Part shown: one piece after another, positions 1-64,000 of the stretch
How positions within the stretch are numbered: the first letter of the stretch is position 1
Layout of the letters: the number at the start of each line of letters is the position of its first letter
Source: Halorussus vallis
GTDB taxonomy: Archaea > Halobacteriota > Halobacteria > Halobacteriales > Haladaptataceae
Length of the DNA stretch: 64,000 nucleotides
Assembly (NCBI RefSeq): GCF_024138165.1
Contig: NZ_CP100000.1
Coordinates: 3,348,001 to 3,412,000 of the forward strand
Direction: 5' to 3'
Notes under the pieces: model-generated
Seen by the model: the letters and a program-made list of their open reading frames with translations, nothing else
Database searches by the model: none
Told to the model about the DNA's origin: nothing
Program-made: the position numbers and the translations under genes

Positions 1-2
1 AC

Positions 3-575
3 CTCGTGAACTACGAGAACGAAGACTCGTCGTTCATGTTCAACTTCGGCAGCGGCGCTGGCGCCGCCGTCCTCGAAATCGACCCCGCGGACGGTCGCGC
101 ACGCGCGACCGTCGGCGAGAGCGCCGCCGTCACCGACGGAAGCTTCTCCGAGGACGTGGTGATGCCCGCAGGCGGGTCCAGAAACCCACCGAGTCACGCC
201 ACGGTCGACGCAGAACTCCACTCGCTGGACGTGCCCGACCCCGAGGGGATGAAAGAGCGCCTCGCGGAGGTGAGCCTGACGAACTTCGAGAAAGTCGCGG
301 ACGAGGCGTTGACGCGGTCGGGCTACGACCGCTTGGACCTCGATTTCGTCGCGCTCACCCACATGAAGCGGTCGTTCCACGAGTACCTGACCGACCGCCT
401 CGACGCCCGGAACTACTATCTGGACGAGTACGGTCACGTCCAGAGCGTCGACCAACTCCTCGCGCTCGACGAAGGCCTCTCGCGCGGCCTGGTCGAACCG
501 GGCGACGTCGTGCTGTTCCTGGCCGCCGGCACCGGCTACACCTGGGCCGCCACCGTCGTCGAGTGGCGCGGCTGA
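3..575 (+). CDS. KAS III / FabH-like thiolase-fold synthase, C-terminal part
   Basis: The frame is open to the left edge, so this is the C-terminal 190 residues of a longer protein; the GTG at 6 is probably internal. The layout fits the C-terminal half of the 3-oxoacyl-ACP synthase III family: a THMKRSF segment where FabH has its catalytic His, then YGHVQSVDQ where FabH has the Gly-Asn motif, and the closing GDVVLFLAAGTGYTWAA. The Asn of the usual Cys-His-Asn triad is a His here. Substrate cannot be told from this part. The family joins acyl-CoA to malonyl or acetyl units; archaeal members are often of unknown role. Family fairly sure, function open. Confidence 0.7.
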   Translation, partial: LVNYENEDSSFMFNFGSGAGAAVLEIDPADGRARATVGESAAVTDGSFSEDVVMPAGGSRNPPSHATVDAELHSLDVPDPEGMKERLAEVSLTNFEKVADEALTRSGYDRLDLDFVALTHMKRSFHEYLTDRLDARNYYLDEYGHVQSVDQLLALDEGLSRGLVEPGDVVLFLAAGTGYTWAATVVEWRG

Positions 576-812
576 CCGCGGGCGAGGCCGAACCGATGGC
601 AGACCGGCGGCACCGACGACGGGTCGTCGGTGCCGCCGGGATTTTCTCTGGCTCCGACCCCGTTGAATTGGCCGACAGCGCCCCCGAACCCGTCCAATGG
701 CTTTACCGTCGGGGTCGGCGTGGCGTACTCACGTGACTCCGACGGAACTCGTCGAAGCGCACGCGGTCGAATCGCACGCCACCGTTCCCCCCGCTCGTCG
801 TCCCGCCGCACC

Positions 813-2147
813 ATGACCGACGAGTCCGTCTCGCGCCGTGGACTGCTCGCGAGCGTCGGCGCCGGGTTGGTCGGGACGGTCGGGCGCGGCCGCGGCCGCG
901 AGGCGTCCCGGACGGCGCGCTACGTCGTCGGGACCGACTCGCGGGCCGCGGCCCGGGTCGCCGAGTCGCACGCGGCGGCGGTGAACCACGCGCTCGACTT
1001 CGGCGACGTCGGGGGCGCCGTGACCGGCCAGTTCGATTCGGCGGCCGCCGACGCGCTTGCCGGCAGGGACGACGTCCGGTACGTCGAGGAGGGGACGACC
1101 TTCCGGCCGCTGGCCGGGGAACGGACCGCGGCCGACCGGGCGCGCGAGCAGACCGTCCCCTGGGGCGTCGACCGCATCGACGCCGACGTCGCCCACGAGG
1201 CGGGTCACCGCGGCGACGGCGTCGACGTCGCGATCGTCGACAGCGGCATCCTGCCCGGCCACCCGGACCTGCGGGAGAACCTGGGCGAAGGGAAGGCCTA
1301 CGTCGACTGCTGGGCCGACGCCAGACCGACGTGCCGGCTGAAACCCAGCGGTACGAGCTTCGAGTGCTTCATCGAGGTGACGCTGTGCGCGACCGACTGG
1401 GGCGACGACCTCCCCAACGGCCACGGCACGCACGTCGCGGGGACGGTCGGCGCGGTCGACAACGACGCGGGCGTGCTCGGGGTCGCTCCGGCGGCGTCGC
1501 TCCACGCGGTCAAGGTCATCAACGCCGGCGGAGTCGCCCGTGACGTCGACATCGCGCGGGCCGTCAAGTACGTCGCCGACCGGGGATGGGACGTCGCCAA
1601 CCTGAGCTTTGGCAACCTCGCCGCCAGTCGGTTGCTCGCCGACGCCTGCCGGTACGCCGACGAGCGCGGCGTGTTGCTGGTCGCGGCCGCCGGCAACGGC
1701 GGGCCGCGCGACCGGACCGTGGCCACGCCCGCGCGGTTCGGGACGGTGCTCGCCGTGAGCGCGACGACCCGGGCCGACCGCGTCGCCCCGTTCTCCTCGC
1801 GCGGGCCGGCCATCGACCTCGCGGCGCCCGGCGCGGACGTCTGCTCGACCGCCAAGGCCGGCCGGTACGTCGACTCGGGCACCTCGATGGCGGCGCCCCA
1901 CGTCAGCGGTGTCGGGGCGCTCCTGATGGCCGACGGGTACTCGCACGAGGAGGCCCGCGAGCGACTCCGCGAAACCGCGGAGGACCTCGACGCGCCGGCC
2001 GAACGGCAGGGCGCGGGACTGGTCGACGCCGCGGCGGCCCTCGACCTGGACTCGGACGACGACGGCGTTGGTCGCGGGGTGTGTCATCCGGCCGGCGAGG
2101 TGCCGGGTACCGGGGCTGGCGGAGTGAGCGGGTCGGAAAACCGGTAG
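813..2147 (+). CDS. Tat-exported subtilisin-like serine protease (S8), halolysin type
   Basis: 444 residues. ATG at 813 is chosen because it starts directly before a twin-arginine signal (SRRGLLASVGAGLVG, residues 7-21); the open frame upstream has no secretory character. A propeptide follows, then the S8 domain with Asp143 (VDVAIVDSG), His204 (GHGTHVAGT), oxyanion Asn295 (AAAGNGG) and Ser358 (GTSMAAPH). Between Asp and His lies an insertion with four Cys (about 166-192), unusual for haloarchaeal proteins and possibly disulfide-bonded outside the cell. The C-terminus has only a short Asp/Gly-rich tail. A paralogue lies at 8512-10458. Expected role: secreted, salt-dependent protein breakdown. 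Confidence 0.93.
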   Translation: MTDESVSRRGLLASVGAGLVGTVGRGRGREASRTARYVVGTDSRAAARVAESHAAAVNHALDFGDVGGAVTGQFDSAAADALAGRDDVRYVEEGTTFRPLAGERTAADRAREQTVPWGVDRIDADVAHEAGHRGDGVDVAIVDSGILPGHPDLRENLGEGKAYVDCWADARPTCRLKPSGTSFECFIEVTLCATDWGDDLPNGHGTHVAGTVGAVDNDAGVLGVAPAASLHAVKVINAGGVARDVDIARAVKYVADRGWDVANLSFGNLAASRLLADACRYADERGVLLVAAAGNGGPRDRTVATPARFGTVLAVSATTRADRVAPFSSRGPAIDLAAPGADVCSTAKAGRYVDSGTSMAAPHVSGVGALLMADGYSHEEARERLRETAEDLDAPAERQGAGLVDAAAALDLDSDDDGVGRGVCHPAGEVPGTGAGGVSGSENR

Positions 2148-2200
2148 CGGACCGCGCCCGCCGACCGACGGTTGGCCGGCGGGAGAACTTCGAGTCGGAC

Positions 2201-3433
2201 TCAGACGCCGAGGCGCTCCCGGGCGAACCGCGCCAGTAGCGGCGCGTCCTTCAGGTGGAGCATCTTCCCGATGGCCCGGAGGTTGCCGACGTTCGCGTCG
2301 CTCAGGATGTTCTCGTTCAGTCGGTTCAGGTCGGCCATCAGGGTGTCGTAGCGCTCGTTCGGCGCGAGGTAGAGCAGTTGGGTCATCAGCAGGCGGGTCC
2401 GCATCTGGGGCGCCACCTGGTTGTGCCAGAGTTTGTCGTAGATGGAGAGCTTCTCGGCCGACGTGTCGCCGTCGCTCGCCATGAAACACCGGTCGGCGGT
2501 CACCGCCGCGGCCCGGCCGGACTTCATGCAGGTGTGGATGCCCTCGCCCCACAGCGGGTCGATGGTCGGCACCGTGTCGCCGACGGCCATGAAGTTGTCC
2601 GTGCTCAGCCCCGTCGGCATCTGGATGTGGGCCGACCCGCGGTGCTGTTTCCCTTCGAGTCGCTCGGCGTCGGCGAACCGGGGGTCCGAGTCGAGCCAGT
2701 ACTGGAGGTAGTCGTCGATGCCCATCCCGTCCTTGCCGTAGTCGCGGTGGGCCTGGTTCTGGATGTAGCAGAGGCCGACCTTCGCGGTGTCCTCGCCGGT
2801 GTGGAAGATCCAGGAGTAGCCGCCGGGCGCGAGGTCGTGGTCGAGTCGGAGCATCATCGCGTCGTTGAGGTCGGCGTAGCCGTCGGCGTCCATGTCGACG
2901 CCCGCCATCTCGAACTCGATACCGATGGCCTGGTTCTCGCGCTCGAGGTCGCTCACGCCGAGTTTCTTCGCCAGCGGCGCGGCGGGACCGGTCGCGTCGA
3001 TTATCACGTCGCCGTACACCTCCTGCTTGCCGCCGTAGCGGACGCCGACGATCTCGCCGTCCTCCATCACGGGTTTGTTCACCCGGGCGTCGAACCAGTA
3101 CTCGGCGCCCTTCTCGCGGCCGTCCTTCACCAGGTAGCGCTTGAAGTCGGCGAACTCCAGGACCGCGCCCGGCTGTTTCCGGGTGAAGTGCTCGTTGGGC
3201 GATTCGAGGACGACGTCGTCGGTGTAGTGCATCACCACGTCGTCGGGGATGCCGAACGACCCCATCATCGAGGGGAAGGTGCCGGCAGTCGACTTGTTGC
3301 TCTGGCGCGGGAACTCGTCCTCGTCCTCGGCTTCCAGGACAACGACATCGTAACCCCGCCGGGCCAGGTCGCGCGCGCACTGGGCGCCCGCCGGGCCCGC
3401 GCCCGCGACCACCGCGTCGAAGTGCTCGGTCAT
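2201..3433 (-). CDS. Geranylgeranyl reductase family FAD-dependent protein (archaeal lipid saturation)
   Basis: 410 residues, starting at MTEHFDAVV, which leads straight into the FAD-binding Rossmann motif GAGPAG (11-16). Later segments fit the family: ATGP after the first half and GDTVPTIDPLWGEGIH, the second FAD contact. The family reduces double bonds of geranylgeranyl chains in archaeal ether lipids (digeranylgeranylglycerophospholipid reductase) or in menaquinone and related isoprenoids. Haloarchaea carry several paralogues, so which isoprenoid this one reduces is not shown. It stands alone; the gene upstream on the + strand is a protease. Confidence 0.85.
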   Translation of the reverse strand: MTEHFDAVVAGAGPAGAQCARDLARRGYDVVVLEAEDEDEFPRQSNKSTAGTFPSMMGSFGIPDDVVMHYTDDVVLESPNEHFTRKQPGAVLEFADFKRYLVKDGREKGAEYWFDARVNKPVMEDGEIVGVRYGGKQEVYGDVIIDATGPAAPLAKKLGVSDLERENQAIGIEFEMAGVDMDADGYADLNDAMMLRLDHDLAPGGYSWIFHTGEDTAKVGLCYIQNQAHRDYGKDGMGIDDYLQYWLDSDPRFADAERLEGKQHRGSAHIQMPTGLSTDNFMAVGDTVPTIDPLWGEGIHTCMKSGRAAAVTADRCFMASDGDTSAEKLSIYDKLWHNQVAPQMRTRLLMTQLLYLAPNERYDTLMADLNRLNENILSDANVGNLRAIGKMLHLKDAPLLARFARERLGV

Positions 3434-3869
3434 GGCTCCTCGCCCCCGTTTCGTCTCGTTCGAACCGGTCGGTCGTCGGCGACCGGGCCGTCGGCAACCC
3501 CGGCGACGAGACGCCCGCCCGAGGCGCTCGCCGACCCGCGCCGCCGACTCGCCCCGCCCCCGACGAATCCGTCGTATACGTCCGCAGTCATCTCTACTGC
3601 TCGTAATCACCACTCCCATAAAAAACGGACGCAAACGCTCCTCTCCGTGCATTCTGTTGGCATCGCGCGGGCAAAAGAAGGAGACGACTCGGAATCGGAA
3701 CGTCTCCGCGAATCGGTGAGTTGGTCGTCGGTCCCGGCGGCCAGGTCGACCGTACTCGTAGACTTCGAGTCGACCGTGTTCACCGGGGTCGTCGGTGGCG
3801 GCCAGGACCACGACCGGAAGTCACAGATCCCAAACAGTAATCATCCGCGGCGTGGAACTGGCTCGTACG

Positions 3870-4169
3870 ATGGACCGACCCTGGACCACGACGGCGTGGG
3901 CGCTCGCCGACTACGCCCCGGACGCGGTGTTGGGGGTGGTACTGGCCGTCGTTCTCCCGTTCCTCGGCCTCTACCTGTTCGCGCAGGTGTCGAGATTCTA
4001 CAGACTTCGCCAGCGCGACGTCGTCGGTCCGCACGTCGTCGAACCGATTCGACGGGAGTACGGCCAGTCCGTCCAGTATCACTACCGCTGCAAGTACTGC
4101 GGGATGGAACGCGAGCGCAAGGCATTCTTCCGCGACGAGGACTGCGAGGGCTTCGAAGCCGACGAGTGA
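3870..4169 (+). CDS. Small membrane protein with C-terminal Cys motif
   Basis: 99 residues from ATG 3870 (MDRPWTT). One long hydrophobic segment (about residues 17-42, DAVLGVVLAVVLPFLGLYLF) is followed by a basic stretch and a cytoplasmic-type CKYCGMERE motif with a further Cys (EDC), a possible incomplete zinc knuckle. Not recognised as a named family. The opposite strand is also open here, but the coherent membrane segment and CxxC favour this strand. Confidence 0.6.
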   Translation: MDRPWTTTAWALADYAPDAVLGVVLAVVLPFLGLYLFAQVSRFYRLRQRDVVGPHVVEPIRREYGQSVQYHYRCKYCGMERERKAFFRDEDCEGFEADE

Positions 4170-4260
4170 CGGCGACTCGCCCGGACGGTGCCTGTCGCTG
4201 TCGGCCGGTGAAAACACGAGAAATCGACCCGCTACCGTGAAGACGAACTCGAAACGCGGT

Positions 4261-5124
4261 TCAGTAGAACTCGCGGACGAGGTCCATCGCGCCCTCGGGC
4301 GCGCCGTCCGGAATCTCGGACATGTTCTGGTCGAGGCCGTGGAGTTCGTGGTAGGGCACGCTGTTCTCGTTCTGGTAGATGACGCCCTGGTACTCCTTGT
4401 CCGCGTCGAGGATCTTCTCCTTCGCGGCGTCGTAGTCGGTCGGGTCGTGGCCCTCGTCCTCGAGGTCCACGATGGAGTCGCGGAAGTAGTCGTAGGTGTC
4501 GACGTCGTTGAACGTCACGCACGGGCTGAAGACGTTCACGAAGCCGAAGCCGTCGTGCTCGATGGCCTTCCGGACGATCTCGGCGTGACGCTGGGCGTCG
4601 GTCGAGAACGACTGGGCGATGAACGTACCGCCCGCCGACAGCGCTAGCGCGAGGGGGTTGACCGGCGGCTGTTTCGGTCCCTCGGGGGTCGTCGAAGTTT
4701 CGAAGTCCTCGCGGCTGGTCGGCGAGGCCTGGCCCTTCGTCAGCCCGTAGATGCGGTTGTCCATGACGATGTAGGACATGTCGACGTTCCGGCGGACCGC
4801 GTGGACGAAGTGGCCCGCGCCGATGGAGTAGCCGTCGCCGTCGCCGCCCGCGACCATCACTTCGAGGTCGGGGTTGGCGAGTTTGACGCCCGTGCCGACG
4901 GGCAGGGCGCGGCCGTGAACGCCGTGGAGCGCGTAGCTGTGCATGAAGGTGCCGATCTTACCGGAGCAACCGATGCCCGCGACCACGAACGTGTTGTCGG
5001 GGTCGTTGCCGGTTTCGGCCAGCGCCTTCATCATGCCGTTCATCGTGCCAAAGTCCCCACATCCGGGGCACCACGTCGGCTGCTTGTCGGATTTGAAGTC
5101 GGTGAATCTAACCTCTGAGCTCAT
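4261..5124 (-). CDS. korB: 2-oxoacid:ferredoxin oxidoreductase, beta subunit
   Basis: 287 residues. The TPP-binding subunit of the archaeal 2-oxoacid:ferredoxin oxidoreductase, which decarboxylates a 2-oxoacid to the acyl-CoA and reduces ferredoxin. Visible are the N-terminal WCPGCGDFG motif (18-26), the TPP/Mg motif GGDGDGYSIG (93-102) and MDNRIYGLTKGQ (121-132). Length 287 matches the haloarchaeal KorB type (2-oxoglutarate) better than the roughly 310-residue PorB, so 2-oxoglutarate is the likely substrate. ATG overlaps the korA stop by 4 bases, so the two are translationally coupled. Confidence 0.92.
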   Translation of the reverse strand: MSSEVRFTDFKSDKQPTWCPGCGDFGTMNGMMKALAETGNDPDNTFVVAGIGCSGKIGTFMHSYALHGVHGRALPVGTGVKLANPDLEVMVAGGDGDGYSIGAGHFVHAVRRNVDMSYIVMDNRIYGLTKGQASPTSREDFETSTTPEGPKQPPVNPLALALSAGGTFIAQSFSTDAQRHAEIVRKAIEHDGFGFVNVFSPCVTFNDVDTYDYFRDSIVDLEDEGHDPTDYDAAKEKILDADKEYQGVIYQNENSVPYHELHGLDQNMSEIPDGAPEGAMDLVREFY

Positions 5125-6878
5125 GCTTGGACCTCCTGAGAGAGTTTGTTCTGGATTTCCTCGGCCAGTTCGTCGGCCTTGAACCGCACGCCGTTGTACT
5201 TGTTCACGCGGTCGAGACGGGTAAGCGCGTCGCGTTCCAGCAGGTTGGCGAACTGCCCGGTTTCGTTACACTCCACGACGATGACGTTGTCCGCCGCCTC
5301 GATGTCCTCCGAGAGGTCGGGACGCGGGAAGATGTACGGCACCGAGAGGAACCGGACGCTCACGCCCTCCTCGTCGAGGTACTCGATGGCCTCGCGCATC
5401 GGGCCCTCGTTCGAGCCCCACGAGATGACGAGGTTGTCTGCGTCGGCGTCGCCGAACTCCCGGGGCGACCAGTCCTCTTCCTCCTCGGCGGTCTTGACCT
5501 TCTGGTTGCGCTTGTCGACCTGCTCGACGCGGATCTCGGTGTCCTCGGTCCGGCGACCGAGCGCGTTGTGTTCCAGACCGGTCGACATGTGGGCGCCGCC
5601 GGCCGTGCCGGGGAACGCCCGCGGACTGATGCCGTCGGCGGTCGGGAAGTGGGGCTGGAACCGGCCCTGCTCGTCGGTCCAGGCCTCGATCTCGTCCTCG
5701 TCGACGACCTTGCCGCGTTCGATTTCGACGGCGTCCATGTCGAACACCTCGGGTTCGAATGTCTGCTCGGTGACCGCCATCGAGAGGTCCGAGACGAGGA
5801 AGACGGGCGTCTGGTACTTCTCCGCGAGGTTGAACGCCTCGACGGTCTTCTGGAAGCACTCGCCGACGTTGGTCGGCGTGACGACGAACCGCGGAATCTC
5901 GCCGTGGCCGCCGTACAGCGTCATGTTGAGGTCGCCCTGCTCCTGCTTGGTCGGCATCCCGGTCGAGGGACCCGAGCGCATCACGTCGCAGATGACCAGC
6001 GGCGTCTCGCTCTGGGCGATGAGTCCGAACGTCTCGGTCATCAGGTCGATGCCCGGCCCGGAGGTCGCGGTCATCGAGCGCGCGCCGGCGCGCGCCGCGC
6101 CCAGCGCCATGTTGATGGCCGACAGTTCGTCCTCGGCCTGGACGACCTCGCCGCCGAACTGCTCGATGCGGCCCGAGAGGTACTCCATCACGTCGGTCGC
6201 GGGCGTGATGGGGTAGCCCGAGTAGAACCGACAGCCGGCGGCGATGGCGCCCATCCCGATGGCCTCGTCGCCGTTCAGCAGGACGTAGTCGTTGTCGGTG
6301 GTTTCGAGGTCGTAGTCGAAGTCGTGGTCGAACTCCTCCTGGACGTACTCCTGGCCGAGTCGAGCCGCCTCCTTGTTGTTCTCGACGATGGACTCGCCCT
6401 TGCTCCCGAACTTCTTCTCGAGCGCGCTGTCGAGGTTCTCGATGGGAAAGTTCGTCGCCTCGCAGGCCGCGCCGAGCGCGACGACGTTCTGCATGATGGC
6501 CCCGCCCGCGTCCTCCGCGAGCGACTGGAGCGGAACGTCCAGACCGATCATGCCCTCGGGCACCTCCACGTCGGCCATCTCGGTGCGCTCACCGTCGTAG
6601 ATGATGACGCTGCCCTCGTGGAGTTCGTCCATGTTCTCGTCGATGGTGCGCTCGGTCAGCGCGACCAGGATGTCGAGGCGGTCGACGACGCTCTCGACGC
6701 GCTCGACGCCCGTGCGAATCTTGTAGGCCGTGTAGCCGCCTCGAATCCGGGACGCGAAGTCCTTCGAGGTGTACACGTGCCGTCCGGCCCGGGAGAGCGC
6801 CTGCGCGAAAATCTTCCCGGTTGAGTCGATGCCATCACCGGCCTCCCCGCCGATGGCCCAGTTCAAGTCTTCTGGCAT
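5121..6878 (-). CDS. korA: 2-oxoacid:ferredoxin oxidoreductase, fused gamma/alpha subunit
   Basis: 585 residues, first gene of the korAB operon. The N-terminal 190 residues are the gamma domain (GGEAGDGIDSTGKIFAQAL near the start); residues from about 205 form the alpha pyrimidine-binding domain (GYPITPATDVMEYL, ATSGPGIDLMTETFG). This gamma-alpha fusion with a short beta partner is the haloarchaeal KorAB layout. The enzyme replaces NAD-dependent 2-oxoglutarate dehydrogenase in the citric acid cycle of haloarchaea. About 205 bp separate it from the divergent flavin reductase at 7084. A T-rich element 25-35 bases upstream could be its TATA box. Confidence 0.92.
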   Translation of the reverse strand: MPEDLNWAIGGEAGDGIDSTGKIFAQALSRAGRHVYTSKDFASRIRGGYTAYKIRTGVERVESVVDRLDILVALTERTIDENMDELHEGSVIIYDGERTEMADVEVPEGMIGLDVPLQSLAEDAGGAIMQNVVALGAACEATNFPIENLDSALEKKFGSKGESIVENNKEAARLGQEYVQEEFDHDFDYDLETTDNDYVLLNGDEAIGMGAIAAGCRFYSGYPITPATDVMEYLSGRIEQFGGEVVQAEDELSAINMALGAARAGARSMTATSGPGIDLMTETFGLIAQSETPLVICDVMRSGPSTGMPTKQEQGDLNMTLYGGHGEIPRFVVTPTNVGECFQKTVEAFNLAEKYQTPVFLVSDLSMAVTEQTFEPEVFDMDAVEIERGKVVDEDEIEAWTDEQGRFQPHFPTADGISPRAFPGTAGGAHMSTGLEHNALGRRTEDTEIRVEQVDKRNQKVKTAEEEEDWSPREFGDADADNLVISWGSNEGPMREAIEYLDEEGVSVRFLSVPYIFPRPDLSEDIEAADNVIVVECNETGQFANLLERDALTRLDRVNKYNGVRFKADELAEEIQNKLSQEVQA

Positions 6879-7054
6879 TCCTAACTAGCGGGTTACCTAC
6901 GCCAAATCAAAAGCCTTCTGAAGCCATTCAGTCTTCGTTCGTGCGATACGATAACTGCCGGCAACTACTACCGGATTCCCCGCGCCGAACCGGGGTCGGG
7001 TCCGGGCCGCGGGCCGCTGGGACGGGAGCCACCGCCGGACGCGTCGCGGAAGGC

Positions 7055-7063
7055 CTTTTTATC
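7055..7063 (+). promoter_or_regulatory. TATA-like element of the 7084 gene
   Basis: CTTTTTATC lies 21-29 bases before ATG 7084, the distance expected for a leaderless haloarchaeal transcript. Seen by eye only. Confidence 0.45.
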
Positions 7064-7083
7064 GGCCCACCCAACGGGGTCAC

Positions 7084-7734
7084 ATGGACGGCATGGAAGT
7101 CGCAGTGGAGTCTGTCGAGACGGTCGGCCCGGATACGGTCGCGCTGGTTCTGGAGACGCCCGACGGATTCGACGCCGCGCCCGGGCAGTTCGTGCAGTTG
7201 GCCGCGACGATAGACGGCGAGGAGGTCACCCGCCACTACACCCTCTCGTCGCCGGACGCCGAGGGGACCTTCGAGGTCACCGTCGAGGTCGACCCCGAGG
7301 GGTCGCTGAGTCCGTACCTCGCCGACCTCACCCCCGGCGACCGGGTCGAGGTCGCCGGACCGTTCGGCAACTCCTACTACGAAGGCGAGGACGGCGTCGT
7401 GGTGCTGGCCGGCGGGCCGGGCGTCGGCCCCGCCGTCGGCATCGGCGAGCGCGCGACGGAGAACGGCGGGGCGGTCACCATCGTTTACGAGGACGACCAA
7501 CCGGTCCACGAGGACCGACTGGCCGCGCTCTCGGCCGCGGGCGCGAACGTCGCCATCACGACCGACGTGACCAGCGAGGACGTCGTCGCGCTCCTGGCGA
7601 ACGCGACCGGCCAGGTGTTCGTCTACGGCTTCGCCGACTTCCTGGACGAGGCGACCGCGGCGCTCGACGCCGCCAGACTCAGCCCCGAGGAGGCAAAGAC
7701 CGAGAACTTCGGTCCCGCCCCCGAGTCGTCGTAG
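7084..7734 (+). CDS. FAD/NAD-binding oxidoreductase of the ferredoxin reductase type
   Basis: 216 residues. An N-terminal flavin-binding beta barrel with RHYTLSS (the FAD RxYS motif, about 55-61) precedes a nucleotide-binding domain that opens with VVLAGGPGVGPAV. No iron-sulfur or ferredoxin domain is present, so it resembles a stand-alone reductase such as the NAD(P)H-flavin/ferredoxin reductase group. It is divergent from korAB, whose product is reduced ferredoxin; a role in passing these electrons on is possible but inferred only from position. A second ATG (MEVAVES) three codons in would serve equally well. Confidence 0.8.
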   Translation: MDGMEVAVESVETVGPDTVALVLETPDGFDAAPGQFVQLAATIDGEEVTRHYTLSSPDAEGTFEVTVEVDPEGSLSPYLADLTPGDRVEVAGPFGNSYYEGEDGVVVLAGGPGVGPAVGIGERATENGGAVTIVYEDDQPVHEDRLAALSAAGANVAITTDVTSEDVVALLANATGQVFVYGFADFLDEATAALDAARLSPEEAKTENFGPAPESS

Positions 7735-7904
7735 CGAACGTCTCACGTCTTTTCGACGCGATTCTCCGATTCCGTGACCTTCGAAACCCGAACGAAGCGA
7801 GCGGTAACCCTCATGGATTCGCGCCCGCGACCTGCGGTTCGATTTCGCACGCGCTTCGGGTCAGCTTCGCAACAGCTATCGCGTCGCCCGCGAGTCCGCC
7901 GGAC

Positions 7905-8219
7905 GTGATAGTCACCAACACCGAAACCGTCGCGGGTCGCGAAATCGCCGAGAACCTCGGTCTCGTCCGGGGCAACACCGTCCGGGCGCGGAACGTCGGC
8001 CGGGACATCACCCAGGGGTTGCGGAGCATCGCGGGCGGCGAACTCAAAGCGTACTCGACGCTGATGGCCGACGCCCGCGAGGAGGCGATAGCGCGGATGG
8101 AGGCCGAGGCCCGGGACCTGGACGCCGACGCCGTGGTCAACGTCCGGTTCGTCACCGCGGAGGTGACCACCGGCGGTGCCGAACTGCTGGCCTACGGTAC
8201 CGCGGTCAGACTCGACTGA
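7905..8219 (+). CDS. UPF0145 / YbjQ-like family protein
   Basis: 104 residues starting at GTG 7905. The sequence matches the YbjQ family closely: VTNTETVAGREIAENLGLV at the start, GGELKAYSTLMADAREEA in the middle, and DADAVVNVRF with a closing AYGTAV. The family forms compact pentamer-like structures and is often labelled a putative heavy-metal-binding domain, but no clear function is established. The start is set by the family's usual N-terminus. Confidence 0.85.
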   Translation: MIVTNTETVAGREIAENLGLVRGNTVRARNVGRDITQGLRSIAGGELKAYSTLMADAREEAIARMEAEARDLDADAVVNVRFVTAEVTTGGAELLAYGTAVRLD

Positions 8220-8511
8220 CTCGCGAGCGCCTCCGGTTGTCCTCAGACCGACCTCAGACCGACCTCCGGCGTCGAACCACGTCCGGCCTCGACGGAGGGC
8301 CGGAGCCGACCCGTCCCGACCGGCCAGAAGTGCCTGCGTGCGGACAAAAGTCGCTGTACTTCGAACCGGGAGGGACGTACCGAGGGCCGCCCGACCACGA
8401 CACCGTATCGCGGAACGAACCTGTCGCCAGATATACTATCTCTCGTTCCTCTTTAACGTCTTCTGCAGGTAGACGGAAGATAGAAATAGTGGTGTCGGAC
8501 ACCAAGAGGGG

Positions 8512-10458
8512 ATGCCCGAAAAACGAGTTTCGAGGCGGAGTGTGCTGAAAGTCGCGAGCGGTTCGGTCGCGTCGCTCGGCGCGAGCGGCCTCGCCGCGGC
8601 CGGACCCGGCGACCGTGTCGAGGTGAACGTCGGAGTCGCGTCGGGTCGCGGCCGCGCGGCCGCGACTCGCGCCGCCAGCGACGTCGTCCGGACGTTCGAC
8701 TCGCTCGGCGTCGTGACGATTCGGGTGCCGGAACGGGCGCTCGCCGGACTCCGGCGCAACCCCCACGTCCGGTACGTCGAGCGCAACGGCACGTACCGCG
8801 CGCTCGGCGAAACCACGCCCTGGGGCGTCGAGCGAATCGCCGCCGACGTGGCGAACGCGAACGACTTCGACGGCGAGGGGTCCCACGTCGCGATTCTCGA
8901 CACCGGCATCGACGGCAATCATCCCGACCTGCAGGCAAACGTCGGCGCCGGGGTTTCGCTCGTCGACTGCGGCGGGGTCGACTGCCCGAACGACTGGTCG
9001 GACGACAGCGGCCACGGCACCCACTGCGCCGGCATCGCGGGCGCGACCAGCAACGCCGAGGGCACGACCGGGGTGAGCACCCGGACCACGCTCCACGCCG
9101 TGAAGGTGCTCGACTCGGAAGGCTATGGCACGTGGTCGGACATCGCGGCCGGCATCGAGCGAGTCGCCGACGAGGGATGGGACGTCGCCAATCTGAGCTT
9201 CGGCGGCGGCGGGTACTCGTACGTCGTCGCGGAAGCCTGCACCTACGCCGCCGGAAAGGGCGTCCTGCTCGTCGGGGCCACGGGCAACGCGGGCCCCTGC
9301 ACGGACTGCGTCGAGTACCCCGCGAAGTACGACGAGTGCCTCGCGGTCGGCGCGACCACGAAAGACGACGAACTCGCCGACTTCTCGGCCACCGGTCCCG
9401 AAGTCGAACTCGTCGCGCCGGGCGAGTCCGTCTACTCGACGACCGTCGACGGCTACACCCGAAAGAAGGGCACCTCGATGGCCGCGCCCCACGTCAGCGG
9501 CGTCGCCGCGACGCTGATGGCGGACGGCCTGACCGCGGCGGAGGCCCGCACGCGCCTCCGGGAAACCGCGACCGACCTCGGCCTGTCGAGCGATGAGCAG
9601 GGGTCGGGGCTGCTCGACGCCGCGGCCGCCACCGGTGTCGGCGAGCGCGGGACGCTCGCGTTCGACCAGCCGGATTCGGGGACCTGGTTCGACGAGACGC
9701 TCTCGCGGGCCTACGGCGACGCCGTCGCCGTGGTCGGCCCGCTGTCGTTCGACGGCGCCGACCCCTCCCACGTCCGCGTCTGCGGCCTGCGCGACGTCGA
9801 CGAAGGGGCGTTCCGGTACAAGATAGAGGAGTGGGACTACCTCGACGGCGCCCACGTCGACGAGACGGCCCACTACTCCGTCTTCGAGGCGGGGACGGTC
9901 GGCCGGGCGGAGGGGAGCGCGACCGCCTCCGCGAGCGGCGTCACCCTCGAAGTCGGCGCGGTCGAAACCGACCAGCGGTTCGCTCGAGTCGATTTCGCGC
10001 GCGAGTTCGCGAGCGCGCCGGTGGTCGTCAGCCAGCCCCAGACCAGACGCGGCGGGGAGGCGGTCGTGACCCGGAACCGGAACGTCTCGGCGTCGGGCTT
10101 CGAGGTCGCGCTCGCCGAGCAGGGCCGGGGTCCGCACAAGCACGAGCGGATCGGCTACGTCGCGCTCGAACCCGGCGTCGGCGCGCTCGGCGGAACGACC
10201 CTCGAAGTCGGCCGGACCGCCGACGCCGTCGACCACGGCTGGCACCGGATCGACTTCGAGCGAAGCTACGACGACCCCCACTTCGTCGCCGACATGCAGA
10301 CGTACCACGGCCCGGACACCGCCGGCCTCCGCTACCGGAATCTCACGGGGAGTAGCGTCGAAGTCCGCGTCGAGGAGGAAGAGAGCGTGGACGCCGAGAC
10401 GGCCCACGGCACCGAAGTCGTCGGCTACGCCGTCTCGGAGGGGACCGGCGCGTTCTGA
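8512..10458 (+). CDS. Tat-exported subtilisin-like protease with three C-terminal lectin-like repeats
   Basis: 648 residues. Twin-arginine signal (SRRSVLKVASGSVA, 7-20), propeptide, then the S8 domain with Asp130 (VAILDTG), His168 (GHGTHCAG) and Ser322 (GTSMAAPH). Paired Cys (153/158 and 263/266) lie near the active site. After about 385 come three related beta-rich units (about 391-462, 487-560, 575-646). Each has an aromatic start, a V-V-x-Q/F segment, R-N-hydrophobic, and a close like IGYVALEPG or VGYAVSEG; they resemble H-type-lectin-like repeats of secreted proteins and may bind cell-surface or polymeric substrate. The protease at 813 lacks these units. A possible TATA (ATATACTATC, 8431-8440) lies about 75 bases upstream. 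Confidence 0.93.
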   Translation: MPEKRVSRRSVLKVASGSVASLGASGLAAAGPGDRVEVNVGVASGRGRAAATRAASDVVRTFDSLGVVTIRVPERALAGLRRNPHVRYVERNGTYRALGETTPWGVERIAADVANANDFDGEGSHVAILDTGIDGNHPDLQANVGAGVSLVDCGGVDCPNDWSDDSGHGTHCAGIAGATSNAEGTTGVSTRTTLHAVKVLDSEGYGTWSDIAAGIERVADEGWDVANLSFGGGGYSYVVAEACTYAAGKGVLLVGATGNAGPCTDCVEYPAKYDECLAVGATTKDDELADFSATGPEVELVAPGESVYSTTVDGYTRKKGTSMAAPHVSGVAATLMADGLTAAEARTRLRETATDLGLSSDEQGSGLLDAAAATGVGERGTLAFDQPDSGTWFDETLSRAYGDAVAVVGPLSFDGADPSHVRVCGLRDVDEGAFRYKIEEWDYLDGAHVDETAHYSVFEAGTVGRAEGSATASASGVTLEVGAVETDQRFARVDFAREFASAPVVVSQPQTRRGGEAVVTRNRNVSASGFEVALAEQGRGPHKHERIGYVALEPGVGALGGTTLEVGRTADAVDHGWHRIDFERSYDDPHFVADMQTYHGPDTAGLRYRNLTGSSVEVRVEEEESVDAETAHGTEVVGYAVSEGTGAF

Positions 10459-10471
10459 AGGCGAATCTCAC

Positions 10472-10855
10472 TTAGTGCTGGACGAACTCCACCAGGATTC
10501 CGCCGGTCGACTTGGGGTGGAGGAAGGCGACGTCGTGACCCCACGCGCCGGGTCGGGGCTCCTCGTCGACGAGTTCGACGCCGTGGTCGCGGGCGCGTTC
10601 GAGCGCGGCCTCGATGTCGTCGGTTTCGAGGGCGACGTGGTGGATGCCGGGACCGTTGTTCTCCAGGTACCGCGAGACGGTGCCGTCTCCGAGCGGTTCG
10701 AGGAGTTCGAAGTAGCCATTTCCGAGGTCGAGGAAGACGACCCGCAGGCCGTCGAACTCCTCCTCGTGGGCGACCGGCGCGTCGAAGAGCGCGGCGAAGC
10801 GCTCGGCGAGGCCGTCGGCGTCGTCGGTCGCGATTCCGGCGTGGTCGAATTGCAT
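10472..10855 (-). CDS. mce: Methylmalonyl-CoA epimerase
   Basis: 127 residues with the two beta-alpha-beta-beta-beta modules of the glyoxalase/VOC fold: FDHAGIATDD at the start, FLDLGNGYFELLEP, GIHHVALETDD, and GGILVEFVQH at the end. These carry the metal-binding His and Glu residues. It interconverts R and S methylmalonyl-CoA between propionyl-CoA carboxylation and the mutase. The mutase large-subunit gene lies 10 kb away on the same strand, with the accessory block between them. Confidence 0.9.
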   Translation of the reverse strand: MQFDHAGIATDDADGLAERFAALFDAPVAHEEEFDGLRVVFLDLGNGYFELLEPLGDGTVSRYLENNGPGIHHVALETDDIEAALERARDHGVELVDEEPRPGAWGHDVAFLHPKSTGGILVEFVQH

Positions 10856-11042
10856 ACGGGCATTGCTTCGTGCGGATGCGGTATAACGGTAGTTGGTCGC
10901 GCAGTTTCTTTATCCAGAAGTACTCGTGAAGGCCTCGGTATGTACGAAGCGTGAACTGGACGAGATGTACTCGTCACGTCCCACGCAGGGTTACAGGACT
11001 CTATGCCCGTGGGCTTATCTCTCTCCGTCCGTTTGGTCGCGT

Positions 11043-11714
11043 ATGAGCGTTATCGCTGAATTTACCGTTCCAGCGGACACGCTTGCCCTCTCCGAGACGT
11101 TAACCGCAACCCCGGAGATGATCGTCGAGATCGAACGGGTTGTCGCACACGACGAGAACCGTGTGATGCCGTATTTCTGGGTTCGAGGCGATGACTACAC
11201 CGCGTTCGAAACGGCGGTGAACGACGACCCCACCGTCCAGAACGTCACGAAACTCGACGAATACGAGGACGGCATCCTCTACCGGGCCGAGTGGACGCAG
11301 AACATCGAGAGTCTCGTCTACGCCTATCTCGAAACCGGAGCCACGATCGTGGAAGCGACCGGACGGTCGGATAACTGGGAACTCAGGATGCGATTCGACG
11401 ACGAACAACTCGTCACCGACTTCCGAGAACATTGCATGCGGAACGAGATTCCGTTCGAGTTGAACCGCCTCTACCATCCGACCGAACCGATGGCGGGCGG
11501 CCAGTTCGGTCTATCACCGAAACAACGGACGGCGCTGCTTGCGGCCGTCGAACACGGTTATTTCGATATCCCACGTGCGGTTTCGATGGACGAGTTGGCA
11601 GACAAACTCGGCATCGCTCAGCAATCACTCTCGAAGTTGTTACGTCGTGCCCATCGGAATACGGTTACGAACGTCCTGACCGTGAGCCATCCTGACGATG
11701 ACAACACGGCGTAG
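11043..11714 (+). CDS. Bacterio-opsin-activator-type helix-turn-helix regulator
   Basis: 223 residues from ATG 11043 (MSVIAEFTV); the open frame before it is not protein-like. The N-terminal 155 residues are the sensing half typical of haloarchaeal Bat/DmsR-like regulators. Residues about 160-215 (LSPKQRTALLAAVEHGYFDI onward, then SMDELADKLGI and SLSKLLRRAH) form the C-terminal HTH_10 domain. Many paralogues exist per genome; target genes cannot be read from sequence. The gene stands alone at the left end of the accessory block. Confidence 0.85.
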   Translation: MSVIAEFTVPADTLALSETLTATPEMIVEIERVVAHDENRVMPYFWVRGDDYTAFETAVNDDPTVQNVTKLDEYEDGILYRAEWTQNIESLVYAYLETGATIVEATGRSDNWELRMRFDDEQLVTDFREHCMRNEIPFELNRLYHPTEPMAGGQFGLSPKQRTALLAAVEHGYFDIPRAVSMDELADKLGIAQQSLSKLLRRAHRNTVTNVLTVSHPDDDNTA

Positions 11715-11774
11715 CGCCAGCACCACTCTCGCAGGGTCGAGCGACTAGACGCCGCCTGCAAAACGACACCGTGT

Positions 11775-11782
11775 ATAAAAGA
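11775..11782 (+). promoter_or_regulatory. TATA-like element before the broken small gene
   Basis: TATAAAAG about 55 bases upstream of ATG 11835, in AT-rich sequence followed by a second AT-rich patch (CGTATATAC). Confidence 0.4.
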
Positions 11783-11834
11783 TACGTATATACGCACCAC
11801 AGGCCCATTCCTTCGTATCGTCTACGATTCGCCA

Positions 11835-12029
11835 ATGACAGACGAAGCAGGAAATCTGCGTAAAATATCAAATCTCGGGGGAGGCCGGGCAGAGAGCTGA
11901 CAATCGCAAGCCGCCACAGGAAAACGGGCGGTGGAACATCTTGCTGACGCACTAGATGCGGAAGAACGTGCCGAAAAGGAGTTCCACATTCGAGAGGCAC
12001 TCCAACTACTCAATATCGAAGGGCGATAG
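11835..12029 (+). pseudogene. Small haloarchaeal protein gene interrupted by an in-frame TGA
   Basis: From ATG 11835 the frame reads MTDEAGNLRKISNLGGGRAES, meets TGA at 11898-11900, then continues without another stop to TAG 12027. The second part reads QSQAATGKRAVEHLADALD and ends EFHIREALQLLNIEGR. The second part resembles the C-terminus of a family of about 60-residue haloarchaeal proteins (a pattern like EKNFHIRQALQLL). One base change would restore a 64-residue protein. A shorter product from GTG 11931 is conceivable. I read it as a gene inactivated by a nonsense mutation. Confidence 0.55.
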
Positions 12030-12127
12030 ATTCGCACCACGTGTCGAGCACGGACTATCTCCCTTCATCAAGTCGTACCTCTCGGAAGTTGACGGGACGG
12101 TTAAACAGAAGACATACGGCTGTTAGG

Positions 12128-12487
12128 TCAGAGCCGACTGGTCGTTTTCGACGCAGGGAGTCTATGGAACGGCCACAAAACCTCGTAAGTCCGATTCTGA
12201 TACCGGACGGCACGGTTCTCGATCCACACCTGTTCGTCGACACCGTCTGGAATCCGTACGTAGTTATCCTCGTCGTTGAGTGCCTGTTCGAACACACGTT
12301 GTTGGTCGGGACCGAGATCCGAGAATGCGACCGTCTGATTAATCGAGTTGTCGCTATCAGCCGGGGTTACGTCAAGATAACTGGCGGTCGTATGGCCGTC
12401 TAAATCGAGTTCGGTCAGGAGGACACCACCGACACTCACCACGAGCAACAAAACGATACCCAGACCAATCCAGTAGCGGTGTTTCAT
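12128..12487 (-). CDS. Membrane-anchored haloarchaeal protein of unknown function
   Basis: 119 residues from ATG 12487 (MKHRYWIGLG). A single N-terminal hydrophobic segment (IGLGIVLLLVVSVGGVLL, about 7-24) anchors an outward-facing domain with N-glycosylation sequons (NQT, NRT) and the phrase FSDLGPDQQRVFEQALND followed by VRYQNRTYEVL. This layout occurs in many small haloarchaeal membrane proteins without a known role. Composition is more AT-rich than the core genes. Confidence 0.65.
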   Translation of the reverse strand: MKHRYWIGLGIVLLLVVSVGGVLLTELDLDGHTTASYLDVTPADSDNSINQTVAFSDLGPDQQRVFEQALNDEDNYVRIPDGVDEQVWIENRAVRYQNRTYEVLWPFHRLPASKTTSRL

Positions 12488-12750
12488 ATCCACGGATGAG
12501 TAAGAGGCTTGTGAGTGTTTTCTGTTCAACAAACCTGTCTTGACTGTTAGTGCAACATTCACAGTCGCACCACAGACTGGCCGATTCAGAATCCGTACTA
12601 TCGACTGGGTCGGCCACTGCAGTACACGTTCACTCCAAGAAAACGTGCGATACTCGACCGTCGGCGAATCGTCGCGTACGGACGATTGCGGCTGCGGAGG
12701 GACAAACCGGGTGGCAGAGGCTTGATGTGCGGACGCGCCGCACGGGACGC

Positions 12751-13644
12751 ATGGACACGAGCCAACAGCTGTACGAGCACGAGGCGACCGGCTGGCGGCG
12801 CGGGGTCTACGACGACATCCAGGCGACGTTCCGTGCGCCCGTCGTCAACTGGATATTCCGGGCGCTGATGGCCAACGAGCCCGATTTCACCCGCTACCTC
12901 TGGGGACAGGTCAAGCCGACGTTCGAAACCCGCGCGTTCGGTCGCTACTCGGTCGGGTACCGCGACGCCGTCCTCTCGGCCGTCGAAGCGGGAGAGACCG
13001 ACCGTTCCGGCGTCCCGCGCTACCGCCGAACCGACCTCGACCTCGAACCGGCCGCGTTCCGGGAACTGCAGGGGCAGGTCGCCACCTTCGACGTGGTCGC
13101 GCCGCGACTCGCGGCGCTGTTCGAGGTCGCCGACCGGTCGCTCCGGGGCGAATCGGTGGGCGACGCCCTCGACGAAGGCGAGCACGCCGCGACCGAACCG
13201 CTCCCACCGGAACTCGACCGCGACCGCGGCCTGTCGCCGACGATGGTCGACGACCCGCCCGCGGAGCTGTCCGACACCGTCGACCGTATCAGGTCGTTCC
13301 ACGGCTTCGACGACGGCCTGCCGAGCATCTACCGGTGTCTCGCGCAGTGGCCGCCGTACCTCCAGACGGCGTGGGACGACCTCGAAGAGAGGTTCGAATC
13401 CGACGACTTTGACCGGGCGTGCGAGCGCGCCGACGAGGTGACCGGGTCGTTCGTCGACTCGCTGGCGTACCCGCCGCGGCTCTCGCCCGACGACCTGCGG
13501 TCGTTCGGGATGGACGACGAGTCGATAGCAGGGTTGCAAGAACTGTTCGAGACGTTCAACCGCGGCCCCATCGAGACGGTGCTGCCCGCGCTTCACGTCT
13601 ACGCGGCGACAATCAAGGTTGAGGGCCGGCGGGAGATGGGGTGA
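12751..13644 (+). CDS. DehI-family halocarboxylic acid dehalogenase-like protein
   Basis: 297 residues from ATG 12751 (MDTSQQLYEHEATGWRRGVY). The segment VYDDIQATFRAPVVNWIFRA followed by WGQVKPTFETRAF is characteristic of the DehI family, whose studied bacterial members hydrolyse the halogen from D- and L-2-haloacids without a covalent intermediate. An internal repeat-like second half (RIRSFHGFDDGLPSIYRCLA, then WPPYLQTAWDDL) fits the family's two-fold pseudo-repeat. Many haloarchaea have this gene and the true substrate there is not established. GC and codon use match the core genome better than its neighbours do. Confidence 0.75.
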   Translation: MDTSQQLYEHEATGWRRGVYDDIQATFRAPVVNWIFRALMANEPDFTRYLWGQVKPTFETRAFGRYSVGYRDAVLSAVEAGETDRSGVPRYRRTDLDLEPAAFRELQGQVATFDVVAPRLAALFEVADRSLRGESVGDALDEGEHAATEPLPPELDRDRGLSPTMVDDPPAELSDTVDRIRSFHGFDDGLPSIYRCLAQWPPYLQTAWDDLEERFESDDFDRACERADEVTGSFVDSLAYPPRLSPDDLRSFGMDDESIAGLQELFETFNRGPIETVLPALHVYAATIKVEGRREMG

Positions 13645-13997
13645 GAATACGAACCGCAGCGGACGCTCAGACCGAGCGCGACTCGTACCTTATAAATCAC
13701 TTCTCTCTTCATTGGTAGAGGAGAACGGTACCGCCGTCGCCATTGTTCGCCGTGACCAATAGATTCCCGTTCGCAACTCGCTCGCGTTCCGGTTCAACGA
13801 CGACCAGGTGACCGACAAGACGAACAACAGCGGCGCGTACTACAAGTCGACGACCGACCACTACAATAGTGCCTTCTACTACTTCGTGAAACTGCCCGAT
13901 TCATGGTACATCGCGCTCCTTGGTCAGACCCTGCTGAATTTTCACGCGATGGTGCTATGCTAATGTGTGTCAAATGAGAACGGGGGTAGAACCATCC
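13645..13997. other. Gene-free gap with a possible coding remnant
   Basis: No complete gene. In the + frame from about 13768 to 13963 there is an open stretch without a start codon, after an in-frame TAG. It reads IPVRNSLAFRFNDDQV and ends YYFVKLPDSWYIALLGQTLL. It is peptide-like but matches nothing I recognise and may be the tail of a lost gene. Confidence 0.3.
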
Positions 13998-14804
13998 ATG
14001 GCAGAAGCAACACCACCAGACACAGGTGGGGAACTGGAAACAGTCACGTCCGTAGACGGGACTGAGATTGCCTTCGAACGGACGGGGAGCGGGCCACCGC
14101 TCGTGCTCGTCGCTGGGGGCGGCGCGAACGATCATACTCGGTGGGAACTGGCTGGCGTCCGTCCCACCTTCGCAGAACACTGCACCGTCTATGCGATTGA
14201 CGGGCGCGGACTCGGCGCGAGTGGCGACGCTGACGAGTATGAACTAGAACGCGAGTTCGAGGACGTGGCAGCCGTCGTCGAGTCGATCAACGAACCCGCC
14301 GTCCTACTTGGGCATTCGAGTGGCGCCCTGATAGCGTTAGAGGCAGCGCTGCGAACCGACAATCTCCGTAAACTCGTCCTGTACGAACCGCCAATACCGG
14401 TTAGTAACCACTACCCCGACGTTGGAGATGCAGTCGCTAAAATGGAGGCACTGATGGACGAGGGACAGCACGAACAGGTGCTCATCCTGTTTCTGCGGGA
14501 AGTCGCTAACATCCCGCCCGACGAAATCGATGCGCTCCGTGAAGCCCCGAACTGGCGGAGTCGAGTGGACGGGGCCTTCACAATCCCCCGTGCGATTCGA
14601 GGAATAAGCGAATACGAGTTCGACGCTGCTCGATTCACAGACATGACCACGCCGACGTTGCTGTTGGCCGGCAGCGAGAGCCAGCCATTCACCCATGCCG
14701 CCACGGAAGCACTCGACAAGGCACTCCCGAACCCCCAGATCGTCACGTTCGAGGGGCATGGACATGACCTGCCAGCTCCGGATGCTCAAGGACGGAGACG
14801 CTAA
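13998..14804 (+). CDS. Alpha/beta hydrolase, C-terminus altered
   Basis: 268 residues from ATG 13998 (MAEATPPDTGG). Typical alpha/beta-hydrolase features: VLVAGGGAND (oxyanion region), YAIDGRGLGASG, nucleophile elbow LLGHSSGALIAL with the Ser, the acid in LLLAGSES, and the His in FEGHGHDLPAPD. The family's last helix, usually 15-20 more residues after this His, is replaced by QGRRR and a stop, so the end looks truncated or frameshifted. Substrate unknown. A small membrane ORF overlaps the end. Confidence 0.8.
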   Translation: MAEATPPDTGGELETVTSVDGTEIAFERTGSGPPLVLVAGGGANDHTRWELAGVRPTFAEHCTVYAIDGRGLGASGDADEYELEREFEDVAAVVESINEPAVLLGHSSGALIALEAALRTDNLRKLVLYEPPIPVSNHYPDVGDAVAKMEALMDEGQHEQVLILFLREVANIPPDEIDALREAPNWRSRVDGAFTIPRAIRGISEYEFDAARFTDMTTPTLLLAGSESQPFTHAATEALDKALPNPQIVTFEGHGHDLPAPDAQGRRR

Positions 14805-14910
14805 AGACGGTGGCTACCGCCGCCTGGCGCTCGCGGGCATCGTCCTCGGCGCTGCTGCTGGTATGGTGTTCGCTGCCATCGTGTACGTGATGATCGCAAA
14901 ACCCTGGTGA
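14782..14910 (+). CDS. Possible small single-span membrane protein
   Basis: 42 residues from ATG 14782: a short charged head (MLKDGDAKDGGYRR) and one clear transmembrane segment (LALAGIVLGAAAGMVFAAIV). It overlaps the hydrolase by 23 bases in another frame. Such small proteins are common in haloarchaea. It could also be the old reading frame of a longer protein joined by a frameshift. Moderate support only. Confidence 0.45.
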   Translation: MLKDGDAKDGGYRRLALAGIVLGAAAGMVFAAIVYVMIAKPW

Positions 14911-15218
14911 GCCGGGTCGGGTGTCGGCTTGTGTGGAATATAGGGCGCGTATCGGTTACAGGTACATCCTCAGCCGACAACCATAGAATCGACACGAACC
15001 GGTGAAGCGAGGCAATGAGGAGAGAACTTGTGAAGTGAGCGTTGCGGTGTCCTGATGAACGTGGCCGCGGGAGGAGTAATCGTGATTTTACTAATTTCGA
15101 TTTCCCTATCTGTGCAATGGTGCCCATCGCAAGGAGCGACGCAGTCCGTGTTGTTAGAACGGCTGCCAAATACGGTTTAGAAGTTCGGAACTGGCGGTTT
15201 GGGAAAATACCAGTACTT
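14911..15218. other. AT-richer gap without a supported gene
   Basis: Short open frames exist on both strands but none has protein-like sequence or a convincing start. It separates convergent genes (hydrolase on +, alcohol dehydrogenase on -), so terminators are expected, but no clear hairpin or T-run stands out. Confidence 0.4.
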
Positions 15219-16232
15219 TCAGTTCGTCACGATGAGCTTCCCAACGCTCTCGCGGTTCTGCATCGCCGTGAACGCGTCTGCGGTTTCCTCAAGAGGATAC
15301 GTCTCGTCGATTGTGGGAGTCAGGTCGCCGGCGTCGACGAGCTCAACTAGTGTCTGGAGGTCTGCCTGCGTCCCCATCGTACTGCCAATGATTCGCTTGT
15401 GGCCCAAGAACAGGTCCGGAATATCGATTTCAGAGCGGCTTCCCGCAGTTCGGCCACAGACGACCATGTGTCCACCCCGTCGAAGGACGTCGAGTCCGAG
15501 GTCGGTGTACTGGCCACCGAGGTGGTTAATCACGGAATCCGGTGTCCCGATATCACTCACCGCACGACGGAGGGCATCGGAATCTGTCCCTTGAATCGCA
15601 TGATCGAGGCCCAACGCCTCGACCTCCTCGAGTTTGTCCGCTGACGAAGACGTACCGATGGTTCTCGCACCGAAGATACCGGCAAGCTGGACGCTCGCGA
15701 CACCGACACCGCCTGTCGCGCCCGGAATGAAGACGAGGTCGTTTGGACCGACGTTCGCCTGCCGGAGCATATGATAGGCGGTCATGTATGCGGTCGGGAG
15801 GGCGGCCGCAGTCGTCGTCTCGACAGACTCCGGAAGCGTGATGAGTCGGTCCGCCTCGACCCGAGCTGTCTCTGCCAAGCCGCCATGATCGAGCGAGTAG
15901 TACTCACAGCGGTTCTCAGGGCCTTCACGGCAGAACCGACAGACTCCGCAGGTTTCGTTCGGGCATAGAACGACTCGCTCCCCGAGTTCGACCTCGGTCA
16001 CGTCATCACCGACGGCGCGGACCGTCCCGGCTACGTCGAGGCCACTCACGAATGGGAGGTCGTCCGCATCGACCATCGCGGAGTCGCCTTCGAGGATCCA
16101 GAGGTCGTGGCGATTGATGGCGCACGCTTCGACGTCAACGATTGCTTGTCCAGCACCTGGTTCGGGCGTCGGTTGGTCGATGATCGAGACTCCCTCGGGG
16201 CCAGTGAGTTCGGTGAAGGCTGCAGCACGCAT
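15219..16232 (-). CDS. Zinc-dependent alcohol dehydrogenase / quinone reductase family (MDR)
   Basis: 337 residues from ATG 16232 (MRAAAFTEL). Medium-chain dehydrogenase: GroES-like catalytic domain with CAINRHDLWILEGD and the structural-zinc Cys cluster CPNETCGVCRFCREGPENRC (near 99-118), then the Rossmann domain with GATGGVGVASVQLA (NAD(P)-binding). The structural zinc and NRHDLW pattern are typical of haloarchaeal alcohol dehydrogenase-like proteins. Substrate not shown. It lies in the accessory block with no pathway neighbour. Confidence 0.85.
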   Translation of the reverse strand: MRAAAFTELTGPEGVSIIDQPTPEPGAGQAIVDVEACAINRHDLWILEGDSAMVDADDLPFVSGLDVAGTVRAVGDDVTEVELGERVVLCPNETCGVCRFCREGPENRCEYYSLDHGGLAETARVEADRLITLPESVETTTAAALPTAYMTAYHMLRQANVGPNDLVFIPGATGGVGVASVQLAGIFGARTIGTSSSADKLEEVEALGLDHAIQGTDSDALRRAVSDIGTPDSVINHLGGQYTDLGLDVLRRGGHMVVCGRTAGSRSEIDIPDLFLGHKRIIGSTMGTQADLQTLVELVDAGDLTPTIDETYPLEETADAFTAMQNRESVGKLIVTN

Positions 16233-16368
16233 TACCCCGTGGTTCGGCTGCGAGTACAATAGTTACTGTTGGAGGATGAACTCCGTTCTACCCAGTGTCA
16301 GTCTCCTCGCCGACGAACCCGGAGTAAAGTCGGATTCATGAAATCCGTCGTTGGTGCTTTCGGCGACG

Positions 16369-16707
16369 CTACCGGGCATAGCCGCACTCCGCTGATGCTT
16401 CCTGTGGGTCAAGGCACGTCACGTCATCGGTGGTCGGAGGCGGGGTAATCGTAATCCGAACTCTGCCGGCGACGTCGAACGCGAATCCCCGACACTCCTC
16501 GAAGCAACGGACCAGTCTCTGGGCGCGGCGCGCGCCGAAGGAGAGACTGGTGAGGGTCACGAGGGTAACGATACCGGCCAGCGGCTGACTTACGACCCAA
16601 AGCGCGAAGGGTATCACAGCCATCATGGCGTAACTGATGAGGATACTCCGCCACGTGGGGTGGTGCGGAACTGAGTAATCTCTTGGAGCAGACGGTGGTC
16701 TGCACAT
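16369..16707 (-). CDS. Small haloarchaeal membrane protein
   Basis: 112 residues. The N-terminus (PPSAPRDYSVPHHPTWRSI) is followed by two hydrophobic spans (about 23-40 and 43-58) and a soluble tail with three Cys. The DYSVPHHPTWRS pattern recurs in small membrane proteins of haloarchaea. No function known to me. It sits just downstream of arsM on the same strand, separated by about 80 bases, so co-transcription is possible. Confidence 0.6.
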   Translation of the reverse strand: MCRPPSAPRDYSVPHHPTWRSILISYAMMAVIPFALWVVSQPLAGIVTLVTLTSLSFGARRAQRLVRCFEECRGFAFDVAGRVRITITPPPTTDDVTCLDPQEASAECGYAR

Positions 16708-16789
16708 ATCTTCGTTGTGGTGTCTCAGTGTCCGTCTTCTCGAAGCGATGCAGTACGGTCGGTGAAGTGTCCGTTCTTCGCCAGTGCGG

Positions 16790-17644
16790 TCACTCCGATT
16801 CGCTTCCGAGAGCGGATTCGGAGTTCGGTGCTGGCTTCTCTCCAGTTATCGTCGCTGCGATGAGATAGTCGCTCAAATCGCGGTCGTCGTCCCACTCACG
16901 GATGAACTCGTCGCTGTCGGCTTTCGGCTCGATGGAAACGCCCGTAAATCCAGCATCACGCAACATTGCCTCGAGTGCGGGAATGGTCGATGCTCCGCCG
17001 ACGCAGGCCGCCACTGACGTTGGATCCGCCTGGAGAGTTGCTGGGAACTCGGTCGTCTGGACGACGTCCGAGATGGCCAGGCGTCCCCCCGGGCGGAGGA
17101 CGCGAGCTGCCTCATCGAAGACCTGCGGTTTGTCTGGTGAGAGGTTGACAACGCAATTCGACAGAATCACGTCCACAGACTCGTCGGCGACTGGAAGGTG
17201 TTCTATCTCGCCGAGTCGGAACTCGACGTTCGTCGCGTCGTTCGTCTCGATGTTTCCGCGAGCCTTCTCGACCATCTCGGGCGTCATATCGACACCGATG
17301 ACGCGGCCATCCGTCCCGACTTCGCGGGCTGCGAGGAAGCAATCGAACCCACCACCGGAACCGAGGTCCAAGACGGTTTCTCCCTCTGTAAGGCTAGCAA
17401 TCGCGGTCGGATTGCCACAGCCGAGGCCCAGGTTCGCTCCTGCGCTGACGGCATCGAGGTCGTCGGCGGCATAGCCGACCTGCTCTGAGCGTTCATCAGG
17501 CGAATCCCCACAGGATTCGGTGTCACCGCAGCACGACGAGGATTCCGTGGCAATCTGTTTGTACCGCTCGCGCACGGCGGTACGCTGTTCGGAGGCTGTG
17601 AGCCGTTCACCATCCCGGTCGGTGGTCGATGTGTTTTCACTCAT
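16790..17644 (-). CDS. arsM: Arsenite S-adenosylmethionine methyltransferase
   Basis: 284 residues. SAM-binding class I fold with VLDLGSGGGFDCFLAA and GVDMTPEMVEKAR. The Cys residues of ArsM are visible: the N-terminal CC pair (38-39) and C45, a Cys in LGLGCGNP, LSNCVVNLSPDK, and a Cys in AACVGGAS. ArsM methylates As(III) to mono-, di- and trimethyl forms. The start overlaps the arsR stop by 8 bases, so arsR-arsM is one transcript that the regulator likely controls. Confidence 0.92.
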   Translation of the reverse strand: MSENTSTTDRDGERLTASEQRTAVRERYKQIATESSSCCGDTESCGDSPDERSEQVGYAADDLDAVSAGANLGLGCGNPTAIASLTEGETVLDLGSGGGFDCFLAAREVGTDGRVIGVDMTPEMVEKARGNIETNDATNVEFRLGEIEHLPVADESVDVILSNCVVNLSPDKPQVFDEAARVLRPGGRLAISDVVQTTEFPATLQADPTSVAACVGGASTIPALEAMLRDAGFTGVSIEPKADSDEFIREWDDDRDLSDYLIAATITGEKPAPNSESALGSESE

Positions 17645-18017
17645 CAGTGAGTGCCCTCGTCTCGTCGAGTACGCTCAGGAGTCGTTGCGCGCGAGGGGTT
17701 GCGGTGTAATACCGCCATCGCCCCTCCTTTCGTCGTTCGACCAGGCCGGCGCTGAAGAGCCGTGAGAGTGCTTGACTGACTGCTCCTTGACTTACACCGA
17801 GCGTTGGCTCTAGTTCACAGACGCAGATGCCGTCATCGTCGGACTCGGCGATGAGTCGAAGTGCCTCGTACCGAGTATCGTTTCCGAGGGTTGCGAGCGT
17901 CTGGACGTCTGCAGCCACCGCCGATTCTGTCAAGGGGTGTTCGACCGGACGGCAACAGTCTGCTGTTCGCTCGTCTTTGGCGCCGGGGAACTGGTCGTCT
18001 GACTTTTGCCCACTCAT
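17637..18017 (-). CDS. arsR: ArsR-family metalloregulator
   Basis: 126 residues with a winged-helix domain: LATLGNDTRYEALRLIAE, the metal-site helix DDGICVCELEP (two Cys), and recognition helix SQGAVSQALSRLF. An extra DCC motif (20-22) near the N-terminus may add a thiol ligand. ArsR repressors leave DNA on binding As(III)/Sb(III). First gene of arsR-arsM; two similar palindromic sites lie immediately upstream. Confidence 0.9.
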   Translation of the reverse strand: MSGQKSDDQFPGAKDERTADCCRPVEHPLTESAVAADVQTLATLGNDTRYEALRLIAESDDDGICVCELEPTLGVSQGAVSQALSRLFSAGLVERRKEGRWRYYTATPRAQRLLSVLDETRALTDE

Positions 18018-18028
18018 TTTAGCACATC

Positions 18029-18053
18029 CTAATATTAGAGTCTGCTAATATAG
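18029..18053 (-). promoter_or_regulatory. arsR-arsM operator and promoter
   Basis: A perfect palindrome CTAATATTAG (18029-18038) is 12-21 bases before the arsR ATG, and a second near copy CTAATATAG (18045-18053) is 28-36 bases before it. On the coding strand the outer copy sits where a leaderless haloarchaeal TATA box should be and the inner one near the transcription start. This is a plausible ArsR autoregulatory operator; the binding is inferred. Confidence 0.55.
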
Positions 18054-18225
18054 CTGTTTGGGGTATCATTCAAGCACTACAGAGAAGAAACGTGTGAAGA
18101 GGGCAAACTATCGAAGGTGGAGACGCCGATGAACTCGTAGAGACTCCGTCGTCGAATGTGGCCTCCAACCGCTCATCTCCCGTGCAAAAATCTCGGTAGA
18201 TTCAACCTCATCCGTTGGGGCGTGG

Positions 18226-18570
18226 CTAAAGGAGTTCTCTCAAATTTAGAGCTGAGAGGTCATAGCGAAGTTGGACTGCGTCGTATTCCTGTGTGTATTC
18301 GAGAAGACTTGCGTCCTCCATCTTCGGGATATGCGAGTGGTAGAGGTCAAGATAGACTCTCTTCACGCTTTCTGCGGGAACTTCGCTGAGGGTTTCGGCA
18401 TCATGTTCTAATCGCGCTACTTCATCGGCTAAATCTGCGAGCGTCATCGGAGTCGCATACGTTTCAAGGCAATAGAGAGCGTAGCGTCGCCGTTCATGAG
18501 ATAATACCTCAAACAGGGTGTTATACGTCTCCTGTTTCTCCTTCTCCAAACGATTGACATCCTCAAACAT
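18226..18570 (-). CDS. DUF7344-like winged-helix protein
   Basis: 114 residues from ATG 18570 (MFEDVNRLEKEKQ). The core LFEVLSHERRRYALYCLETY, followed by LADLADEVARLE and VYLDLYHSHIPKMEDASLLE, is the recurrent haloarchaeal HTH domain of about 100 residues (DUF7344 type). It probably binds DNA as a regulator; targets unknown. The gene stands alone and is AT-richer than the core genome. Confidence 0.75.
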   Translation of the reverse strand: MFEDVNRLEKEKQETYNTLFEVLSHERRRYALYCLETYATPMTLADLADEVARLEHDAETLSEVPAESVKRVYLDLYHSHIPKMEDASLLEYTQEYDAVQLRYDLSALNLRELL

Positions 18571-19088
18571 GGTAACTATTAGCATAACCTCTTGTCTATC
18601 AACCCATAATACTACCCCCTCATATACGTGGTGTTGCGAAGTCCCTCACGAGAAATTCCAACGAAGATATGCCTCAATGGAGAACTCCATCGTCCACTTC
18701 ACATCCCATGTCGGACCTCGCTGAGTAGCGTCGCACCAAATGCCGAGGAGAGTAGTCGAGATTCTACCTCGCCCAAACCGAATCAGGGAAGTTGTCCTGT
18801 TCGACACGCTGATCGTGCTTCCAATTATCTCCTCCCACGCTCGCTTCATCTTCGTATTCCAACATTGTCGCCCCAACCGAGTATTTGGCTTGTGGTTGTT
18901 GTCAGCCAACTCAGCAGGATGTGTGAGACGAAACCGTTGACAGTATTGGCGCTTGGTCCCAAGGGACTCGCAGCGCTACTCTCGTCTCTATCGCATCGTC
19001 CCTCTGTCTAAAAATCGTTACCAATTATGCCATCTATTTTCGCGCCTATGGTTAGTCTTTTTACCCTGTAGTAACTATTTCCGGCAAC
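18571..19088. other. AT-richer gap without a supported gene
   Basis: About 500 bases. An 87-codon frame on the - strand (18646-18909) is rich in Trp, Arg and Asn and not protein-like by family. I looked for ISH-type transposase ends and found none I could name. It may hold decayed sequence. Confidence 0.4.
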
Positions 19089-19355
19089 ATGAGCGTAAGT
19101 AGCTTCCAACCGACAGAATCCGAAGACCAGGGCCTTATCTCACAAATCGTTAGCGGGATTGCAGACGCGAAAGGCGTCGATACCTGTGACATCGAACCGC
19201 TCCACCGCTCTATTGACCCAGAAGCACTCGTGGACCTCTTTTCCGACACCGTTAGTGGAGAAGAACGGAACGACGGCATGGCTGCCTTCACCCATTCTGA
19301 CTGCAATATCGTCGTCTGTGCCGACGGTAGTATCGACGTTTTTCCGACAGAATGA
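19089..19355 (+). CDS. HalOD1 output-domain protein
   Basis: 88 residues. The pattern LISQIVSGIADAKGVDTCDI, PLHRSIDPEALVDLF, and the closing DCNIVVCADGSIDVFP is the HalOD1 domain, a small haloarchaeal domain found alone or at the end of signalling proteins. Mechanism unknown. Stand-alone copies are numerous in haloarchaea. Confidence 0.85.
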   Translation: MSVSSFQPTESEDQGLISQIVSGIADAKGVDTCDIEPLHRSIDPEALVDLFSDTVSGEERNDGMAAFTHSDCNIVVCADGSIDVFPTE

Positions 19356-19529
19356 CGAAATGGCGGTGAGTGGTTTCTTGACGTTAGTGCCTCTCGCCAT
19401 CACGTTGGTTTTGCGATAGTACGGCCAGTAGTGATATGAAGAATCAAGCGAGTTGTTCCAGCTGGGTTTCGAGTATGATATATCCGATGAATGCCTAAAG
19501 TATCTTCCTCGAAACCAAACAATAAAGCC

Positions 19530-20846
19530 ATGAAGCGCAGAACGTTCATCAAGGCGACCGCCGGTGCATCGTTCGGTCTAGCGACGCTTGGAACGGCAAG
19601 CGCCGCCCCAGACAGGGACAAGTACCGTCCAGGCGGCCCACAACGTGGCAGTCCCCACTCGATCAATCTCAACGCGTTCCACACCAACGCCGAGCTGGCC
19701 AGTGAACTCGCAAAGATTGAACAGCAAAGTGGACGTGTCTCGCTCCGTGAAATCGGCCGCTCTGCTGGACGCAACGACCCACTCTGGGAGGTGAAGGTTG
19801 GCGACGGCGATACGAAGGTTCACCTCATCACGCAGATTCACGGTGACGAACCGATCGGGACAGAAGTCGCGCTCAAACTAATCAGGACGCTTGGGACGAG
19901 TAACTCCCAACAGGTTGAGCACATCCTCGAGAACCTCTCGTTCACCATCATCCCGCGGGTCAATCCCGACGGTGCGATGTACCACTACGACTACGACGGA
20001 GATGGGGACAGCGAGTGGGTCGGCCGCCGCCAGAACACCCAGGCGTGGGACGGTGAGTCGCGGTACAAGCCGTACTACCACTCGACCGATCCGGCCGGCG
20101 ACCCCGGCTATGACATGAACCGAGACTTCAACATTCGGCCACCCTCGGAGTTCAACCCTCGGACGGACGACCAAGCAACGTGGTGGGCCGACGAACAGTA
20201 CATGGACATGCCCTACGAGGGCCACACTCTGTTCGCGAGCGGTCTCCGACTCACGCCGGAGGTCCGAGCCGTGACCGAGTCGTTCAACGAAGCCAACGCC
20301 GATTATGCAATCACCCATCACCACAAGGGCGGCGACCTCTACCCGGGGACTGGCGACGGGAACAAACCGCCAAAACAGACGCTGATGAGCGTGATGGCGC
20401 CGTACGGCCCAGACTACCTCGACCGCTCGCCGTTCTACCCGGACGACCATACGCCCGTTTCGGAGGCCGTCAACCCCTTCCTCGATTACGACACCAGTAC
20501 GCGCTCGATCAAGCTGAACTCGCTCGTCATCGACGCACTGGCCGAGCGCGGTAACAGCATTTTCGACAGCATCACCCGCTACGGCTACTACCCACTGTGG
20601 GGGTCGTATCTCGACGCCCTCTGCCCGAACCTCGCAAATGGTGGCGATACTGCCGCGGGCATGCTCTACGAGGTGGCCTACCAGACCGACCATCTCGGCC
20701 AGAAGAGCATCGGCCGGATGATGGAACTCACGAAGGTCGGCTTCCTCGAATCGTTCGACGCACTCGCCGACGACCCCACGCTCGGAGCCTATAGTACTGA
20801 TTCCTACTTCGAGACGCCCCTCTACGGCGAGGAGATCATGCGGTAA
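19530..20846 (+). CDS. Tat-exported M14 zinc carboxypeptidase
   Basis: 438 residues from ATG 19530, chosen because it opens the twin-arginine signal MKRRTFIKATAGASFGLA; the upstream MPKVSS start would push it inward. The mature part is an M14 metallopeptidase: HGDEPIGTEV gives the first zinc His and Glu, MNRDFN the substrate-binding Asn-Arg, THHHKGGD the third zinc His, and LYEVAYQT carries a candidate general-base Glu. It likely trims C-terminal residues from peptides outside the cell. It closes the accessory block. Confidence 0.88.
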   Translation: MKRRTFIKATAGASFGLATLGTASAAPDRDKYRPGGPQRGSPHSINLNAFHTNAELASELAKIEQQSGRVSLREIGRSAGRNDPLWEVKVGDGDTKVHLITQIHGDEPIGTEVALKLIRTLGTSNSQQVEHILENLSFTIIPRVNPDGAMYHYDYDGDGDSEWVGRRQNTQAWDGESRYKPYYHSTDPAGDPGYDMNRDFNIRPPSEFNPRTDDQATWWADEQYMDMPYEGHTLFASGLRLTPEVRAVTESFNEANADYAITHHHKGGDLYPGTGDGNKPPKQTLMSVMAPYGPDYLDRSPFYPDDHTPVSEAVNPFLDYDTSTRSIKLNSLVIDALAERGNSIFDSITRYGYYPLWGSYLDALCPNLANGGDTAAGMLYEVAYQTDHLGQKSIGRMMELTKVGFLESFDALADDPTLGAYSTDSYFETPLYGEEIMR

Positions 20847-20995
20847 GATTCTCGAGCCGTAGAGAATTCCGTCTGTCATACCCATCTCTCATATGGCGTG
20901 CAATTTTTCGTGTGTAGAATCGGATTCAGGGTGAGTAGCAATTAGCGCATTCCAATACACCGTAGCAGAACGAAGGTGTTGTATCGGTTGAGCCT

Positions 20996-22678
<1,683 letters not shown>

Positions 22679-22812
22679 TGTCTAGGCCGACGGGCGGGCG
22701 TCTCTTAACGATTGGCGGATTGACTTTCGCGAAGTGGGTGGTCGGGAGTTGGTGGGCGAGGAGTCCTCGAATACTGGTCAGCGACCCCAAGAAACGGAGC
22801 GGAGAACAGCCA

Positions 22813-22925
22813 GAAAGCCCCCGGCGCTCGCGGTCGCTCCGACGGATATCTGCGTTCTCCGCACCGCCCACGCAGATAGGGCCGTCGGAGACGACTAAAG
22901 TGAACGCGAGCGCCTGGTCCCTTTC
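22813..22925 (+). repeat. Covarying hairpin element, copy 1
   Basis: 113 nt bounded by GAAAG and CTTTC. Stem I: GGCGCTCGC (22823-22831) with GCGAGCGCC (22906-22914). Stem II: CTCCGACGG (22837-22845) with CCGTCGGAG (22882-22890). Stem III: TATCTGCG (22847-22854) with CGCAGATA (22871-22878). All pairs are perfect. The conserved ACGAC follows stem II. Homology with copy 3 continues about 50 bases further (CAGTCCCGC, then GGTGTCACCGG). Confidence 0.75.
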
Positions 22926-22998
22926 AGTCCCGCCCGGGGGATGAATTAGCCGAGCGCTTTCGGTGGTCGGTGTCACCGGCCGAAACGAACCTGGACCG

Positions 22999-23125
22999 AC
23001 CACCCGGCGCGTGCTGGCGCGGCTCGCGGTTTGAGCCGCGCCTTCTTCGCGCGAGGGACGACCGAGCGCCTCGAAGAGGCGCGACGGAGTCGGCTGGGGA
23101 GGACGTGGCGGTTGCGGTCGGGTGG
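22999..23125 (+). repeat. Second dispersed intergenic element, copy A
   Basis: Starts at CCACCCGGCGCGTGC and ends GCGGTCGGGTGG, so the ends can pair (CCACCCG/CGGGTGG). Inside are a first hairpin (GGCTC/GAGCC), the shared CGCGCGAGGGACGACCGAGC, a second hairpin (GCGCCTC GAA GAGGCGC) and the shared CGGAGTCGGCTGGGGAGG. Related copies lie near 28530 and 44460. Confidence 0.6.
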
Positions 23126-23127
23126 AT

Positions 23128-23241
23128 GAAAGGGGCCGCCTGCTCGCGCTGGCATAGTCGTCTCAGCGACCCCTGTGCGTGGCGCGGCGAAGCCGCGCCG
23201 CGGATATGTCGCTGAGCGACCGCGAGCGGGCGGGGGCTTTC
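23128..23241 (-). repeat. Covarying hairpin element, copy 2 (reverse)
   Basis: 114 nt, on the - strand relative to copy 1, with the same GAAAG/CTTTC ends. Stem I pairs CGCCTGCTCGC with GCGAGCGGGCG (one G-T wobble). Stem II pairs CTCAGCGAC (23162-23170) with GTCGCTGAG (23208-23216). Stem III is GGCGCGGC-GAA-GCCGCGCC (23181-23199). The stems differ in sequence from copy 1 but keep pairing. Confidence 0.75.
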
Positions 23242-23374
23242 GAGGATGTCACTGCGATGGTCGTCGTTGTTCTCTCTGGCTAGCGGGCGGGGGCTTTCGA
23301 GGTGTTCTCCGTCCCGGTCGTCGCCGACGTAGTGGTATTCAGTAACGAAGAGAAACGAATTCTCGAAACAGGCA

Positions 23375-23953
23375 CTATCCCGTATCGTACTTGTAGGTCG
23401 CGCTGTCGGGGTCGATGCCGAAGTCCTCGGCGCTCTCCTCGGGTTCGGCGTCCTGCTCGCGGGGGTGGGCGCCCTTGAATCGCTCTCGGAGGCGGTCGGG
23501 CATGACAAACTCGTCGACGTCGAGGCGCATCCCGACCGCGTCGGGGTCCAGGCTTTCACGCTTCGTTTCGAGGCGCTCGCGGAGTTTCTCCGGGAGGTCG
23601 CTACGGTCGACGCCCCCGAAGCCGAACTGCGCGAGGTAGTCGGTCGCGCTCGTCAGCGCGTACACCTCCTCGAACCCCTTGTCGCCGGCGTGGTCGACCA
23701 GGCGTTCGACCACGTGGGCGCCGACGCCCTGGCGCCGCCAGCTATCGAGGACCCCGATGCTCGTGAGTTCGCAGAATTCGCCCTCGTCGGTCTTGTGGAT
23801 GCGGATGCGGCCGAACCCCGCCTTCGCGTTCGAGCGCTCGTCGATGGCGACGACGTAATCCCGGGAGCGGAACGCGGTTTCGTCGAGACCCATCGCCTCG
23901 ATGTGGTCGAGCAGCCAGACCTCCTCTCTGTTTTTCGCGTCCCGGACGTACAT
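23375..23953 (-). CDS. GNAT-family N-acetyltransferase
   Basis: 192 residues from ATG 23953 (MYVRDAKNREEVWLLDHIEA). The acetyl-CoA-binding motif is in IGVLDSWRRQGVGAHVVERL, preceded by GFGRIRIHKTDEGEFCELTS and followed by YALTSATDYLAQFGF. A charged extension (about 125-192) rich in Glu, Asp and Arg is not part of the core fold. GNAT proteins acetylate amines on varied substrates; the target is unknown. Confidence 0.85.
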   Translation of the reverse strand: MYVRDAKNREEVWLLDHIEAMGLDETAFRSRDYVVAIDERSNAKAGFGRIRIHKTDEGEFCELTSIGVLDSWRRQGVGAHVVERLVDHAGDKGFEEVYALTSATDYLAQFGFGGVDRSDLPEKLRERLETKRESLDPDAVGMRLDVDEFVMPDRLRERFKGAHPREQDAEPEESAEDFGIDPDSATYKYDTG

Positions 23954-24187
23954 GCGAGAGAGTAAGGCGGTGTCCGATAAAAAGGTGTGGCGCCAGAAAC
24001 AGTTTCGGGCGGAACGGCGCGGAGAGTGCGTGCTGGCTGTGATTACTTCGAAAGTAACCATTCTACCGTGACCGTTCTACCGTGACCGCCACTCACACGA
24101 TACAAATGAAACCGCACCGCCAGCGCGCGCCGGGTCGAAGGTGAAGACCGTTTGCGCCGAGCCGAATTCGAAAACCCGCGAAAATTC

Positions 24188-24649
24188 CTACAGGTCTTCC
24201 AGCGAGCGAAGCCGCTGTTCGACCGTCGGCGGCGCGGCGCTGGGACCGTCGCGCACGCGGTGATCCGGAATCAACAGCGGCGCGGGGTTCTCGTCGAGGG
24301 CGGTGCGAACCATGTTCAGGTCGTCCTCGTCGGTGTGGTCGACCCCGCTGGTCATCCGGGCCAGCGTCTCGACGTTGATCTGTTCGCCGTAGGGAATCTC
24401 GCGCACGCGTTCGAGCACGGCGCGCTGGTCGGTGGGCATCGTCAGCGCGATCTCGACGTCCGAGAAGTCGTCCTCGACGCCGCCGAGGTAGTCGAAGATG
24501 CGGTCAAGGAGTTCGTGTTCCGCGTCGGCCTCCTCGTCCGGGGCGTCCGGGAACGAGACGCTGAGCACGCGCCCGCTGGCGATGCCGAGTTGGACGTACC
24601 GCTCCAGGTACGGCGATTCGCGCGCGAAGATGCCGGCCACGTCGTCCAT
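24188..24649 (-). CDS. MGMT-like DNA-repair family protein lacking the catalytic Cys
   Basis: 153 residues. The C-terminal half matches the O6-alkylguanine-DNA alkyltransferase DNA-binding domain: VLERVREIPYGEQINVETLA, a helix pair, then LLIPDHRV where active enzymes have (I/V)PCHRV. The acceptor Cys is Asp129, so methyl transfer in the usual way is not possible. Alkyltransferase-like proteins (known with Trp at this place) bind alkylated guanine and hand it to nucleotide excision repair; a like role is inferred. Divergent from trpC. Confidence 0.75.
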   Translation of the reverse strand: MDDVAGIFARESPYLERYVQLGIASGRVLSVSFPDAPDEEADAEHELLDRIFDYLGGVEDDFSDVEIALTMPTDQRAVLERVREIPYGEQINVETLARMTSGVDHTDEDDLNMVRTALDENPAPLLIPDHRVRDGPSAAPPTVEQRLRSLEDL

Positions 24650-24749
24650 GGGTCGGGTTTCGGGCGGTCCGGACTTGAAGATTCCGCGCCCGAGTCGCCC
24701 TCGAACGACGCGCGGCGCCCGGGGCGACGTCCCGACGGCGCAAGTCTTA

Positions 24750-24775
24750 TGTACAATTCCGTCCGTTGATGCACA
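24750..24775 (+). promoter_or_regulatory. trp promoter with TGTACA boxes
   Basis: TGTACA (24750-24755) overlaps the presumed TATA region (CTTATGTACA) 21-26 bases before the trpC ATG, and TGCACA (24770-24775) touches the ATG. The two are 20 bases apart, two helical turns. TGTACA is the TRP box bound by TrpY in Methanothermobacter; the same use here is inference. Confidence 0.4.
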
Positions 24776-25537
24776 ATGATGAACGACACTCAGGAGCTCG
24801 CACCCGCGGTCAGGTCCATCCTCCGGACCGCCGAGGAGCGCGGCGACCCCGACGGCGACCCGCTGTCGGTCGACGCGCGGTCGCTACCCGCGGCCCTGTC
24901 GTCCGCCGAGGCCGACGGTCACGTCCCCGTCGTCGCAGAGGTGAAGCCGACGAGTCCGACTACTGAGGGCACCCGAGACGCCGACCCCGTAGAACTGGCC
25001 GAGGAGATGGTCGCGGGCGGCGCGGCCGCGCTCTCGGTGCTGACCGAACCCGAGCACTTCGGCGGGTCGCCCGAGAACCTGCGCCGGATTCGCGAGACCG
25101 TCGACGTCCCCGTCCTCCGGAAGGACTTCCTCGTGAACGAGTCCCAACTCGACACCGTCGAAGCCGATGTCGTCCTGCTCATCGCGCGGTTCGTCGGCGA
25201 CGACCTCCCGAAACTCCTCGACGCCGCCGAGGACCGCGGCTTCCAGGTGCTCGTCGAGGTCCACGACCGTGACGAACTGGAGCGCGCGGTCGAGGCCGGC
25301 GCCGAACTCGTCGGCGTGAACAACCGCGACCTCGGGCGACTCGAAGTCGACCTCGGTACCTTCGAATCCGTGGCACCCCACGCGCCCGAAGACGCGACGC
25401 TCATCGCCGAGAGCGGTATCGCCGCGCCCGCCGACGCCCGGCGGATGCGCGAGGCGGGCGCCGACGGCCTGCTGGTCGGGAGCGCCATCATGGACGGCGA
25501 TATCGCGGCGAACACCCGGAGGCTGACGGGCGCATGA
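24776..25537 (+). CDS. trpC: Indole-3-glycerol phosphate synthase
   Basis: 253 residues. TIM-barrel with [16 protein letters not shown] (catalytic Lys), [29 protein letters not shown] and LIAESGI, all signature loops of the family. It closes the indole ring from carboxyphenylamino-deoxyribulose phosphate. First gene of trpCBA; stop overlaps trpB by 4 bases. ATG 24776 or the next ATG (24779) could start it; both fit a leaderless transcript. Confidence 0.95.
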
Positions 25538-26829
25538 GCCGAACCGGCGATTCGAAGTTCGGCGACTACGGCGGCCAGTACGTCCCCGAGGTGCTGATGC
25601 CCGCCATCGAGGAACTGACCGACGCCTACGTGCGCTACGTCCTCGACAACGAGGACGGCTTCATGGACGAGTTCCGCGAGCGCCTGCGGGACTTCGGCGG
25701 GCGACCGACGCCGCTCCAGCGCGCCGACGCACTGAGCGACCGCTACGACCGCGAGGTCTACCTCAAGCGCGAGGACCTGGTCCACGGCGGCGCGCACAAA
25801 CTGAACAACGCCCTCGGGCAGGTTCTGCTGGCGAAGTACATGGGCAAAGAGCGAATCGTCGCCGAAACCGGCGCCGGCCAGCACGGCACCGCCACCGCGA
25901 TGGCCTGCGCCCACCTCGGCATCGACTGCGAGATATACATGGGTCGGACCGACATCAACCGCCAGCGCCCCAACGTCTTCCGGATGCGCATCCACGACGC
26001 CGAGGTGAATCCGGTGGACGTCGGCTCCGGGACGCTCAAGGAGGCCATCAACGAGACGATGCGCGACTGGGCGACCAACGTCGAGGACACCCACTACGTC
26101 ATCGGCTCCGTGGTCGGCCCGCATCCGTTCCCGAAGATGGTCCGGGACTTCCAGGCGGTCATCTCCGAGGAGGCGCGCGAGCAGATTCGCGAGAAGGCGG
26201 GGCGCCTGCCCGACAGCGTGGTCGCCTGCGCGGGCGGCGGGTCGAACACGATGGGCGCGTTCCACGAGTTCGTCGGCGACGAGGACGTCTCGCTGGTCGC
26301 GGTGGAGGCCGGCGGGTCGGGTCTCACCATCGACGAGGACGCGGGACTGGCGCCCCACTCGGCCTCGCTGTCGTCGGGTGAGGAGGGCGTCCTCCACGGC
26401 GCGCGCACCAAACTCCTCCAGAACCGGGACGGCCAGATCCTCGAATCCCACAGCGTGAGCGCGGGGCTGGACTACTCGGGCGTCGGCCCCGAACTCGCCT
26501 ACCTCGCCGACGAGGGCCGGGTGACGCCCGCGAACGTCGGCGACGACGCCGCGCTCGAAGCGTTCCACCGACTCTCCAAGCTGGAGGGTATCATCCCCGC
26601 GCTGGAGTCGAGCCACGCGCTCGCGTACCTCGAAAAGGTAGCGGACGACGGCGCGTCGACCGGCGACGCGCCGTCGGCCACATCCGAGGTCGCCGAGGAC
26701 CTCGGCGACCTCGTGATCGTCAACGTCTCCGGCCGGGGCGACAAGGACCTCGACACGGTCATCGAGGAGAGCGAGAAGCGCGACATCGACGCCGCGCCCG
26801 CGATGGAGGTGTTCGAGAATGGGCAGTGA
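25534..26829 (+). CDS. trpB: Tryptophan synthase beta chain
   Basis: 431 residues. [20 protein letters not shown] opens the protein; PLP Lys is in [26 protein letters not shown] and [15 protein letters not shown] (phosphate loop) follow, and NVSGRGDKD closes the site. It joins indole and serine to tryptophan. Just before that motif the protein carries extra residues ([19 protein letters not shown]). Their DNA contains a perfect 13-bp inverted repeat (26646-26676), so the loop looks like an in-frame insertion. Overlaps trpA by 11 bases. Confidence 0.96.
26646..26676. repeat. Inverted repeat inside trpB
   Basis: Arms of 13 bases (CGACGGCGCGTCG and its complement) around a 5-base centre, in the DNA for a low-complexity extra loop. 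Confidence 0.8.
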
Positions 26830-27637
26830 CATCGAGGCGGCCTTCGAAGACGGACCGGCGCTGGTTCCCTATGTCGTCGCGGGCGACCCGGACCTCGACG
26901 CGACGAAGGAGTACGTCGAGGCGCTGGCGCGGGGCGGCGCCGACGTCATCGAACTCGGCTTGCCCTTCTCCGAACCCATCGCCGACGGGCCGACGATACA
27001 GAACGCCATCCGGCGCGCGCTCGATGCGGGCACGACGCCCCGCAACTACCTCGAATTCGTGGCCGAACTGGACGTGGACGTGCCTATCGTCTGCATGACC
27101 TACTACAACCTCATCTACCAGTTCGGCGAGGAAGAGGGAGTCGAGCCTTTCGTCGAAGCGGGCGCCGAGGCGGGCCTCTCGGGGCTCATCGTCCCCGACC
27201 TGCCCGTCGAGGAGAGCGACCCCCTGCGCGAGGCCTGCGACGAGCACGGCCTCGACCTCGTCTTCATCGTCGCACCGACGACGACCGACGAGCGACTCGA
27301 CCGCATCACCTCGCAGGCGTCGGGGTTCGTCTACGTCCAGGCACGCCTCGGCACGACCGGCGCCCAGGCCGACGTGAGCGAGGCGACCCACGAGAGCCTC
27401 GCGCGACTGGCGGACTCGACGGTTCCCAAGGCGGTCGGCTTCGGCGTCAGCGAGCGCGAACACGCACGTGAGATCGTCGGGGCTGGCGCGGACGGCGTGG
27501 TCGCCGGGAGCGTCTTCGTCGACATTATTGCCGAGGGCGAATCCGTCGCTGACCGACTCGAAGCCAAAGCCCGCGAACTCAAGGCGGGCGCGCTCGAAGG
27601 GACGGACCAGAAAGTACCGGAACCGGAACGCACATAA
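26819..27637 (+). CDS. trpA: Tryptophan synthase alpha chain
   Basis: 272 residues. [11 protein letters not shown], the catalytic Glu in [19 protein letters not shown], then [11 protein letters not shown] and [10 protein letters not shown] mark the family. It cleaves indole-glycerol phosphate to indole for TrpB. Third gene of the operon. A spacer of only 27 bases to the ADTH synthase gene suggests read-through, linking late tryptophan and early shikimate steps. Confidence 0.95.
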
Positions 27638-27664
27638 CCGGCCATTGCTACACTCTCACATACT

Positions 27665-28465
27665 ATGAACACGAACACGGGAATCGCGGCACGGCTCGAA
27701 CGTATCGGGACGGACGGGAAGTACGTAATCGTCCCGATGGACCACGGAATCACGCTGGGGGCGGTGACGGGGCTCAAGGACATCGAATCGACCATCGACG
27801 CGGTGACGCGGGGCGGAGCCGACTCGGTTCTCACACAGAAGGGAATCGCGCCGCGCGTCCACCCGCACAAGAACGAGAAGGGGTACATCGTCCACCTCAA
27901 CGCCTCCACGTCCATCGGCCCGAACTCTAACGACAAGCGACTCACCGGCACCGTCGAGGAGGCGGTCCGGGCGGGCGCCGACGCTGTCTCCTTCCACATC
28001 AACGTCGGCAGCGACTACGAGCGCGAACAGGTCGAGGACCTCGCAGAAGTCACGGCCGACGCCGCCAACCTCGGCATGCCCGTCCTGGCGATGTCGTACG
28101 CTCGCGGGCCGGGCGTCGACGAACACGACGCCGAGAGCCTGGGTCACGCGGTCCGCCTCGCCGAGGAGATGGGCGCCGACGTCGTGAAGACCGCCTACAG
28201 CGGCGACGCCGAGAGCTTCCGGCACGTCGTCGAGTCGACCGGCCTCCCGGTCGTCATCGCGGGCGGCGCGCCCGAGGGCGACCGCGCGACCCTCGAGAAC
28301 GTCCGGGGTGCGATGGACGCGGGCGCGGCCGGCGTCTCGATGGGCCGGTCCGTCTTCCAGCACGACGACCCCGAGGCCATCGCGCGAGCGGTGTCGGCGG
28401 TGGTCCACGAGGGGTACTCCGCGGACGAGGCGCTTCGGGAAGCGGGGCTGGCGGTCGAAGCCTGA
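27665..28465 (+). CDS. 2-amino-3,7-dideoxy-D-threo-hept-6-ulosonate synthase (ADTH synthase)
   Basis: 266 residues of the DhnA/FbaB class I aldolase family: VIVPMDHGITLGAV, HLNASTSIGP, AVSFHINVGS, MSYARGPGV, VVKTAYSGD (Schiff-base Lys) and VVIAGGAPEGD. In archaea without DAHP synthase this enzyme starts the shikimate pathway, making ADTH from a deoxyhexulose phosphate and aspartate semialdehyde. A fructose-bisphosphate aldolase role is the alternative, but the trpCBA neighbourhood and the DHQ synthase II gene in the same window favour ADTH synthase. Confidence 0.85.
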   Translation: MNTNTGIAARLERIGTDGKYVIVPMDHGITLGAVTGLKDIESTIDAVTRGGADSVLTQKGIAPRVHPHKNEKGYIVHLNASTSIGPNSNDKRLTGTVEEAVRAGADAVSFHINVGSDYEREQVEDLAEVTADAANLGMPVLAMSYARGPGVDEHDAESLGHAVRLAEEMGADVVKTAYSGDAESFRHVVESTGLPVVIAGGAPEGDRATLENVRGAMDAGAAGVSMGRSVFQHDDPEAIARAVSAVVHEGYSADEALREAGLAVEA

Positions 28466-28779
28466 TTTCGGGGGTTCGGAGTAATAGTGATTTGAAGGTC
28501 GGCGATTCGAGTTTTCACGGACGAGAGGGCGCGTGCAGTCGCCGCTTTATGCGGCGACAACCCGCGCGAGGGATGACTGAGCGCCGACAGGCGCGACGGA
28601 ATCGGCTGGGGAGGCGTGTGGTCTGCGGTTGCGGTGGCGGTACTCAGTTGGGTCGTGCGAGTGGCGGTACTCGCTGAAGTTCGAGGGTCGACGACGCCGA
28701 ACGTCCACCCGAGAATGACTACGAGAGGGGTTGAACTACCGACTGCGCTACGCAGAGCGTGAATCGAGCAGTAGATAGG
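28466..28779. other. Intergenic region with a dispersed repeat
   Basis: No gene. It holds copy B of the second dispersed element. The rest, up to the stop of the next gene on the - strand, shows nothing I can name. Confidence 0.5.
28530..28640 (+). repeat. Second dispersed intergenic element, copy B
   Basis: GGCGCGTGCAG leads to hairpin TCGCCGC-TTTAT-GCGGCGA (28538-28556), then GCGCGAGGGATGACTGAGC, hairpin GCGCC-GACA-GGCGC, ACGGAATCGGCTGGGGAGG and GCGGTTGCGGT. Order and fixed parts match copies A and C; hairpin sequences differ. Confidence 0.6.
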
Positions 28780-29541
28780 TCACTCTCCGTCGGAGGTCAT
28801 CGAGTCCACTTCCCCACGCATCTCCTCTAACGATTCGATGAGGTCGTCGATGCGTTCGTCAGCACGGTCGTAGTCGTACCAGAGGCCGAGCGTCCACAGT
28901 CGGTTCCGTATTCCCTCGACGTACGCGTCTATCTCCTCGTCGGGAGAGAGTGCCTGCTGGTCTGCGAGGAAGTGCAATACGCTCCACCAGCCGACAGGCA
29001 CGGGCCCCTCCTCGGGGTAGGTGTCGACGGGTGCGAGTCCCTCGTCAGCGTCGAACTCCTCGAAAACGTGCTTGGACATCCGGCTAGTGAGGAACTGAAG
29101 GCGGACGGTCATCTCCTCGCCGCGGGGGCCGAACTTGTCGCTGTCGTCCTCGGGGCCGACTACTTTCCAGTCGCACGCGAGGTCGTCTTCGACCAACGTC
29201 TCCCACCTGTCCGATTCGTGTTCGATGATGGCTTCGACGTCGCCGCGCAGATGAACTCGGACTTCGCCACCGTCGTCGTGCGGTGCGTGCCCGTAGCGAA
29301 GGAAGCCGACGTCCCGACACCAGTCGCGTTCACGAAGTCGTTCCATCGCCGGAAGGACGTATTCGCGGACGAACTGCTCGTCTCCCTCTTCTCCGGTCGT
29401 CTCGAACACGACCGTGGTCCGTTCGACCATGCGTTCATCTGTCGTGTACGCTGGATACATTTTTCGTTGGGAGAGCCCATCTCGGGAATCTGCAGTCACG
29501 TACTGCACTGCGCGTCTATCGTCCCGCCCTTCGTCGGACAC
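28780..29541 (-). CDS. Uncharacterised protein, weakly like the lantibiotic-dehydratase C-terminal domain
   Basis: 253 residues, strongly acidic. The middle reads REYVLPAMERLRERDWCRDV, then FLRYGHAPHDDGGEVRVHLR, then a GWWSVLHFLADQQ segment and a helical end. The order (helix with LxxL, aromatic-R-Y, then alternating R/H strands) faintly recalls the thiopeptide-type or SpaB C-terminal domain that builds modified peptides; no precursor or partner enzyme is nearby. I do not recognise the family with confidence. The start is uncertain: a Met at residue 28 (MYPAYTTDERM) is a good alternative. Confidence 0.5.
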   Translation of the reverse strand: MSDEGRDDRRAVQYVTADSRDGLSQRKMYPAYTTDERMVERTTVVFETTGEEGDEQFVREYVLPAMERLRERDWCRDVGFLRYGHAPHDDGGEVRVHLRGDVEAIIEHESDRWETLVEDDLACDWKVVGPEDDSDKFGPRGEEMTVRLQFLTSRMSKHVFEEFDADEGLAPVDTYPEEGPVPVGWWSVLHFLADQQALSPDEEIDAYVEGIRNRLWTLGLWYDYDRADERIDDLIESLEEMRGEVDSMTSDGE

Positions 29542-29602
29542 GCTGTTGACGACGGACCGTCACGTCCCAGTCGTCCCCTCAACACCCGTCGCAGAACAGA
29601 AC

Positions 29603-29610
29603 CGATAAAG
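29603..29610 (+). promoter_or_regulatory. TATA-like element of mfnA
   Basis: CGATAAAG 24-31 bases before ATG 29634, suiting a leaderless transcript. Confidence 0.45.
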
Positions 29611-29633
29611 CCACCCGACAAGAATGCTCCTCC

Positions 29634-30683
29634 ATGCAGCGAGCGCCGCAGGACTTCGGGCGCGTCCTCTCGTCGATGTGTACGGTGCCCCACCCCGACG
29701 CCGCGGAGGCCGCCCGGCGGTTCCTCGCCTCGAACCCCGGCGACCCGACCACGTATCCGGCGGTCGCCGAACTCGAAGCCGAAGTCGTCTCGACGCTCGG
29801 CGAGATAACGGGACTCGCCGACCCGCACGGCTACGTCGCCAGCGGCGGCACCGAGGCGAACCTCCAGGCGGTCCGGGCCGCCCGCGACCTCGCCGAGGCC
29901 GACGCGCCGAACGTCGTGGCGCCCGAGAGCGTCCACTTCAGTTTCCAGAAGGCCGCCGACGTGTTGGACGTGGAACTCCGACTCGCGGCGGTCGACGACG
30001 ACCGGCGCGCCGACCCCGCCGCGATGGGGCGACTGGCCGACGCCGACACCGCGCTCGTCGTCGGCGTGGCCGGCACCACCGAGTACGGCCGGGTCGACCC
30101 GATTCCCGACCTCGCCGACGTGGCCGCCGAGGTCGACGCCCTGCTCCACGTCGACGCGGCGTGGGGCGGGTTCGTCCTGCCGTTCACCGACCGGGCGTGG
30201 AACTTCGCCGACGCCCCGGTCGACACCATGACCATCGACCCCCACAAGATGGGCCGGGCGCCGATTCCGGCCGGCGGCTTCCTGGCGCGCGACGACCGGG
30301 TGCTGGACGCGCTCGCGGTCGACACCCCGTACCTCGAATCCACCTCGCAGGCGACCCTCACCGGGACGAGGAGCGGCGCGGGCGTCGCCGGCGCGCACGC
30401 CGCCCTGACGGCGCTGTGGCCCGACGGCTACCGGGAGAACTACGAGCGCGCCCAAGCGAACGCCGAGTGGCTGGCCGACGCGCTCGCCTCGCGGGGGTAC
30501 GACGTCGTCGAACCGGTATTGCCGCTGGTCGCGGCCGACATCCCCGAAGAGACGGTGGGGGCGCTCCAGGCGGAGGGCTGGCGGATTTCGCCGACCGGCG
30601 CGGGGGAACTGCGCGTCGTCTGTATGCCCCACGTGACCCGCGAGATGCTCGAATCGTTCGTCGCCGACCTCGATTCGGTCTGA
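29634..30683 (+). CDS. mfnA: MfnA-type PLP-dependent decarboxylase (aspartate/tyrosine)
   Basis: 349 residues. PLP group II decarboxylase: [14 protein letters not shown] (cofactor contact), HVDAAWGGF with the ring-stacking Asp, and TIDPHKMG with PLP Lys205. The family decarboxylates tyrosine (methanofuran synthesis in methanogens) or aspartate to beta-alanine. Haloarchaea do not make methanofuran, so aspartate decarboxylation for coenzyme A is more likely. The stop is 45 bases before the next gene. Confidence 0.88.
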
Positions 30684-30727
30684 ACGGCGGTTTGGTTTTT
30701 TCCGTCGGTCCGTCGTCTACCGGACCG

Positions 30728-31372
30728 ATGACGGACACGGTTTCCGACAGGTCGACCGCGGAGTCGCCGCCCGAACCGCCTGCATCCAGTTCGTCGAAGA
30801 AGTCCCCGCCCGGCCCGCCGGACCCTCCCGAGGGCTACGACGACCCGACCCAGTTCTCGTATCCCGGACTCTGGCTGTCGGTGGGGTTGCTGGTGCTGTT
30901 CGTCCTCTCCGTCGCCGGCTTCGGCGAACTCATGGCCGCGATTCGCGGCGGGGCCCCCGAGTACACGGTGGGGCTCACCGGTATCGGCGTCGCCGCCGCC
31001 CTCTCGGTCGCCACCGTCGTCGTCCACGAACTGGTCCACGGGCTGGCGTACCACCTACTGGGCTACCGGGTCAAGTACGGCATCGCGCTCAACATGGGCG
31101 CGGCCTACGCCGCCGCGTTCGGCCAGTTCCAGACGCGGCAGGACAATCTGGTGGTCGGACTCGCGCCCCTCCTCGCGTTCACGCTCGCCCTGACGCCGCT
31201 GCTCGCCGCGCCGCTCCCGGTCGCGCTCGCGGCGTTCCTCGCCCTCGTGGTCAACACCTCGGGGGCCACCGGGGACCTCTACCTCACGTGGCGACTCCTC
31301 CGGATGCCCGAGGGGACGCTACTGTACGACGTCGACATCCGACACTCGTACGCCTACTACCCCGAGGAGTGA
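30728..31372 (+). CDS. DUF3267-type membrane metalloprotease-like protein
   Basis: 214 residues from ATG 30728. A Pro/Ser-rich N-terminal 35 residues, then about five membrane spans. The zinc motif is HELVHGLAYHLLGYRVKYG (HExxH), and a second-half acidic contact may lie in NTSGATGDLYLTW. This matches DUF3267, a family of putative intramembrane zinc peptidases related to sporulation proteases. Substrate unknown. Probably transcribed with mfnA. Confidence 0.8.
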   Translation: MTDTVSDRSTAESPPEPPASSSSKKSPPGPPDPPEGYDDPTQFSYPGLWLSVGLLVLFVLSVAGFGELMAAIRGGAPEYTVGLTGIGVAAALSVATVVVHELVHGLAYHLLGYRVKYGIALNMGAAYAAAFGQFQTRQDNLVVGLAPLLAFTLALTPLLAAPLPVALAAFLALVVNTSGATGDLYLTWRLLRMPEGTLLYDVDIRHSYAYYPEE

Positions 31373-31406
31373 CGGCCGACCATCTTCACCGCGAACGCCC
31401 GTCGGG

Positions 31407-31823
31407 CTACTTGTAGTCTTTCTGCGGCACGTCGACGACCTCCTCGCCGGCCTCCTGCCAGGCGGTGAAGCCGCCTTCGAGATGTGCGACGTCCCGGTAG
31501 CCCATCTCGCCGAGTCGCTCGGCGGCCAGCGCCGAGCGCCCGGCCGCGTTACAGTAGAGGATGTAGCGCGTCTCGGGGTCGAAGAACTCCTTGTAGTACT
31601 CCGTCTCGGGGTCGGCCCAGAACTCTATCATCCCGCGCGGCGCGTGCTCGGCGTCGGGAATTGAACCCTCGATCCACACCTCGCGGATGTCGCGGACGTC
31701 CACGACCACGGTGTCGGCGTCGGCGTCGTCGAGTTCGGCTCGCAGTTCCTCGACCGAGACCGACTCCACCGCCTCGTCGGCCGCCTCGGCCATTCCCCAC
31801 GCCGTCCGGTCCAGTTCGGTCAT
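31407..31823 (-). CDS. Rhodanese-domain sulfurtransferase
   Basis: 138 residues with a single rhodanese domain: SVEELRAELDD, VVVDVRDIREVWIEGSIPDA, active loop YCNAAGRSALAAERL with Cys91, and VAHLEGGFTAWQ. Carries a sulfane sulfur for transfer in tRNA thiolation, cofactor synthesis or detoxification; the target is not shown. Convergent with the gene at 30728. Confidence 0.9.
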   Translation of the reverse strand: MTELDRTAWGMAEAADEAVESVSVEELRAELDDADADTVVVDVRDIREVWIEGSIPDAEHAPRGMIEFWADPETEYYKEFFDPETRYILYCNAAGRSALAAERLGEMGYRDVAHLEGGFTAWQEAGEEVVDVPQKDYK

Positions 31824-31953
31824 CGGCGCGGAGTACAGGCTCCGACTCGAAGAAGGTTGCGACGCGATGGCACACCGGGGTCGACAGTGTCGGCAGAGTC
31901 GGCGGTGTCGGCTACGACGGCAACGCCGTCACAGCGGCAAGCGGAGATACCGG

Positions 31954-32622
31954 CTACGACTCGGCGGTCCCCTCGGCCCCGGACTCGGTTTCGGTCGCCG
32001 GGCTCCCGTTCTCGTCCTCTCCTTCGACGTCGGTCGCCGCGCCGAGCGCGTTGCGCTTGACGCTCCGGACCCCGTTCTTCGCGCCCCGCTTGGAGGCGTA
32101 GCCCTGGCCGGAGTCGGCGATGACGTTGCCGTTGTCGTGGACGAGCCGCCAGCGCCACTTCTCGTCGCTGCCGCGGTACACCTCGAACGTCGCCTGAGCG
32201 GGCGGTTCGAGCGCCCTGATGGCGGTGCCGTCCGTCTGGGTCATCTCGGTGCCGCCGCCGACGCGGGGTCGTCGCTCGACGGCCTTTCCGGCTAACTCGC
32301 GGCCCTTCCGGGTGACGGCGGGCGCGTAGCGGTCGAGCGTCTCGACGGTGTCGACGACTTCGCCCACGACGCCCGACGAGGACTCGCGGGCGAGCATCCG
32401 CTCGCCGTCCCGATACAGTGCGAAGTGCAGGCCCTGCCACTCGACGCCGCCCTCCTCGGGGTGTTCGGGGAGGGAAACCTGCGCGCCCTCCTCGGTCCAC
32501 GTGCCGTCGCGGCGGTAGTCCAGCGAACAACTCAGTGCCGTGGTTTCGCCCTCGTCGCTCCGGTAGGCGACCCGCAACCGGACGCGGGGGTGGGCGACGA
32601 GCGTGTACTCGCGGTCGAACAT
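31954..32622 (-). CDS. Protein with a C-terminal DUF1508 (YegP-like) domain
   Basis: 222 residues from ATG 32622 (MFDREYTLVAHPRVRLRVAY). An N-terminal beta-rich half of unknown type is followed at about 145-190 by FEVYRGSDEKWRWRLVHDNG, SGQGYASKRGAKNGV, the DUF1508 fold, and a disordered acidic tail. DUF1508 proteins are small and of unknown function. Divergent from the membrane protein at 32711, with about 90 bases for both promoters. Confidence 0.75.
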   Translation of the reverse strand: MFDREYTLVAHPRVRLRVAYRSDEGETTALSCSLDYRRDGTWTEEGAQVSLPEHPEEGGVEWQGLHFALYRDGERMLARESSSGVVGEVVDTVETLDRYAPAVTRKGRELAGKAVERRPRVGGGTEMTQTDGTAIRALEPPAQATFEVYRGSDEKWRWRLVHDNGNVIADSGQGYASKRGAKNGVRSVKRNALGAATDVEGEDENGSPATETESGAEGTAES

Positions 32623-32710
32623 GGTACCGTATCTACGGCGAGCAGTCGTATCAGTCTGTTCGCCGACCGGAGTCACAAGGTCTAAAACGCACTCCTGCGT
32701 CCGTCCACAC

Positions 32711-33283
32711 GTGCTGTCACTCGTCGCCGAATCGGTCCTCCTCGCCGATAACGTGGTCGCGTTCTCGTTCTCGTTCGGCTGGCTGGAACACGCCGTCGAG
32801 ACCGCGACCGGCTGGGTCGGCGTCCTCCTCATCGCGGTCTACTCGTTTCTCATCGCCTTCGCGCTGCCCGGCGTGAGCGAAGTCGTGCTGGCCGCGCCGC
32901 TCGACCTCGGCCTCTCCCGGCCGATGCAGCTCGCGGTCATCATCTTCGTCAGCGGCGTCGGCAAGGCCGCCGGCAGCGTGCTGGCGTTCCACATCGGCCA
33001 GGAGGCCAAGAGCTCCGGCCCCATCATCCGCGCCCTCCGGGACTCGCGCTTCGACGTGGTGGAGTGGTCCGAGAAGAAGACGGTTAGGCTCGCGAAGCAG
33101 TGGGGCTACCTCGGGATGGCGGCCGCGCTCTCGGTGCCGTTCTTCCCCGATACCCTCTCCATCTACGCGTTCGCGGTCCTCGAAGAGGACTACGTGAAGT
33201 TCGCGCTGGCGACGTTCGTCGGCAGCGTCGGCCGCCTCCTCGTCACGCTACTGGTCATCGGGTCGACGGTCGCGGTGCTGTGA
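32711..33283 (+). CDS. DedA/VTT-domain membrane protein
   Basis: 190 residues from GTG 32711 (VLSLVAESVLLADN). Four or five membrane spans with the VTT/SNARE-associated pattern: FLIAFALPGVSEVVLAAPLD, GVGKAAGSVLAFHIGQEA and VPFFPDTLSIYAF with LATFVGSVGRLLVT. The family includes DedA proteins, now linked to lipid-carrier recycling in bacteria. The GTG is chosen since the sequence before it is not protein-like. Confidence 0.78.
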   Translation: MLSLVAESVLLADNVVAFSFSFGWLEHAVETATGWVGVLLIAVYSFLIAFALPGVSEVVLAAPLDLGLSRPMQLAVIIFVSGVGKAAGSVLAFHIGQEAKSSGPIIRALRDSRFDVVEWSEKKTVRLAKQWGYLGMAAALSVPFFPDTLSIYAFAVLEEDYVKFALATFVGSVGRLLVTLLVIGSTVAVL

Positions 33284-33752
33284 AACGGAGCGGGTACCGA
33301 CCGCGGGCGTCCCGGCGAACATTTAAGTTCGACGACAGTCTACGGTCAGTCGTGCCCGCGACGGCCGACGTCCCGACGGCTTCCCGCCCCATGCGTACGC
33401 TCAGCGACGCGTAACGTCGGGAGGACCCGCTCGGACCGGTTCGCGGACGGTTTTTGCGGCGGCGAAACTCGACTCGCCGACCGAACTGCGCCAGTCGCGA
33501 CCGACTCCCGACCACGCTCTCGCGGAGCGCCGCCGAGAACTCGGCGGCGCTCCTCGCTTGCAGTCGTTCGCCGCGACTAGCTCGTCACGGCGATGGACTG
33601 CTTAGACGACTGACGACCACGACGCTACCACGACGAACCACCACGACCAACCCCATGCACGAACGCGAACGCTTCGACCGCGGACCCGAGAGGAATCGCA
33701 CCCGAACGCGGAAATCGGCGGGTTTTACACCCGCGAAGGAGGACTGGATAGT
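33284..33752. other. Intergenic region with a cruciform-type palindrome
   Basis: No supported gene. A TATA-like ATTTAAG (33321-33327) lies about 25 bases before GTG 33352. That GTG opens only a 20-codon frame (MPATADVPTASRPMRTLSDA), perhaps a leader peptide or chance. A perfect 14-bp inverted repeat is at 33524-33553. The last 30 bases contain GGGTTTTACACC, a possible metG promoter. Confidence 0.4.
33524..33553. repeat. Perfect 14-bp inverted repeat upstream of metG
   Basis: GGAGCGCCGCCGAG, centre AA, then its exact complement. It could form a cruciform or a transcript hairpin; no T-run follows. Confidence 0.8.
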
Positions 33753-35888
33753 ATGAGCCACGACGACTTCCCGACGGAGAACCCGGCGGTGGTCACGTGC
33801 GGCCTGCCGTACGCCAACGGCGACCTGCACATCGGCCACCTCCGGACGTACATCAGCGGCGACGCCTACGCCCGCGCGCTGGAGAAACTGGGTCAGGAGA
33901 CCGCCTTCGTCTCGGGGTCGGACATGCACGGCACCCCGGTGGCGGTCAACGCCGAGAAGGAGGGCGTCTCCCCCGAGGAGTTCGCGCTCCGCCACCACGA
34001 GAAGTACGAGGAGACGTTTCCCCGCTTCGGCGTCGAGTTCGACAACTACGGCCACACCCACGACGAGACGAACACCGAACTCACCCAGGAGTTCGTCCGG
34101 TCGTGGATTTCGAACAATCACGTCTTCGAGAAGGAGATTCAGGTCGCCTGGGACCCCGAGGCCGAACAGCCGCTGCCCGACCGCTACGTCGAGGGCACCT
34201 GCCCGTACTGCGGCGCGAAGGCCCGCGGCGACGAGTGCGACGAGGGGTGTCAGCGCCACCTCGAACCCGGCGAAATCGAGGACCCGCGCTCGACGCTCAC
34301 CGGCAACCCCGCCGAGTACCGCGCTCGGGAACACAAGTTCCTGCGGCTATCGGACTTCCAGGACTACCTCAAGGGCTTCATCGAGCGCCTCGAAGGCACC
34401 AGCAACGCCCGCAACCAGCCCAGAGAGTGGATCGAGGGCGAACTCCAGGACCTCTGCATCACCCGCGACATGGACTGGGGCATCGACTACCCGGACCAGG
34501 AGGACGGCGAGGAGGACCTGGTGCTGTACGTCTGGGTCGACGCTCCCGTCGAGTACGTCGCCTCCACGAAGCAGTACTCCGAGCGGGTCGGCGCCGACGC
34601 CTTCGACTGGGAGGAGGCCTGGAAGGCGGGCGCGCCCGACGCCGGCGATGCCAACCCCGCCTGGAATCCGACCGACACCGGCGAGATAATCCACATCATC
34701 GGCCGCGACATCATCCAGCACCACACCGTCTTCTGGCCGGCGATGCTGCGGGGCGCGGGCTACAACGAACCGCGGGCGGTCATGGCCAGCGGGTTCGTCA
34801 ACCTCGACGGGGCGGCGTTCTCGACCAGTCGGAACAGAGCGGTCTGGGCCGACGACTACCTCGAGGAGGGATTCCACCCCGACCTGATCCGGTACTACCT
34901 CACCACGACCGGCGGCTTCCAGCAGGACGTCGACTTCTCGTGGGAGAAGTTCCAGGAGCGGGTCAACGGCGAACTCGTGGGGACCCTCGGCAACTTCGCT
35001 TACCGGAGCCTGCTGTTCGCGGCGCGCAACTACGGTGGCGCGCCCGACGTCGACGCCTCGCAGGAGGTCGCCGAGCGCATCCGCGAGGCGACCGAGGACT
35101 TCGAGGCCGCGGTCGGCGACTACTCGCTCAAGAAGGCCGGCGACGCCGCGGTGGCGCTGGCGGGCTTCGGCAACGAGTACATCCAGCGCAACGAGCCGTG
35201 GAACCTCACCGACGAGGACCCCGACGCCGCCGAGCAGGTCATCTACGACTGCGTCCAGATCGCCAAGGCGGTCGCGGTGCTGTCGGCGCCCATCCTGCCC
35301 GAGAAGTCCCAGACGCTCTGGGAGCAGTTGGGCGAGGACGGCTCGGTCCACGACGCCGCGCTCGCGGACGCCCTGGAGTCGCCGCCCGGCGAGTTCGGCG
35401 AACCCGACGAGCTATTCGAGAAGATAGAGGACGAGCGCGTCGAGGAACTCAACGAGAAGCTCGAAGCCCGTATCGAGGCGGCGACGGCCGAGGCGGAGAA
35501 CGACGAGGACGAAACCGACGACGAATCCGAGGAGGACACCGTGAGCGACGATATCGAACCCATCGACGACGACCGCATCAGCTTCGAACAGTTCCAGGAC
35601 CTCGACCTGCGTGTCGGCGAGATCGAGGTCGCCGAACCCATCGAGGGCGCCGACGACCTCGCGCGCCTGGAAGTCGACATCGGCGTCGAAACTCGCCAAA
35701 TCGTCGCGGGCATCAAACAGCTCCACGACCTCGACGAACTGCCGGGCGAGAAGGTGGTCATCGTCGCCAACCTCGAACAGGCGGAACTGTTCGGCGTCGA
35801 GAGCAACGGGATGGTGCTGGCGGCCGGCGACGAAGCCGACCTGCTGACGACCCACGGCGACAGCGAACCGGGCACGAAGGTCCGATAG
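33753..35888 (+). CDS. metG: Methionyl-tRNA synthetase with C-terminal tRNA-binding domain
   Basis: 711 residues. Class I synthetase: HIGH in GDLHIGHLRTYISGDA, zinc knuckle CPYCGAKARGDECDEGC, and the second motif in the diverged form AAFSTSRNRAVWA in place of KMSKS. After an acidic linker (about 590-615, ENDEDETDDESEEDT) comes a tRNA-binding OB-fold domain (FEQFQDLDLRVGEIEVAEPI to the end) that supports dimerisation and tRNA capture. Length and order suit archaeal MetRS. Confidence 0.96.
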   Translation: MSHDDFPTENPAVVTCGLPYANGDLHIGHLRTYISGDAYARALEKLGQETAFVSGSDMHGTPVAVNAEKEGVSPEEFALRHHEKYEETFPRFGVEFDNYGHTHDETNTELTQEFVRSWISNNHVFEKEIQVAWDPEAEQPLPDRYVEGTCPYCGAKARGDECDEGCQRHLEPGEIEDPRSTLTGNPAEYRAREHKFLRLSDFQDYLKGFIERLEGTSNARNQPREWIEGELQDLCITRDMDWGIDYPDQEDGEEDLVLYVWVDAPVEYVASTKQYSERVGADAFDWEEAWKAGAPDAGDANPAWNPTDTGEIIHIIGRDIIQHHTVFWPAMLRGAGYNEPRAVMASGFVNLDGAAFSTSRNRAVWADDYLEEGFHPDLIRYYLTTTGGFQQDVDFSWEKFQERVNGELVGTLGNFAYRSLLFAARNYGGAPDVDASQEVAERIREATEDFEAAVGDYSLKKAGDAAVALAGFGNEYIQRNEPWNLTDEDPDAAEQVIYDCVQIAKAVAVLSAPILPEKSQTLWEQLGEDGSVHDAALADALESPPGEFGEPDELFEKIEDERVEELNEKLEARIEAATAEAENDEDETDDESEEDTVSDDIEPIDDDRISFEQFQDLDLRVGEIEVAEPIEGADDLARLEVDIGVETRQIVAGIKQLHDLDELPGEKVVIVANLEQAELFGVESNGMVLAAGDEADLLTTHGDSEPGTKVR

Positions 35889-35980
35889 CGCGCACGGACT
35901 CCCCGTAACGATTTTTTCGCGACCCGTCCGAAAGTTGCGCGAACCGACAGCTATCCCGTCCCGCGGAGCGAAGCCGCCGC

Positions 35981-36829
35981 ATGGACGATTCGACGGACGC
36001 GGGAGATTCGACGGACGCGGACGACTCGGAACGCAAGCGCGAGTCGATGGCGTCGTTCGGCGCGGTCGCCGACGCCTACCGGGAGAGCGCGGTCCACCGT
36101 GAGGGGTCGGACCTCGAAACGCTGGCGTCGTGGTGCGCCGACGCCTCGCGCGCGCTCGACGTCGCCTGCGGCGCGGGCCACACCGCGGGCGCGCTCGCCG
36201 ACGCCGGCGTTCCCGACGTGGTCGCGGCCGACGCGAGTCCGGAGATGGTCCGGACCGCGGTGGAATCGTTCGGCGTCTCCGGGAGCGGAGCGGCCGGAGG
36301 CTCGTCGGAGCTTCGCTCCGTCGGCGTCGGCGGCACTGCCGCCGACGCCGAACGCCTTCCGTTCGAGGACGACGCCTTCGACGCGGTGACCTGCCGCATC
36401 GCCGCCCATCATTTCCCCGACTCGCAAGCGTTCCTCGCGGAGGTCGCTCGCGTCCTCGCGCCCGGCGGAACCTTCGCCTTCGAGGACATCGTCGCGCCCG
36501 AAGACGACGACCTCGCGGACTTCTTCGACCGGTTCGAGCGACTGCGCGACCCGACCCACGCCGAGGCCCACTCGCGGTCGGAGTGGAAGCGACTGTTCGA
36601 AGCGGCGGGGTTCGACGTCGCGGAGTCGCTGACGATGCGCAAGGAGATGGACTACGAGTCGTGGGTCGAACGGACGGGTCCGGACGAGTCGGCGCGGGAG
36701 ACGCTCGCGGAACTGGTCCGGACGCCCGAGGCCGAGGCGGTGTACGGGGTGCGCGTCGACGGCGCGGACGGTGACGTTCGGGGGTTCGGCAATCGGAAAG
36801 TGTTGATTCGGGCGCGGAACGGGGAGTAA
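35981..36829 (+). CDS. Class I SAM-dependent methyltransferase with an expanded loop
   Basis: 282 residues. SAM motif I is ALDVACGAGHTAGALAD, motif II VVAADASPEMV, then ERLPFEDDAFDAVTC, RVLAPGGTFAFEDI. It resembles the UbiE/YcgJ type; substrate unknown. Between motif II and the next strand the usual 8-10 residues are expanded by about 20 (GSGAAGGSSELRSVGVGGTA). The DNA there holds a perfect 15-bp inverted repeat (36321-36351) and a small hairpin, so this loop may be inserted. It follows metG by 92 bases. Confidence 0.82.
   Translation: MDDSTDAGDSTDADDSERKRESMASFGAVADAYRESAVHREGSDLETLASWCADASRALDVACGAGHTAGALADAGVPDVVAADASPEMVRTAVESFGVSGSGAAGGSSELRSVGVGGTAADAERLPFEDDAFDAVTCRIAAHHFPDSQAFLAEVARVLAPGGTFAFEDIVAPEDDDLADFFDRFERLRDPTHAEAHSRSEWKRLFEAAGFDVAESLTMRKEMDYESWVERTGPDESARETLAELVRTPEAEAVYGVRVDGADGDVRGFGNRKVLIRARNGE
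36321..36351. repeat. Inverted repeat inside the methyltransferase gene
   Basis: TCGGCGTCGGCGGCA, one central base, then the exact complement. Directly before it is a smaller hairpin CGGAGC-TTC-GCTCCG. Confidence 0.8.
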
Positions 36830-37349
36830 GTTCGCAGGGTTTCTTCGACTGCTTCGAGCCGTGTTGCACACTCGGCAAAGACGACGACCGCTGCCAACGC
36901 GACTGCCTCGAAAGCCTAGCCTACTGACCGTGAATCACAGCACCGACAGTGCCCTAGAACTTCCCGAAAGCCCCCGCCCGCTCGCCACCGGTAGACGGTC
37001 CTGCTCGCTCCCTGCGGTCGCTGCGCGGGCTGCGACTACCGAGATCTCGTTCGCTTCGCTCACGAGACGGTCGCTCAGCGACATATCCGGCTCGCGCCTG
37101 CGGCGCTCGCCGAACAGGGGTCGCTGAGACGACCAGGTACACGCGAGCGGGCGGCCCCTTTCAGTCCCGCTCCCTGAATGGGTTCTCGGGCGTTCCCGGT
37201 AGTCAGTGTCACCGGGCGTTCTCGGTAGCCGGTATCACCGAGCCATTGCGAGCCGCCGCGTCGCCGGCCGCCGACTGTAGGTAGGGCCACCGCTGGTCGG
37301 TGCGTCGAGTCGAAAGAAACGGGAGACGAGTCGAGACGTGCGGAGAGGC
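36830..37349. other. Repeat-containing intergenic region
   Basis: No gene. It carries copy 3 of the covarying hairpin element and, from about 37186 to 37240, a tandem near-repeat (GGGCGTTCCCGGTAGTCAGT, then GGGCGTTCTCGGTAGCCGGT). Two CTAG tetranucleotides lie near 36917 and 36952. Confidence 0.6.
36966..37162 (+). repeat. Covarying hairpin element, copy 3 (long)
   Basis: Same GAAAG/CTTTC ends. Outer stem CGCCCGCTCG with CGAGCGGGCG; stem II CTCAGCGAC (37074-37082) with GTCGCTGAG (37120-37128), followed by the conserved ACGAC. About 83 extra bases lie between the outer and inner stems and contain their own hairpin (TCTCGT/ACGAGA). Downstream CAGTCCCGC and GGTAGTCAGTGTCACCGG match copy 1. Confidence 0.7.
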
Positions 37350-37634
37350 TCAGATATCGTCGACGACCTGGGCCAACTGCTCGGTCGGGATTATCTCCAT
37401 CGTCTGGGAGTCGAAGCCGTACCGTTCGAGCGCGAGCCCCGCCTGAAACGCCGCGTCCCGTCCGGGGGACTCCATGATGACGAGGAAGTCGTACTCGCCG
37501 AGGATGGCGTAGGTGTCGGTGAGCTCGGCCTCGTGGTCCTCCAGGTCCCTCCGGATGTCCCCCCACACCGAGGTGAACTCCTGGGGGTTCTGCACGTCCT
37601 CCCGAACGTTGACGAGCGAGGCGTACTTCGGCAT
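37350..37634 (-). CDS. GYD-domain protein
   Basis: 94 residues from ATG 37634 (MPKYASLVNVREDVQ). Ferredoxin-like small domain with the family's marks: ILGEYDFLVIMESPGRDAAF and a closing MEIIPTEQLAQVVDDI. Function unknown; related small dimeric alpha-beta proteins act as sensors or ligand binders. Divergent from pyruvate kinase with 111 bases between, so a shared regulatory region is possible. Confidence 0.8.
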   Translation of the reverse strand: MPKYASLVNVREDVQNPQEFTSVWGDIRRDLEDHEAELTDTYAILGEYDFLVIMESPGRDAAFQAGLALERYGFDSQTMEIIPTEQLAQVVDDI

Positions 37635-37745
37635 ATCTGTCCCATGGGGGAGGGCGCAATAAAGCGGTTGTGGCCGGGAGGACCCGAGAACTCGACCGCG
37701 AGTTAATCGCGGGGGTTTTTTGGGCGAAGCGTCGTATCTCCGGGC

Positions 37746-39494
37746 ATGAGAAACGCGAAGATCGTCTGTACGCTGGGACCCGCCTCCGACTCCCAGTCGA
37801 CGGTCCGGGAACTGGCGGAGGCCGGGATGACCGTCGCGCGCCTGAACGCCAGCCACGGCAGCCACGAGGACCGCGCGCAGTTGGTCGACGACGTCCGCCA
37901 CGTCGACGAGACGACCGCCGACCCCCTCGCGGTGATGGTCGACCTCCAGGGACCGGAGATTCGGACCGCCGAGGTCGAGGAGCCGATTCACCTGGACACC
38001 GGGTCGACGGTCCGGTTCTTCGAGGGCGACACCGCCACCCCCGAAGAGGTCGGCCTCTCGTACTCCATCACCAACGTCGAACCGGGCGACAAGGTGCTGC
38101 TGGACGACGGCCGCATCGAGACGACCGTCCGAGAGGTCGAGGACGGCGTCGTCGTCGCCCACGTCGACAGCGGCGGGCGACTGTCGAGTCGGAAAGGCGT
38201 CAACGTCCCGGGTGTCAACCTCGACCTCGACGTGGTGACCGAGAAGGACCGCCGCGACCTCGAACTCGCCGCCGAGAAGGACGCCGACTTCGTGGCCGCG
38301 AGTTTCGTCCGGAGCGCCGAGGACGTGTTCGAGGTCGGCGAGGTGCTTGAGGAGTTCGGCGCCGACATCCCCATCATCGCTAAAATCGAACGCCGAGGGG
38401 CGGTCGAGAACCTCGACGAGATCATCGAGGCGTCCTACGGCGTGATGGTCGCCCGAGGCGACCTGGGCGTCGAGTGCCCGCTCGAAGACGTGCCGATGAT
38501 ACAGAAGCGCATCATCCACAAGTGCCAGCGGGCGGGCGTGCCGGTCATCACCGCGACCGAGATGCTCGACTCGATGGTCCACGCCCGCCGGCCGACCCGC
38601 GCGGAGGCCTCCGACGTGGCGAACGCGGTCCTCGACGGCACCGACGCCGTGATGCTGTCGGGCGAGACCGCCATCGGCGACGACCCCGTCCGGGTCGTCG
38701 AGACGATGGACCGCATTGTCCGGGAGGTCGAGGAGAGCGACGAGTACGAGGAGATACTCGAACAGCGGGTCCCGGCCTCCGAGGACGCCCGCACCGACGC
38801 GCTGGCGCGGTCGGCCCGTTACCTCGCCCGCGACATCGGCGCGTCGGCGGTCGTCGCGGCCAGCGAGTCCGGATACACCGCGCTCAAGATAGCGAAGTTT
38901 CGGCCCGCGGTCCCCGTGGTCGCCACGACGCCCAACGACGACGTGCGCCGCCAGCTCGCACTCTCGTGGGGCGTCAACGCCCAGTACACCTCGATGGCCG
39001 AGGGCGTCGACACCATCATCGAGGACGCGGTGCAGGCCGCCCTCGACGCCGGAGTCGCCGACTCGGGCGACACGGTGGTCGTTCTCTCGGGGATGATGTC
39101 CGAACTGGAGGGCGCCAACTCCACCAACATGCTGAAGGTCCACGTCGCCGCCGAGACCATCGCCACGGGCCGCAGCGTCGTCACCGGCCGGATCGCCGCG
39201 CCCATCGCTCGGACGCGGGACGGCGACCTGACGGACGTGCCCGCGGGGTCGATTCTGGTGGTCGAACCCGAGTTCGACGCCGAGTTCACCGGCGACGCCT
39301 CGAAGTTGGCGGGCATCGTCGACGCCCGACCGGGGATGACCGGCTACCCCGCGATGGTCGCGCGCGAACTCGACGTGCCGATGATAAGCGGCGCGCCGCT
39401 CGACCCGAACGTCCACGACGGCGACGTGGTGACCATCGACGCCGAGCGCGGCGTCGTCTACGAGGGCGACATCACCCACGCCGACCGGAAGTAA
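37746..39494 (+). CDS. pyk: Pyruvate kinase with C-terminal PEP-utilizer-like domain
   Basis: 582 residues. NAKIVCTLGPASDSQSTV, then VARLNASHGSHED, the catalytic Lys in IIAKIERRGAVENLDEII, MVARGDLGVE and ATEMLDSMVHARRPTRAEA. After the allosteric C domain (to about 475) there is an extra domain resembling the PEP-utilizer phosphohistidine domain, as in some Bacillus enzymes. Its usual TSHAA motif reads MTGYPAMVARELDVP, so the phospho-acceptor His is absent. It makes ATP and pyruvate from PEP; ppsA at 57-59 kb runs the reverse step. Confidence 0.95.
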   Translation: MRNAKIVCTLGPASDSQSTVRELAEAGMTVARLNASHGSHEDRAQLVDDVRHVDETTADPLAVMVDLQGPEIRTAEVEEPIHLDTGSTVRFFEGDTATPEEVGLSYSITNVEPGDKVLLDDGRIETTVREVEDGVVVAHVDSGGRLSSRKGVNVPGVNLDLDVVTEKDRRDLELAAEKDADFVAASFVRSAEDVFEVGEVLEEFGADIPIIAKIERRGAVENLDEIIEASYGVMVARGDLGVECPLEDVPMIQKRIIHKCQRAGVPVITATEMLDSMVHARRPTRAEASDVANAVLDGTDAVMLSGETAIGDDPVRVVETMDRIVREVEESDEYEEILEQRVPASEDARTDALARSARYLARDIGASAVVAASESGYTALKIAKFRPAVPVVATTPNDDVRRQLALSWGVNAQYTSMAEGVDTIIEDAVQAALDAGVADSGDTVVVLSGMMSELEGANSTNMLKVHVAAETIATGRSVVTGRIAAPIARTRDGDLTDVPAGSILVVEPEFDAEFTGDASKLAGIVDARPGMTGYPAMVARELDVPMISGAPLDPNVHDGDVVTIDAERGVVYEGDITHADRK

Positions 39495-39509
39495 AAGGAG
39501 GCGTTCGAC

Positions 39510-39962
39510 TCACTCCTCGGCCGACGGCGCCGATTCGAAGAGGTCGGCCGGAATCGCGCCCACCTGCATCAGCATGTTCAGCAGGTTCACCTCGGCCCAC
39601 GTCTCGGCGAGTTTGCCGTCCTCGAAGCGGTTGATATCGATGCCGTTGATGGTCACCTCCTCGTTGGTGGGTTCGACGTTCCCCATCTTGCCGACGTGGG
39701 TGCCCCGCTGGGTCCAGCGCGAGACGACGTAGTCGTCCATCGCGAGAAGTTGGTCGATCTCGATGGGACCGTCGACGATGCTCGCGCCCATCTCGGCCAT
39801 CTCGCGGTACTCGTCGCGGCCGCGTACCGGTTCGGGCATCGAGGGGTCGTGGAGGACGTAGTCCTCCGCGACGAGTTCGTCGATGGCGTCGTAATTCTTC
39901 TGCTCCCAGACCTCCTCGGTGATGCGTCGGTGGAGTCGCTCGTTGTCCTGTGTCGTGGCCAT
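39510..39962 (-). CDS. SnoaL-like polyketide-cyclase-family protein
   Basis: 150 residues from ATG 39962 (MATTQDNERLHRRITEEVWE). Cone-shaped SnoaL fold indicated by DAIDELVAEDYVLHDPSMPE, DEYREMAEMGASIVDG, VVSRWTQRGTHVG and GIDINRFEDGKLAETWAEVN. In archaea these ester-cyclase-like proteins have no set substrate. Convergent with pyk, 15 bases apart. Confidence 0.8.
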   Translation of the reverse strand: MATTQDNERLHRRITEEVWEQKNYDAIDELVAEDYVLHDPSMPEPVRGRDEYREMAEMGASIVDGPIEIDQLLAMDDYVVSRWTQRGTHVGKMGNVEPTNEEVTINGIDINRFEDGKLAETWAEVNLLNMLMQVGAIPADLFESAPSAEE

Positions 39963-40448
39963 GGTTCTCTCGGCGTGGTACCGCAATCGCCGGTTCCGAC
40001 GACGACCGCCCGAATCTTAGTTATGAAGCGGTGGGAATCGCGGTATCTGGCCGTGTTCCGGGAAGTCGTACTGAAGGACCCACATCGCGATCGGTCGTCT
40101 TTCACACCGTCGCGCTCCCGCCGAACGGTCCACCGGAACCGACCGTCCACCACCGCGCGATTCGGCGACTGTCGCCGGCGAGGCAACTCGGCGAAGCCGA
40201 GTTGCCGGAAACGCCCGGTGGAACGAACACCGGAGAGCGCTCGGGGAACCGTACGGCGGGAAACGCTCGGTGATTCAGTCCCTCGGAAACGCTCGGCCGA
40301 CCAACCGACGGGGCGGGGACTTTCGAGGCGGTCACGGTCGTTACCGATACTCTCCGCTCGTCACGAGGAGGAACGGAAGAGAATCCCACCGGGCGGACGT
40401 TCGCCGTAGCCGCCAACCCTTTTGTCCTCCGAACCCCTACTCGCGCCC
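39963..40448. other. Intergenic region with hairpins and a degenerate repeat
   Basis: No gene. A hairpin GGCAACTCGGC-GAA-GCCGAGTTGCC lies at 40182-40206. On the - strand 40265-40328 resembles a decayed end of the covarying element (CCTCGAAAGTCCCCGCCC, later GGGACTGAATCACCG). Confidence 0.5.
40182..40206. repeat. Perfect 11-bp hairpin with GAA loop
   Basis: GGCAACTCGGC and its complement around GAA, in an intergenic region. Confidence 0.8.
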
Positions 40449-40643
40449 ATGTCGGATTCGGACACGGACTGGCGGTACGACGTCGACGAGGTGGGCGAGG
40501 ACGACCCGGAACCTCCCGAACGACCCAAACGCGAGGAACTCGAACCCGGTTCGCCCACCGCCGAGAACGCGCTGTTCGTGGTCCTCGGCGCGCTCACCGT
40601 GCTCGTGGTGTTCGGTCGACTCGTGCTCCTGGCGGGCGCGTAG
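40449..40643 (+). CDS. Small acidic tail-anchored membrane protein
   Basis: 64 residues from ATG 40449 (MSDSDTDWRYDVDEVGED). A Pro/Glu-rich acidic head and one C-terminal membrane span (FVVLGALTVLVVFGRLVLL). The WRYDVDEVGED head recurs in small haloarchaeal proteins (DUF7312 type). Function unknown. Confidence 0.7.
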   Translation: MSDSDTDWRYDVDEVGEDDPEPPERPKREELEPGSPTAENALFVVLGALTVLVVFGRLVLLAGA

Positions 40644-40834
40644 TTCGAGCGAAGACGACGGCGCGCCCTCGCCCCGTCTGTGCGATTCTCGTTCGTGCAG
40701 TTTCTACCACGGCCGTTCTACTCCGCCTTCGCGACCCGCGACTCGCCCCGACTCGCGGCGCCGCGTTCGCCCACCGTCGGGTCGGGGGCGCGTGGTTGCA
40801 AAACGTTAACCGGTCGGACTCCAAAGGTGAACGC

Positions 40835-41377
40835 ATGGCGCTGTTGGACTCGCTCCCGCTGCTGTTGGTCGTCGCCGGAATCGGCCTGGCGATGGCCGAG
40901 GCGCTCATCCCGGGCGCTCACTTCATCGTGCTCGGGGTCGCGCTCCTGCTCGCGGGACTCGTCGGGATGGTGCTCGGCCCGGCCGCCACGCCGCTGGTGC
41001 TGGCGGCGCTGGTGCTGGGCTTCGGCGCCGCGTCGCTGTGGGCCTACCGCGAGTTCGACTTCTACGGCGGCAAGGGCGTCGCACGTACCAGCGACTCCAC
41101 CGCGTTGAAGGGTCAGACCGGCCGGGTGACCGAGCGGGTCACGCCCCACGACGGCCAGATAAAGCTCCACGAGGGCGGGTTCAACCCCTACTACGCCGCC
41201 CGGAGCATGGACGGCGAGATTCCCGAGGGGACCGAGGTGATGGTGGTCGACCCCGGCGGCGGCAACGTCGTCACCGTCGAACCGCTGGAGGCCATCGAGG
41301 ACCCCATCGACCGCGAACTCCGCGAGGAGCGCGAACGACGCGAGCGGGAGACCGAAACCGACGCCGAAGAGATCTGA
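40835..41377 (+). CDS. NfeD-family membrane protein
   Basis: 180 residues from ATG 40835 (MALLDSLPLLLVVAGIG). Three to four N-terminal membrane spans are followed by a small OB-like beta domain (TALKGQTGRVTERVTPHDGQ, EGTEVMVVDPGGGNVVTVEP), the short NfeD type. NfeD proteins are encoded with SPFH proteins across prokaryotes and take part in membrane-domain organisation; here the SPFH gene follows by 124 bases. Confidence 0.87.
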   Translation: MALLDSLPLLLVVAGIGLAMAEALIPGAHFIVLGVALLLAGLVGMVLGPAATPLVLAALVLGFGAASLWAYREFDFYGGKGVARTSDSTALKGQTGRVTERVTPHDGQIKLHEGGFNPYYAARSMDGEIPEGTEVMVVDPGGGNVVTVEPLEAIEDPIDRELREERERRERETETDAEEI

Positions 41378-41501
41378 ACGGGCCGGCCGCTCGGGTTCGT
41401 CGACTCGTCGGCCGCGAAACCGGTCGAGAGAATTATTTTCGACGGCGGCGCGGCGACGATGAACAGAATACTTAACACGTTGTCATACCAACACCCGAAT
41501 T

Positions 41502-42662
41502 ATGCCGCTACTACCACTGCAGGCAACCCCCGCGGGTGGCTTCACGATAGTCGCCTTGCTCCTGCTCGTGCTGGCAGTCGTCGTCATCTGGTCGTCGGTC
41601 GAGATCGTGCAGGCGACCGAGAAACGCGCGCTGACGGTGTTCGGCGAGTACCGCAAACTGCTCGAACCGGGCATCAACTTCGTGCCGCCGTTCGTGAGCG
41701 CGACCCACAGCTTCGACATGCGAACGCAGACGCTCGACGTGCCCCGCCAAGAGGCCATCACGCGCGACAACTCGCCCGTGACCGCCGACGCCGTGGTGTA
41801 CATCAAGGTGATGGACGCCCGGAAGGCCTTCCTCGAAGTCGAGGACTACAAGCGCGCCGTCTCGAACCTCGCCCAGACCACCCTCCGGGCCGTGCTGGGC
41901 GACATGGAACTCGACGACACGCTCAACAAGCGCCAGGAGATCAACGCGAAGATCCGCCGCGAACTCGACGAACCCACCGACGAGTGGGGTATCCGCGTCG
42001 AGAGCGTCGAGGTTCGGGAGGTCAACCCGAGCAAGGACGTCCAGCAGGCGATGGAGCAACAGACCTCCGCGGAGCGCAAGCGCCGCGCGATGATTCTGGA
42101 AGCGCAGGGTGAGCGCCGGAGCGCCATCGAGAAGGCCGAGGGTGACAAGCAGTCGAACATCATCCGCGCCCAGGGTGAGAAACAGAGCCAGATTCTGGAA
42201 GCGCAGGGTGACGCCGTGTCGACCGTCCTGCGGGCGAAATCCGCCGAGTCGATGGGCGAACGCGCGGTCATCGAGAAGGGCATGGAGACGCTCGAATCCA
42301 TCGGTCAGGGCGAGTCGACGACGTTCGTCCTGCCCCAGGAACTCTCCTCGCTGGTCGGCCGCTACGGCAAGCACCTCACCGGCAGCGACGTGAAGACTGA
42401 CGGCGAGTCCCTCGACAGTCTCGACTTCGACGCCGAGACTCGCGAACTCCTCGGACTGGACGACATCGACGAGATTCTCGGTCAGATAGACGAGGAGGCC
42501 GAGATGGACGTCGAGGCGATGGAGCAGGAGGCCCAGGCCATCAAGGAGGGCGAGGACCCCGCCAACATCAAGAGCGCCGACGAGGTCATCGAGGAGATGG
42601 ACGAAGAGGAGCCGGCCGTCGAGGACGTCGAGGCCGAGATGGACACCGAGCTCGAACAGTAG
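41502..42662 (+). CDS. SPFH/Band 7 (stomatin-like) membrane protein
   Basis: 386 residues. One N-terminal membrane span, then the SPFH domain: VQATEKRALTVFGEYRKLLE, SFDMRTQTLDVPRQEAITRD, and a coiled segment with three short repeats of ILEAQGERRS/IIRAQGEKQS/ILEAQGDAVS type (about 205-240). A long acidic C-terminal tail follows. Stomatin-like proteins oligomerise on the membrane. Partner of the NfeD gene just upstream. Confidence 0.9.
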   Translation: MPLLPLQATPAGGFTIVALLLLVLAVVVIWSSVEIVQATEKRALTVFGEYRKLLEPGINFVPPFVSATHSFDMRTQTLDVPRQEAITRDNSPVTADAVVYIKVMDARKAFLEVEDYKRAVSNLAQTTLRAVLGDMELDDTLNKRQEINAKIRRELDEPTDEWGIRVESVEVREVNPSKDVQQAMEQQTSAERKRRAMILEAQGERRSAIEKAEGDKQSNIIRAQGEKQSQILEAQGDAVSTVLRAKSAESMGERAVIEKGMETLESIGQGESTTFVLPQELSSLVGRYGKHLTGSDVKTDGESLDSLDFDAETRELLGLDDIDEILGQIDEEAEMDVEAMEQEAQAIKEGEDPANIKSADEVIEEMDEEEPAVEDVEAEMDTELEQ

Positions 42663-42800
42663 GAATCGTTCGCTCCCTCCGGCGAACGTCTGACGAATCG
42701 GCGATATATCACTTCGATTTTACGGAAACTATTACTCACGGTGCTTCGTGCCACTCGGTGACGCGGCGGACCGACGAGTCCGCGATTCGTCGACTGGAAC

Positions 42801-43178
42801 ATGGCACGCGAGTACGCGATCGAACCGAGTGGTATCGAGTCGGGCGGTGATATCGAGACGGGCGACGGCATCGAGTCGAACGCCAGCGCCGAGGCGAGCG
42901 GCGTCGAAACCCCCGCGGGAATCGAAGTTCCGTGTCCCGCCTGCGAGCGACGGTGGGAGTGCGACCGCGCCGACGAACCGACCTGTCCGCGGTGCGGTGC
43001 GTCGTTCTCGGTGCGCGTTCGCGACCGGTTCGCGCTGGTCGAACGCGAGGGGTGGACGGTCGCGGTGGCGTTCGAGGCGGCGACCGAAGCGACCAGAACT
43101 GACGTGACGTCGCCCGGAACCGAAGCGACGACCGAAACCGACGAAGCGGTCGAACGGAGACTCCCCGGCGATGGGTGA
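42801..43178 (+). CDS. Small zinc-ribbon protein
   Basis: 125 residues. A low-complexity Gly/Glu/Ser/Ile-rich N-terminus (tandem SGGDIETGDGIESN) precedes a zinc ribbon CPACERRWECDRADEPTCPRC (Cys at about 49, 52, 66, 69), then a short beta domain and Thr/Glu tail. Function unknown. Overlaps the next small zinc-ribbon gene by 8 bases, so the two are likely made together. Confidence 0.65.
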   Translation: MAREYAIEPSGIESGGDIETGDGIESNASAEASGVETPAGIEVPCPACERRWECDRADEPTCPRCGASFSVRVRDRFALVEREGWTVAVAFEAATEATRTDVTSPGTEATTETDEAVERRLPGDG

Positions 43179-43332
43179 CCTGTCGGACAGACTGTCGGCC
43201 GCGCTCGACGGTCCGGACGTCGAGAGCGTCTACGAGTGCGCCCACTGCGGCGCGGGTCAGGACCGCTGGGCCGACGACTGTTCGCGATGCGGCGGCGTGG
43301 TCATGCGAGTCGTCCTCAAGGGACTTAAATAA
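43171..43332 (+). CDS. 53-residue zinc-ribbon protein
   Basis: ATG 43171 to TAA 43330: MGDLSDRLSAALDGPDVESV, then YECAHCGAGQDRWADDCSRC and GGVVMRVVLKGLK. Two CxxC knuckles 13 residues apart form a complete zinc ribbon. Haloarchaea have many such micro-proteins. The overlap with the gene before it suggests translational coupling. A T-rich stretch right after the stop (TTGGTTTTTG) can end transcription. Confidence 0.7.
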   Translation: MGDLSDRLSAALDGPDVESVYECAHCGAGQDRWADDCSRCGGVVMRVVLKGLK

Positions 43333-43491
43333 GAATTGGTTTTTGAAACGCACCGTTCGCTGAAACTAATTTCTCGCAAGCCGCGACGGACGCGTCGAGG
43401 GCTCTCGGTGTGTCCGTCGGGACTTCTCGGGTTCGTGACGGTCCCCTAAGCGAAGGTGTTTTAATCCTTCGTACCGACGTTTCCTTTGTAG

Positions 43492-44103
43492 ATGGTTGAG
43501 CGCACCGAAGTGGATGAAAATAAGCGGGCGACGCTCCGTCGGTTCGCGGTTCTGGGGGCCGCGACGCCGCTCTCGAAGTTCCGAGAGGACGGCGACGGCG
43601 GCGAGAGCGAGGCACGCGATGCGATCGCGGGCTACGTCGCCACCACCCCGGGCGCGCACTTCTCGAAGATTCGCGACGACCTCCAACTCGGCACGGGAGA
43701 GGCCCAGCACCACCTCCGGCAGTTGCTCGACGCCGGCGCGGTCGAGAGCCGCCGAGACGGCGACTACCGGCGGTTCTTCCCGGCCGAGCAGTTCTCGGCG
43801 TTCGAGCAGGTGGCGCTGGGCTACCTGCGGCGGGACACGGCCCGCGGGATGCTCGCGGAACTGCTTCGGAACCCCGACGCGACCGGCGGCGACTTGGCGG
43901 CCGCGCTCGACGTCTCGCGACCCACGGTGAGCAAGTACGCGACGAGTCTGGAGGAGGCCGGCCTGCTCGACCGCGAGGACGGCTACGCGGTTCGCCGTCC
44001 GGAGACGGTCATCACTCTGCTGATCAGGTACGCCGACTCGTTCGGCGCCGACGCCGCGACGTTCGCGGCGGACGCCGACACGCTGATCTCGTTCGACCCC
44101 TGA
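43492..44103 (+). CDS. Two-domain winged-helix transcription regulator
   Basis: 203 residues with two HTH units: AIAGYVATTPGAHFSKIRDD with TGEAQHHLRQLLDAGAVESR (about 45-85), and MLAELLRNPDATGGDLAAAL with SRPTVSKYATSLEEAGLLDR (about 120-163). This double ArsR-like layout is frequent in haloarchaea as membrane-free regulators. Targets unknown. ATG 43492 follows a promoter-like TTTTAATCC about 30 bases upstream. Confidence 0.82.
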   Translation: MVERTEVDENKRATLRRFAVLGAATPLSKFREDGDGGESEARDAIAGYVATTPGAHFSKIRDDLQLGTGEAQHHLRQLLDAGAVESRRDGDYRRFFPAEQFSAFEQVALGYLRRDTARGMLAELLRNPDATGGDLAAALDVSRPTVSKYATSLEEAGLLDREDGYAVRRPETVITLLIRYADSFGADAATFAADADTLISFDP

Positions 44104-44792
44104 GACGTAGCCCTGGCTGTTTTATCGCGGGTTTCGTTGCCAGTTCCGTTCGTGAGTGACGGTTAGAACTCGCCACGACAGTTGGAGGTGGTTAGCTGAA
44201 CCAAGCGTCCTGCTCACGTTCAGGAACCACGATGTCCGTGCGGCGAAGAATTGACGATATTGGTGTCACAAAGCGGTCTGCTCGCACGATGCAACCGAGT
44301 GACCGCCCCGCCACCGCCGTCGGACCTTCGGTCCGACGAGCCTGCACTCGCTTCGCTCGCGCAGACCTCGCGCGGAGATGGCGCGACACGGGATCGCGCC
44401 AGCACGCGCCTGTTCGGAGAGTTCATCTCGCGCTATGTATCACCATTTCCTCGGCGTGCGGCGGCGCAGGCGAAGCCTGCGTCGCTCGTGCGAGGGACGA
44501 GCGAGTGAGCGCCAGCGAACGAGGGAGTCGGCCGGGGAGATGCGTGGCTGTCGCGGGGCGGTAGCAGTCCTCATTTGTGGAGTGCGAGTAGCGGTCGGTG
44601 TCACGGCCATAACTCTAGTCGCGGGCCACGCTGTGCGAATCGAATGACGTGGTAACGTCTCTCCGGAGGCGATGAAAGACAGAAGAAAGCGGAGGATGAC
44701 GACGGAAACCCACGGACGGCGGAAGCCACCGCGCGGCGCGTTCGTCGCGCTAGTCGGTCGCGGGTGCGACCGTGTGCGGAATCGGAATCTCC
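44104..44792. other. Repeat-rich intergenic region
   Basis: No gene supported. It contains a hairpin TCGGACC-TTC-GGTCCGA (44320-44336), a CTCGCTTCGCTCGCG-type palindrome near 44349 and copy C of the second dispersed element. The remaining 150 bases show nothing I can name. Confidence 0.55.
44460..44575 (+). repeat. Second dispersed intergenic element, copy C
   Basis: GGCGTGCGGCGGC, hairpin GCAGGC-GAA-GCCTGC, then CTCGTGCGAGGGACGAGCGA, a looser second hairpin region, GGGAGTCGGCCGGGGAGA and TGCGTGGCTGTCG. Order matches copies A and B with more changes. Confidence 0.5.
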
Positions 44793-45038
44793 TCAGACCG
44801 TGACCTTCCAGGTCGTCGACGAGGAGTAGCCCCACTTCTCGACGTCGACGTCGAACTCGCCGTCGGCGATGGCGGTCATGTTCGCGCCGACCTCCTTGGC
44901 GGTCATGTCGAGTTCGTCGCCGATGAGACGCGACTTGAAGTACGTCTTCATCTGGCCCTTCTCGCGGAGGAACTGGAGGATGCGCTGTTGTTTGTCGGTC
45001 AGGGTCGTCGCGGTCGTGCCAGCAGCGGTGGTGCTCAT
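44793..45038 (-). CDS. DUF7123-like small HTH protein
   Basis: 81 residues. After a Thr/Ala-rich start: LTDKQQRILQFLREKGQMKT, SRLIGDELDMTAKEVGANM and a C-terminal beta hairpin ending STTWKVTV, a compact winged-helix pattern of the DUF7123 type, widespread in haloarchaea. Possibly DNA-binding; role unknown. Confidence 0.78.
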   Translation of the reverse strand: MSTTAAGTTATTLTDKQQRILQFLREKGQMKTYFKSRLIGDELDMTAKEVGANMTAIADGEFDVDVEKWGYSSSTTWKVTV

Positions 45039-45517
45039 GGCTATTTTCGTGTAACGGAGAAACCGTCTTAGTGGATTTGGTACGCCCGGTTAACACGGCG
45101 CTGTGTTGCGATTTCGTCCCGAGTTGAATCGAACAAAACCCGCCCGGGAGGGGGTGTTGGTACGGTCGGTTAACGACCGGTTTCACCGACACGTCGTTAC
45201 ACGGTCAGTGCGAAACGGACAGCGAGTGCGAACGCGTCCCACGTTCGGGAGACGGTTGCGCTCGGTGCGACCGACCAACGCTCGTCGAGTAACACCGGCT
45301 TACCTCCGTAAAACGGTCAGAAACGCCGCATTAATCGGGGCACAACCGGCTCGGCCGGGGACGAGCGGAACCGAGGCCCGGAGAGCGACCGTCGGCCGCG
45401 GCCGGTCGGCCCCGAATCGTTTCGACCTTTCACGTCCGTTCAGGCCGAACTTAGGCGGGTGGACGGTCGACAACGGAGCAGAAGGTTCATAGGTGGCCGT
45501 GGCGACTGAAATCGATA
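45039..45517. other. Long intergenic region before the glycosyltransferase fusion
   Basis: No gene. A 16-base near-repeat GGTACGCCCGGTTAAC (45079-45094) and GGTACGGTCGGTTAAC (45159-45174) lies in the first half, 80 bases apart. The first sits about 50 bases upstream of the - strand DUF7123-like gene. Confidence 0.4.
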
Positions 45518-47371
45518 ATGAGCGGTCGTACCGTCGAAGTGAGCGTCGTCCTTCCCGCCTACAACGAGGAGGCGACCATCGAGAACACGGTCGAGACGAC
45601 GCTCGCTACGTTAGAGTCATTTCTTCCCGCGGGGAGCTTCGAGGTCATCGTCGCCGAGGACGGGTGTGACGACCGCACGCCCGAAATCGCCGACGAGATG
45701 GCCGAAGCCGACGAGCGGGTCCACCACTTCCACAGCGACGAGCGACTCGGCCGGGGTGGGGCGCTGAACCACGCGTTCCGCGCCGCGAACGGCGACACGC
45801 TGGTCTACTTCGATACGGACCTCGCCACCGACATGCGCCACCTCGAAGAACTGGTCGAGAGCGTGCGGTCCGGCGAGTACGAGTTCGCCACCGGGTCGCG
45901 CTGGATGCCCGAGAACGTCGCCGACCGGCCCGCCAAGCGGGACGTCGCTAGTCGGGGGTTCAACGGGCTGACCCGGACGTTCCTTAACTCTGAACTCCGG
46001 GACCACCAGTGCGGGTTCAAGGCGTTCGACCGGCGGGCGCTGTTCGACGTGCTGGAGGACACAGAGGACGAACACTGGTTCTGGGACACTGAGGTGCTCG
46101 TCCGCGCCCAGCACCGGGGCTACGACATCCACGAGTTCTCGGTCGACTGGACGCCGAAAGGCGACTCCAAGGTCGATATCGTCCGGGACGTCTTCGGGAT
46201 GGGGAGCCAGATTCTGCGGTGCTGGTGGGAGTTCTCCGTCCAGCCCCGCATCACGCGCCGAGTCTCCATCGTCGCCGGGGTGTTCCTCACCCTCGTGGCC
46301 GTCCTGCTGATGGGCGAGTACCTCCCGATGAAGCAGGTCCTCGAACACATGAGTTCGGCCGACCCGATGCTGGTCGGCCTGGCCGCGCTGATCTACGTCA
46401 TCTCGTGGCCCCTCCGCGGAACCCGGTACAGGGACATCCTGGAGGAACTGGGGTACACCGAGGACGCCGGCTTCCTGACGGGGGCCATCTTCGTGAGCCA
46501 GACGGGCAACCTCGTGTTCCCCGCTCGGGCGGGCGACGCGGTCCGGGCCTACGTCGTGAAGGCCCGGCGGTCGATTCCGTATCCGACCGGATTCGCGTCG
46601 CTGGCCGTCGAGCGGGTGTTCGACCTGCTGACCATCACGATGCTCGCGGGCGTGGTCCTCATCGGACTCGCGCTCACCGGCGCGACCTCCGGCCTCGAAT
46701 CGACCCTGTTCGGGTCGACGCCAGCGGGCGGCGAGTCGGCCGGCAAGTACGGCGCGGCCGGCCAGACCGCCCTCTACGTCGCGGGCGGCGTCGGCCTCGC
46801 GGCCATCCTCGCGGTCGGGGCCATCGTCGCCAGCGCCCGCTCGGACCGCAACCTCGTCCGGGGCGTCGTCTCCCGACTGAGCAACGACTCGTACGCCGAC
46901 TACGTCGCGGGCGTCATCGAGCGGTTCACCGGCGACGTCCAGACGGTCGCGGGCAACCGGAGCGCCTTCGCCACGGTCGGTGCGACCAGTCTCGCCATCT
47001 GGACGCTCGACGTGGTGACCGCGCTGCTCGTGCTGAGCGCGTTCCCGAGCGTCGAACTCCCGATTCCGCTGCTCGCGGGGGTCTGTTTCTTCGCGGTCAG
47101 CGTGGGTAACCTCGCGAAGGTCCTGCCGCTGTCACCCGGCGGTGTCGGCCTCTACGAGGGCGCATTCACCCTGCTGGTGGTCGGCCTGACCCCGCTCGGC
47201 TGGAGCGTCGCGCTGGGCGCGGCCATCCTCGACCACGCAGTCAAGAACATCGTGACGCTGGTCGGCGGCGTCGCCTCGATGTTCGTGTTGAACGTCTCGC
47301 TGACGACTGCCGTCGAGGAGAGCAAGGACGCCCGAGCGGCCGCCGACCCGGCGGAACCAACCGACGACTAG
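45518..47371 (+). CDS. Glycosyltransferase family 2 fused to a flippase-like (UPF0104) membrane domain
   Basis: 617 residues. Residues 1-240 form a GT-A glycosyltransferase: VSVVLPAYNEEATIENTVET, VIVAEDGCDDRTPEIA, GRGGALNHAFRAANGD, the metal-binding YFDTDLATDM and DHQCGFKAFDRRALFD, as in dolichyl-phosphate sugar synthases. From about 245 come eight or so membrane spans of the lysylphosphatidylglycerol-synthase TM/UPF0104 type (GTRYRDILEELGYTEDAGFL, NLVFPARAGDAVRAYVVKAR, SLAVERVFDLLTI, LPLSPGGVGLYEGAF). One chain could load a sugar on a lipid carrier and move it across the membrane. Confidence 0.88.
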   Translation: MSGRTVEVSVVLPAYNEEATIENTVETTLATLESFLPAGSFEVIVAEDGCDDRTPEIADEMAEADERVHHFHSDERLGRGGALNHAFRAANGDTLVYFDTDLATDMRHLEELVESVRSGEYEFATGSRWMPENVADRPAKRDVASRGFNGLTRTFLNSELRDHQCGFKAFDRRALFDVLEDTEDEHWFWDTEVLVRAQHRGYDIHEFSVDWTPKGDSKVDIVRDVFGMGSQILRCWWEFSVQPRITRRVSIVAGVFLTLVAVLLMGEYLPMKQVLEHMSSADPMLVGLAALIYVISWPLRGTRYRDILEELGYTEDAGFLTGAIFVSQTGNLVFPARAGDAVRAYVVKARRSIPYPTGFASLAVERVFDLLTITMLAGVVLIGLALTGATSGLESTLFGSTPAGGESAGKYGAAGQTALYVAGGVGLAAILAVGAIVASARSDRNLVRGVVSRLSNDSYADYVAGVIERFTGDVQTVAGNRSAFATVGATSLAIWTLDVVTALLVLSAFPSVELPIPLLAGVCFFAVSVGNLAKVLPLSPGGVGLYEGAFTLLVVGLTPLGWSVALGAAILDHAVKNIVTLVGGVASMFVLNVSLTTAVEESKDARAAADPAEPTDD

Positions 47372-47407
47372 ACGGTTTCGTTTTCCCGACGTTCCTCCCG
47401 AAAGGGG

Positions 47408-47986
47408 CTACTCGTACAGTCCTGTGACGAACGGTCCGAGCGCGCCGGCCACGGCGTCGGCCAGCGCACCCTCGCGGTCTACGATGCCGGCCGTCAGCGC
47501 GCCCGCCGCGCCCTGCTTCTTCGCAACGTCGTCCTCGCCGAGTACGTCGTCCATCACCGGCCCGAGTTCCTCGCCGTCACGGATTCGGTCGGCGATAGCG
47601 TCCGGGAGGCGCAAGCGCGGTCCCGCGCCGCGGCCGACGCGTTCGCCGTCGGTCGCGGCGGCCCACATGACCAGGAAGAGGCCGTCGACGCCCTCGGCCT
47701 CGGCGACGCCGCCTTCGAGGCCGACGCCGAGGTCGTACTCGCCCGAATCGAGGGCGTTCCGCGCACGGTTCTCGGCCCCGGCGACGGTTTCGCGCTCGCC
47801 GAACGGCTGTTCGCTCACGCCGGAGGCGACCGCGACCGATTCGACCGCGACCGACTCGACTGGAGTCGAGTCGGTCGCGGTCGTTTCGGACGCCGCGGTG
47901 TCCGACGCGGTCGATTCCAGGCTCTCGAAGGCCGCCTCGGTCGCGCGGCGCTTGACGGGGTTCGTGCTGCCGACGCCGACTCGCAT
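47408..47986 (-). CDS. YjjX/DUF84-like NTP phosphatase with inserted loop
   Basis: 192 residues. Starts MRVGVGSTNPVKRRATEAAF, the substrate loop of inosine/xanthosine triphosphatase; later GERETVAGAENRARNAL, YDLGVGLEGGVAEAEG and KKQGAAGALTAGIVDRE. The family removes non-canonical purine NTPs. Residues about 25-55 are a Thr/Ser/Val/Ala-rich run (TASDTAASETTATDST, then VESVAVESVAVASGV) longer than the family's usual loop. Its DNA holds a perfect 20-bp inverted repeat, so the loop may be inserted. Confidence 0.85.
   Translation of the reverse strand: MRVGVGSTNPVKRRATEAAFESLESTASDTAASETTATDSTPVESVAVESVAVASGVSEQPFGERETVAGAENRARNALDSGEYDLGVGLEGGVAEAEGVDGLFLVMWAAATDGERVGRGAGPRLRLPDAIADRIRDGEELGPVMDDVLGEDDVAKKQGAAGALTAGIVDREGALADAVAGALGPFVTGLYE
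47842..47883. repeat. Perfect 20-bp inverted repeat inside the YjjX-like gene
   Basis: Arm CGACCGCGACCGACTCGACT, centre GG, then the exact complement. It lies in the DNA for the low-complexity loop of the protein. Confidence 0.85.
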
Positions 47987-48049
47987 GGCCGGCCAGAGAC
48001 GCCCGGCCGACTTGGGGGTTGCGTTCGCCGCCGGGCGAGTCGTCCAGTT

Positions 48050-48916
48050 CTACTCGCCGACCAATCCCGGATGGAGCTTCGTCGCCAGCGTCTCGACGCC
48101 CTCGATCAATCGCGGACTCGGCTGGTTCAACAGCGAGTCGTCGACGACGTGGACGTTCCCCGCCTCGACCGCCGGGAGGTCCCAGCCCCGGTCGGCGACC
48201 GTCGAGGGGTCGACCCGGTCGCCCCGGCCGCAGACGTGGAGGACGACGTGTTCGGGGGCGGCGGTTTCGACCGCGGTTCGGGAGATCTCCCGGGAGCGCT
48301 CGCCCGGCGCGACGAAGGGACACCGTCCGCCGGCGGCCTCGACCGCCTCGGGGACCCAGTTGCCCGCCGCCATCGGGGGTTCGGACCACTCTTCGCAGTA
48401 GACCACGGGTCGCTCGAAGTCGGCAACGAACCGCCGGACGCGGTCGAGTCGGCTTCGCGAGCGCCACGCGAGGTCGTGGCCCCGCCGGGGGACGCCGAGC
48501 GCGGCCCCGATTTCGGCGAACGACTCGACGACCTCACCCAGGGTCGTCGGCGCGAAGTGGACGACCTCGTGGCCGCGGTCGCGGAGCGCCGCGGCCACGT
48601 CCGCCTGGAGGTCGTCGGCGGTCAGCACGAGGTCGGGGTCGCAATCGTCGACCGCGTCGTAGTCGGGGTTCAGCCACCCGCCGACGCGGACGAGGTTCTC
48701 GCGGGACTCCGTGCGGGCGCTCGCGTCGAGTTCGCAGTGGTGCGTGACGCCGACGAGGCGGTCGGTCGCACCCAGTGCGCGGGCGGTTTCGGTCGCGCTC
48801 GGGGCCAGCGAAACCACGCTCGGGGAGTTCGTGTCGCTCTCGGTCGTATCGCTCATGCGGTCGGCGTCACCTCTCGCCTCGTCCTCGGCGGTCGAACGGG
48901 GTAAATCGTCCGACAT
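48050..48916 (-). CDS. Corrinoid/BtuF-like substrate-binding-type protein without signal peptide
   Basis: 288 residues. The class III periplasmic-binding fold is shown by VVSLAPSATETARALGATDR, VGVTHHCEL, VGGWLNPDYDAVDDCDPDLV and a C-terminal VHVVDDSLLNQPSPRLIEG. These match BtuF-like cobalamin-binding proteins. No Tat, Sec or lipobox signal is seen, so it is probably cytoplasmic, a type often annotated cobalamin-binding in haloarchaea. A start at Met21 (48856) is also possible. No transporter genes are near. Confidence 0.8.
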   Translation of the reverse strand: MSDDLPRSTAEDEARGDADRMSDTTESDTNSPSVVSLAPSATETARALGATDRLVGVTHHCELDASARTESRENLVRVGGWLNPDYDAVDDCDPDLVLTADDLQADVAAALRDRGHEVVHFAPTTLGEVVESFAEIGAALGVPRRGHDLAWRSRSRLDRVRRFVADFERPVVYCEEWSEPPMAAGNWVPEAVEAAGGRCPFVAPGERSREISRTAVETAAPEHVVLHVCGRGDRVDPSTVADRGWDLPAVEAGNVHVVDDSLLNQPSPRLIEGVETLATKLHPGLVGE

Positions 48917-49134
48917 CGCGTCGGGTAGACAGCTTCTCGTTTAAATTTTTCCTTCACTCGAAGTGGACCGCCCGTTCGAACCGCCGTGGTAGGCGTTCAC
49001 GCGCCCCCAGGTCTTGATTCCGTAACACCTAAATAGCTTTCGGAATAACGGAAAGTTAAGAACTGAGGCCGGGTTTTTCAGGTTTTCCCCTGCCCGGTAG
49101 CTCACGCCATCTCGCGGTAGCGAGGAGTCTCACC

Positions 49135-50097
49135 ATGACCGATACGCGCATACGAACTCGACAGTCGGAGGAAGAGGTAACCGAAGAAACCGAGAGCGGT
49201 ACCGCCTGCCCCGAGTGCAGCGGAAAGCTCATCAGCGACAGCGAACACGGTGAAACCGTCTGCCAGGACTGCGGTCTGGTCGTCGAAGAGGACAACGTCG
49301 ACCGCGGCCCCGAGTGGCGCGCGTTCGACGCGAAGGAGAAGAACGAGAAGTCGCGGGTCGGCGCGCCGACCACGAACACGATGCACGACAAGGGACTGTC
49401 GACCAACATCGACTGGCGTGACAAGGACGCCTACGGTAACTCGCTGGGCTCCCGCCAGCGCGAGAAGATGCAGCGCCTGCGCAAGTGGAACGAGCGATTC
49501 CGGACCCGCGACTCGAAGGAGCGCAACCTCAAGCAGGCGCTCGGCGAAATCGACCGGATGGCCTCCGCGCTCGGCCTCCCGAACAACGTCCGGGAAACCG
49601 CGTCGGTCATCTACCGGCGCGCGCTCGACGAGGACCTCCTGCCCGGACGGTCCATCGAGGGCGTCTCGACCGCCTGCGTCTACGCCGCCGCCCGACAGGC
49701 CGGCGTTCCGCGGAGCCTCGACGAGATCGGCGACGTGAGCCGAGTCGAGAAGAGCGAGGTCGCTCGGACGTACCGCTACGTCGTCCGCGAACTCAGCCTC
49801 GAAGTCAAGCCCGCCGACCCCGAGAGCTACGTCCCGCGGTTCGCCTCCGGTCTCGGCCTCTCCGACGAGGCCGAACACCGTGCCCGCGAACTGCTCCGGA
49901 CCGCCAAGGAGCAGGGCGTCCACAGCGGCAAGTCGCCGGTCGGCCTCGCCGCAGCCGCCGTCTACGCCGCCGCGCTCCTGACCAACGAGAAGACCACCCA
50001 GGCGGAGGTCAGCGACGTGGCCGACATCAGCGAGGTCACCATCCGGAACCGCTACCACGAACTGCTCGAAGCCGAGGAAGCGCCCGCGGCCATCTGA
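49135..50097 (+). CDS. tfb: Transcription initiation factor TFB
   Basis: 320 residues. N-terminal zinc ribbon CPECSGKLISDSEHGETVC with QDCGLVVEEDNVDRGPEWRA, the B-reader/linker (KEKNEKSRVGAPTTNTMHDK), and two cyclin-like repeats (about 120-210 and 215-310) with SIEGVSTACVYAAARQAGVP and KSPVGLAAAAVYAAALLTNE. It brings RNA polymerase to TBP-bound promoters. Haloarchaea have several TFBs; this is one full-length copy. The upstream region is AT-rich (TAACACCTAAATAGC and AATAACGGAAAGTTAAG). Confidence 0.96.
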   Translation: MTDTRIRTRQSEEEVTEETESGTACPECSGKLISDSEHGETVCQDCGLVVEEDNVDRGPEWRAFDAKEKNEKSRVGAPTTNTMHDKGLSTNIDWRDKDAYGNSLGSRQREKMQRLRKWNERFRTRDSKERNLKQALGEIDRMASALGLPNNVRETASVIYRRALDEDLLPGRSIEGVSTACVYAAARQAGVPRSLDEIGDVSRVEKSEVARTYRYVVRELSLEVKPADPESYVPRFASGLGLSDEAEHRARELLRTAKEQGVHSGKSPVGLAAAAVYAAALLTNEKTTQAEVSDVADISEVTIRNRYHELLEAEEAPAAI

Positions 50098-50187
50098 GGT
50101 CGGCCGCCACAGACACTCCTAGTAACTTCCACCCGCTCTCGAACCGAAAGAGAGTTCTATCGTCTGCGCGATGAGTCAAGGGAGCGG

Positions 50188-51222
50188 ATGGAGACCGAAC
50201 ACCGGATTCACGTCGACGACGCCCGCGCGATGGAGCAGTTGGCCGACGACTCCGTCGAACTCGTCGTCACCTCGCCGCCGTACCCGATGATCGAGATGTG
50301 GGACGAACTCTTCTCCGAACTCGACCCCGCGGTCGGCGACTTTCTCGCCGCGGGCGACGGCGACGCCGCCTTCGAGTCGATGCACGAGGCGCTCGCGCCC
50401 GTCTGGGACGAACTCGCCCGCGTGCTTGTCCCCGGCGGCATCGCCGCGGTCAACGTCGGGGACGCCACCCGGAGCGTCGGCGACGGTTTCCAACTCTATC
50501 CGAACCACGCCGAACTCATCGACCGGTTTCGGACTCGCGGCTTCGACCTGTTGCCCGACGTGCTCTGGCGCAAGCCGGTCAACAGCCACGCCAAGTTCAT
50601 GGGGTCGGGGATGGTCCCCCCGAACGCCTACGCCACCCTCGAACACGAGTACGTGCTCATCTTCCGGAACGGAAGCGGGTCGCGGTCGTTCGAACCCAAC
50701 GCCGACCGGCGCTACGAGGCGGCGTACTTCTGGGAGGAGCGCAACGACTGGTTCTCGGACCTCTGGACCGACGTGCGCGGCGAGGCCCAGGACCTGACGG
50801 GCGAAGAACCCCGCGAGCGCTCGGGGGCGTTCCCGTTCGAGGTGCCGTACCGGCTGGTCAACATGTACTCGGCGTACGGCGACACCGTGCTCGACCCCTT
50901 CTGGGGGACCGGCACGACGACGCTCGCCGCGATGGTGGCCGGGCGCGACTCGGTGGGCTACGAACTCCGCCGCGAGTTCCGAGCGGCGTTCGACGACCGA
51001 ATCGAGGGTGTCGAGTCGTTCGCCGACGACGTCGTCGGCGAACGACTCGCCGACCATCGGGCGTTCGCGGCCGGCCGAGACGACCTGGAGTACGAGGCCG
51101 AGAACTACGACTTCCGGGTGATGACCGACCAGGAGCGCCGAATCCGGCTCTACACGGTGGCGGAGTGTCGGCGCGAGGGCGACGACTACGCCGTCTCCCA
51201 CCGGCCGTTCGACGATAAGTAG
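50188..51222 (+). CDS. Orphan DNA methyltransferase, probable CTAG N4-cytosine type
   Basis: 344 residues. Motif IV comes first as VVTSPPYPM (27-35), the SPPY form typical of N4-cytosine enzymes. The SAM motif follows near the C-terminus (VLDPFWGTGTTTLAAMVAGR), the beta-type order. No restriction gene is adjacent. The sequence and the shikimate-gene neighbourhood fit the conserved orphan methyltransferase of haloarchaea known to modify CTAG (zim / HVO_0794 type); this identity is by recollection of family and context. CTAG is strikingly rare in the window. aroD follows after 31 bases. Confidence 0.8.
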   Translation: METEHRIHVDDARAMEQLADDSVELVVTSPPYPMIEMWDELFSELDPAVGDFLAAGDGDAAFESMHEALAPVWDELARVLVPGGIAAVNVGDATRSVGDGFQLYPNHAELIDRFRTRGFDLLPDVLWRKPVNSHAKFMGSGMVPPNAYATLEHEYVLIFRNGSGSRSFEPNADRRYEAAYFWEERNDWFSDLWTDVRGEAQDLTGEEPRERSGAFPFEVPYRLVNMYSAYGDTVLDPFWGTGTTTLAAMVAGRDSVGYELRREFRAAFDDRIEGVESFADDVVGERLADHRAFAAGRDDLEYEAENYDFRVMTDQERRIRLYTVAECRREGDDYAVSHRPFDDK

Positions 51223-51253
51223 CCTTTTGAGCGCGGCGGGCGCACGCCCGGCC

Positions 51254-51922
51254 ATGGAGTTCGAGGAGTTCGTGCTGGCGGCCAGCGTCACGGATCTCGA
51301 CGCCGAGCGCCGGGCGCGCGAACACGCAGACGCGGTGGAGTTTCGGATGGACCTGGCCGACGACCCGCTCTCGTCGCTCCGGGAGTACGACGGCGAACTG
51401 CCGATTCTCGCCACGAACCGGGCGACGTGGGAGGGCGGCGAGGCCGACGACGAGGGGCGACTCGACGCGCTGGCCGAGGCTGCCGAACTGGCCTGCGTCG
51501 GCGCGGTCGACGTGGAACTGAAGAGCCTCACCGCCGGCGAGGCCGAAGCGGTCGCCGAGCGTGCCCGCGAGGCGGGGACGGCGGTCGTCGCCTCGGTCCA
51601 CGACTTCGAAGCGACGCCCTCGCGGATGGACATGCGAAGTCGACTCCAGTTGGCCACCGAGCGCGCCGACGTGGGGAAACTCGCCGTCACGGCCCGGAGC
51701 AGGAGCGACGTGCTCGACCTGCTCGCCGTGACCGACGAGATGGCGACCTCGGGCGCGCGCGTGGCGACGATGGCGATGGGCGAACCGGGCCGCCACTCGC
51801 GGGCCGTCGCGCCGCTGTACGGCTCCAGAATCGGCTACGCGCCCGTCGACCCGGGCGACGCCACCGCACCGGGTCAGTACGACCTTGCGACGCTCGCGCG
51901 CCTCGTCGAGCAGTTGTCTTGA
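51254..51922 (+). CDS. aroD: 3-dehydroquinate dehydratase, type I
   Basis: 222 residues from ATG 51254 (MEFEEFVLAASVTDLDAE). VEFRMDLADDPLSSL, catalytic His in VVASVHDFEATPS, Schiff-base Lys in VGKLAVTARSR, and VATMAMGEPGRHSRAVAPLY with YAPVDPGDATAPGQ mark the type I enzyme. It dehydrates 3-dehydroquinate to dehydroshikimate, using the product of DHQ synthase II encoded 1 kb away. A strong hairpin begins 30 bases after the stop. Confidence 0.93.
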   Translation: MEFEEFVLAASVTDLDAERRAREHADAVEFRMDLADDPLSSLREYDGELPILATNRATWEGGEADDEGRLDALAEAAELACVGAVDVELKSLTAGEAEAVAERAREAGTAVVASVHDFEATPSRMDMRSRLQLATERADVGKLAVTARSRSDVLDLLAVTDEMATSGARVATMAMGEPGRHSRAVAPLYGSRIGYAPVDPGDATAPGQYDLATLARLVEQLS

Positions 51923-51951
51923 GTGGACGGGGAGACGCCGACTGCGAGCCT

Positions 51952-51986
51952 GCGACTGCTCGGCCGCGACGCGGCCGAGCAGTCGC
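51952..51986. terminator. Strong hairpin after aroD
   Basis: Perfect 16-bp stem GCGACTGCTCGGCCGC with loop GAC, 30 bases past the aroD stop. No T-run follows directly, so terminator function is uncertain; it may also belong to the set of perfect hairpins scattered through the window. Confidence 0.45.
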
Positions 51987-52064
51987 GCTAACGCTGCGAG
52001 GAGGCGGGCGACCGACGCGACGACGGACCGACGGGCGAACACGTCACTTCTTGGTCCCGTTTTC

Positions 52065-52360
52065 CTACTTAAGCGCTCGTGCGCCGGGCGGCTTTCGACG
52101 GTTACAGCGGCGAAGCGCCCGCACGAGTCGTCCCGCGGTCGGCTTCAGCGTATCCGCCGCGAGCGAAGCGAGCGGGCCGAAGAACCTTCGAAGGAGCGAC
52201 AGCGATGTGGCTGGCAGAGCCGCCTCGCTCGGAGCGAACGAGGCGGTGACGACGCGCTTTTCGTCGACGTTTTGCCAGCGAAACGCCCGCGAGCCGACGG
52301 CTCGCGGACGTTGAGCGCAGCAAACGGTCGGGCGCAAGCTTAAACATCCCTCGTCGGTTA
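52065..52360. other. Hairpin-rich intergenic stretch
   Basis: About 300 GC-rich bases with several hairpins, including CCGCGAGCC-GAC-GGCTCGCGG (52287-52307), a GCGAGCGAAGCGAGCGGG palindrome near 52160 and AACCTTCGAAGG near 52183. A TATA-like GCTTAAAC (about 52338) precedes the next gene. Structured-RNA families such as SRP or RNase P RNA were considered; their key motifs are not seen. Confidence 0.4.
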
Positions 52361-52370
52361 TCCCCGTCTA

Positions 52371-52832
52371 GTGACTCATACGAAATCCGAAAAGCGTCCG
52401 TGGCTGGGCGCAGTGTTGGCGTTCTTCCTGCCCGGACTCGGGCACGTCTACCTGCGCGAGTGGCTCCGCTCGCTCATGTGGTTCGGATTCCTCCTGAGCG
52501 CCATCATCCTGTTCGTCCCGATTCCGGACTCGGCGGTGGCGGCCGCCCAATCCGGCGGCCTCCAGGCGGCGTGGAACGCCGCGGTCGAGGCGACGTCCGA
52601 CCTCCCGCTGGAGGCGCTACTGCCCATCTGGGTCGTGCGCCTGTTCAGCGCCATCGACGCCTACTGGCTGGCGCTCCGGGGCACGACCGACGCAGAGGAA
52701 GAAGGCGAGCGGTGTCCCGCCTGCGGCAAACCCGTCGACGAGGACCTCGACTTCTGTCAGTGGTGCACGACGCCGCTACCCGAGCGCGAGGGACCCAACA
52801 CCCCGACCGAAGAAACCGCCGTCTCCCACTGA
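52371..52832 (+). CDS. Membrane protein with C-terminal zinc ribbon
   Basis: 153 residues from GTG 52371. Two hydrophobic regions (WLGAVLAFFLPGLGHVYL and SLMWFGFLLSAIILFVP), a helix, then a weaker third span, and a C-terminal zinc ribbon CPACGKPVDEDLDFCQWC. The LAFFLPGLGHVYLREW motif is common in haloarchaeal TM2-like proteins. Function unknown. Convergent with DHQ synthase II, 6 bases apart. Confidence 0.8.
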   Translation: MTHTKSEKRPWLGAVLAFFLPGLGHVYLREWLRSLMWFGFLLSAIILFVPIPDSAVAAAQSGGLQAAWNAAVEATSDLPLEALLPIWVVRLFSAIDAYWLALRGTTDAEEEGERCPACGKPVDEDLDFCQWCTTPLPEREGPNTPTEETAVSH

Positions 52833-52838
52833 GGAACG

Positions 52839-54005
52839 CTACTTCTCGATGATGCTCTCTTCGACCGTCTCGCCGAAGTGGCGAGCGCCGCCCTCGCGGT
52901 AGACCAGAAGTTCGTCGCCCTCTTCGAGGTCGGTGACCGCGGCGCGGCCCGCGCTGGTGGGCACCTTGATGGTTTCCGCGTTCTGCAGCAGCGTCTCGAC
53001 CCGGTCGCCGTCCTCGAACTCGACCTCGACCCGGAACATCGGACGCTTCTCTATCTTCACCCGGCCGACCGTCGCCTCGCGGGTGTGACCGTCGAGGTCG
53101 ACGACCTGCACCTCGTCGCCCGATTTGAGCTCCGAGAGATACTTCGTACCGCCGTCGGGGGTCCGGACGTAGGCGTGGACCGCGCCCGCGTTCACCCGGA
53201 ACGGCCGGGAGGCGACGTACGGCGACTCGGCGGTTTCGGCGTGGACGAAGAACAGCCCCCGTGACAACGACCCGACCAGCATCCCCTCGTCGTGTTCGAA
53301 CAGGCTCCCGGTGTCGACGCAGACCCGGTCGGCGCTCCCGGTGCGCTCGACGGCGGTGACGGTGCCCCACTCGAAGTCGAGGCGTTCGCGCTCGGCCTCG
53401 TCGCGGACCTCGACGGTCCGGCGGATCTCGTCGGGGTCGTCGGCGTCCAACAGGACGGCGTCGCTGCCGAGTTCGAGCGTCTCGAACGCGGTCTTGGCCT
53501 CCTCGGCGGAGGTGACGCCCGCGACCAGTTCGGTTTCCTCGCCGATACGCGCGATGAGGTTCTCCAGCGGGATGATGGTCCAGTCCTCACCGACGACGAT
53601 GGTGTGGTCGGCCTCCTGGGCGGCGGCCTCGGCGAACGCCTCGTAGTCCTCGCTCAGGATGCGGACGTACGCGCCGTCTGCGCGGTCGTCGTCGCGCCGG
53701 AGCGTCGAGAGGTCGGCCGACCCCGAGAAGTCGGCCGGGAGGTCGACCGTCCCGTCGCCCTCGCCGTCCTTACCCACGACGTAGGTGTCCGGTCGGGCGA
53801 GGTCCTCCGCCTCGTCGATGACCTGTACGTCGCCGTTGGTGAACGCCGCGACGTTCACGTCGCCGAGTTCGCGGACTCGACCGACGTCGTCGGCGTCAAC
53901 CAGCACCCAATCGATTCCCGCTTCCAGTCCCGCCGTGATTCGCTTCCGGCGGGCGTCCCAGTCGCCGACCGCGTCGTCGGCCTTGAGCCATACGGAGCGC
54001 GTCAT
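52839..54005 (-). CDS. 3-dehydroquinate synthase II (archaeal type)
   Basis: 388 residues. Starts MTRSVWLKADDAVGDWDARR; further marks are GIDWVLVDADDVGRVRELGD, VVGEDWTIIPLENLIA, GSLSRGLFFVHAET and VNAGAVHAYVRTPDGGTKYL. This enzyme converts ADTH to 3-dehydroquinate by oxidative deamination and cyclisation, replacing bacterial AroB in archaea that use ADTH synthase (27665-28465). With aroD 0.9 kb away it covers steps one to three of aromatic synthesis. Confidence 0.93.
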   Translation of the reverse strand: MTRSVWLKADDAVGDWDARRKRITAGLEAGIDWVLVDADDVGRVRELGDVNVAAFTNGDVQVIDEAEDLARPDTYVVGKDGEGDGTVDLPADFSGSADLSTLRRDDDRADGAYVRILSEDYEAFAEAAAQEADHTIVVGEDWTIIPLENLIARIGEETELVAGVTSAEEAKTAFETLELGSDAVLLDADDPDEIRRTVEVRDEAERERLDFEWGTVTAVERTGSADRVCVDTGSLFEHDEGMLVGSLSRGLFFVHAETAESPYVASRPFRVNAGAVHAYVRTPDGGTKYLSELKSGDEVQVVDLDGHTREATVGRVKIEKRPMFRVEVEFEDGDRVETLLQNAETIKVPTSAGRAAVTDLEEGDELLVYREGGARHFGETVEESIIEK

Positions 54006-54098
54006 GTTCGCACGCTTGCGGCGCGACGGCTTGAACGTGGCGAATCCGACAACGGAGAAAAAGCGAATCGGCGAAAGCGGACGCCGCGGGTTCGGCGC

Positions 54099-55553
54099 TC
54101 AGGCGCTCTGCTCGATGGCCTTGATCGACTGCTGGAGCTTCTGCATCGCCTGCTGTGGTTTACCGCCCGGCGCGTAGGCGCTGTTGACCTGCTGGGCGAT
54201 CTGCGTGGACTCCTGGGGCCAGACGACCGTCACCGGTCGCGGCAGCGCGGCCTGTGCGGCCACGCGAAGCTGTTCGACGTACCGGCCCATGATAGGCACC
54301 TGCTTCGCGCGCTGGCGCTTGAGCAGGTCGACGTTCGGCGGCACCCAGCCCAGTAGCTCGAACAGCCGGAACATGAAGTCCTCATTCATCATCGACTTGA
54401 TGACCTGTATCGCCGCATCCTGTTTCTTCGAGTTCGGATTGACCGAGGTGAGCCACCCGCCCAGCGCCGAGGTCGGCCCGCCCGTCGCGGGAAGCTGGGC
54501 CTGCTGTTCGGTCTTGGCGTACGGAATCGGCATCACGCCCAGGTCCTTGCCGAAGGCGTCCTCCGCGCCGTTGGTGCGGATGGAGTACGTCCAGTTGCGG
54601 TGGGCGACCACGTTGCCCGCCGTGAACGGCTTGCGCGAGGGCTCCTCGGACCACTGGAGCACCGCCTGCGGCGCGATCTGCTTGTACCCGTTCAGCGTGT
54701 TCTGCGCGTCGGGTCCGTGGATGAGCGACCGGACCATCCTGACGGAGTCCACGACGGGCTTCTGTGCGAGCGTGACCGGCCGTTGACCGATGGGGCCGAA
54801 GAGGTTCTTCCTGGGATTGCCGAAGTACGCGCCGCCCCAACTCGTGATGAACTCGTTGAAGTCGCAGCACGACAGCCCCTCGTAGGCCTTCGCCTGGAAG
54901 CTGAAGCCCATCTTCGTGTTGGTCTGCTGCTGGACGTCGGCCACGATGTTCGAGAACTGCTTCCACCGCATCGACTCGGTGGCCCAGCTCTGCTTCGGAG
55001 CGTGTCCGGCCTCCTCGAAGAGGTCTTTGCGGTACTGTATCGTCGCGATGTCCGGGAAGAACGGCACGCCGTAGATGTTGCCGTTCTTGCTCTGGCCGGT
55101 CTTCGCGAGCTGCTGCAGGTACTGGTTGCGGACCATCTTGACCTTGTTCTGGGGCAGTTTGTCGGTCAAGTTCAGCAGCTGGTTCCGCCGGATGAACGGG
55201 ATGGTCCACCCGCTGTCCATCATCATCAGGTCCGGTTTCGACCGCCCCGCCGACAGCCACTGCTGGTACTGCGCCCGGCGATTGCCCGTGACGTTCGGAC
55301 CCGCCAGCACGCTAATCTCGATGTCGTTCGAGAGGCCGACGTCGTGCAGCGCCTTCTGTAAGGCGCTCTCGACTCCCTTGACGTTGGAGTCGGCCGCCCA
55401 CTGCACGGTCGTCGTCCCGCCCTGGTTCTGTACGTTGCCGACCGTTCCCTCGTCGAGATAGCCGGACAGACCGACCGCCGCTCCCGACGCTCCGACGCCC
55501 TCGACGAACTGTCGCCGAGAGATACCGCTGTCGGCACCGTCGTCTCGTGTCAT
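54099..55553 (-). CDS. Orphan Tat-exported ABC solute-binding protein (family 1 type)
   Basis: 484 residues. A Tat signal (SRRQFVEGVGASGAAVGLSG) leads to a mature family 1 (sugar-type) binding protein: VQWAADSNVKGVE, SKPDLMMMDSGWTIPFI, YGVPFFPDIATIQYRKDLFE and GGPTSALGGWLTSVN. Haloarchaeal Tat lipoproteins usually have L-S-G-C at the end of the signal; here the same place reads LSGYLD with Tyr32 (TAT, one base from the Cys codon TGT). It would be released or anchored another way. No permease or ATPase genes are next to it. Confidence 0.88.
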   Translation of the reverse strand: MTRDDGADSGISRRQFVEGVGASGAAVGLSGYLDEGTVGNVQNQGGTTTVQWAADSNVKGVESALQKALHDVGLSNDIEISVLAGPNVTGNRRAQYQQWLSAGRSKPDLMMMDSGWTIPFIRRNQLLNLTDKLPQNKVKMVRNQYLQQLAKTGQSKNGNIYGVPFFPDIATIQYRKDLFEEAGHAPKQSWATESMRWKQFSNIVADVQQQTNTKMGFSFQAKAYEGLSCCDFNEFITSWGGAYFGNPRKNLFGPIGQRPVTLAQKPVVDSVRMVRSLIHGPDAQNTLNGYKQIAPQAVLQWSEEPSRKPFTAGNVVAHRNWTYSIRTNGAEDAFGKDLGVMPIPYAKTEQQAQLPATGGPTSALGGWLTSVNPNSKKQDAAIQVIKSMMNEDFMFRLFELLGWVPPNVDLLKRQRAKQVPIMGRYVEQLRVAAQAALPRPVTVVWPQESTQIAQQVNSAYAPGGKPQQAMQKLQQSIKAIEQSA

Positions 55554-55612
55554 TATCTGTCAGTCCCCCGGATACAGGCACGGTAGACCGCCGTAAAACG
55601 GCTTTGGTCGGG

Positions 55613-56692
55613 CTACTCGCCGAACCGACCGGAAAAAACGTCCGCCCGCGCGGCGGTCGCCTCGTTCGACGCGCCGACGGTTTCCGCGGTCGTCGTTCGG
55701 TTCGACGGTCGGGTCGTCGCGGTCGTCGTCCCGCTCGTCACGGTCGTCGTGGCGACCGTCGTCGTCCCGTTCGTCGCGTTCCGTTTGGGGATGGCCGCGC
55801 TCACCCACGACGGGCGTTCGACGCCGTCGGCCGACAGCGGCGCGAGTTCGAACGCGTAGTGAACCCGCGTCCGTTCGGTGCCGTTGGCGGCGTCGTACAC
55901 CGCCGTCATGTTCAGGCTGGTGACGCGCCCGCTGGGTGAGACGACCAGCGTCGCGTCGAACTTCGAGACGTTCGCGTCGGCCGCCTTGGTCGCTTCGAGC
56001 ACCACGACCGGACGGCCACTGCGGCGTTCGACGGCGACGCGCTCGAACGTCCCGGACGACAGCGCGAGTTCGAGCAGCCACGTCTGGGTGACCTGCGATT
56101 CGAGGTCGGCCCGCGGCAGGTGGGCCAGCGTCTCGTCGGGGACGCCGAGGTTGTCGCCGGTCCGGTTGAAGTGCCGGAGTTGCGTTTCGTTGTGTCGCGC
56201 GTAGCGGACCACGGTGTCGGTGTCGTTGGCCCAGATGTCGGTGCCGACCCGCGACGTCTCGTTGTCGAGGTGGCGAACGCTCTCTGAGTGGAGGACCAGC
56301 GGGTCCAGGCCGGCTCCGACGAAGCCGCGCTGTTCGGTGGTCTGGTAGCTGGAGCCGACCGAGACGTTCGACCGGAACCGGAACGCGAAGCCGGTGGCGT
56401 TGAGGACGCTCCGGTGGGCGGCGACCAGCGCCGAGGAGTTCTCGACGGCGGTCCCGTTCACGCCCGGCGGGAGCACGGCCTTCCGGGTCGTCGTCCCGGT
56501 CGGCGTGGCGACGCGCTTGCGGTCGGTAGTGTCGGTCGCCGCCACCGGGGTGGTGGACGAGGGTTCGGTCGTCGGCGACTCGGTGGAGGGCGCGGACGCC
56601 GGCCCTTCGGTCGCGGGGGCCACGATGCTTCCGGTCAGCCCGGCCGACGCCACGAGCGCGAGGACGACGAGTACGGCTATGGCTGAACGCAT
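55613..56692 (-). CDS. Secreted or anchored haloarchaeal surface glycoprotein
   Basis: 359 residues from ATG 56692 (MRSAIAVLVVLALVASAGLT), which opens a Sec-type signal. A Thr/Ser/Pro-rich stalk (about 25-75), a globular domain with many N-glycosylation sequons (NGT, NSS, NAT, NVS, NET, NDT, NRT, NMT), and a second Thr-rich tail (GTTTVATTTVTSGTTTATT). The domain (RTRVHYAFELAPL and neighbours) resembles the family of haloarchaeal lipoprotein-like sensors of unknown function (DUF7537 type). No Cys lipobox. Confidence 0.75.
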   Translation of the reverse strand: MRSAIAVLVVLALVASAGLTGSIVAPATEGPASAPSTESPTTEPSSTTPVAATDTTDRKRVATPTGTTTRKAVLPPGVNGTAVENSSALVAAHRSVLNATGFAFRFRSNVSVGSSYQTTEQRGFVGAGLDPLVLHSESVRHLDNETSRVGTDIWANDTDTVVRYARHNETQLRHFNRTGDNLGVPDETLAHLPRADLESQVTQTWLLELALSSGTFERVAVERRSGRPVVVLEATKAADANVSKFDATLVVSPSGRVTSLNMTAVYDAANGTERTRVHYAFELAPLSADGVERPSWVSAAIPKRNATNGTTTVATTTVTSGTTTATTRPSNRTTTAETVGASNEATAARADVFSGRFGE

Positions 56693-57101
56693 TCGTCGGA
56701 GATACGACGGCCTATGCCAATAAACCGGCGACATCGTGCCGAGTAGTTTCCGGGTTTAGTGCCCTCTTATGAACGATAAGCCCCGCTTACGTGCCGAACT
56801 TATTCACGCCCCAAAATCGCGTTATTCGCCGGCTAAACGACAGGAAGATCGGCGCCCCGCAGGCGGTTCCGCGGCGTACGTGCCCGACCGCCGGGCGCGG
56901 CGCGCCCGGCGGTCGGGCCTCGGCCCGTCCGAAACGGCGCGACGACCGGAGAACGATGAGGTCGTCCGAAGCGCGTCACGACGGTTTGAACGACGGTGAA
57001 ACGGCCGGAGAACGGCGTGACGGGCGAAAGACGATGCGACTGGCCAGAAGCACGACGTGACGGACGAAAGAAGACGCGACGGAAAAAACGGCGACCGCCT
57101 A
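56693..57101. other. Intergenic region with a long palindrome
   Basis: No gene. Holds the 17-bp perfect inverted repeat at 56882-56918 and then about 130 bases of imprecise short repeats around GACGG-CGAAAGACG. Confidence 0.5.
56882..56918. repeat. Perfect 17-bp inverted repeat downstream of ppsA
   Basis: GCCCGACCGCCGGGCGC, loop GGC, then the exact complement. It lies 184 bases past the ppsA stop. Confidence 0.85.
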
Positions 57102-59453
57102 TCAGCGCACCGAGTCGAGCAGTAACTTCTGCTCGACGCGCTTGACCTCGTGCTGGACGTCCCGGACCGCGTCGATGTTGGCCGAGATGGAGGACACGCC
57201 CTCGTTGACGAGGTGCTGGACCATCTGGGGCTTCGAACCGGCCTGTCCGCAGATGCTCGTGTCGACGTCGTGTTCGCGACAGGTCCGGATGGTCTGGGAG
57301 ATGAGTTCGAGCACCGCAGGGTGGAGTTCGTCGAAGCGGTCGGCGACGTTCTCGTTGTTGCGGTCGACCGCCAGGGTGTACTGGGTGAGGTCGTTGGTGC
57401 CGAACGACGCGAAGTCGATGCCCTGTTTCGCCATCTCCTCGACGCCGAGCGCCGAGGCGGGCGTCTCTATCATCACGCCCCACCGGCGCTTGTCGGGGTC
57501 GATACCTGCCTCGCCCATCAGGTTGCGGGCCTTCACGACGTCCTCGGCGTCGTTGACCAGCGGGAACATGATTTCGACGTTGTCGTAGCCCATCTCGTAG
57601 AGGCGGGCGAACGCCTCGAGTTCGTGGGCAAACACGTCGGGTCGGTCGAGGCTTCGGCGGATGCCCCGGTAGCCCAGCATCGGGTTGTGCTCGCTGGGTT
57701 CGTCGTCGCCGCCCTCCAGTTGCCGGAACTCGTCGGTCGGCGCGTCGAGGGTGCGCACCCGGACCGGCCGGGGGTAGAACTCGTCGGCGACCCCGCGGAT
57801 GCCCTCGACGATTTCGTTGACGTAGGCGTCGACGCCGTGGTCGTCGATGTACTTCGCGGGCGTCTTGTTGGTCGAGAGAATCATGTGCTCCATCCGGAGC
57901 AGTCCCACGCCGTCGGCGCCCGTCGCGGCCGCCCGCTCGGCGGCCTCCGGGATGGAGACGTTGACCTTCACCTCGGTCGCGGTCATCGGCTTGACGGGCG
58001 TCTTCGGTCGGGCCTCCTCGATGGGCTCGTGTTCGTCGTCCTCGGTCGTCCGACGGCCCTCGGTGATGGTGCCCTTGTCGCCGTCGAGGGTGACGACCTG
58101 GTCGTCTTCGAGCGTCGAGGTGGCGTCGCTGCTACCGACCACCGCGGGACAGCCGAGTTCGCGCGAGACGATGGCGGCGTGGCTGGTCATACCGCCCTCG
58201 TCGGTGACGATGCCCGCCGCGCGCTTCATCGCGGGCACCATGTCGGGCGTGGTCATCTCGGTGACGATGATGTCGCCCTCGCCGACCTTGTCGAGCTGGT
58301 CGAGTTTCGTGACGATGCGGGCCGGACCGCTGGCGATGCCGGGACTCGCGCCGAGGCCGCTGACCAGCACCTCGCCGCTGGACCCGCCCGCGTCGGCCGA
58401 CTGCTCGCCGCCGTTGACGCCGCTGGCGGCCTCGACCGCGCCGCTCCCGTCGGCGATGCCCTTCGACTCCGCCGACGCCGACGCGTCGGCGTCGGCGACG
58501 CTCGAATCGTCGTCGATGGTGGTGATGGGCCGCGACTGGAGCATGAAGACCTCGTCGTCGACGATGGCCCACTCGACGTCCTGGGGCGTGCCGTAGTGGT
58601 CCTCGACGCGCTCGCCGAGTTCGACGAGGCGAGCGACGTTGGCCTCCGAGAGCACCTGCGCATTGCGCTTGTCTTCGGGTACGTCGCGCTCGACGGTTTC
58701 GCCCGTCTCCTCGTCCTTCTCCATCATCATCTTCTTGTCGGCGATGGTGGTTTCGACGACGTCGCCGGTTTCGCGGTCGACGACGTAGTTGTCGGGCGAA
58801 ACCGACCCGGAGACGACCGCTTCGCCGAGGCCCCAGGCGGCCTCGATGATGATCTTCGACTCGCCGGTCGAGGGGTGGCTGGTGAACATCACGCCGGACT
58901 TCTCGGCGTCGACCATCCGCTGGACGACGACCGCGATGTCGACCACGTCGTGGTCGAAGCCCTGCTCCTGGCGGTAGTAGATGGCGCGCTGGGTGAACAG
59001 CGACGCCCAGCACCGCTTGACCCGCTCGACGAGGTCCTCGCGGGTGACGTTCAGGAAGGTTTCCTGCTGGCCCGCGAAGGAGGCGTCGGGGAGGTCCTCG
59101 GCGGTCGCCGAGGACCGGACCGCCACGAACGCCTCGCCGTCTTCGAGGTCGTCGTAGGACGCGACGATCTCCTCGCGCATCTCCTCGGGCATCTCCGTCT
59201 CGAGGATGAGTTCCTTCGCGCGCGACTGGGCTTCTGCGAGCGCCGCGGAGTCCTCGGTGTCGACGTCGACGGCCTCAAAGAGTTCCTCCTCGATCCCGGT
59301 CCGCTCGATGAACGACCGATAGGTACCCGCAGAGACGACGAACCCCGTCGGGACCGGCAGGCCGGCGCCGGTGAGTTCCCCCAGCGACGCGCCCTTCCCG
59401 CCGACCAGTTCGAGGTCGTCAGCAGTGATTTCGTCCAGCCAGAGTACAGCCAT
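57102..59453 (-). CDS. ppsA: Phosphoenolpyruvate synthase
   Basis: 783 residues from ATG 59453 (MAVLWLDEITADDLELVGGK). N-terminal ATP-grasp domain (VGGKGASLGELTGAGLPVPT, AVRSSATAEDLPDASFAGQ), central phosphohistidine domain (GGMTSHAAIVSRELG) and C-terminal PEP-binding barrel (GLLRMEHMIL, ending SICGQAGSKPQMV). It makes PEP from pyruvate and ATP. Between the first two domains a Ser/Ala/Gly/Asp-rich run (VADADASASAESKG onward) is much longer than usual; its DNA holds a perfect 28-bp palindrome (58470-58497). Confidence 0.95.
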   Translation of the reverse strand: MAVLWLDEITADDLELVGGKGASLGELTGAGLPVPTGFVVSAGTYRSFIERTGIEEELFEAVDVDTEDSAALAEAQSRAKELILETEMPEEMREEIVASYDDLEDGEAFVAVRSSATAEDLPDASFAGQQETFLNVTREDLVERVKRCWASLFTQRAIYYRQEQGFDHDVVDIAVVVQRMVDAEKSGVMFTSHPSTGESKIIIEAAWGLGEAVVSGSVSPDNYVVDRETGDVVETTIADKKMMMEKDEETGETVERDVPEDKRNAQVLSEANVARLVELGERVEDHYGTPQDVEWAIVDDEVFMLQSRPITTIDDDSSVADADASASAESKGIADGSGAVEAASGVNGGEQSADAGGSSGEVLVSGLGASPGIASGPARIVTKLDQLDKVGEGDIIVTEMTTPDMVPAMKRAAGIVTDEGGMTSHAAIVSRELGCPAVVGSSDATSTLEDDQVVTLDGDKGTITEGRRTTEDDEHEPIEEARPKTPVKPMTATEVKVNVSIPEAAERAAATGADGVGLLRMEHMILSTNKTPAKYIDDHGVDAYVNEIVEGIRGVADEFYPRPVRVRTLDAPTDEFRQLEGGDDEPSEHNPMLGYRGIRRSLDRPDVFAHELEAFARLYEMGYDNVEIMFPLVNDAEDVVKARNLMGEAGIDPDKRRWGVMIETPASALGVEEMAKQGIDFASFGTNDLTQYTLAVDRNNENVADRFDELHPAVLELISQTIRTCREHDVDTSICGQAGSKPQMVQHLVNEGVSSISANIDAVRDVQHEVKRVEQKLLLDSVR
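58470..58497. repeat. Perfect 28-bp palindrome inside ppsA
   Basis: CGCCGACGCCGACG followed at once by its exact complement, in the DNA of a low-complexity interdomain run. Partly explained by repeated Asp-Ala codons. Confidence 0.7.
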
Positions 59454-59479
59454 TGTGTGCGTGTGAGAGAACACGAAGG

Positions 59480-59488
59480 CTCATAAAG
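59480..59488 (-). promoter_or_regulatory. TATA-like element of ppsA
   Basis: On the - strand CTTTATGAG, 28-36 bases before the ATG at 59453, suiting a leaderless transcript. Confidence 0.5.
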
Positions 59489-59681
59489 AATGTTGCGACC
59501 GGTTCGTTACGGAAATATTTACTCGCGAGCGTATTGCTTCCCGACCGCGACGGCAAGTGTTTCCGGGCGGGGCGCGGGTTCGCCGGCCATCGAGCGTCGC
59601 GATGCAGACCGGCAGAACGACTTTCACACCGGCCGACACGACAACGGATGGTTTTATGTCCCGGCGTTCGTGTCACCGCCC

Positions 59682-60107
59682 ATGGACGCGAGCAGTTCGC
59701 TTCGGTGGGCAGTGTACTTCGTCGCGCTGGCGGGCGTCGCGACCCTGTTGGGCGCGGGATTCCTCGGCGTGGGGGTCGTTCTGGGACTCGGGGCGGCCTA
59801 CGACCAACTGGCGAGCGGTGCGGGCCTCGGGACCGCCGCGGCCACCGCGGCACCCGGCTTAGTCGTCGTGTTCCTCGGCGTACTCCTGTGGGCCGTCGGC
59901 GTCGCCGCGGCCTTCTTCAAGGTCGTGACCGAGGCCACCGAGGCCCAGATGCGCGAGCGCTTCGACGGCGAACGGGTCAAGAGCGACATCCTCTCCGTGC
60001 TGGACGAGCGCCTCTCCGAGGTCGAACACGACGCCGCCGAAACCCGGCGGCAGGTCGCCGAGATGAAGCGCGAGGACTCGGCGGAGGGCTTCGAGTTCGG
60101 CGACTAG
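59682..60107 (+). CDS. Membrane protein with two spans and a coiled-coil tail
   Basis: 141 residues from ATG 59682 (MDASSSLRWAVYFVALAG). Two hydrophobic spans (about 9-35 and 57-80) are followed by a charged helical tail with heptad-like pattern (ATEAQMRERFDGERVKSDIL, SVLDERLSEVEHDAAETRRQ). Function unknown. A TTTTATG motif about 25 bases upstream could be its promoter. Divergent from ppsA. Confidence 0.7.
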   Translation: MDASSSLRWAVYFVALAGVATLLGAGFLGVGVVLGLGAAYDQLASGAGLGTAAATAAPGLVVVFLGVLLWAVGVAAAFFKVVTEATEAQMRERFDGERVKSDILSVLDERLSEVEHDAAETRRQVAEMKREDSAEGFEFGD

Positions 60108-60371
60108 GCGTGCGACGGAGATGCGGCGAAGAGATTGGCCGGGAGGGAATCGATGGTCGATTGCCGGGACCGCGGTCTCGAACCGTGACGGCGACTGCTA
60201 TTCCGATTACGGGGACGACAGCGACCGGCACTCTCACGGTGTAACTGAAACCCCACCGCGAGGGTCGCGCGTCGGTTCTGTGGATCGGATTTCGACAACC
60301 CGGAGACGGTGGTTTCGGAAGGTTTCGCCCCGCGGTACTCTTTCACGAACCGGGGGAAGGTTTCTACCGTC

Positions 60372-60385
60372 CCGATTCGAATCGG
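60372..60385. promoter_or_regulatory. 14-bp palindrome before the APH-like gene
   Basis: CCGATTCGAATCGG is a perfect palindrome ending 4 bases before ATG 60390, a possible repressor site. A 10-base direct repeat GGAAGGTTTC occurs at 60317 and 60355. Confidence 0.35.
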
Positions 60386-60389
60386 ACGT

Positions 60390-61493
60390 ATGAGCGACGA
60401 GAGCGCCGAAAGCGGCGAAGGTGAGCAGTTCTCCGGTGACGTTCTCGGCCGGATGGTTCGGGAAGTCCGTCCGGAGTGGACGCTCCGGGCGGCGACGCCC
60501 GCCGAGGAGGGGACCGACGTGGTGTACTTCCTGACCGTCGACACCGGCGAGGGGACTCGCGAGTGCGTCCTCAAGGCGTGCGAGTTTCTCGACCCGGAGG
60601 CGTTCCGACCCGAACCGTATCTGCTCGACCTGCTCGACCGGCGCACGTCGATTCCGGTGCCGGGCATCGTCGGCGCGGTGGACGACCACGACGACCTCCC
60701 CGCACCGTTCTTCCTGATGGAGCGCCTCGACGGCGAAGTTCGCGAGGGCGATGCCCGGGACCTCGCCCCGGAGGCGATGGAGCGCATCGCCCGCGACGCC
60801 GGGCGGAACCTCGGGCGACTCCACCGACTCGGCGAGTTCGAGCGGTTCGGCCCGCTCCGACTCGCCGGGTACGCGGACGAGAGCGCCACAGGGCGGAACG
60901 AGGCCCGCGGCGAAACGCCGCGGCGTTTCGCCGCGGGCGACCGAACGCTGACGCTCGGCGAGTCGACCCGCGACTCGTGGCGCGAGCGATTCGAGGAGGT
61001 GATAGACTCCTGCCTCGACAACGTCGAGGCGAGATTCGAGGACCTCGTCCCCGACCTCCGGGCGTTCGTCGCCGACCGCCTCGACGCGCTCGACCGGTCG
61101 TTCCCGGCGGTAATCGGTCACGACGACTACCGCCTCGGGAACCTGCTCGTCGACCCCGAAACCGGCGAGACGCACGCGGTGCTCGACTGGGGCAACGTCG
61201 CCACGATGGAGGCCCAGTGCGAACTGGTGGACGTCGAACAGTACCTCTGCGAGTGGGCACCCCACGACGACCCACTCCGAGAACGCGTCCGGGCGTCGCT
61301 CCTGGCGGGCTACCGGGAAACCAACGAAATCGACCGCGACGACGACTACGAGCGCCGCCGGGAACTCTACCTCGCGACCTCGCGGCTCTCGCCGATGGTC
61401 TGCTTCTCGCTCTGGAACGAGGGTGCCGGCGAGGACGCGCGCGAGGCGACTGCGAAGAAACACCGAGAGGCCGTGCTGGAGTTGGTCGGCTGA
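60390..61493 (+). CDS. Aminoglycoside-phosphotransferase-family kinase
   Basis: 367 residues from ATG 60390 (MSDESAESGEGEQF). Kinase-like fold: Lys in ECVLKACEFL, PFFLMERLDGEV, the catalytic VIGHDDYRLGNLLVD (HxDxxxxN) and AVLDWGNVATMEA with the metal Asp. The family phosphorylates small molecules (antibiotics, homoserine, choline and others); the substrate is unknown and resistance should not be assumed. Around residue 170-185 the chain has extra residues (ARGETPRRFAAGDRT) encoded by a perfect 36-bp palindrome. Confidence 0.85.
   Translation: MSDESAESGEGEQFSGDVLGRMVREVRPEWTLRAATPAEEGTDVVYFLTVDTGEGTRECVLKACEFLDPEAFRPEPYLLDLLDRRTSIPVPGIVGAVDDHDDLPAPFFLMERLDGEVREGDARDLAPEAMERIARDAGRNLGRLHRLGEFERFGPLRLAGYADESATGRNEARGETPRRFAAGDRTLTLGESTRDSWRERFEEVIDSCLDNVEARFEDLVPDLRAFVADRLDALDRSFPAVIGHDDYRLGNLLVDPETGETHAVLDWGNVATMEAQCELVDVEQYLCEWAPHDDPLRERVRASLLAGYRETNEIDRDDDYERRRELYLATSRLSPMVCFSLWNEGAGEDAREATAKKHREAVLELVG
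60903..60938. repeat. Perfect 36-bp palindrome inside the kinase gene
   Basis: GCCCGCGGCGAAACGCCG followed directly by its exact complement, no spacer. It encodes part of an extra loop in the protein. Confidence 0.85.
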
Positions 61494-61655
61494 GTTACAG
61501 CCGCCTCCTCCGTTGCGACGCGTCGTAACCGTCGTTTTTTCTAGCCCGCGTTTCGTGGTCGCGGCGACGTCCGCGGGCGAGCACCGGCGACCCCGACGTT
61601 CGCACCGTCCGCCCCGACCCCGACCTTTATCCCCCGAAACGACCCCATTCCACGC

Positions 61656-62924
61656 ATGGAGCGTTACGACCAACTCTATCGGCTCTACGACGAGTTCGAC
61701 GCCGCGACTCTCCGGGCGTACCAGAACTTCGTCGACGTGTTTCCCCCCGTCGACTCCCGGGTCGCGCTCGAACACTGGCAAGAGGCAAGCGACGAACTCG
61801 CCGCCCGGAAGGACGAGATTCGCGAGGCGTTCCCCGCGGTCGGCGAGACGTTCGCCGAGATCGCCGCGCGGGCGACCCGCGACCAGGCGTTCACCGCGCT
61901 CGACCTCCACGCCAAGTACGACCGCGGGGTCAACGTCCTCGTCCTCGACGTCGACGAGACGCTGCGCTCGGCAGGGGGCACCGACAACGAGATTCCCCGC
62001 GAGACGCTCCACCTACTCACCGAGTTCCACGAGAACGGCGTCCCCATCGTCATCTGTACCGGCCAGACCCTGGAGAACGTCAAGGGGTTCATGATTCAGG
62101 GCCTCGGGAGTGAAATCGTCCACTCGGGCGACCTCGCCATCGTCTACGAGGCCGGCACCGGCGTGTTCACGCCCGGCCACGGCGCCGACACCAAACAACT
62201 GCTCTACGAGGACCTGGACGCCGACGTCCGAGCCATCTTCGACGACGTGCGCGCCCGCGTCCTCTCGGAGGCCCCCGAGGAACTCCGCCGAGGCTGTCAC
62301 CTCCAGGGCAACGAGTTCAACGTCACGATGAAGCCCAACTTCGAGACGGGGAGCAAGCGCGCCCGCGAAGTCATCGACGAGGCACTGATATACGAACTCG
62401 ACCTGCTGGGCGACGCCGTGGTCGCGCGGGTCGAGGAGGGGGACGCGGACGCCGACGACGAAACGAGTCGCGCCAGCGAGTGGGCGCGGGCCTACTACGC
62501 CGCCCAGGACCCCGAAATCCGCGCGGTGCTCGAACAGGCGGGCGAGACGCCCGCCTGTTCGCCCGAGGACGTCCCCGAGACCGTCGCGGCGCTCTTCGAG
62601 CGCATCGACGTCGCCTACTACGAGGCCGACGCCGCCGAAATCGGGAGTCTCGAACTCAACAAGGTGGTCGGCGTGGAGGCCGCCTTCGACGTGCTGGGCG
62701 TCGACGACCCCTTCTCGGTCGTGATGGGCGACTCCAAGAGCGACCTCCGGGTGATGGAGTGGGTCGCCGAACACGACCGCGGAATCGGAGCCGCGCCCGA
62801 ACACGCCTCCCGGGACGTGCTCGACCACGTGGTCCGGACCGACGAACTCGTCTTCGACCGCGGGAAGGCCGGCGACGTGCTCCGGACGGTGTACGCGCTG
62901 AACCGACTGGCGAACCTGGGGTGA
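61656..62924 (+). CDS. HAD-superfamily hydrolase
   Basis: 422 residues. Motif I is LVLDVDETLRSAGG (about 93-106), motif II in PIVICTGQTLENVKG, and the C-terminal motif IV in SVVMGDSKSDLRVMEWVAEH. About 90 N-terminal helical residues precede the core and a large cap lies between II and IV (MKPNFETGSKRAREVIDEAL). It looks like the Cof/phosphomannomutase-type sugar phosphatases. A perfect 14-bp inverted repeat (62531-62561) encodes EQAGETPACS in the cap. Substrate unknown. Confidence 0.85.
   Translation: MERYDQLYRLYDEFDAATLRAYQNFVDVFPPVDSRVALEHWQEASDELAARKDEIREAFPAVGETFAEIAARATRDQAFTALDLHAKYDRGVNVLVLDVDETLRSAGGTDNEIPRETLHLLTEFHENGVPIVICTGQTLENVKGFMIQGLGSEIVHSGDLAIVYEAGTGVFTPGHGADTKQLLYEDLDADVRAIFDDVRARVLSEAPEELRRGCHLQGNEFNVTMKPNFETGSKRAREVIDEALIYELDLLGDAVVARVEEGDADADDETSRASEWARAYYAAQDPEIRAVLEQAGETPACSPEDVPETVAALFERIDVAYYEADAAEIGSLELNKVVGVEAAFDVLGVDDPFSVVMGDSKSDLRVMEWVAEHDRGIGAAPEHASRDVLDHVVRTDELVFDRGKAGDVLRTVYALNRLANLG
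62531..62561. repeat. Inverted repeat inside the HAD gene
   Basis: CGAACAGGCGGGCG, loop AGA, then the exact complement. Confidence 0.8.
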
Positions 62925-62969
62925 GTCGCCCGCGAACGGGGGACGGCTCCGACCGGAAACCCGCTCGGG

Positions 62970-64000
62970 CTATCCGGCCGTCTCGTTCTCGGCCGCCGCG
63001 GTGGTTTCGTCTCCGGCCACCGTCGCCGTCTCGTTTCCTTCCGCGACGGTCGCCCCGTTCTCCGCCGTCGGTTCGGGGGACGTCGGCTCCGGCGGTTCCG
63101 TCCGGTCAGCGCCCCGTTCGTCGGTTCGGCCGCCCGGACGCCAGTCGATGCGCATCTCTCGCAGCGAGGCGTCGTCGCTCGTGTTCGCCACGACGAAGCC
63201 CGCGCCCGCCGTCGTTCGATTCGTCGCCGCGACTCCGGTTCGGTTCGCCGCCGCGTCGTCTCCGAGACGCTCGTCGGTTCGGGCCAGCGCGACGTCGGTG
63301 CCCACGAACGAGACGCTCGCACCGCCGGTCGTGAGGTTCCGGACCGTGTTGTCTCTCGACCCGGCCCACGAGTAGTACGTCCAGTTCGTGTTGTTCGCCG
63401 CGAGCGTGTCGGCGACGAGGTTTTGGCTAGAGTTGTTGACGACGATTCCAGCGGAGTAGCCGGCCATCGCGGTGAACTCGTCCGTCCCGGTCGTGTTCGC
63501 CACGACGTTGCCGACCAGCGAGTTGTTCGTGCTGCCGAGGATGAGCGAGATTCCCGCGTGTCCGTTTCCGGTGACCTCGTTGTCGGTAATCCGGTTTCGC
63601 TCGCCGGCGATGAGGAAGATTCCGTCGAACTCGTTCGCCCGCGAAGCGGTGTCGACGACTCGACTGTCGTTCACCCCGTCCAGGACGATGCCGCTCGCTC
63701 CGCTCCGCTCGACCGTGCTGGAAGAGACGCGAACCGACGTGCTGTTGAACACGTAGATGCCGGACTCGCCGCTCTCTCGGGCGGTCGTCCGGTCGACACG
63801 CAGGGCCGAACTGTTCTCTGCGTACAACCCCCACTGGTTTCCGTCGAGCGCGCTCTCGGTGACCGCCACTCGGCTCGACCGGTGGATTTCGAGGCCGTCG
63901 CCGTTCCCCGTCACCCGCACGTTCCGCATCGCGCCGTTAGAGACGTCGTCGTAGTAGATGCCGAAGACGAACTCCCGAACCGTCACGTCGGTCACGGTCA
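62970..64000 (-). CDS. Right-handed beta-helix (NosD-like) surface protein, C-terminal part
   Basis: Runs off the right edge, so only the C-terminal 340 residues are present. Repeating parallel beta-helix turns with the NosD pattern: NGDGLEIHRSSRVAVTESAL, NQWGLYAENSSALRVDRTTA, SGIYVFNSTSVRVSSSTV, DGIFLIAGERNRITDNEVTG and AGISLILGSTNNSLVGNVVA. The tail is rich in Glu/Thr/Asn with sequons. No membrane anchor or sorting signal is visible at the C-terminus. Such proteins often bind surface carbohydrate in haloarchaea; the specific role is unknown. Confidence 0.85.
   Translation of the reverse strand, partial: TVTDVTVREFVFGIYYDDVSNGAMRNVRVTGNGDGLEIHRSSRVAVTESALDGNQWGLYAENSSALRVDRTTARESGESGIYVFNSTSVRVSSSTVERSGASGIVLDGVNDSRVVDTASRANEFDGIFLIAGERNRITDNEVTGNGHAGISLILGSTNNSLVGNVVANTTGTDEFTAMAGYSAGIVVNNSSQNLVADTLAANNTNWTYYSWAGSRDNTVRNLTTGGASVSFVGTDVALARTDERLGDDAAANRTGVAATNRTTAGAGFVVANTSDDASLREMRIDWRPGGRTDERGADRTEPPEPTSPEPTAENGATVAEGNETATVAGDETTAAAENETAG

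Follow-up and report, generated by a model that had tools for sequence, protein, structure and literature searches.

The MGMT-like gene of Halorussus vallis described here encodes what is, in all likelihood, the haloarchaeal orthologue of the archaeal two-domain MGMT, its alkyltransferase role having ended on the stem of the core haloarchaea (the haloarchaea outside f10 and f12, two families sister to the rest). Asp occupies the position of the alkyl-acceptor Cys, and alkyl transfer has very likely been lost. Taken as a whole, the observations are best explained, tentatively, by a former alkyltransferase that became a non-catalytic recognition protein, for which UvrABC would be the most economical partner. 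Few repair proteins are as widely retained as MGMT; an entire archaeal class has held on to the gene yet dropped the acceptor residue, and in 19 of the 25 core genomes searched no other protein with this domain was found.

An MGMT fold without the acceptor cysteine

The window, the whole 64,000-nucleotide stretch of H. vallis DNA that was analysed (contig NZ_CP100000.1, positions 3,348,001 to 3,412,000), carries the gene on its minus strand as an ORF with an ATG start and a product of 153 residues. The features discussed below, with the basis of each assignment, are:

24188–24649, (−): MGMT-fold protein of the Asp-type haloarchaeal family (153-aa ORF, PF01035, fold, family alignment)
24440–24649, (−): N-terminal domain, residues 1–70, as in two-domain MGMTs (secondary structure of the model; 4zyd alignment over residues 5–153)
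24284–24394, (−): helix-turn-helix (HTH) region, residues 86–122 (model helices 93–99 and 108–119; charge)
24371–24373, (−): Val93 at the site of the base-flipping Tyr, human Y114 (alignment)
24320–24343, (−): acidic insert in the HTH turn, residues 103–110 (alignment columns)
24254–24268, (−): PDHRV motif, residues 128–132, counterpart of PCHRV in MGMT (sequence, alignment)
24263–24265, (−): Asp129 codon GAT at the alkyl-acceptor position (sequence, alignment)
24227–24253, (−): rebuilt active-site loop, residues 133–141 (RDGPSAAPP), replacing the canonical glycine/aromatic loop (alignment)
24197–24229, (−): C-terminal helix, residues 141–151, with Glu144, Arg148 and the kept Glu151 (model, alignment)
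23375–24061, (−): GNAT acetyltransferase gene, downstream of the MGMT-like gene

The initial annotation had read the product as MGMT-like, with Asp in place of the acceptor Cys, and both points are borne out. The AlphaFold2 model, built from a 65-row alignment (pLDDT 97.3, pTM 0.90), superimposes on the Sulfolobus solfataricus OGT (4zyd) across the complete MGMT fold (Z 18.0; 139 residues at rmsd 1.9 Å), so that residues 5–153 of the predicted model have the two-domain arrangement, with the MGMT N-terminal domain predicted for residues 1–70. The match to Schizosaccharomyces pombe Atl1 (3gva) covers the C-terminal domain only (Z 6.3, 74 residues). Asp129 lies at the acceptor position within LLIPDHRV (residues 125–132), and another Cys filling the active position is ruled out, the 153-residue protein having none anywhere. 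The protein matches PF01035 with 30.6 bits (Pfam cut-off 27) and scores 21.7 bits with the NCBIfam ogt model (TIGR00589), below its cut-off of 46.4. We take Glu144, Arg148 and Glu151 to correspond to human K165, L169 and E172, respectively, and the Arg finger of MGMT to be human R128. Two residues remain past Glu151 before the chain ends.

Aspartate is the norm at the acceptor position

To tally the acceptor residue we used 126 distinct sequences taken from whole-genome loci, a nonrandom set in which 30 genomes, nearly all picked for low scores, inflate the non-Asp share, and other profile searches, which gave best-match loci only, inflate the Asp share: Asp was found in 114, Ser in 6, Cys in 2 and Thr, Gly and Ala in one each, with one unreadable. 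Leaving out the four f10/f12 sequences, the 122 core sequences have Asp in 114, Ser in 4, Thr, Gly and Ala in one each, and never Cys; one, the frameshifted L208, is unreadable. Trp does not occur among the 121 readable core sequences. A further 111 loci, all with Asp, were kept out of this tally (80 found via patterns including IPDHRVRD, and 31 others); the pattern-found loci do belong to the 178 Asp sequences behind the conservation percentages and charges given below.

The initial annotation had called Asp unusual. This holds against the known ATLs, which mostly have Trp, but not within the class, where 114 of the 121 readable core sequences make Asp the norm and general among haloarchaea. 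Because the non-Asp core members are scattered over several separate branches of the tree, Asp is strongly preferred yet not indispensable. Among the f10/f12 orthologues, Cys is found in two species and Ser in three: the tree set holds two Cys and two Ser sequences, to which a third f10 Ser copy (L316) is added, with Cys in f12 and one f10 genus and Ser in the other f10 genus. In our collection f10 comprises four genomes (G036, G051, G412 and G661) and f12 one (G038), three of the five being less than 90% complete. These are small genomes of 1.7–2.3 Mb.

The active site is rebuilt and the DNA-facing region is acidic

The substitutions extend well beyond the acceptor. The base-flipping Tyr occurs in 0 of the 178 Asp members; it is present in all 20 of the MGMTs that come from outside the class, in 7 of 7 canonical haloarchaeal MGMTs and in all five f10/f12 copies, including the four that were aligned. 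At the Lys165 site 77% of the Asp members carry Glu; Arg occupies residue 133 in 81% and residue 148 in 98%. The canonical loop is replaced in the Asp members by a highly conserved DGPSAAPP-like stretch. The four aligned f10/f12 sequences retain the Lys, Leu148 and a canonical-type loop. Consistent with this, the four f10/f12 proteins score 52.6–68.4 bits with the ogt model, against 21.7–33.3 bits for three core proteins (cut-off 46.4). Retained in about 100% of the 178 Asp members are the Asn hinge (N121), H130 and E151, and R131 is kept in nearly all.

The HTH region is altered as well. Of the 20 MGMTs from outside the class, 19 have no residues in columns 103–107, and D104 and D110 are each conserved in 90% of the Asp members. 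The Arg-finger site, Asn112 in the window protein, is a variable column. The change of Gly115 to Arg and the acidic HTH without a conserved Arg finger are older, being common to f10/f12. The suggestion that the DNA-binding helix is kept holds only in part: the Asn hinge is retained, the Tyr is absent, no Arg finger is conserved, and the HTH, with its acidic insert, exceeds the remainder of the protein in acidity. Its mean net charge over the 178 Asp members is about −6. Per residue, the charge of the HTH and of the rest of the protein is −0.164 and −0.098 in the Asp members, −0.043 and −0.061 in the 7 canonical haloarchaeal MGMTs, and +0.099 and +0.027 in the 20 MGMTs from outside the class. 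Since the canonical haloarchaeal MGMTs show the reverse pattern, adaptation to high salt alone does not explain the acidity of the Asp-type HTH.

All 20 MGMTs from other archaea in the phylum possess the Arg finger; it is missing in 6 of the 7 canonical haloarchaeal Cys-MGMTs (L001, L002 and L144–L148), which have Val or Ile instead.

The gene is nearly universal and under purifying selection

Of 391 class genomes sampled, 390 matched in a profile search with the family alignment, among them all 377 with completeness of 90% or more and contamination of 5% or less; the single genome without a match is 88% complete. Of 59 relatives, 55 have the gene, including all 37 of good quality. Across 294 genomes sampled from the phylum, class members included, the best match to the family profile from outside the class falls to E 3e-23, and the MGMTs fetched from outside the class among those matches have Cys in 20 of 20. 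Within the genus, omega has a median of 0.21 (136 pairs, 17 sequences, Nei-Gojobori), and the gene is under purifying selection.

Two irregular copies were seen, one frameshifted (L208, in G400) and one N-terminally short (L207, in G348), which may reflect sequencing error or decay. Three f2 genomes (G028, G044 and G057), very small for haloarchaea at 0.9–1.1 Mb and 70–78% complete, have UvrB and gave no match for the Asp-type family.

The acceptor probably changed on the stem of the core haloarchaea

The family tree (65 rows, 150 columns) was rooted on the sporadic canonical haloarchaeal MGMTs; many of its inner branches are weak and the bootstrap had not fully settled. The family forms one clade (100/100) and clusters (88/91) with Cys-MGMTs from other archaea in the phylum, and the canonical haloarchaeal MGMTs are a separate group (100/100). 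The first split within the family sets f10 and f12 (97/80) apart from the remaining members (100/93). The same division appears in an EF-2 tree of 30 genomes, G661 not among them (f10 and f12 99/99, the rest 100/100). The EF-2 locus of G036 (L278) is a 1288-aa open frame with several hundred extra residues, an insert that looks intein-like.

Most simply, Cys would be the ancestral acceptor, because it is found in all rows outside the family, in f12 and in one f10 genus; the Ser found in the other f10 genus seems to reflect an independent loss. We place the change from Cys to Asp on the stem of the core haloarchaea, together with the loss of the base-flipping Tyr, of Lys165 and of the canonical loop.

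UvrA and UvrB track the core clade in the genomes searched

The initial annotation had raised a damage sensor for excision repair, which is plausible: UvrA and UvrB are both encoded in the H. vallis genome, and among the haloarchaea searched their presence tracks the core clade. UvrA was found in 20 of 20 core genomes and in 0 of 4 f10/f12 genomes. UvrB was found in 33 of 36 haloarchaea outside f10/f12, the three misses being 59, 63 and 76% complete, and in 0 of 5 f10/f12 genomes (completeness 64–98%). No UvrB was found in the three f10 species with Ser, nor any UvrA in the two of them searched, which shows that Cys can disappear in the absence of UvrAB. One stem carries both the gain of UvrAB and the loss of Cys; this is suggestive, as a single coincidence and not a statistical association. 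A review (PMC5626843) states that all halophilic archaea examined carry uvrABCD, a generality to which f10/f12 would be exceptions. An outgroup genome with Cys (G436) gave UvrA-like matches and no UvrB, and Methanosarcina acetivorans, our control genome, gave matches to PF01035, UvrA and UvrB.

The gene neighbourhood was compared at 58 loci, which carry 48 genus labels (names and codes may overlap) or, in ten cases, no genus. Common neighbours are trpCBA and LonB-like and CPBP-like genes. A cluster with divergent trpB, the gene standing head to head with the trp genes, occurs at 43 of the 58 loci; on the side opposite trp, a LonB-like cluster occurs at 32 and a CPBP-like one at 29, the LonB, CPBP and TBP labels coming from our reading of the sequences rather than from family searches. 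In the window, the Asp-type gene sits between the GNAT gene and trpC. No repair gene was recognised among the ten neighbour clusters whose sequences were read. The neighbourhood thus offers no repair link, and since it differs between the two clades it points to no function. In the f10/f12 loci compared (L140, L141 and L143), a TBP-like gene, and not trpCBA, lies directly upstream on the same strand, possibly in one transcription unit.

Most core genomes searched have no other MGMT

A search of the H. vallis genome for a Cys-containing MGMT, as the initial annotation had suggested, found two further genes with PCHRV (C1:640276 and C1:2311308). Extra copies, all with PCHR, occur in 6 of the 25 core genomes searched; the other 19, two of them 66–78% complete, have no other PF01035 match at E ≤ 0.01. 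The four f10/f12 genomes searched with PF01035 contain their own family copy only. With the family profile, a hand count gives a second match at E ≤ 1e-5 in about 140 of 391 class genomes, some of these being split genes (G348, G400). A canonical MGMT alongside the Asp-type protein may therefore be commoner than 6 in 25, and roughly two thirds to three quarters of class genomes, an uncertain share, would have no canonical MGMT. For Halobacterium salinarum NRC-1, a 2010 study (PMC2816208) notes no homologue of yeast MGT1 and leaves O6-methylguanine repair open. The Asp-type family is a concrete, genetically tractable candidate for the handling of this lesion in haloarchaea, for which the f10/f12 orthologues provide a before-and-after pair. 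In this class, genes that carry the annotation methylated-DNA-cysteine methyltransferase may encode something other than such an enzyme.

What the Asp-type protein might do

To the computed fold, substitutions, distribution, tree position, purifying selection and UvrA/UvrB distribution, the explanation that we tentatively favour adds three inferred elements: the absence of alkyl transfer, ligand binding and coupling to UvrABC. On the core stem, the acceptor Cys would have become Asp, the base-flipping Tyr and Lys165 would have been lost and the guanine-binding loop rebuilt, after which the gene was kept almost everywhere. The former active-site surface, which has become charged and is highly conserved, would bind a ligand without reacting with it, and the ligand-bound protein would pass its ligand on, UvrABC being the most economical partner; searches of the sister clade with Cys or Ser recovered neither UvrA nor UvrB. 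Lesions would thereby be marked for excision, as with ATLs but with a different pocket and DNA-facing surface, in place of direct reversal of O6-alkylguanine. A conserved, newly charged pocket argues that the protein binds something, and non-catalytic recognition through the MGMT fold is a possible, by no means assured, mode of action. The coincidence with UvrAB and the precedent of the ATLs argue that lesions may be handed over; the acidity of the HTH and the lack of Tyr and Arg speak against DNA binding of the ordinary kind. Against a sensor also count that the UvrA/UvrB match is one event, on a branch where much else changed, and that the acidic HTH and the missing Arg finger are already found in Cys-bearing f10/f12 copies. 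The fullest version, in which a vertically inherited MGMT was rebuilt on the core stem into a two-domain, Asp-type, non-reacting sensor serving a newly gained UvrABC and has been near-universal since, strikes us as rather unlikely. If true, it would add a new type of alkyltransferase-fold sensor, convergent with the ATLs and differently built, with f10/f12 as a living intermediate.

Almost level with lesion sensing for UvrABC stands a role away from DNA, in which the fold would bind a small molecule, RNA or protein in a core process unrelated to alkylation repair; we regard this as a real, if uncertain, possibility. The loss of the DNA-facing residues and the strongly acidic HTH fit such a role, as do the shift of the pocket to charged residues (D129, R133, D134 and R148), retention in 390 of 391 class genomes and housekeeping neighbours, with trp genes head to head at 43 of 58 loci. 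However, nearly all members retain the Asn hinge, HR and Glu151, more than is required of a simple scaffold, no candidate ligand emerged, and the neighbourhood shifts between clades and gives no function. Haloalkane dehalogenases provide the logic for a turnover dealkylase, in which Asp129 would take the alkyl group as an ester on its carboxylate and water activated by His would hydrolyse it. Asp in 114 of 121 readable core sequences, with His130 and Glu151 in about 100% of the 178 Asp members, would suit this chemistry, but 7 of the 121, on several branches, have Ser, Thr, Gly or Ala instead, and the Tyr (site 93), the Lys (site 144) and the guanine loop that MGMT uses in binding and catalysis are gone, which makes it very improbable. 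Slighter still is the chance of a repair alkyltransferase acting via another residue or partner: O6-methylguanine must be handled in the 19 of 25 core genomes that have no other MGMT-domain protein, yet the window protein lacks Cys and scores below the ogt cut-off. Least credible of all is a decaying gene or annotation artefact; the one frameshifted copy (L208, G400) and the scattered loss of Asp would agree with it, whereas the within-genus omega, the near-universal presence and the high conservation of the rebuilt loop speak against it, the first two ruling out a pseudogene.

Comparison with known systems

The Asp-type protein departs from MGMT enzymes and from known ATLs alike in features that define them, in line with the earlier suggestion of a new variant. 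Among open-access papers we found none on this haloarchaeal family, which does not show that none exists. Filing it as an MGMT enzyme is ruled out by the acceptor Asp, the ogt score below the cut-off and the lack of Tyr and Arg finger; filing it as an ATL is ruled out by Asp rather than Trp, the N-terminal domain, the Asn hinge, the lack of Tyr and Arg finger, and the missing extension loop.

With the archaeal OGT (4zyd) it has the whole two-domain fold, HR, the Asn hinge and the Glu in common. It differs from that enzyme in lacking the acceptor Cys, the base-flipping Tyr and a conserved Arg finger, and in its rebuilt loop and acidic HTH insert. Canonical haloarchaeal MGMTs share PF01035 and the same kind of cytoplasm, but have PCHRV, Tyr and the canonical loop. 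The f10/f12 orthologues (L140, L141, L143, L206 and L316) belong to the same family by the tree, from which L316 was absent; the four that were aligned share the N-terminal domain, Arg115 and the acidic HTH with the Asp-type protein, and the group differs in its Cys or Ser acceptor and in retaining Tyr, Lys and a canonical-type loop.

With the ATLs (Atl1, 3gva; Vibrio parahaemolyticus, 2kif; Escherichia coli YbaZ) the protein shares an MGMT C-terminal fold without Cys and the presence of UvrA and UvrB in the genome. Some ATLs have Ala at the acceptor position, and the C-terminal extension loop of ATLs is missing from the window protein. ATLs contact UvrA and UvrC (PMC7835731; PMC10779285). In PMC10779285, ATLs are described as having mostly Trp at the acceptor and no N-terminal domain, as having lost the Asn hinge, and as keeping the Tyr and the Arg finger. 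The Asp-type protein shows the opposite pattern: Asp at the acceptor, the N-terminal domain and the Asn hinge kept, and the Tyr and the Arg finger gone.
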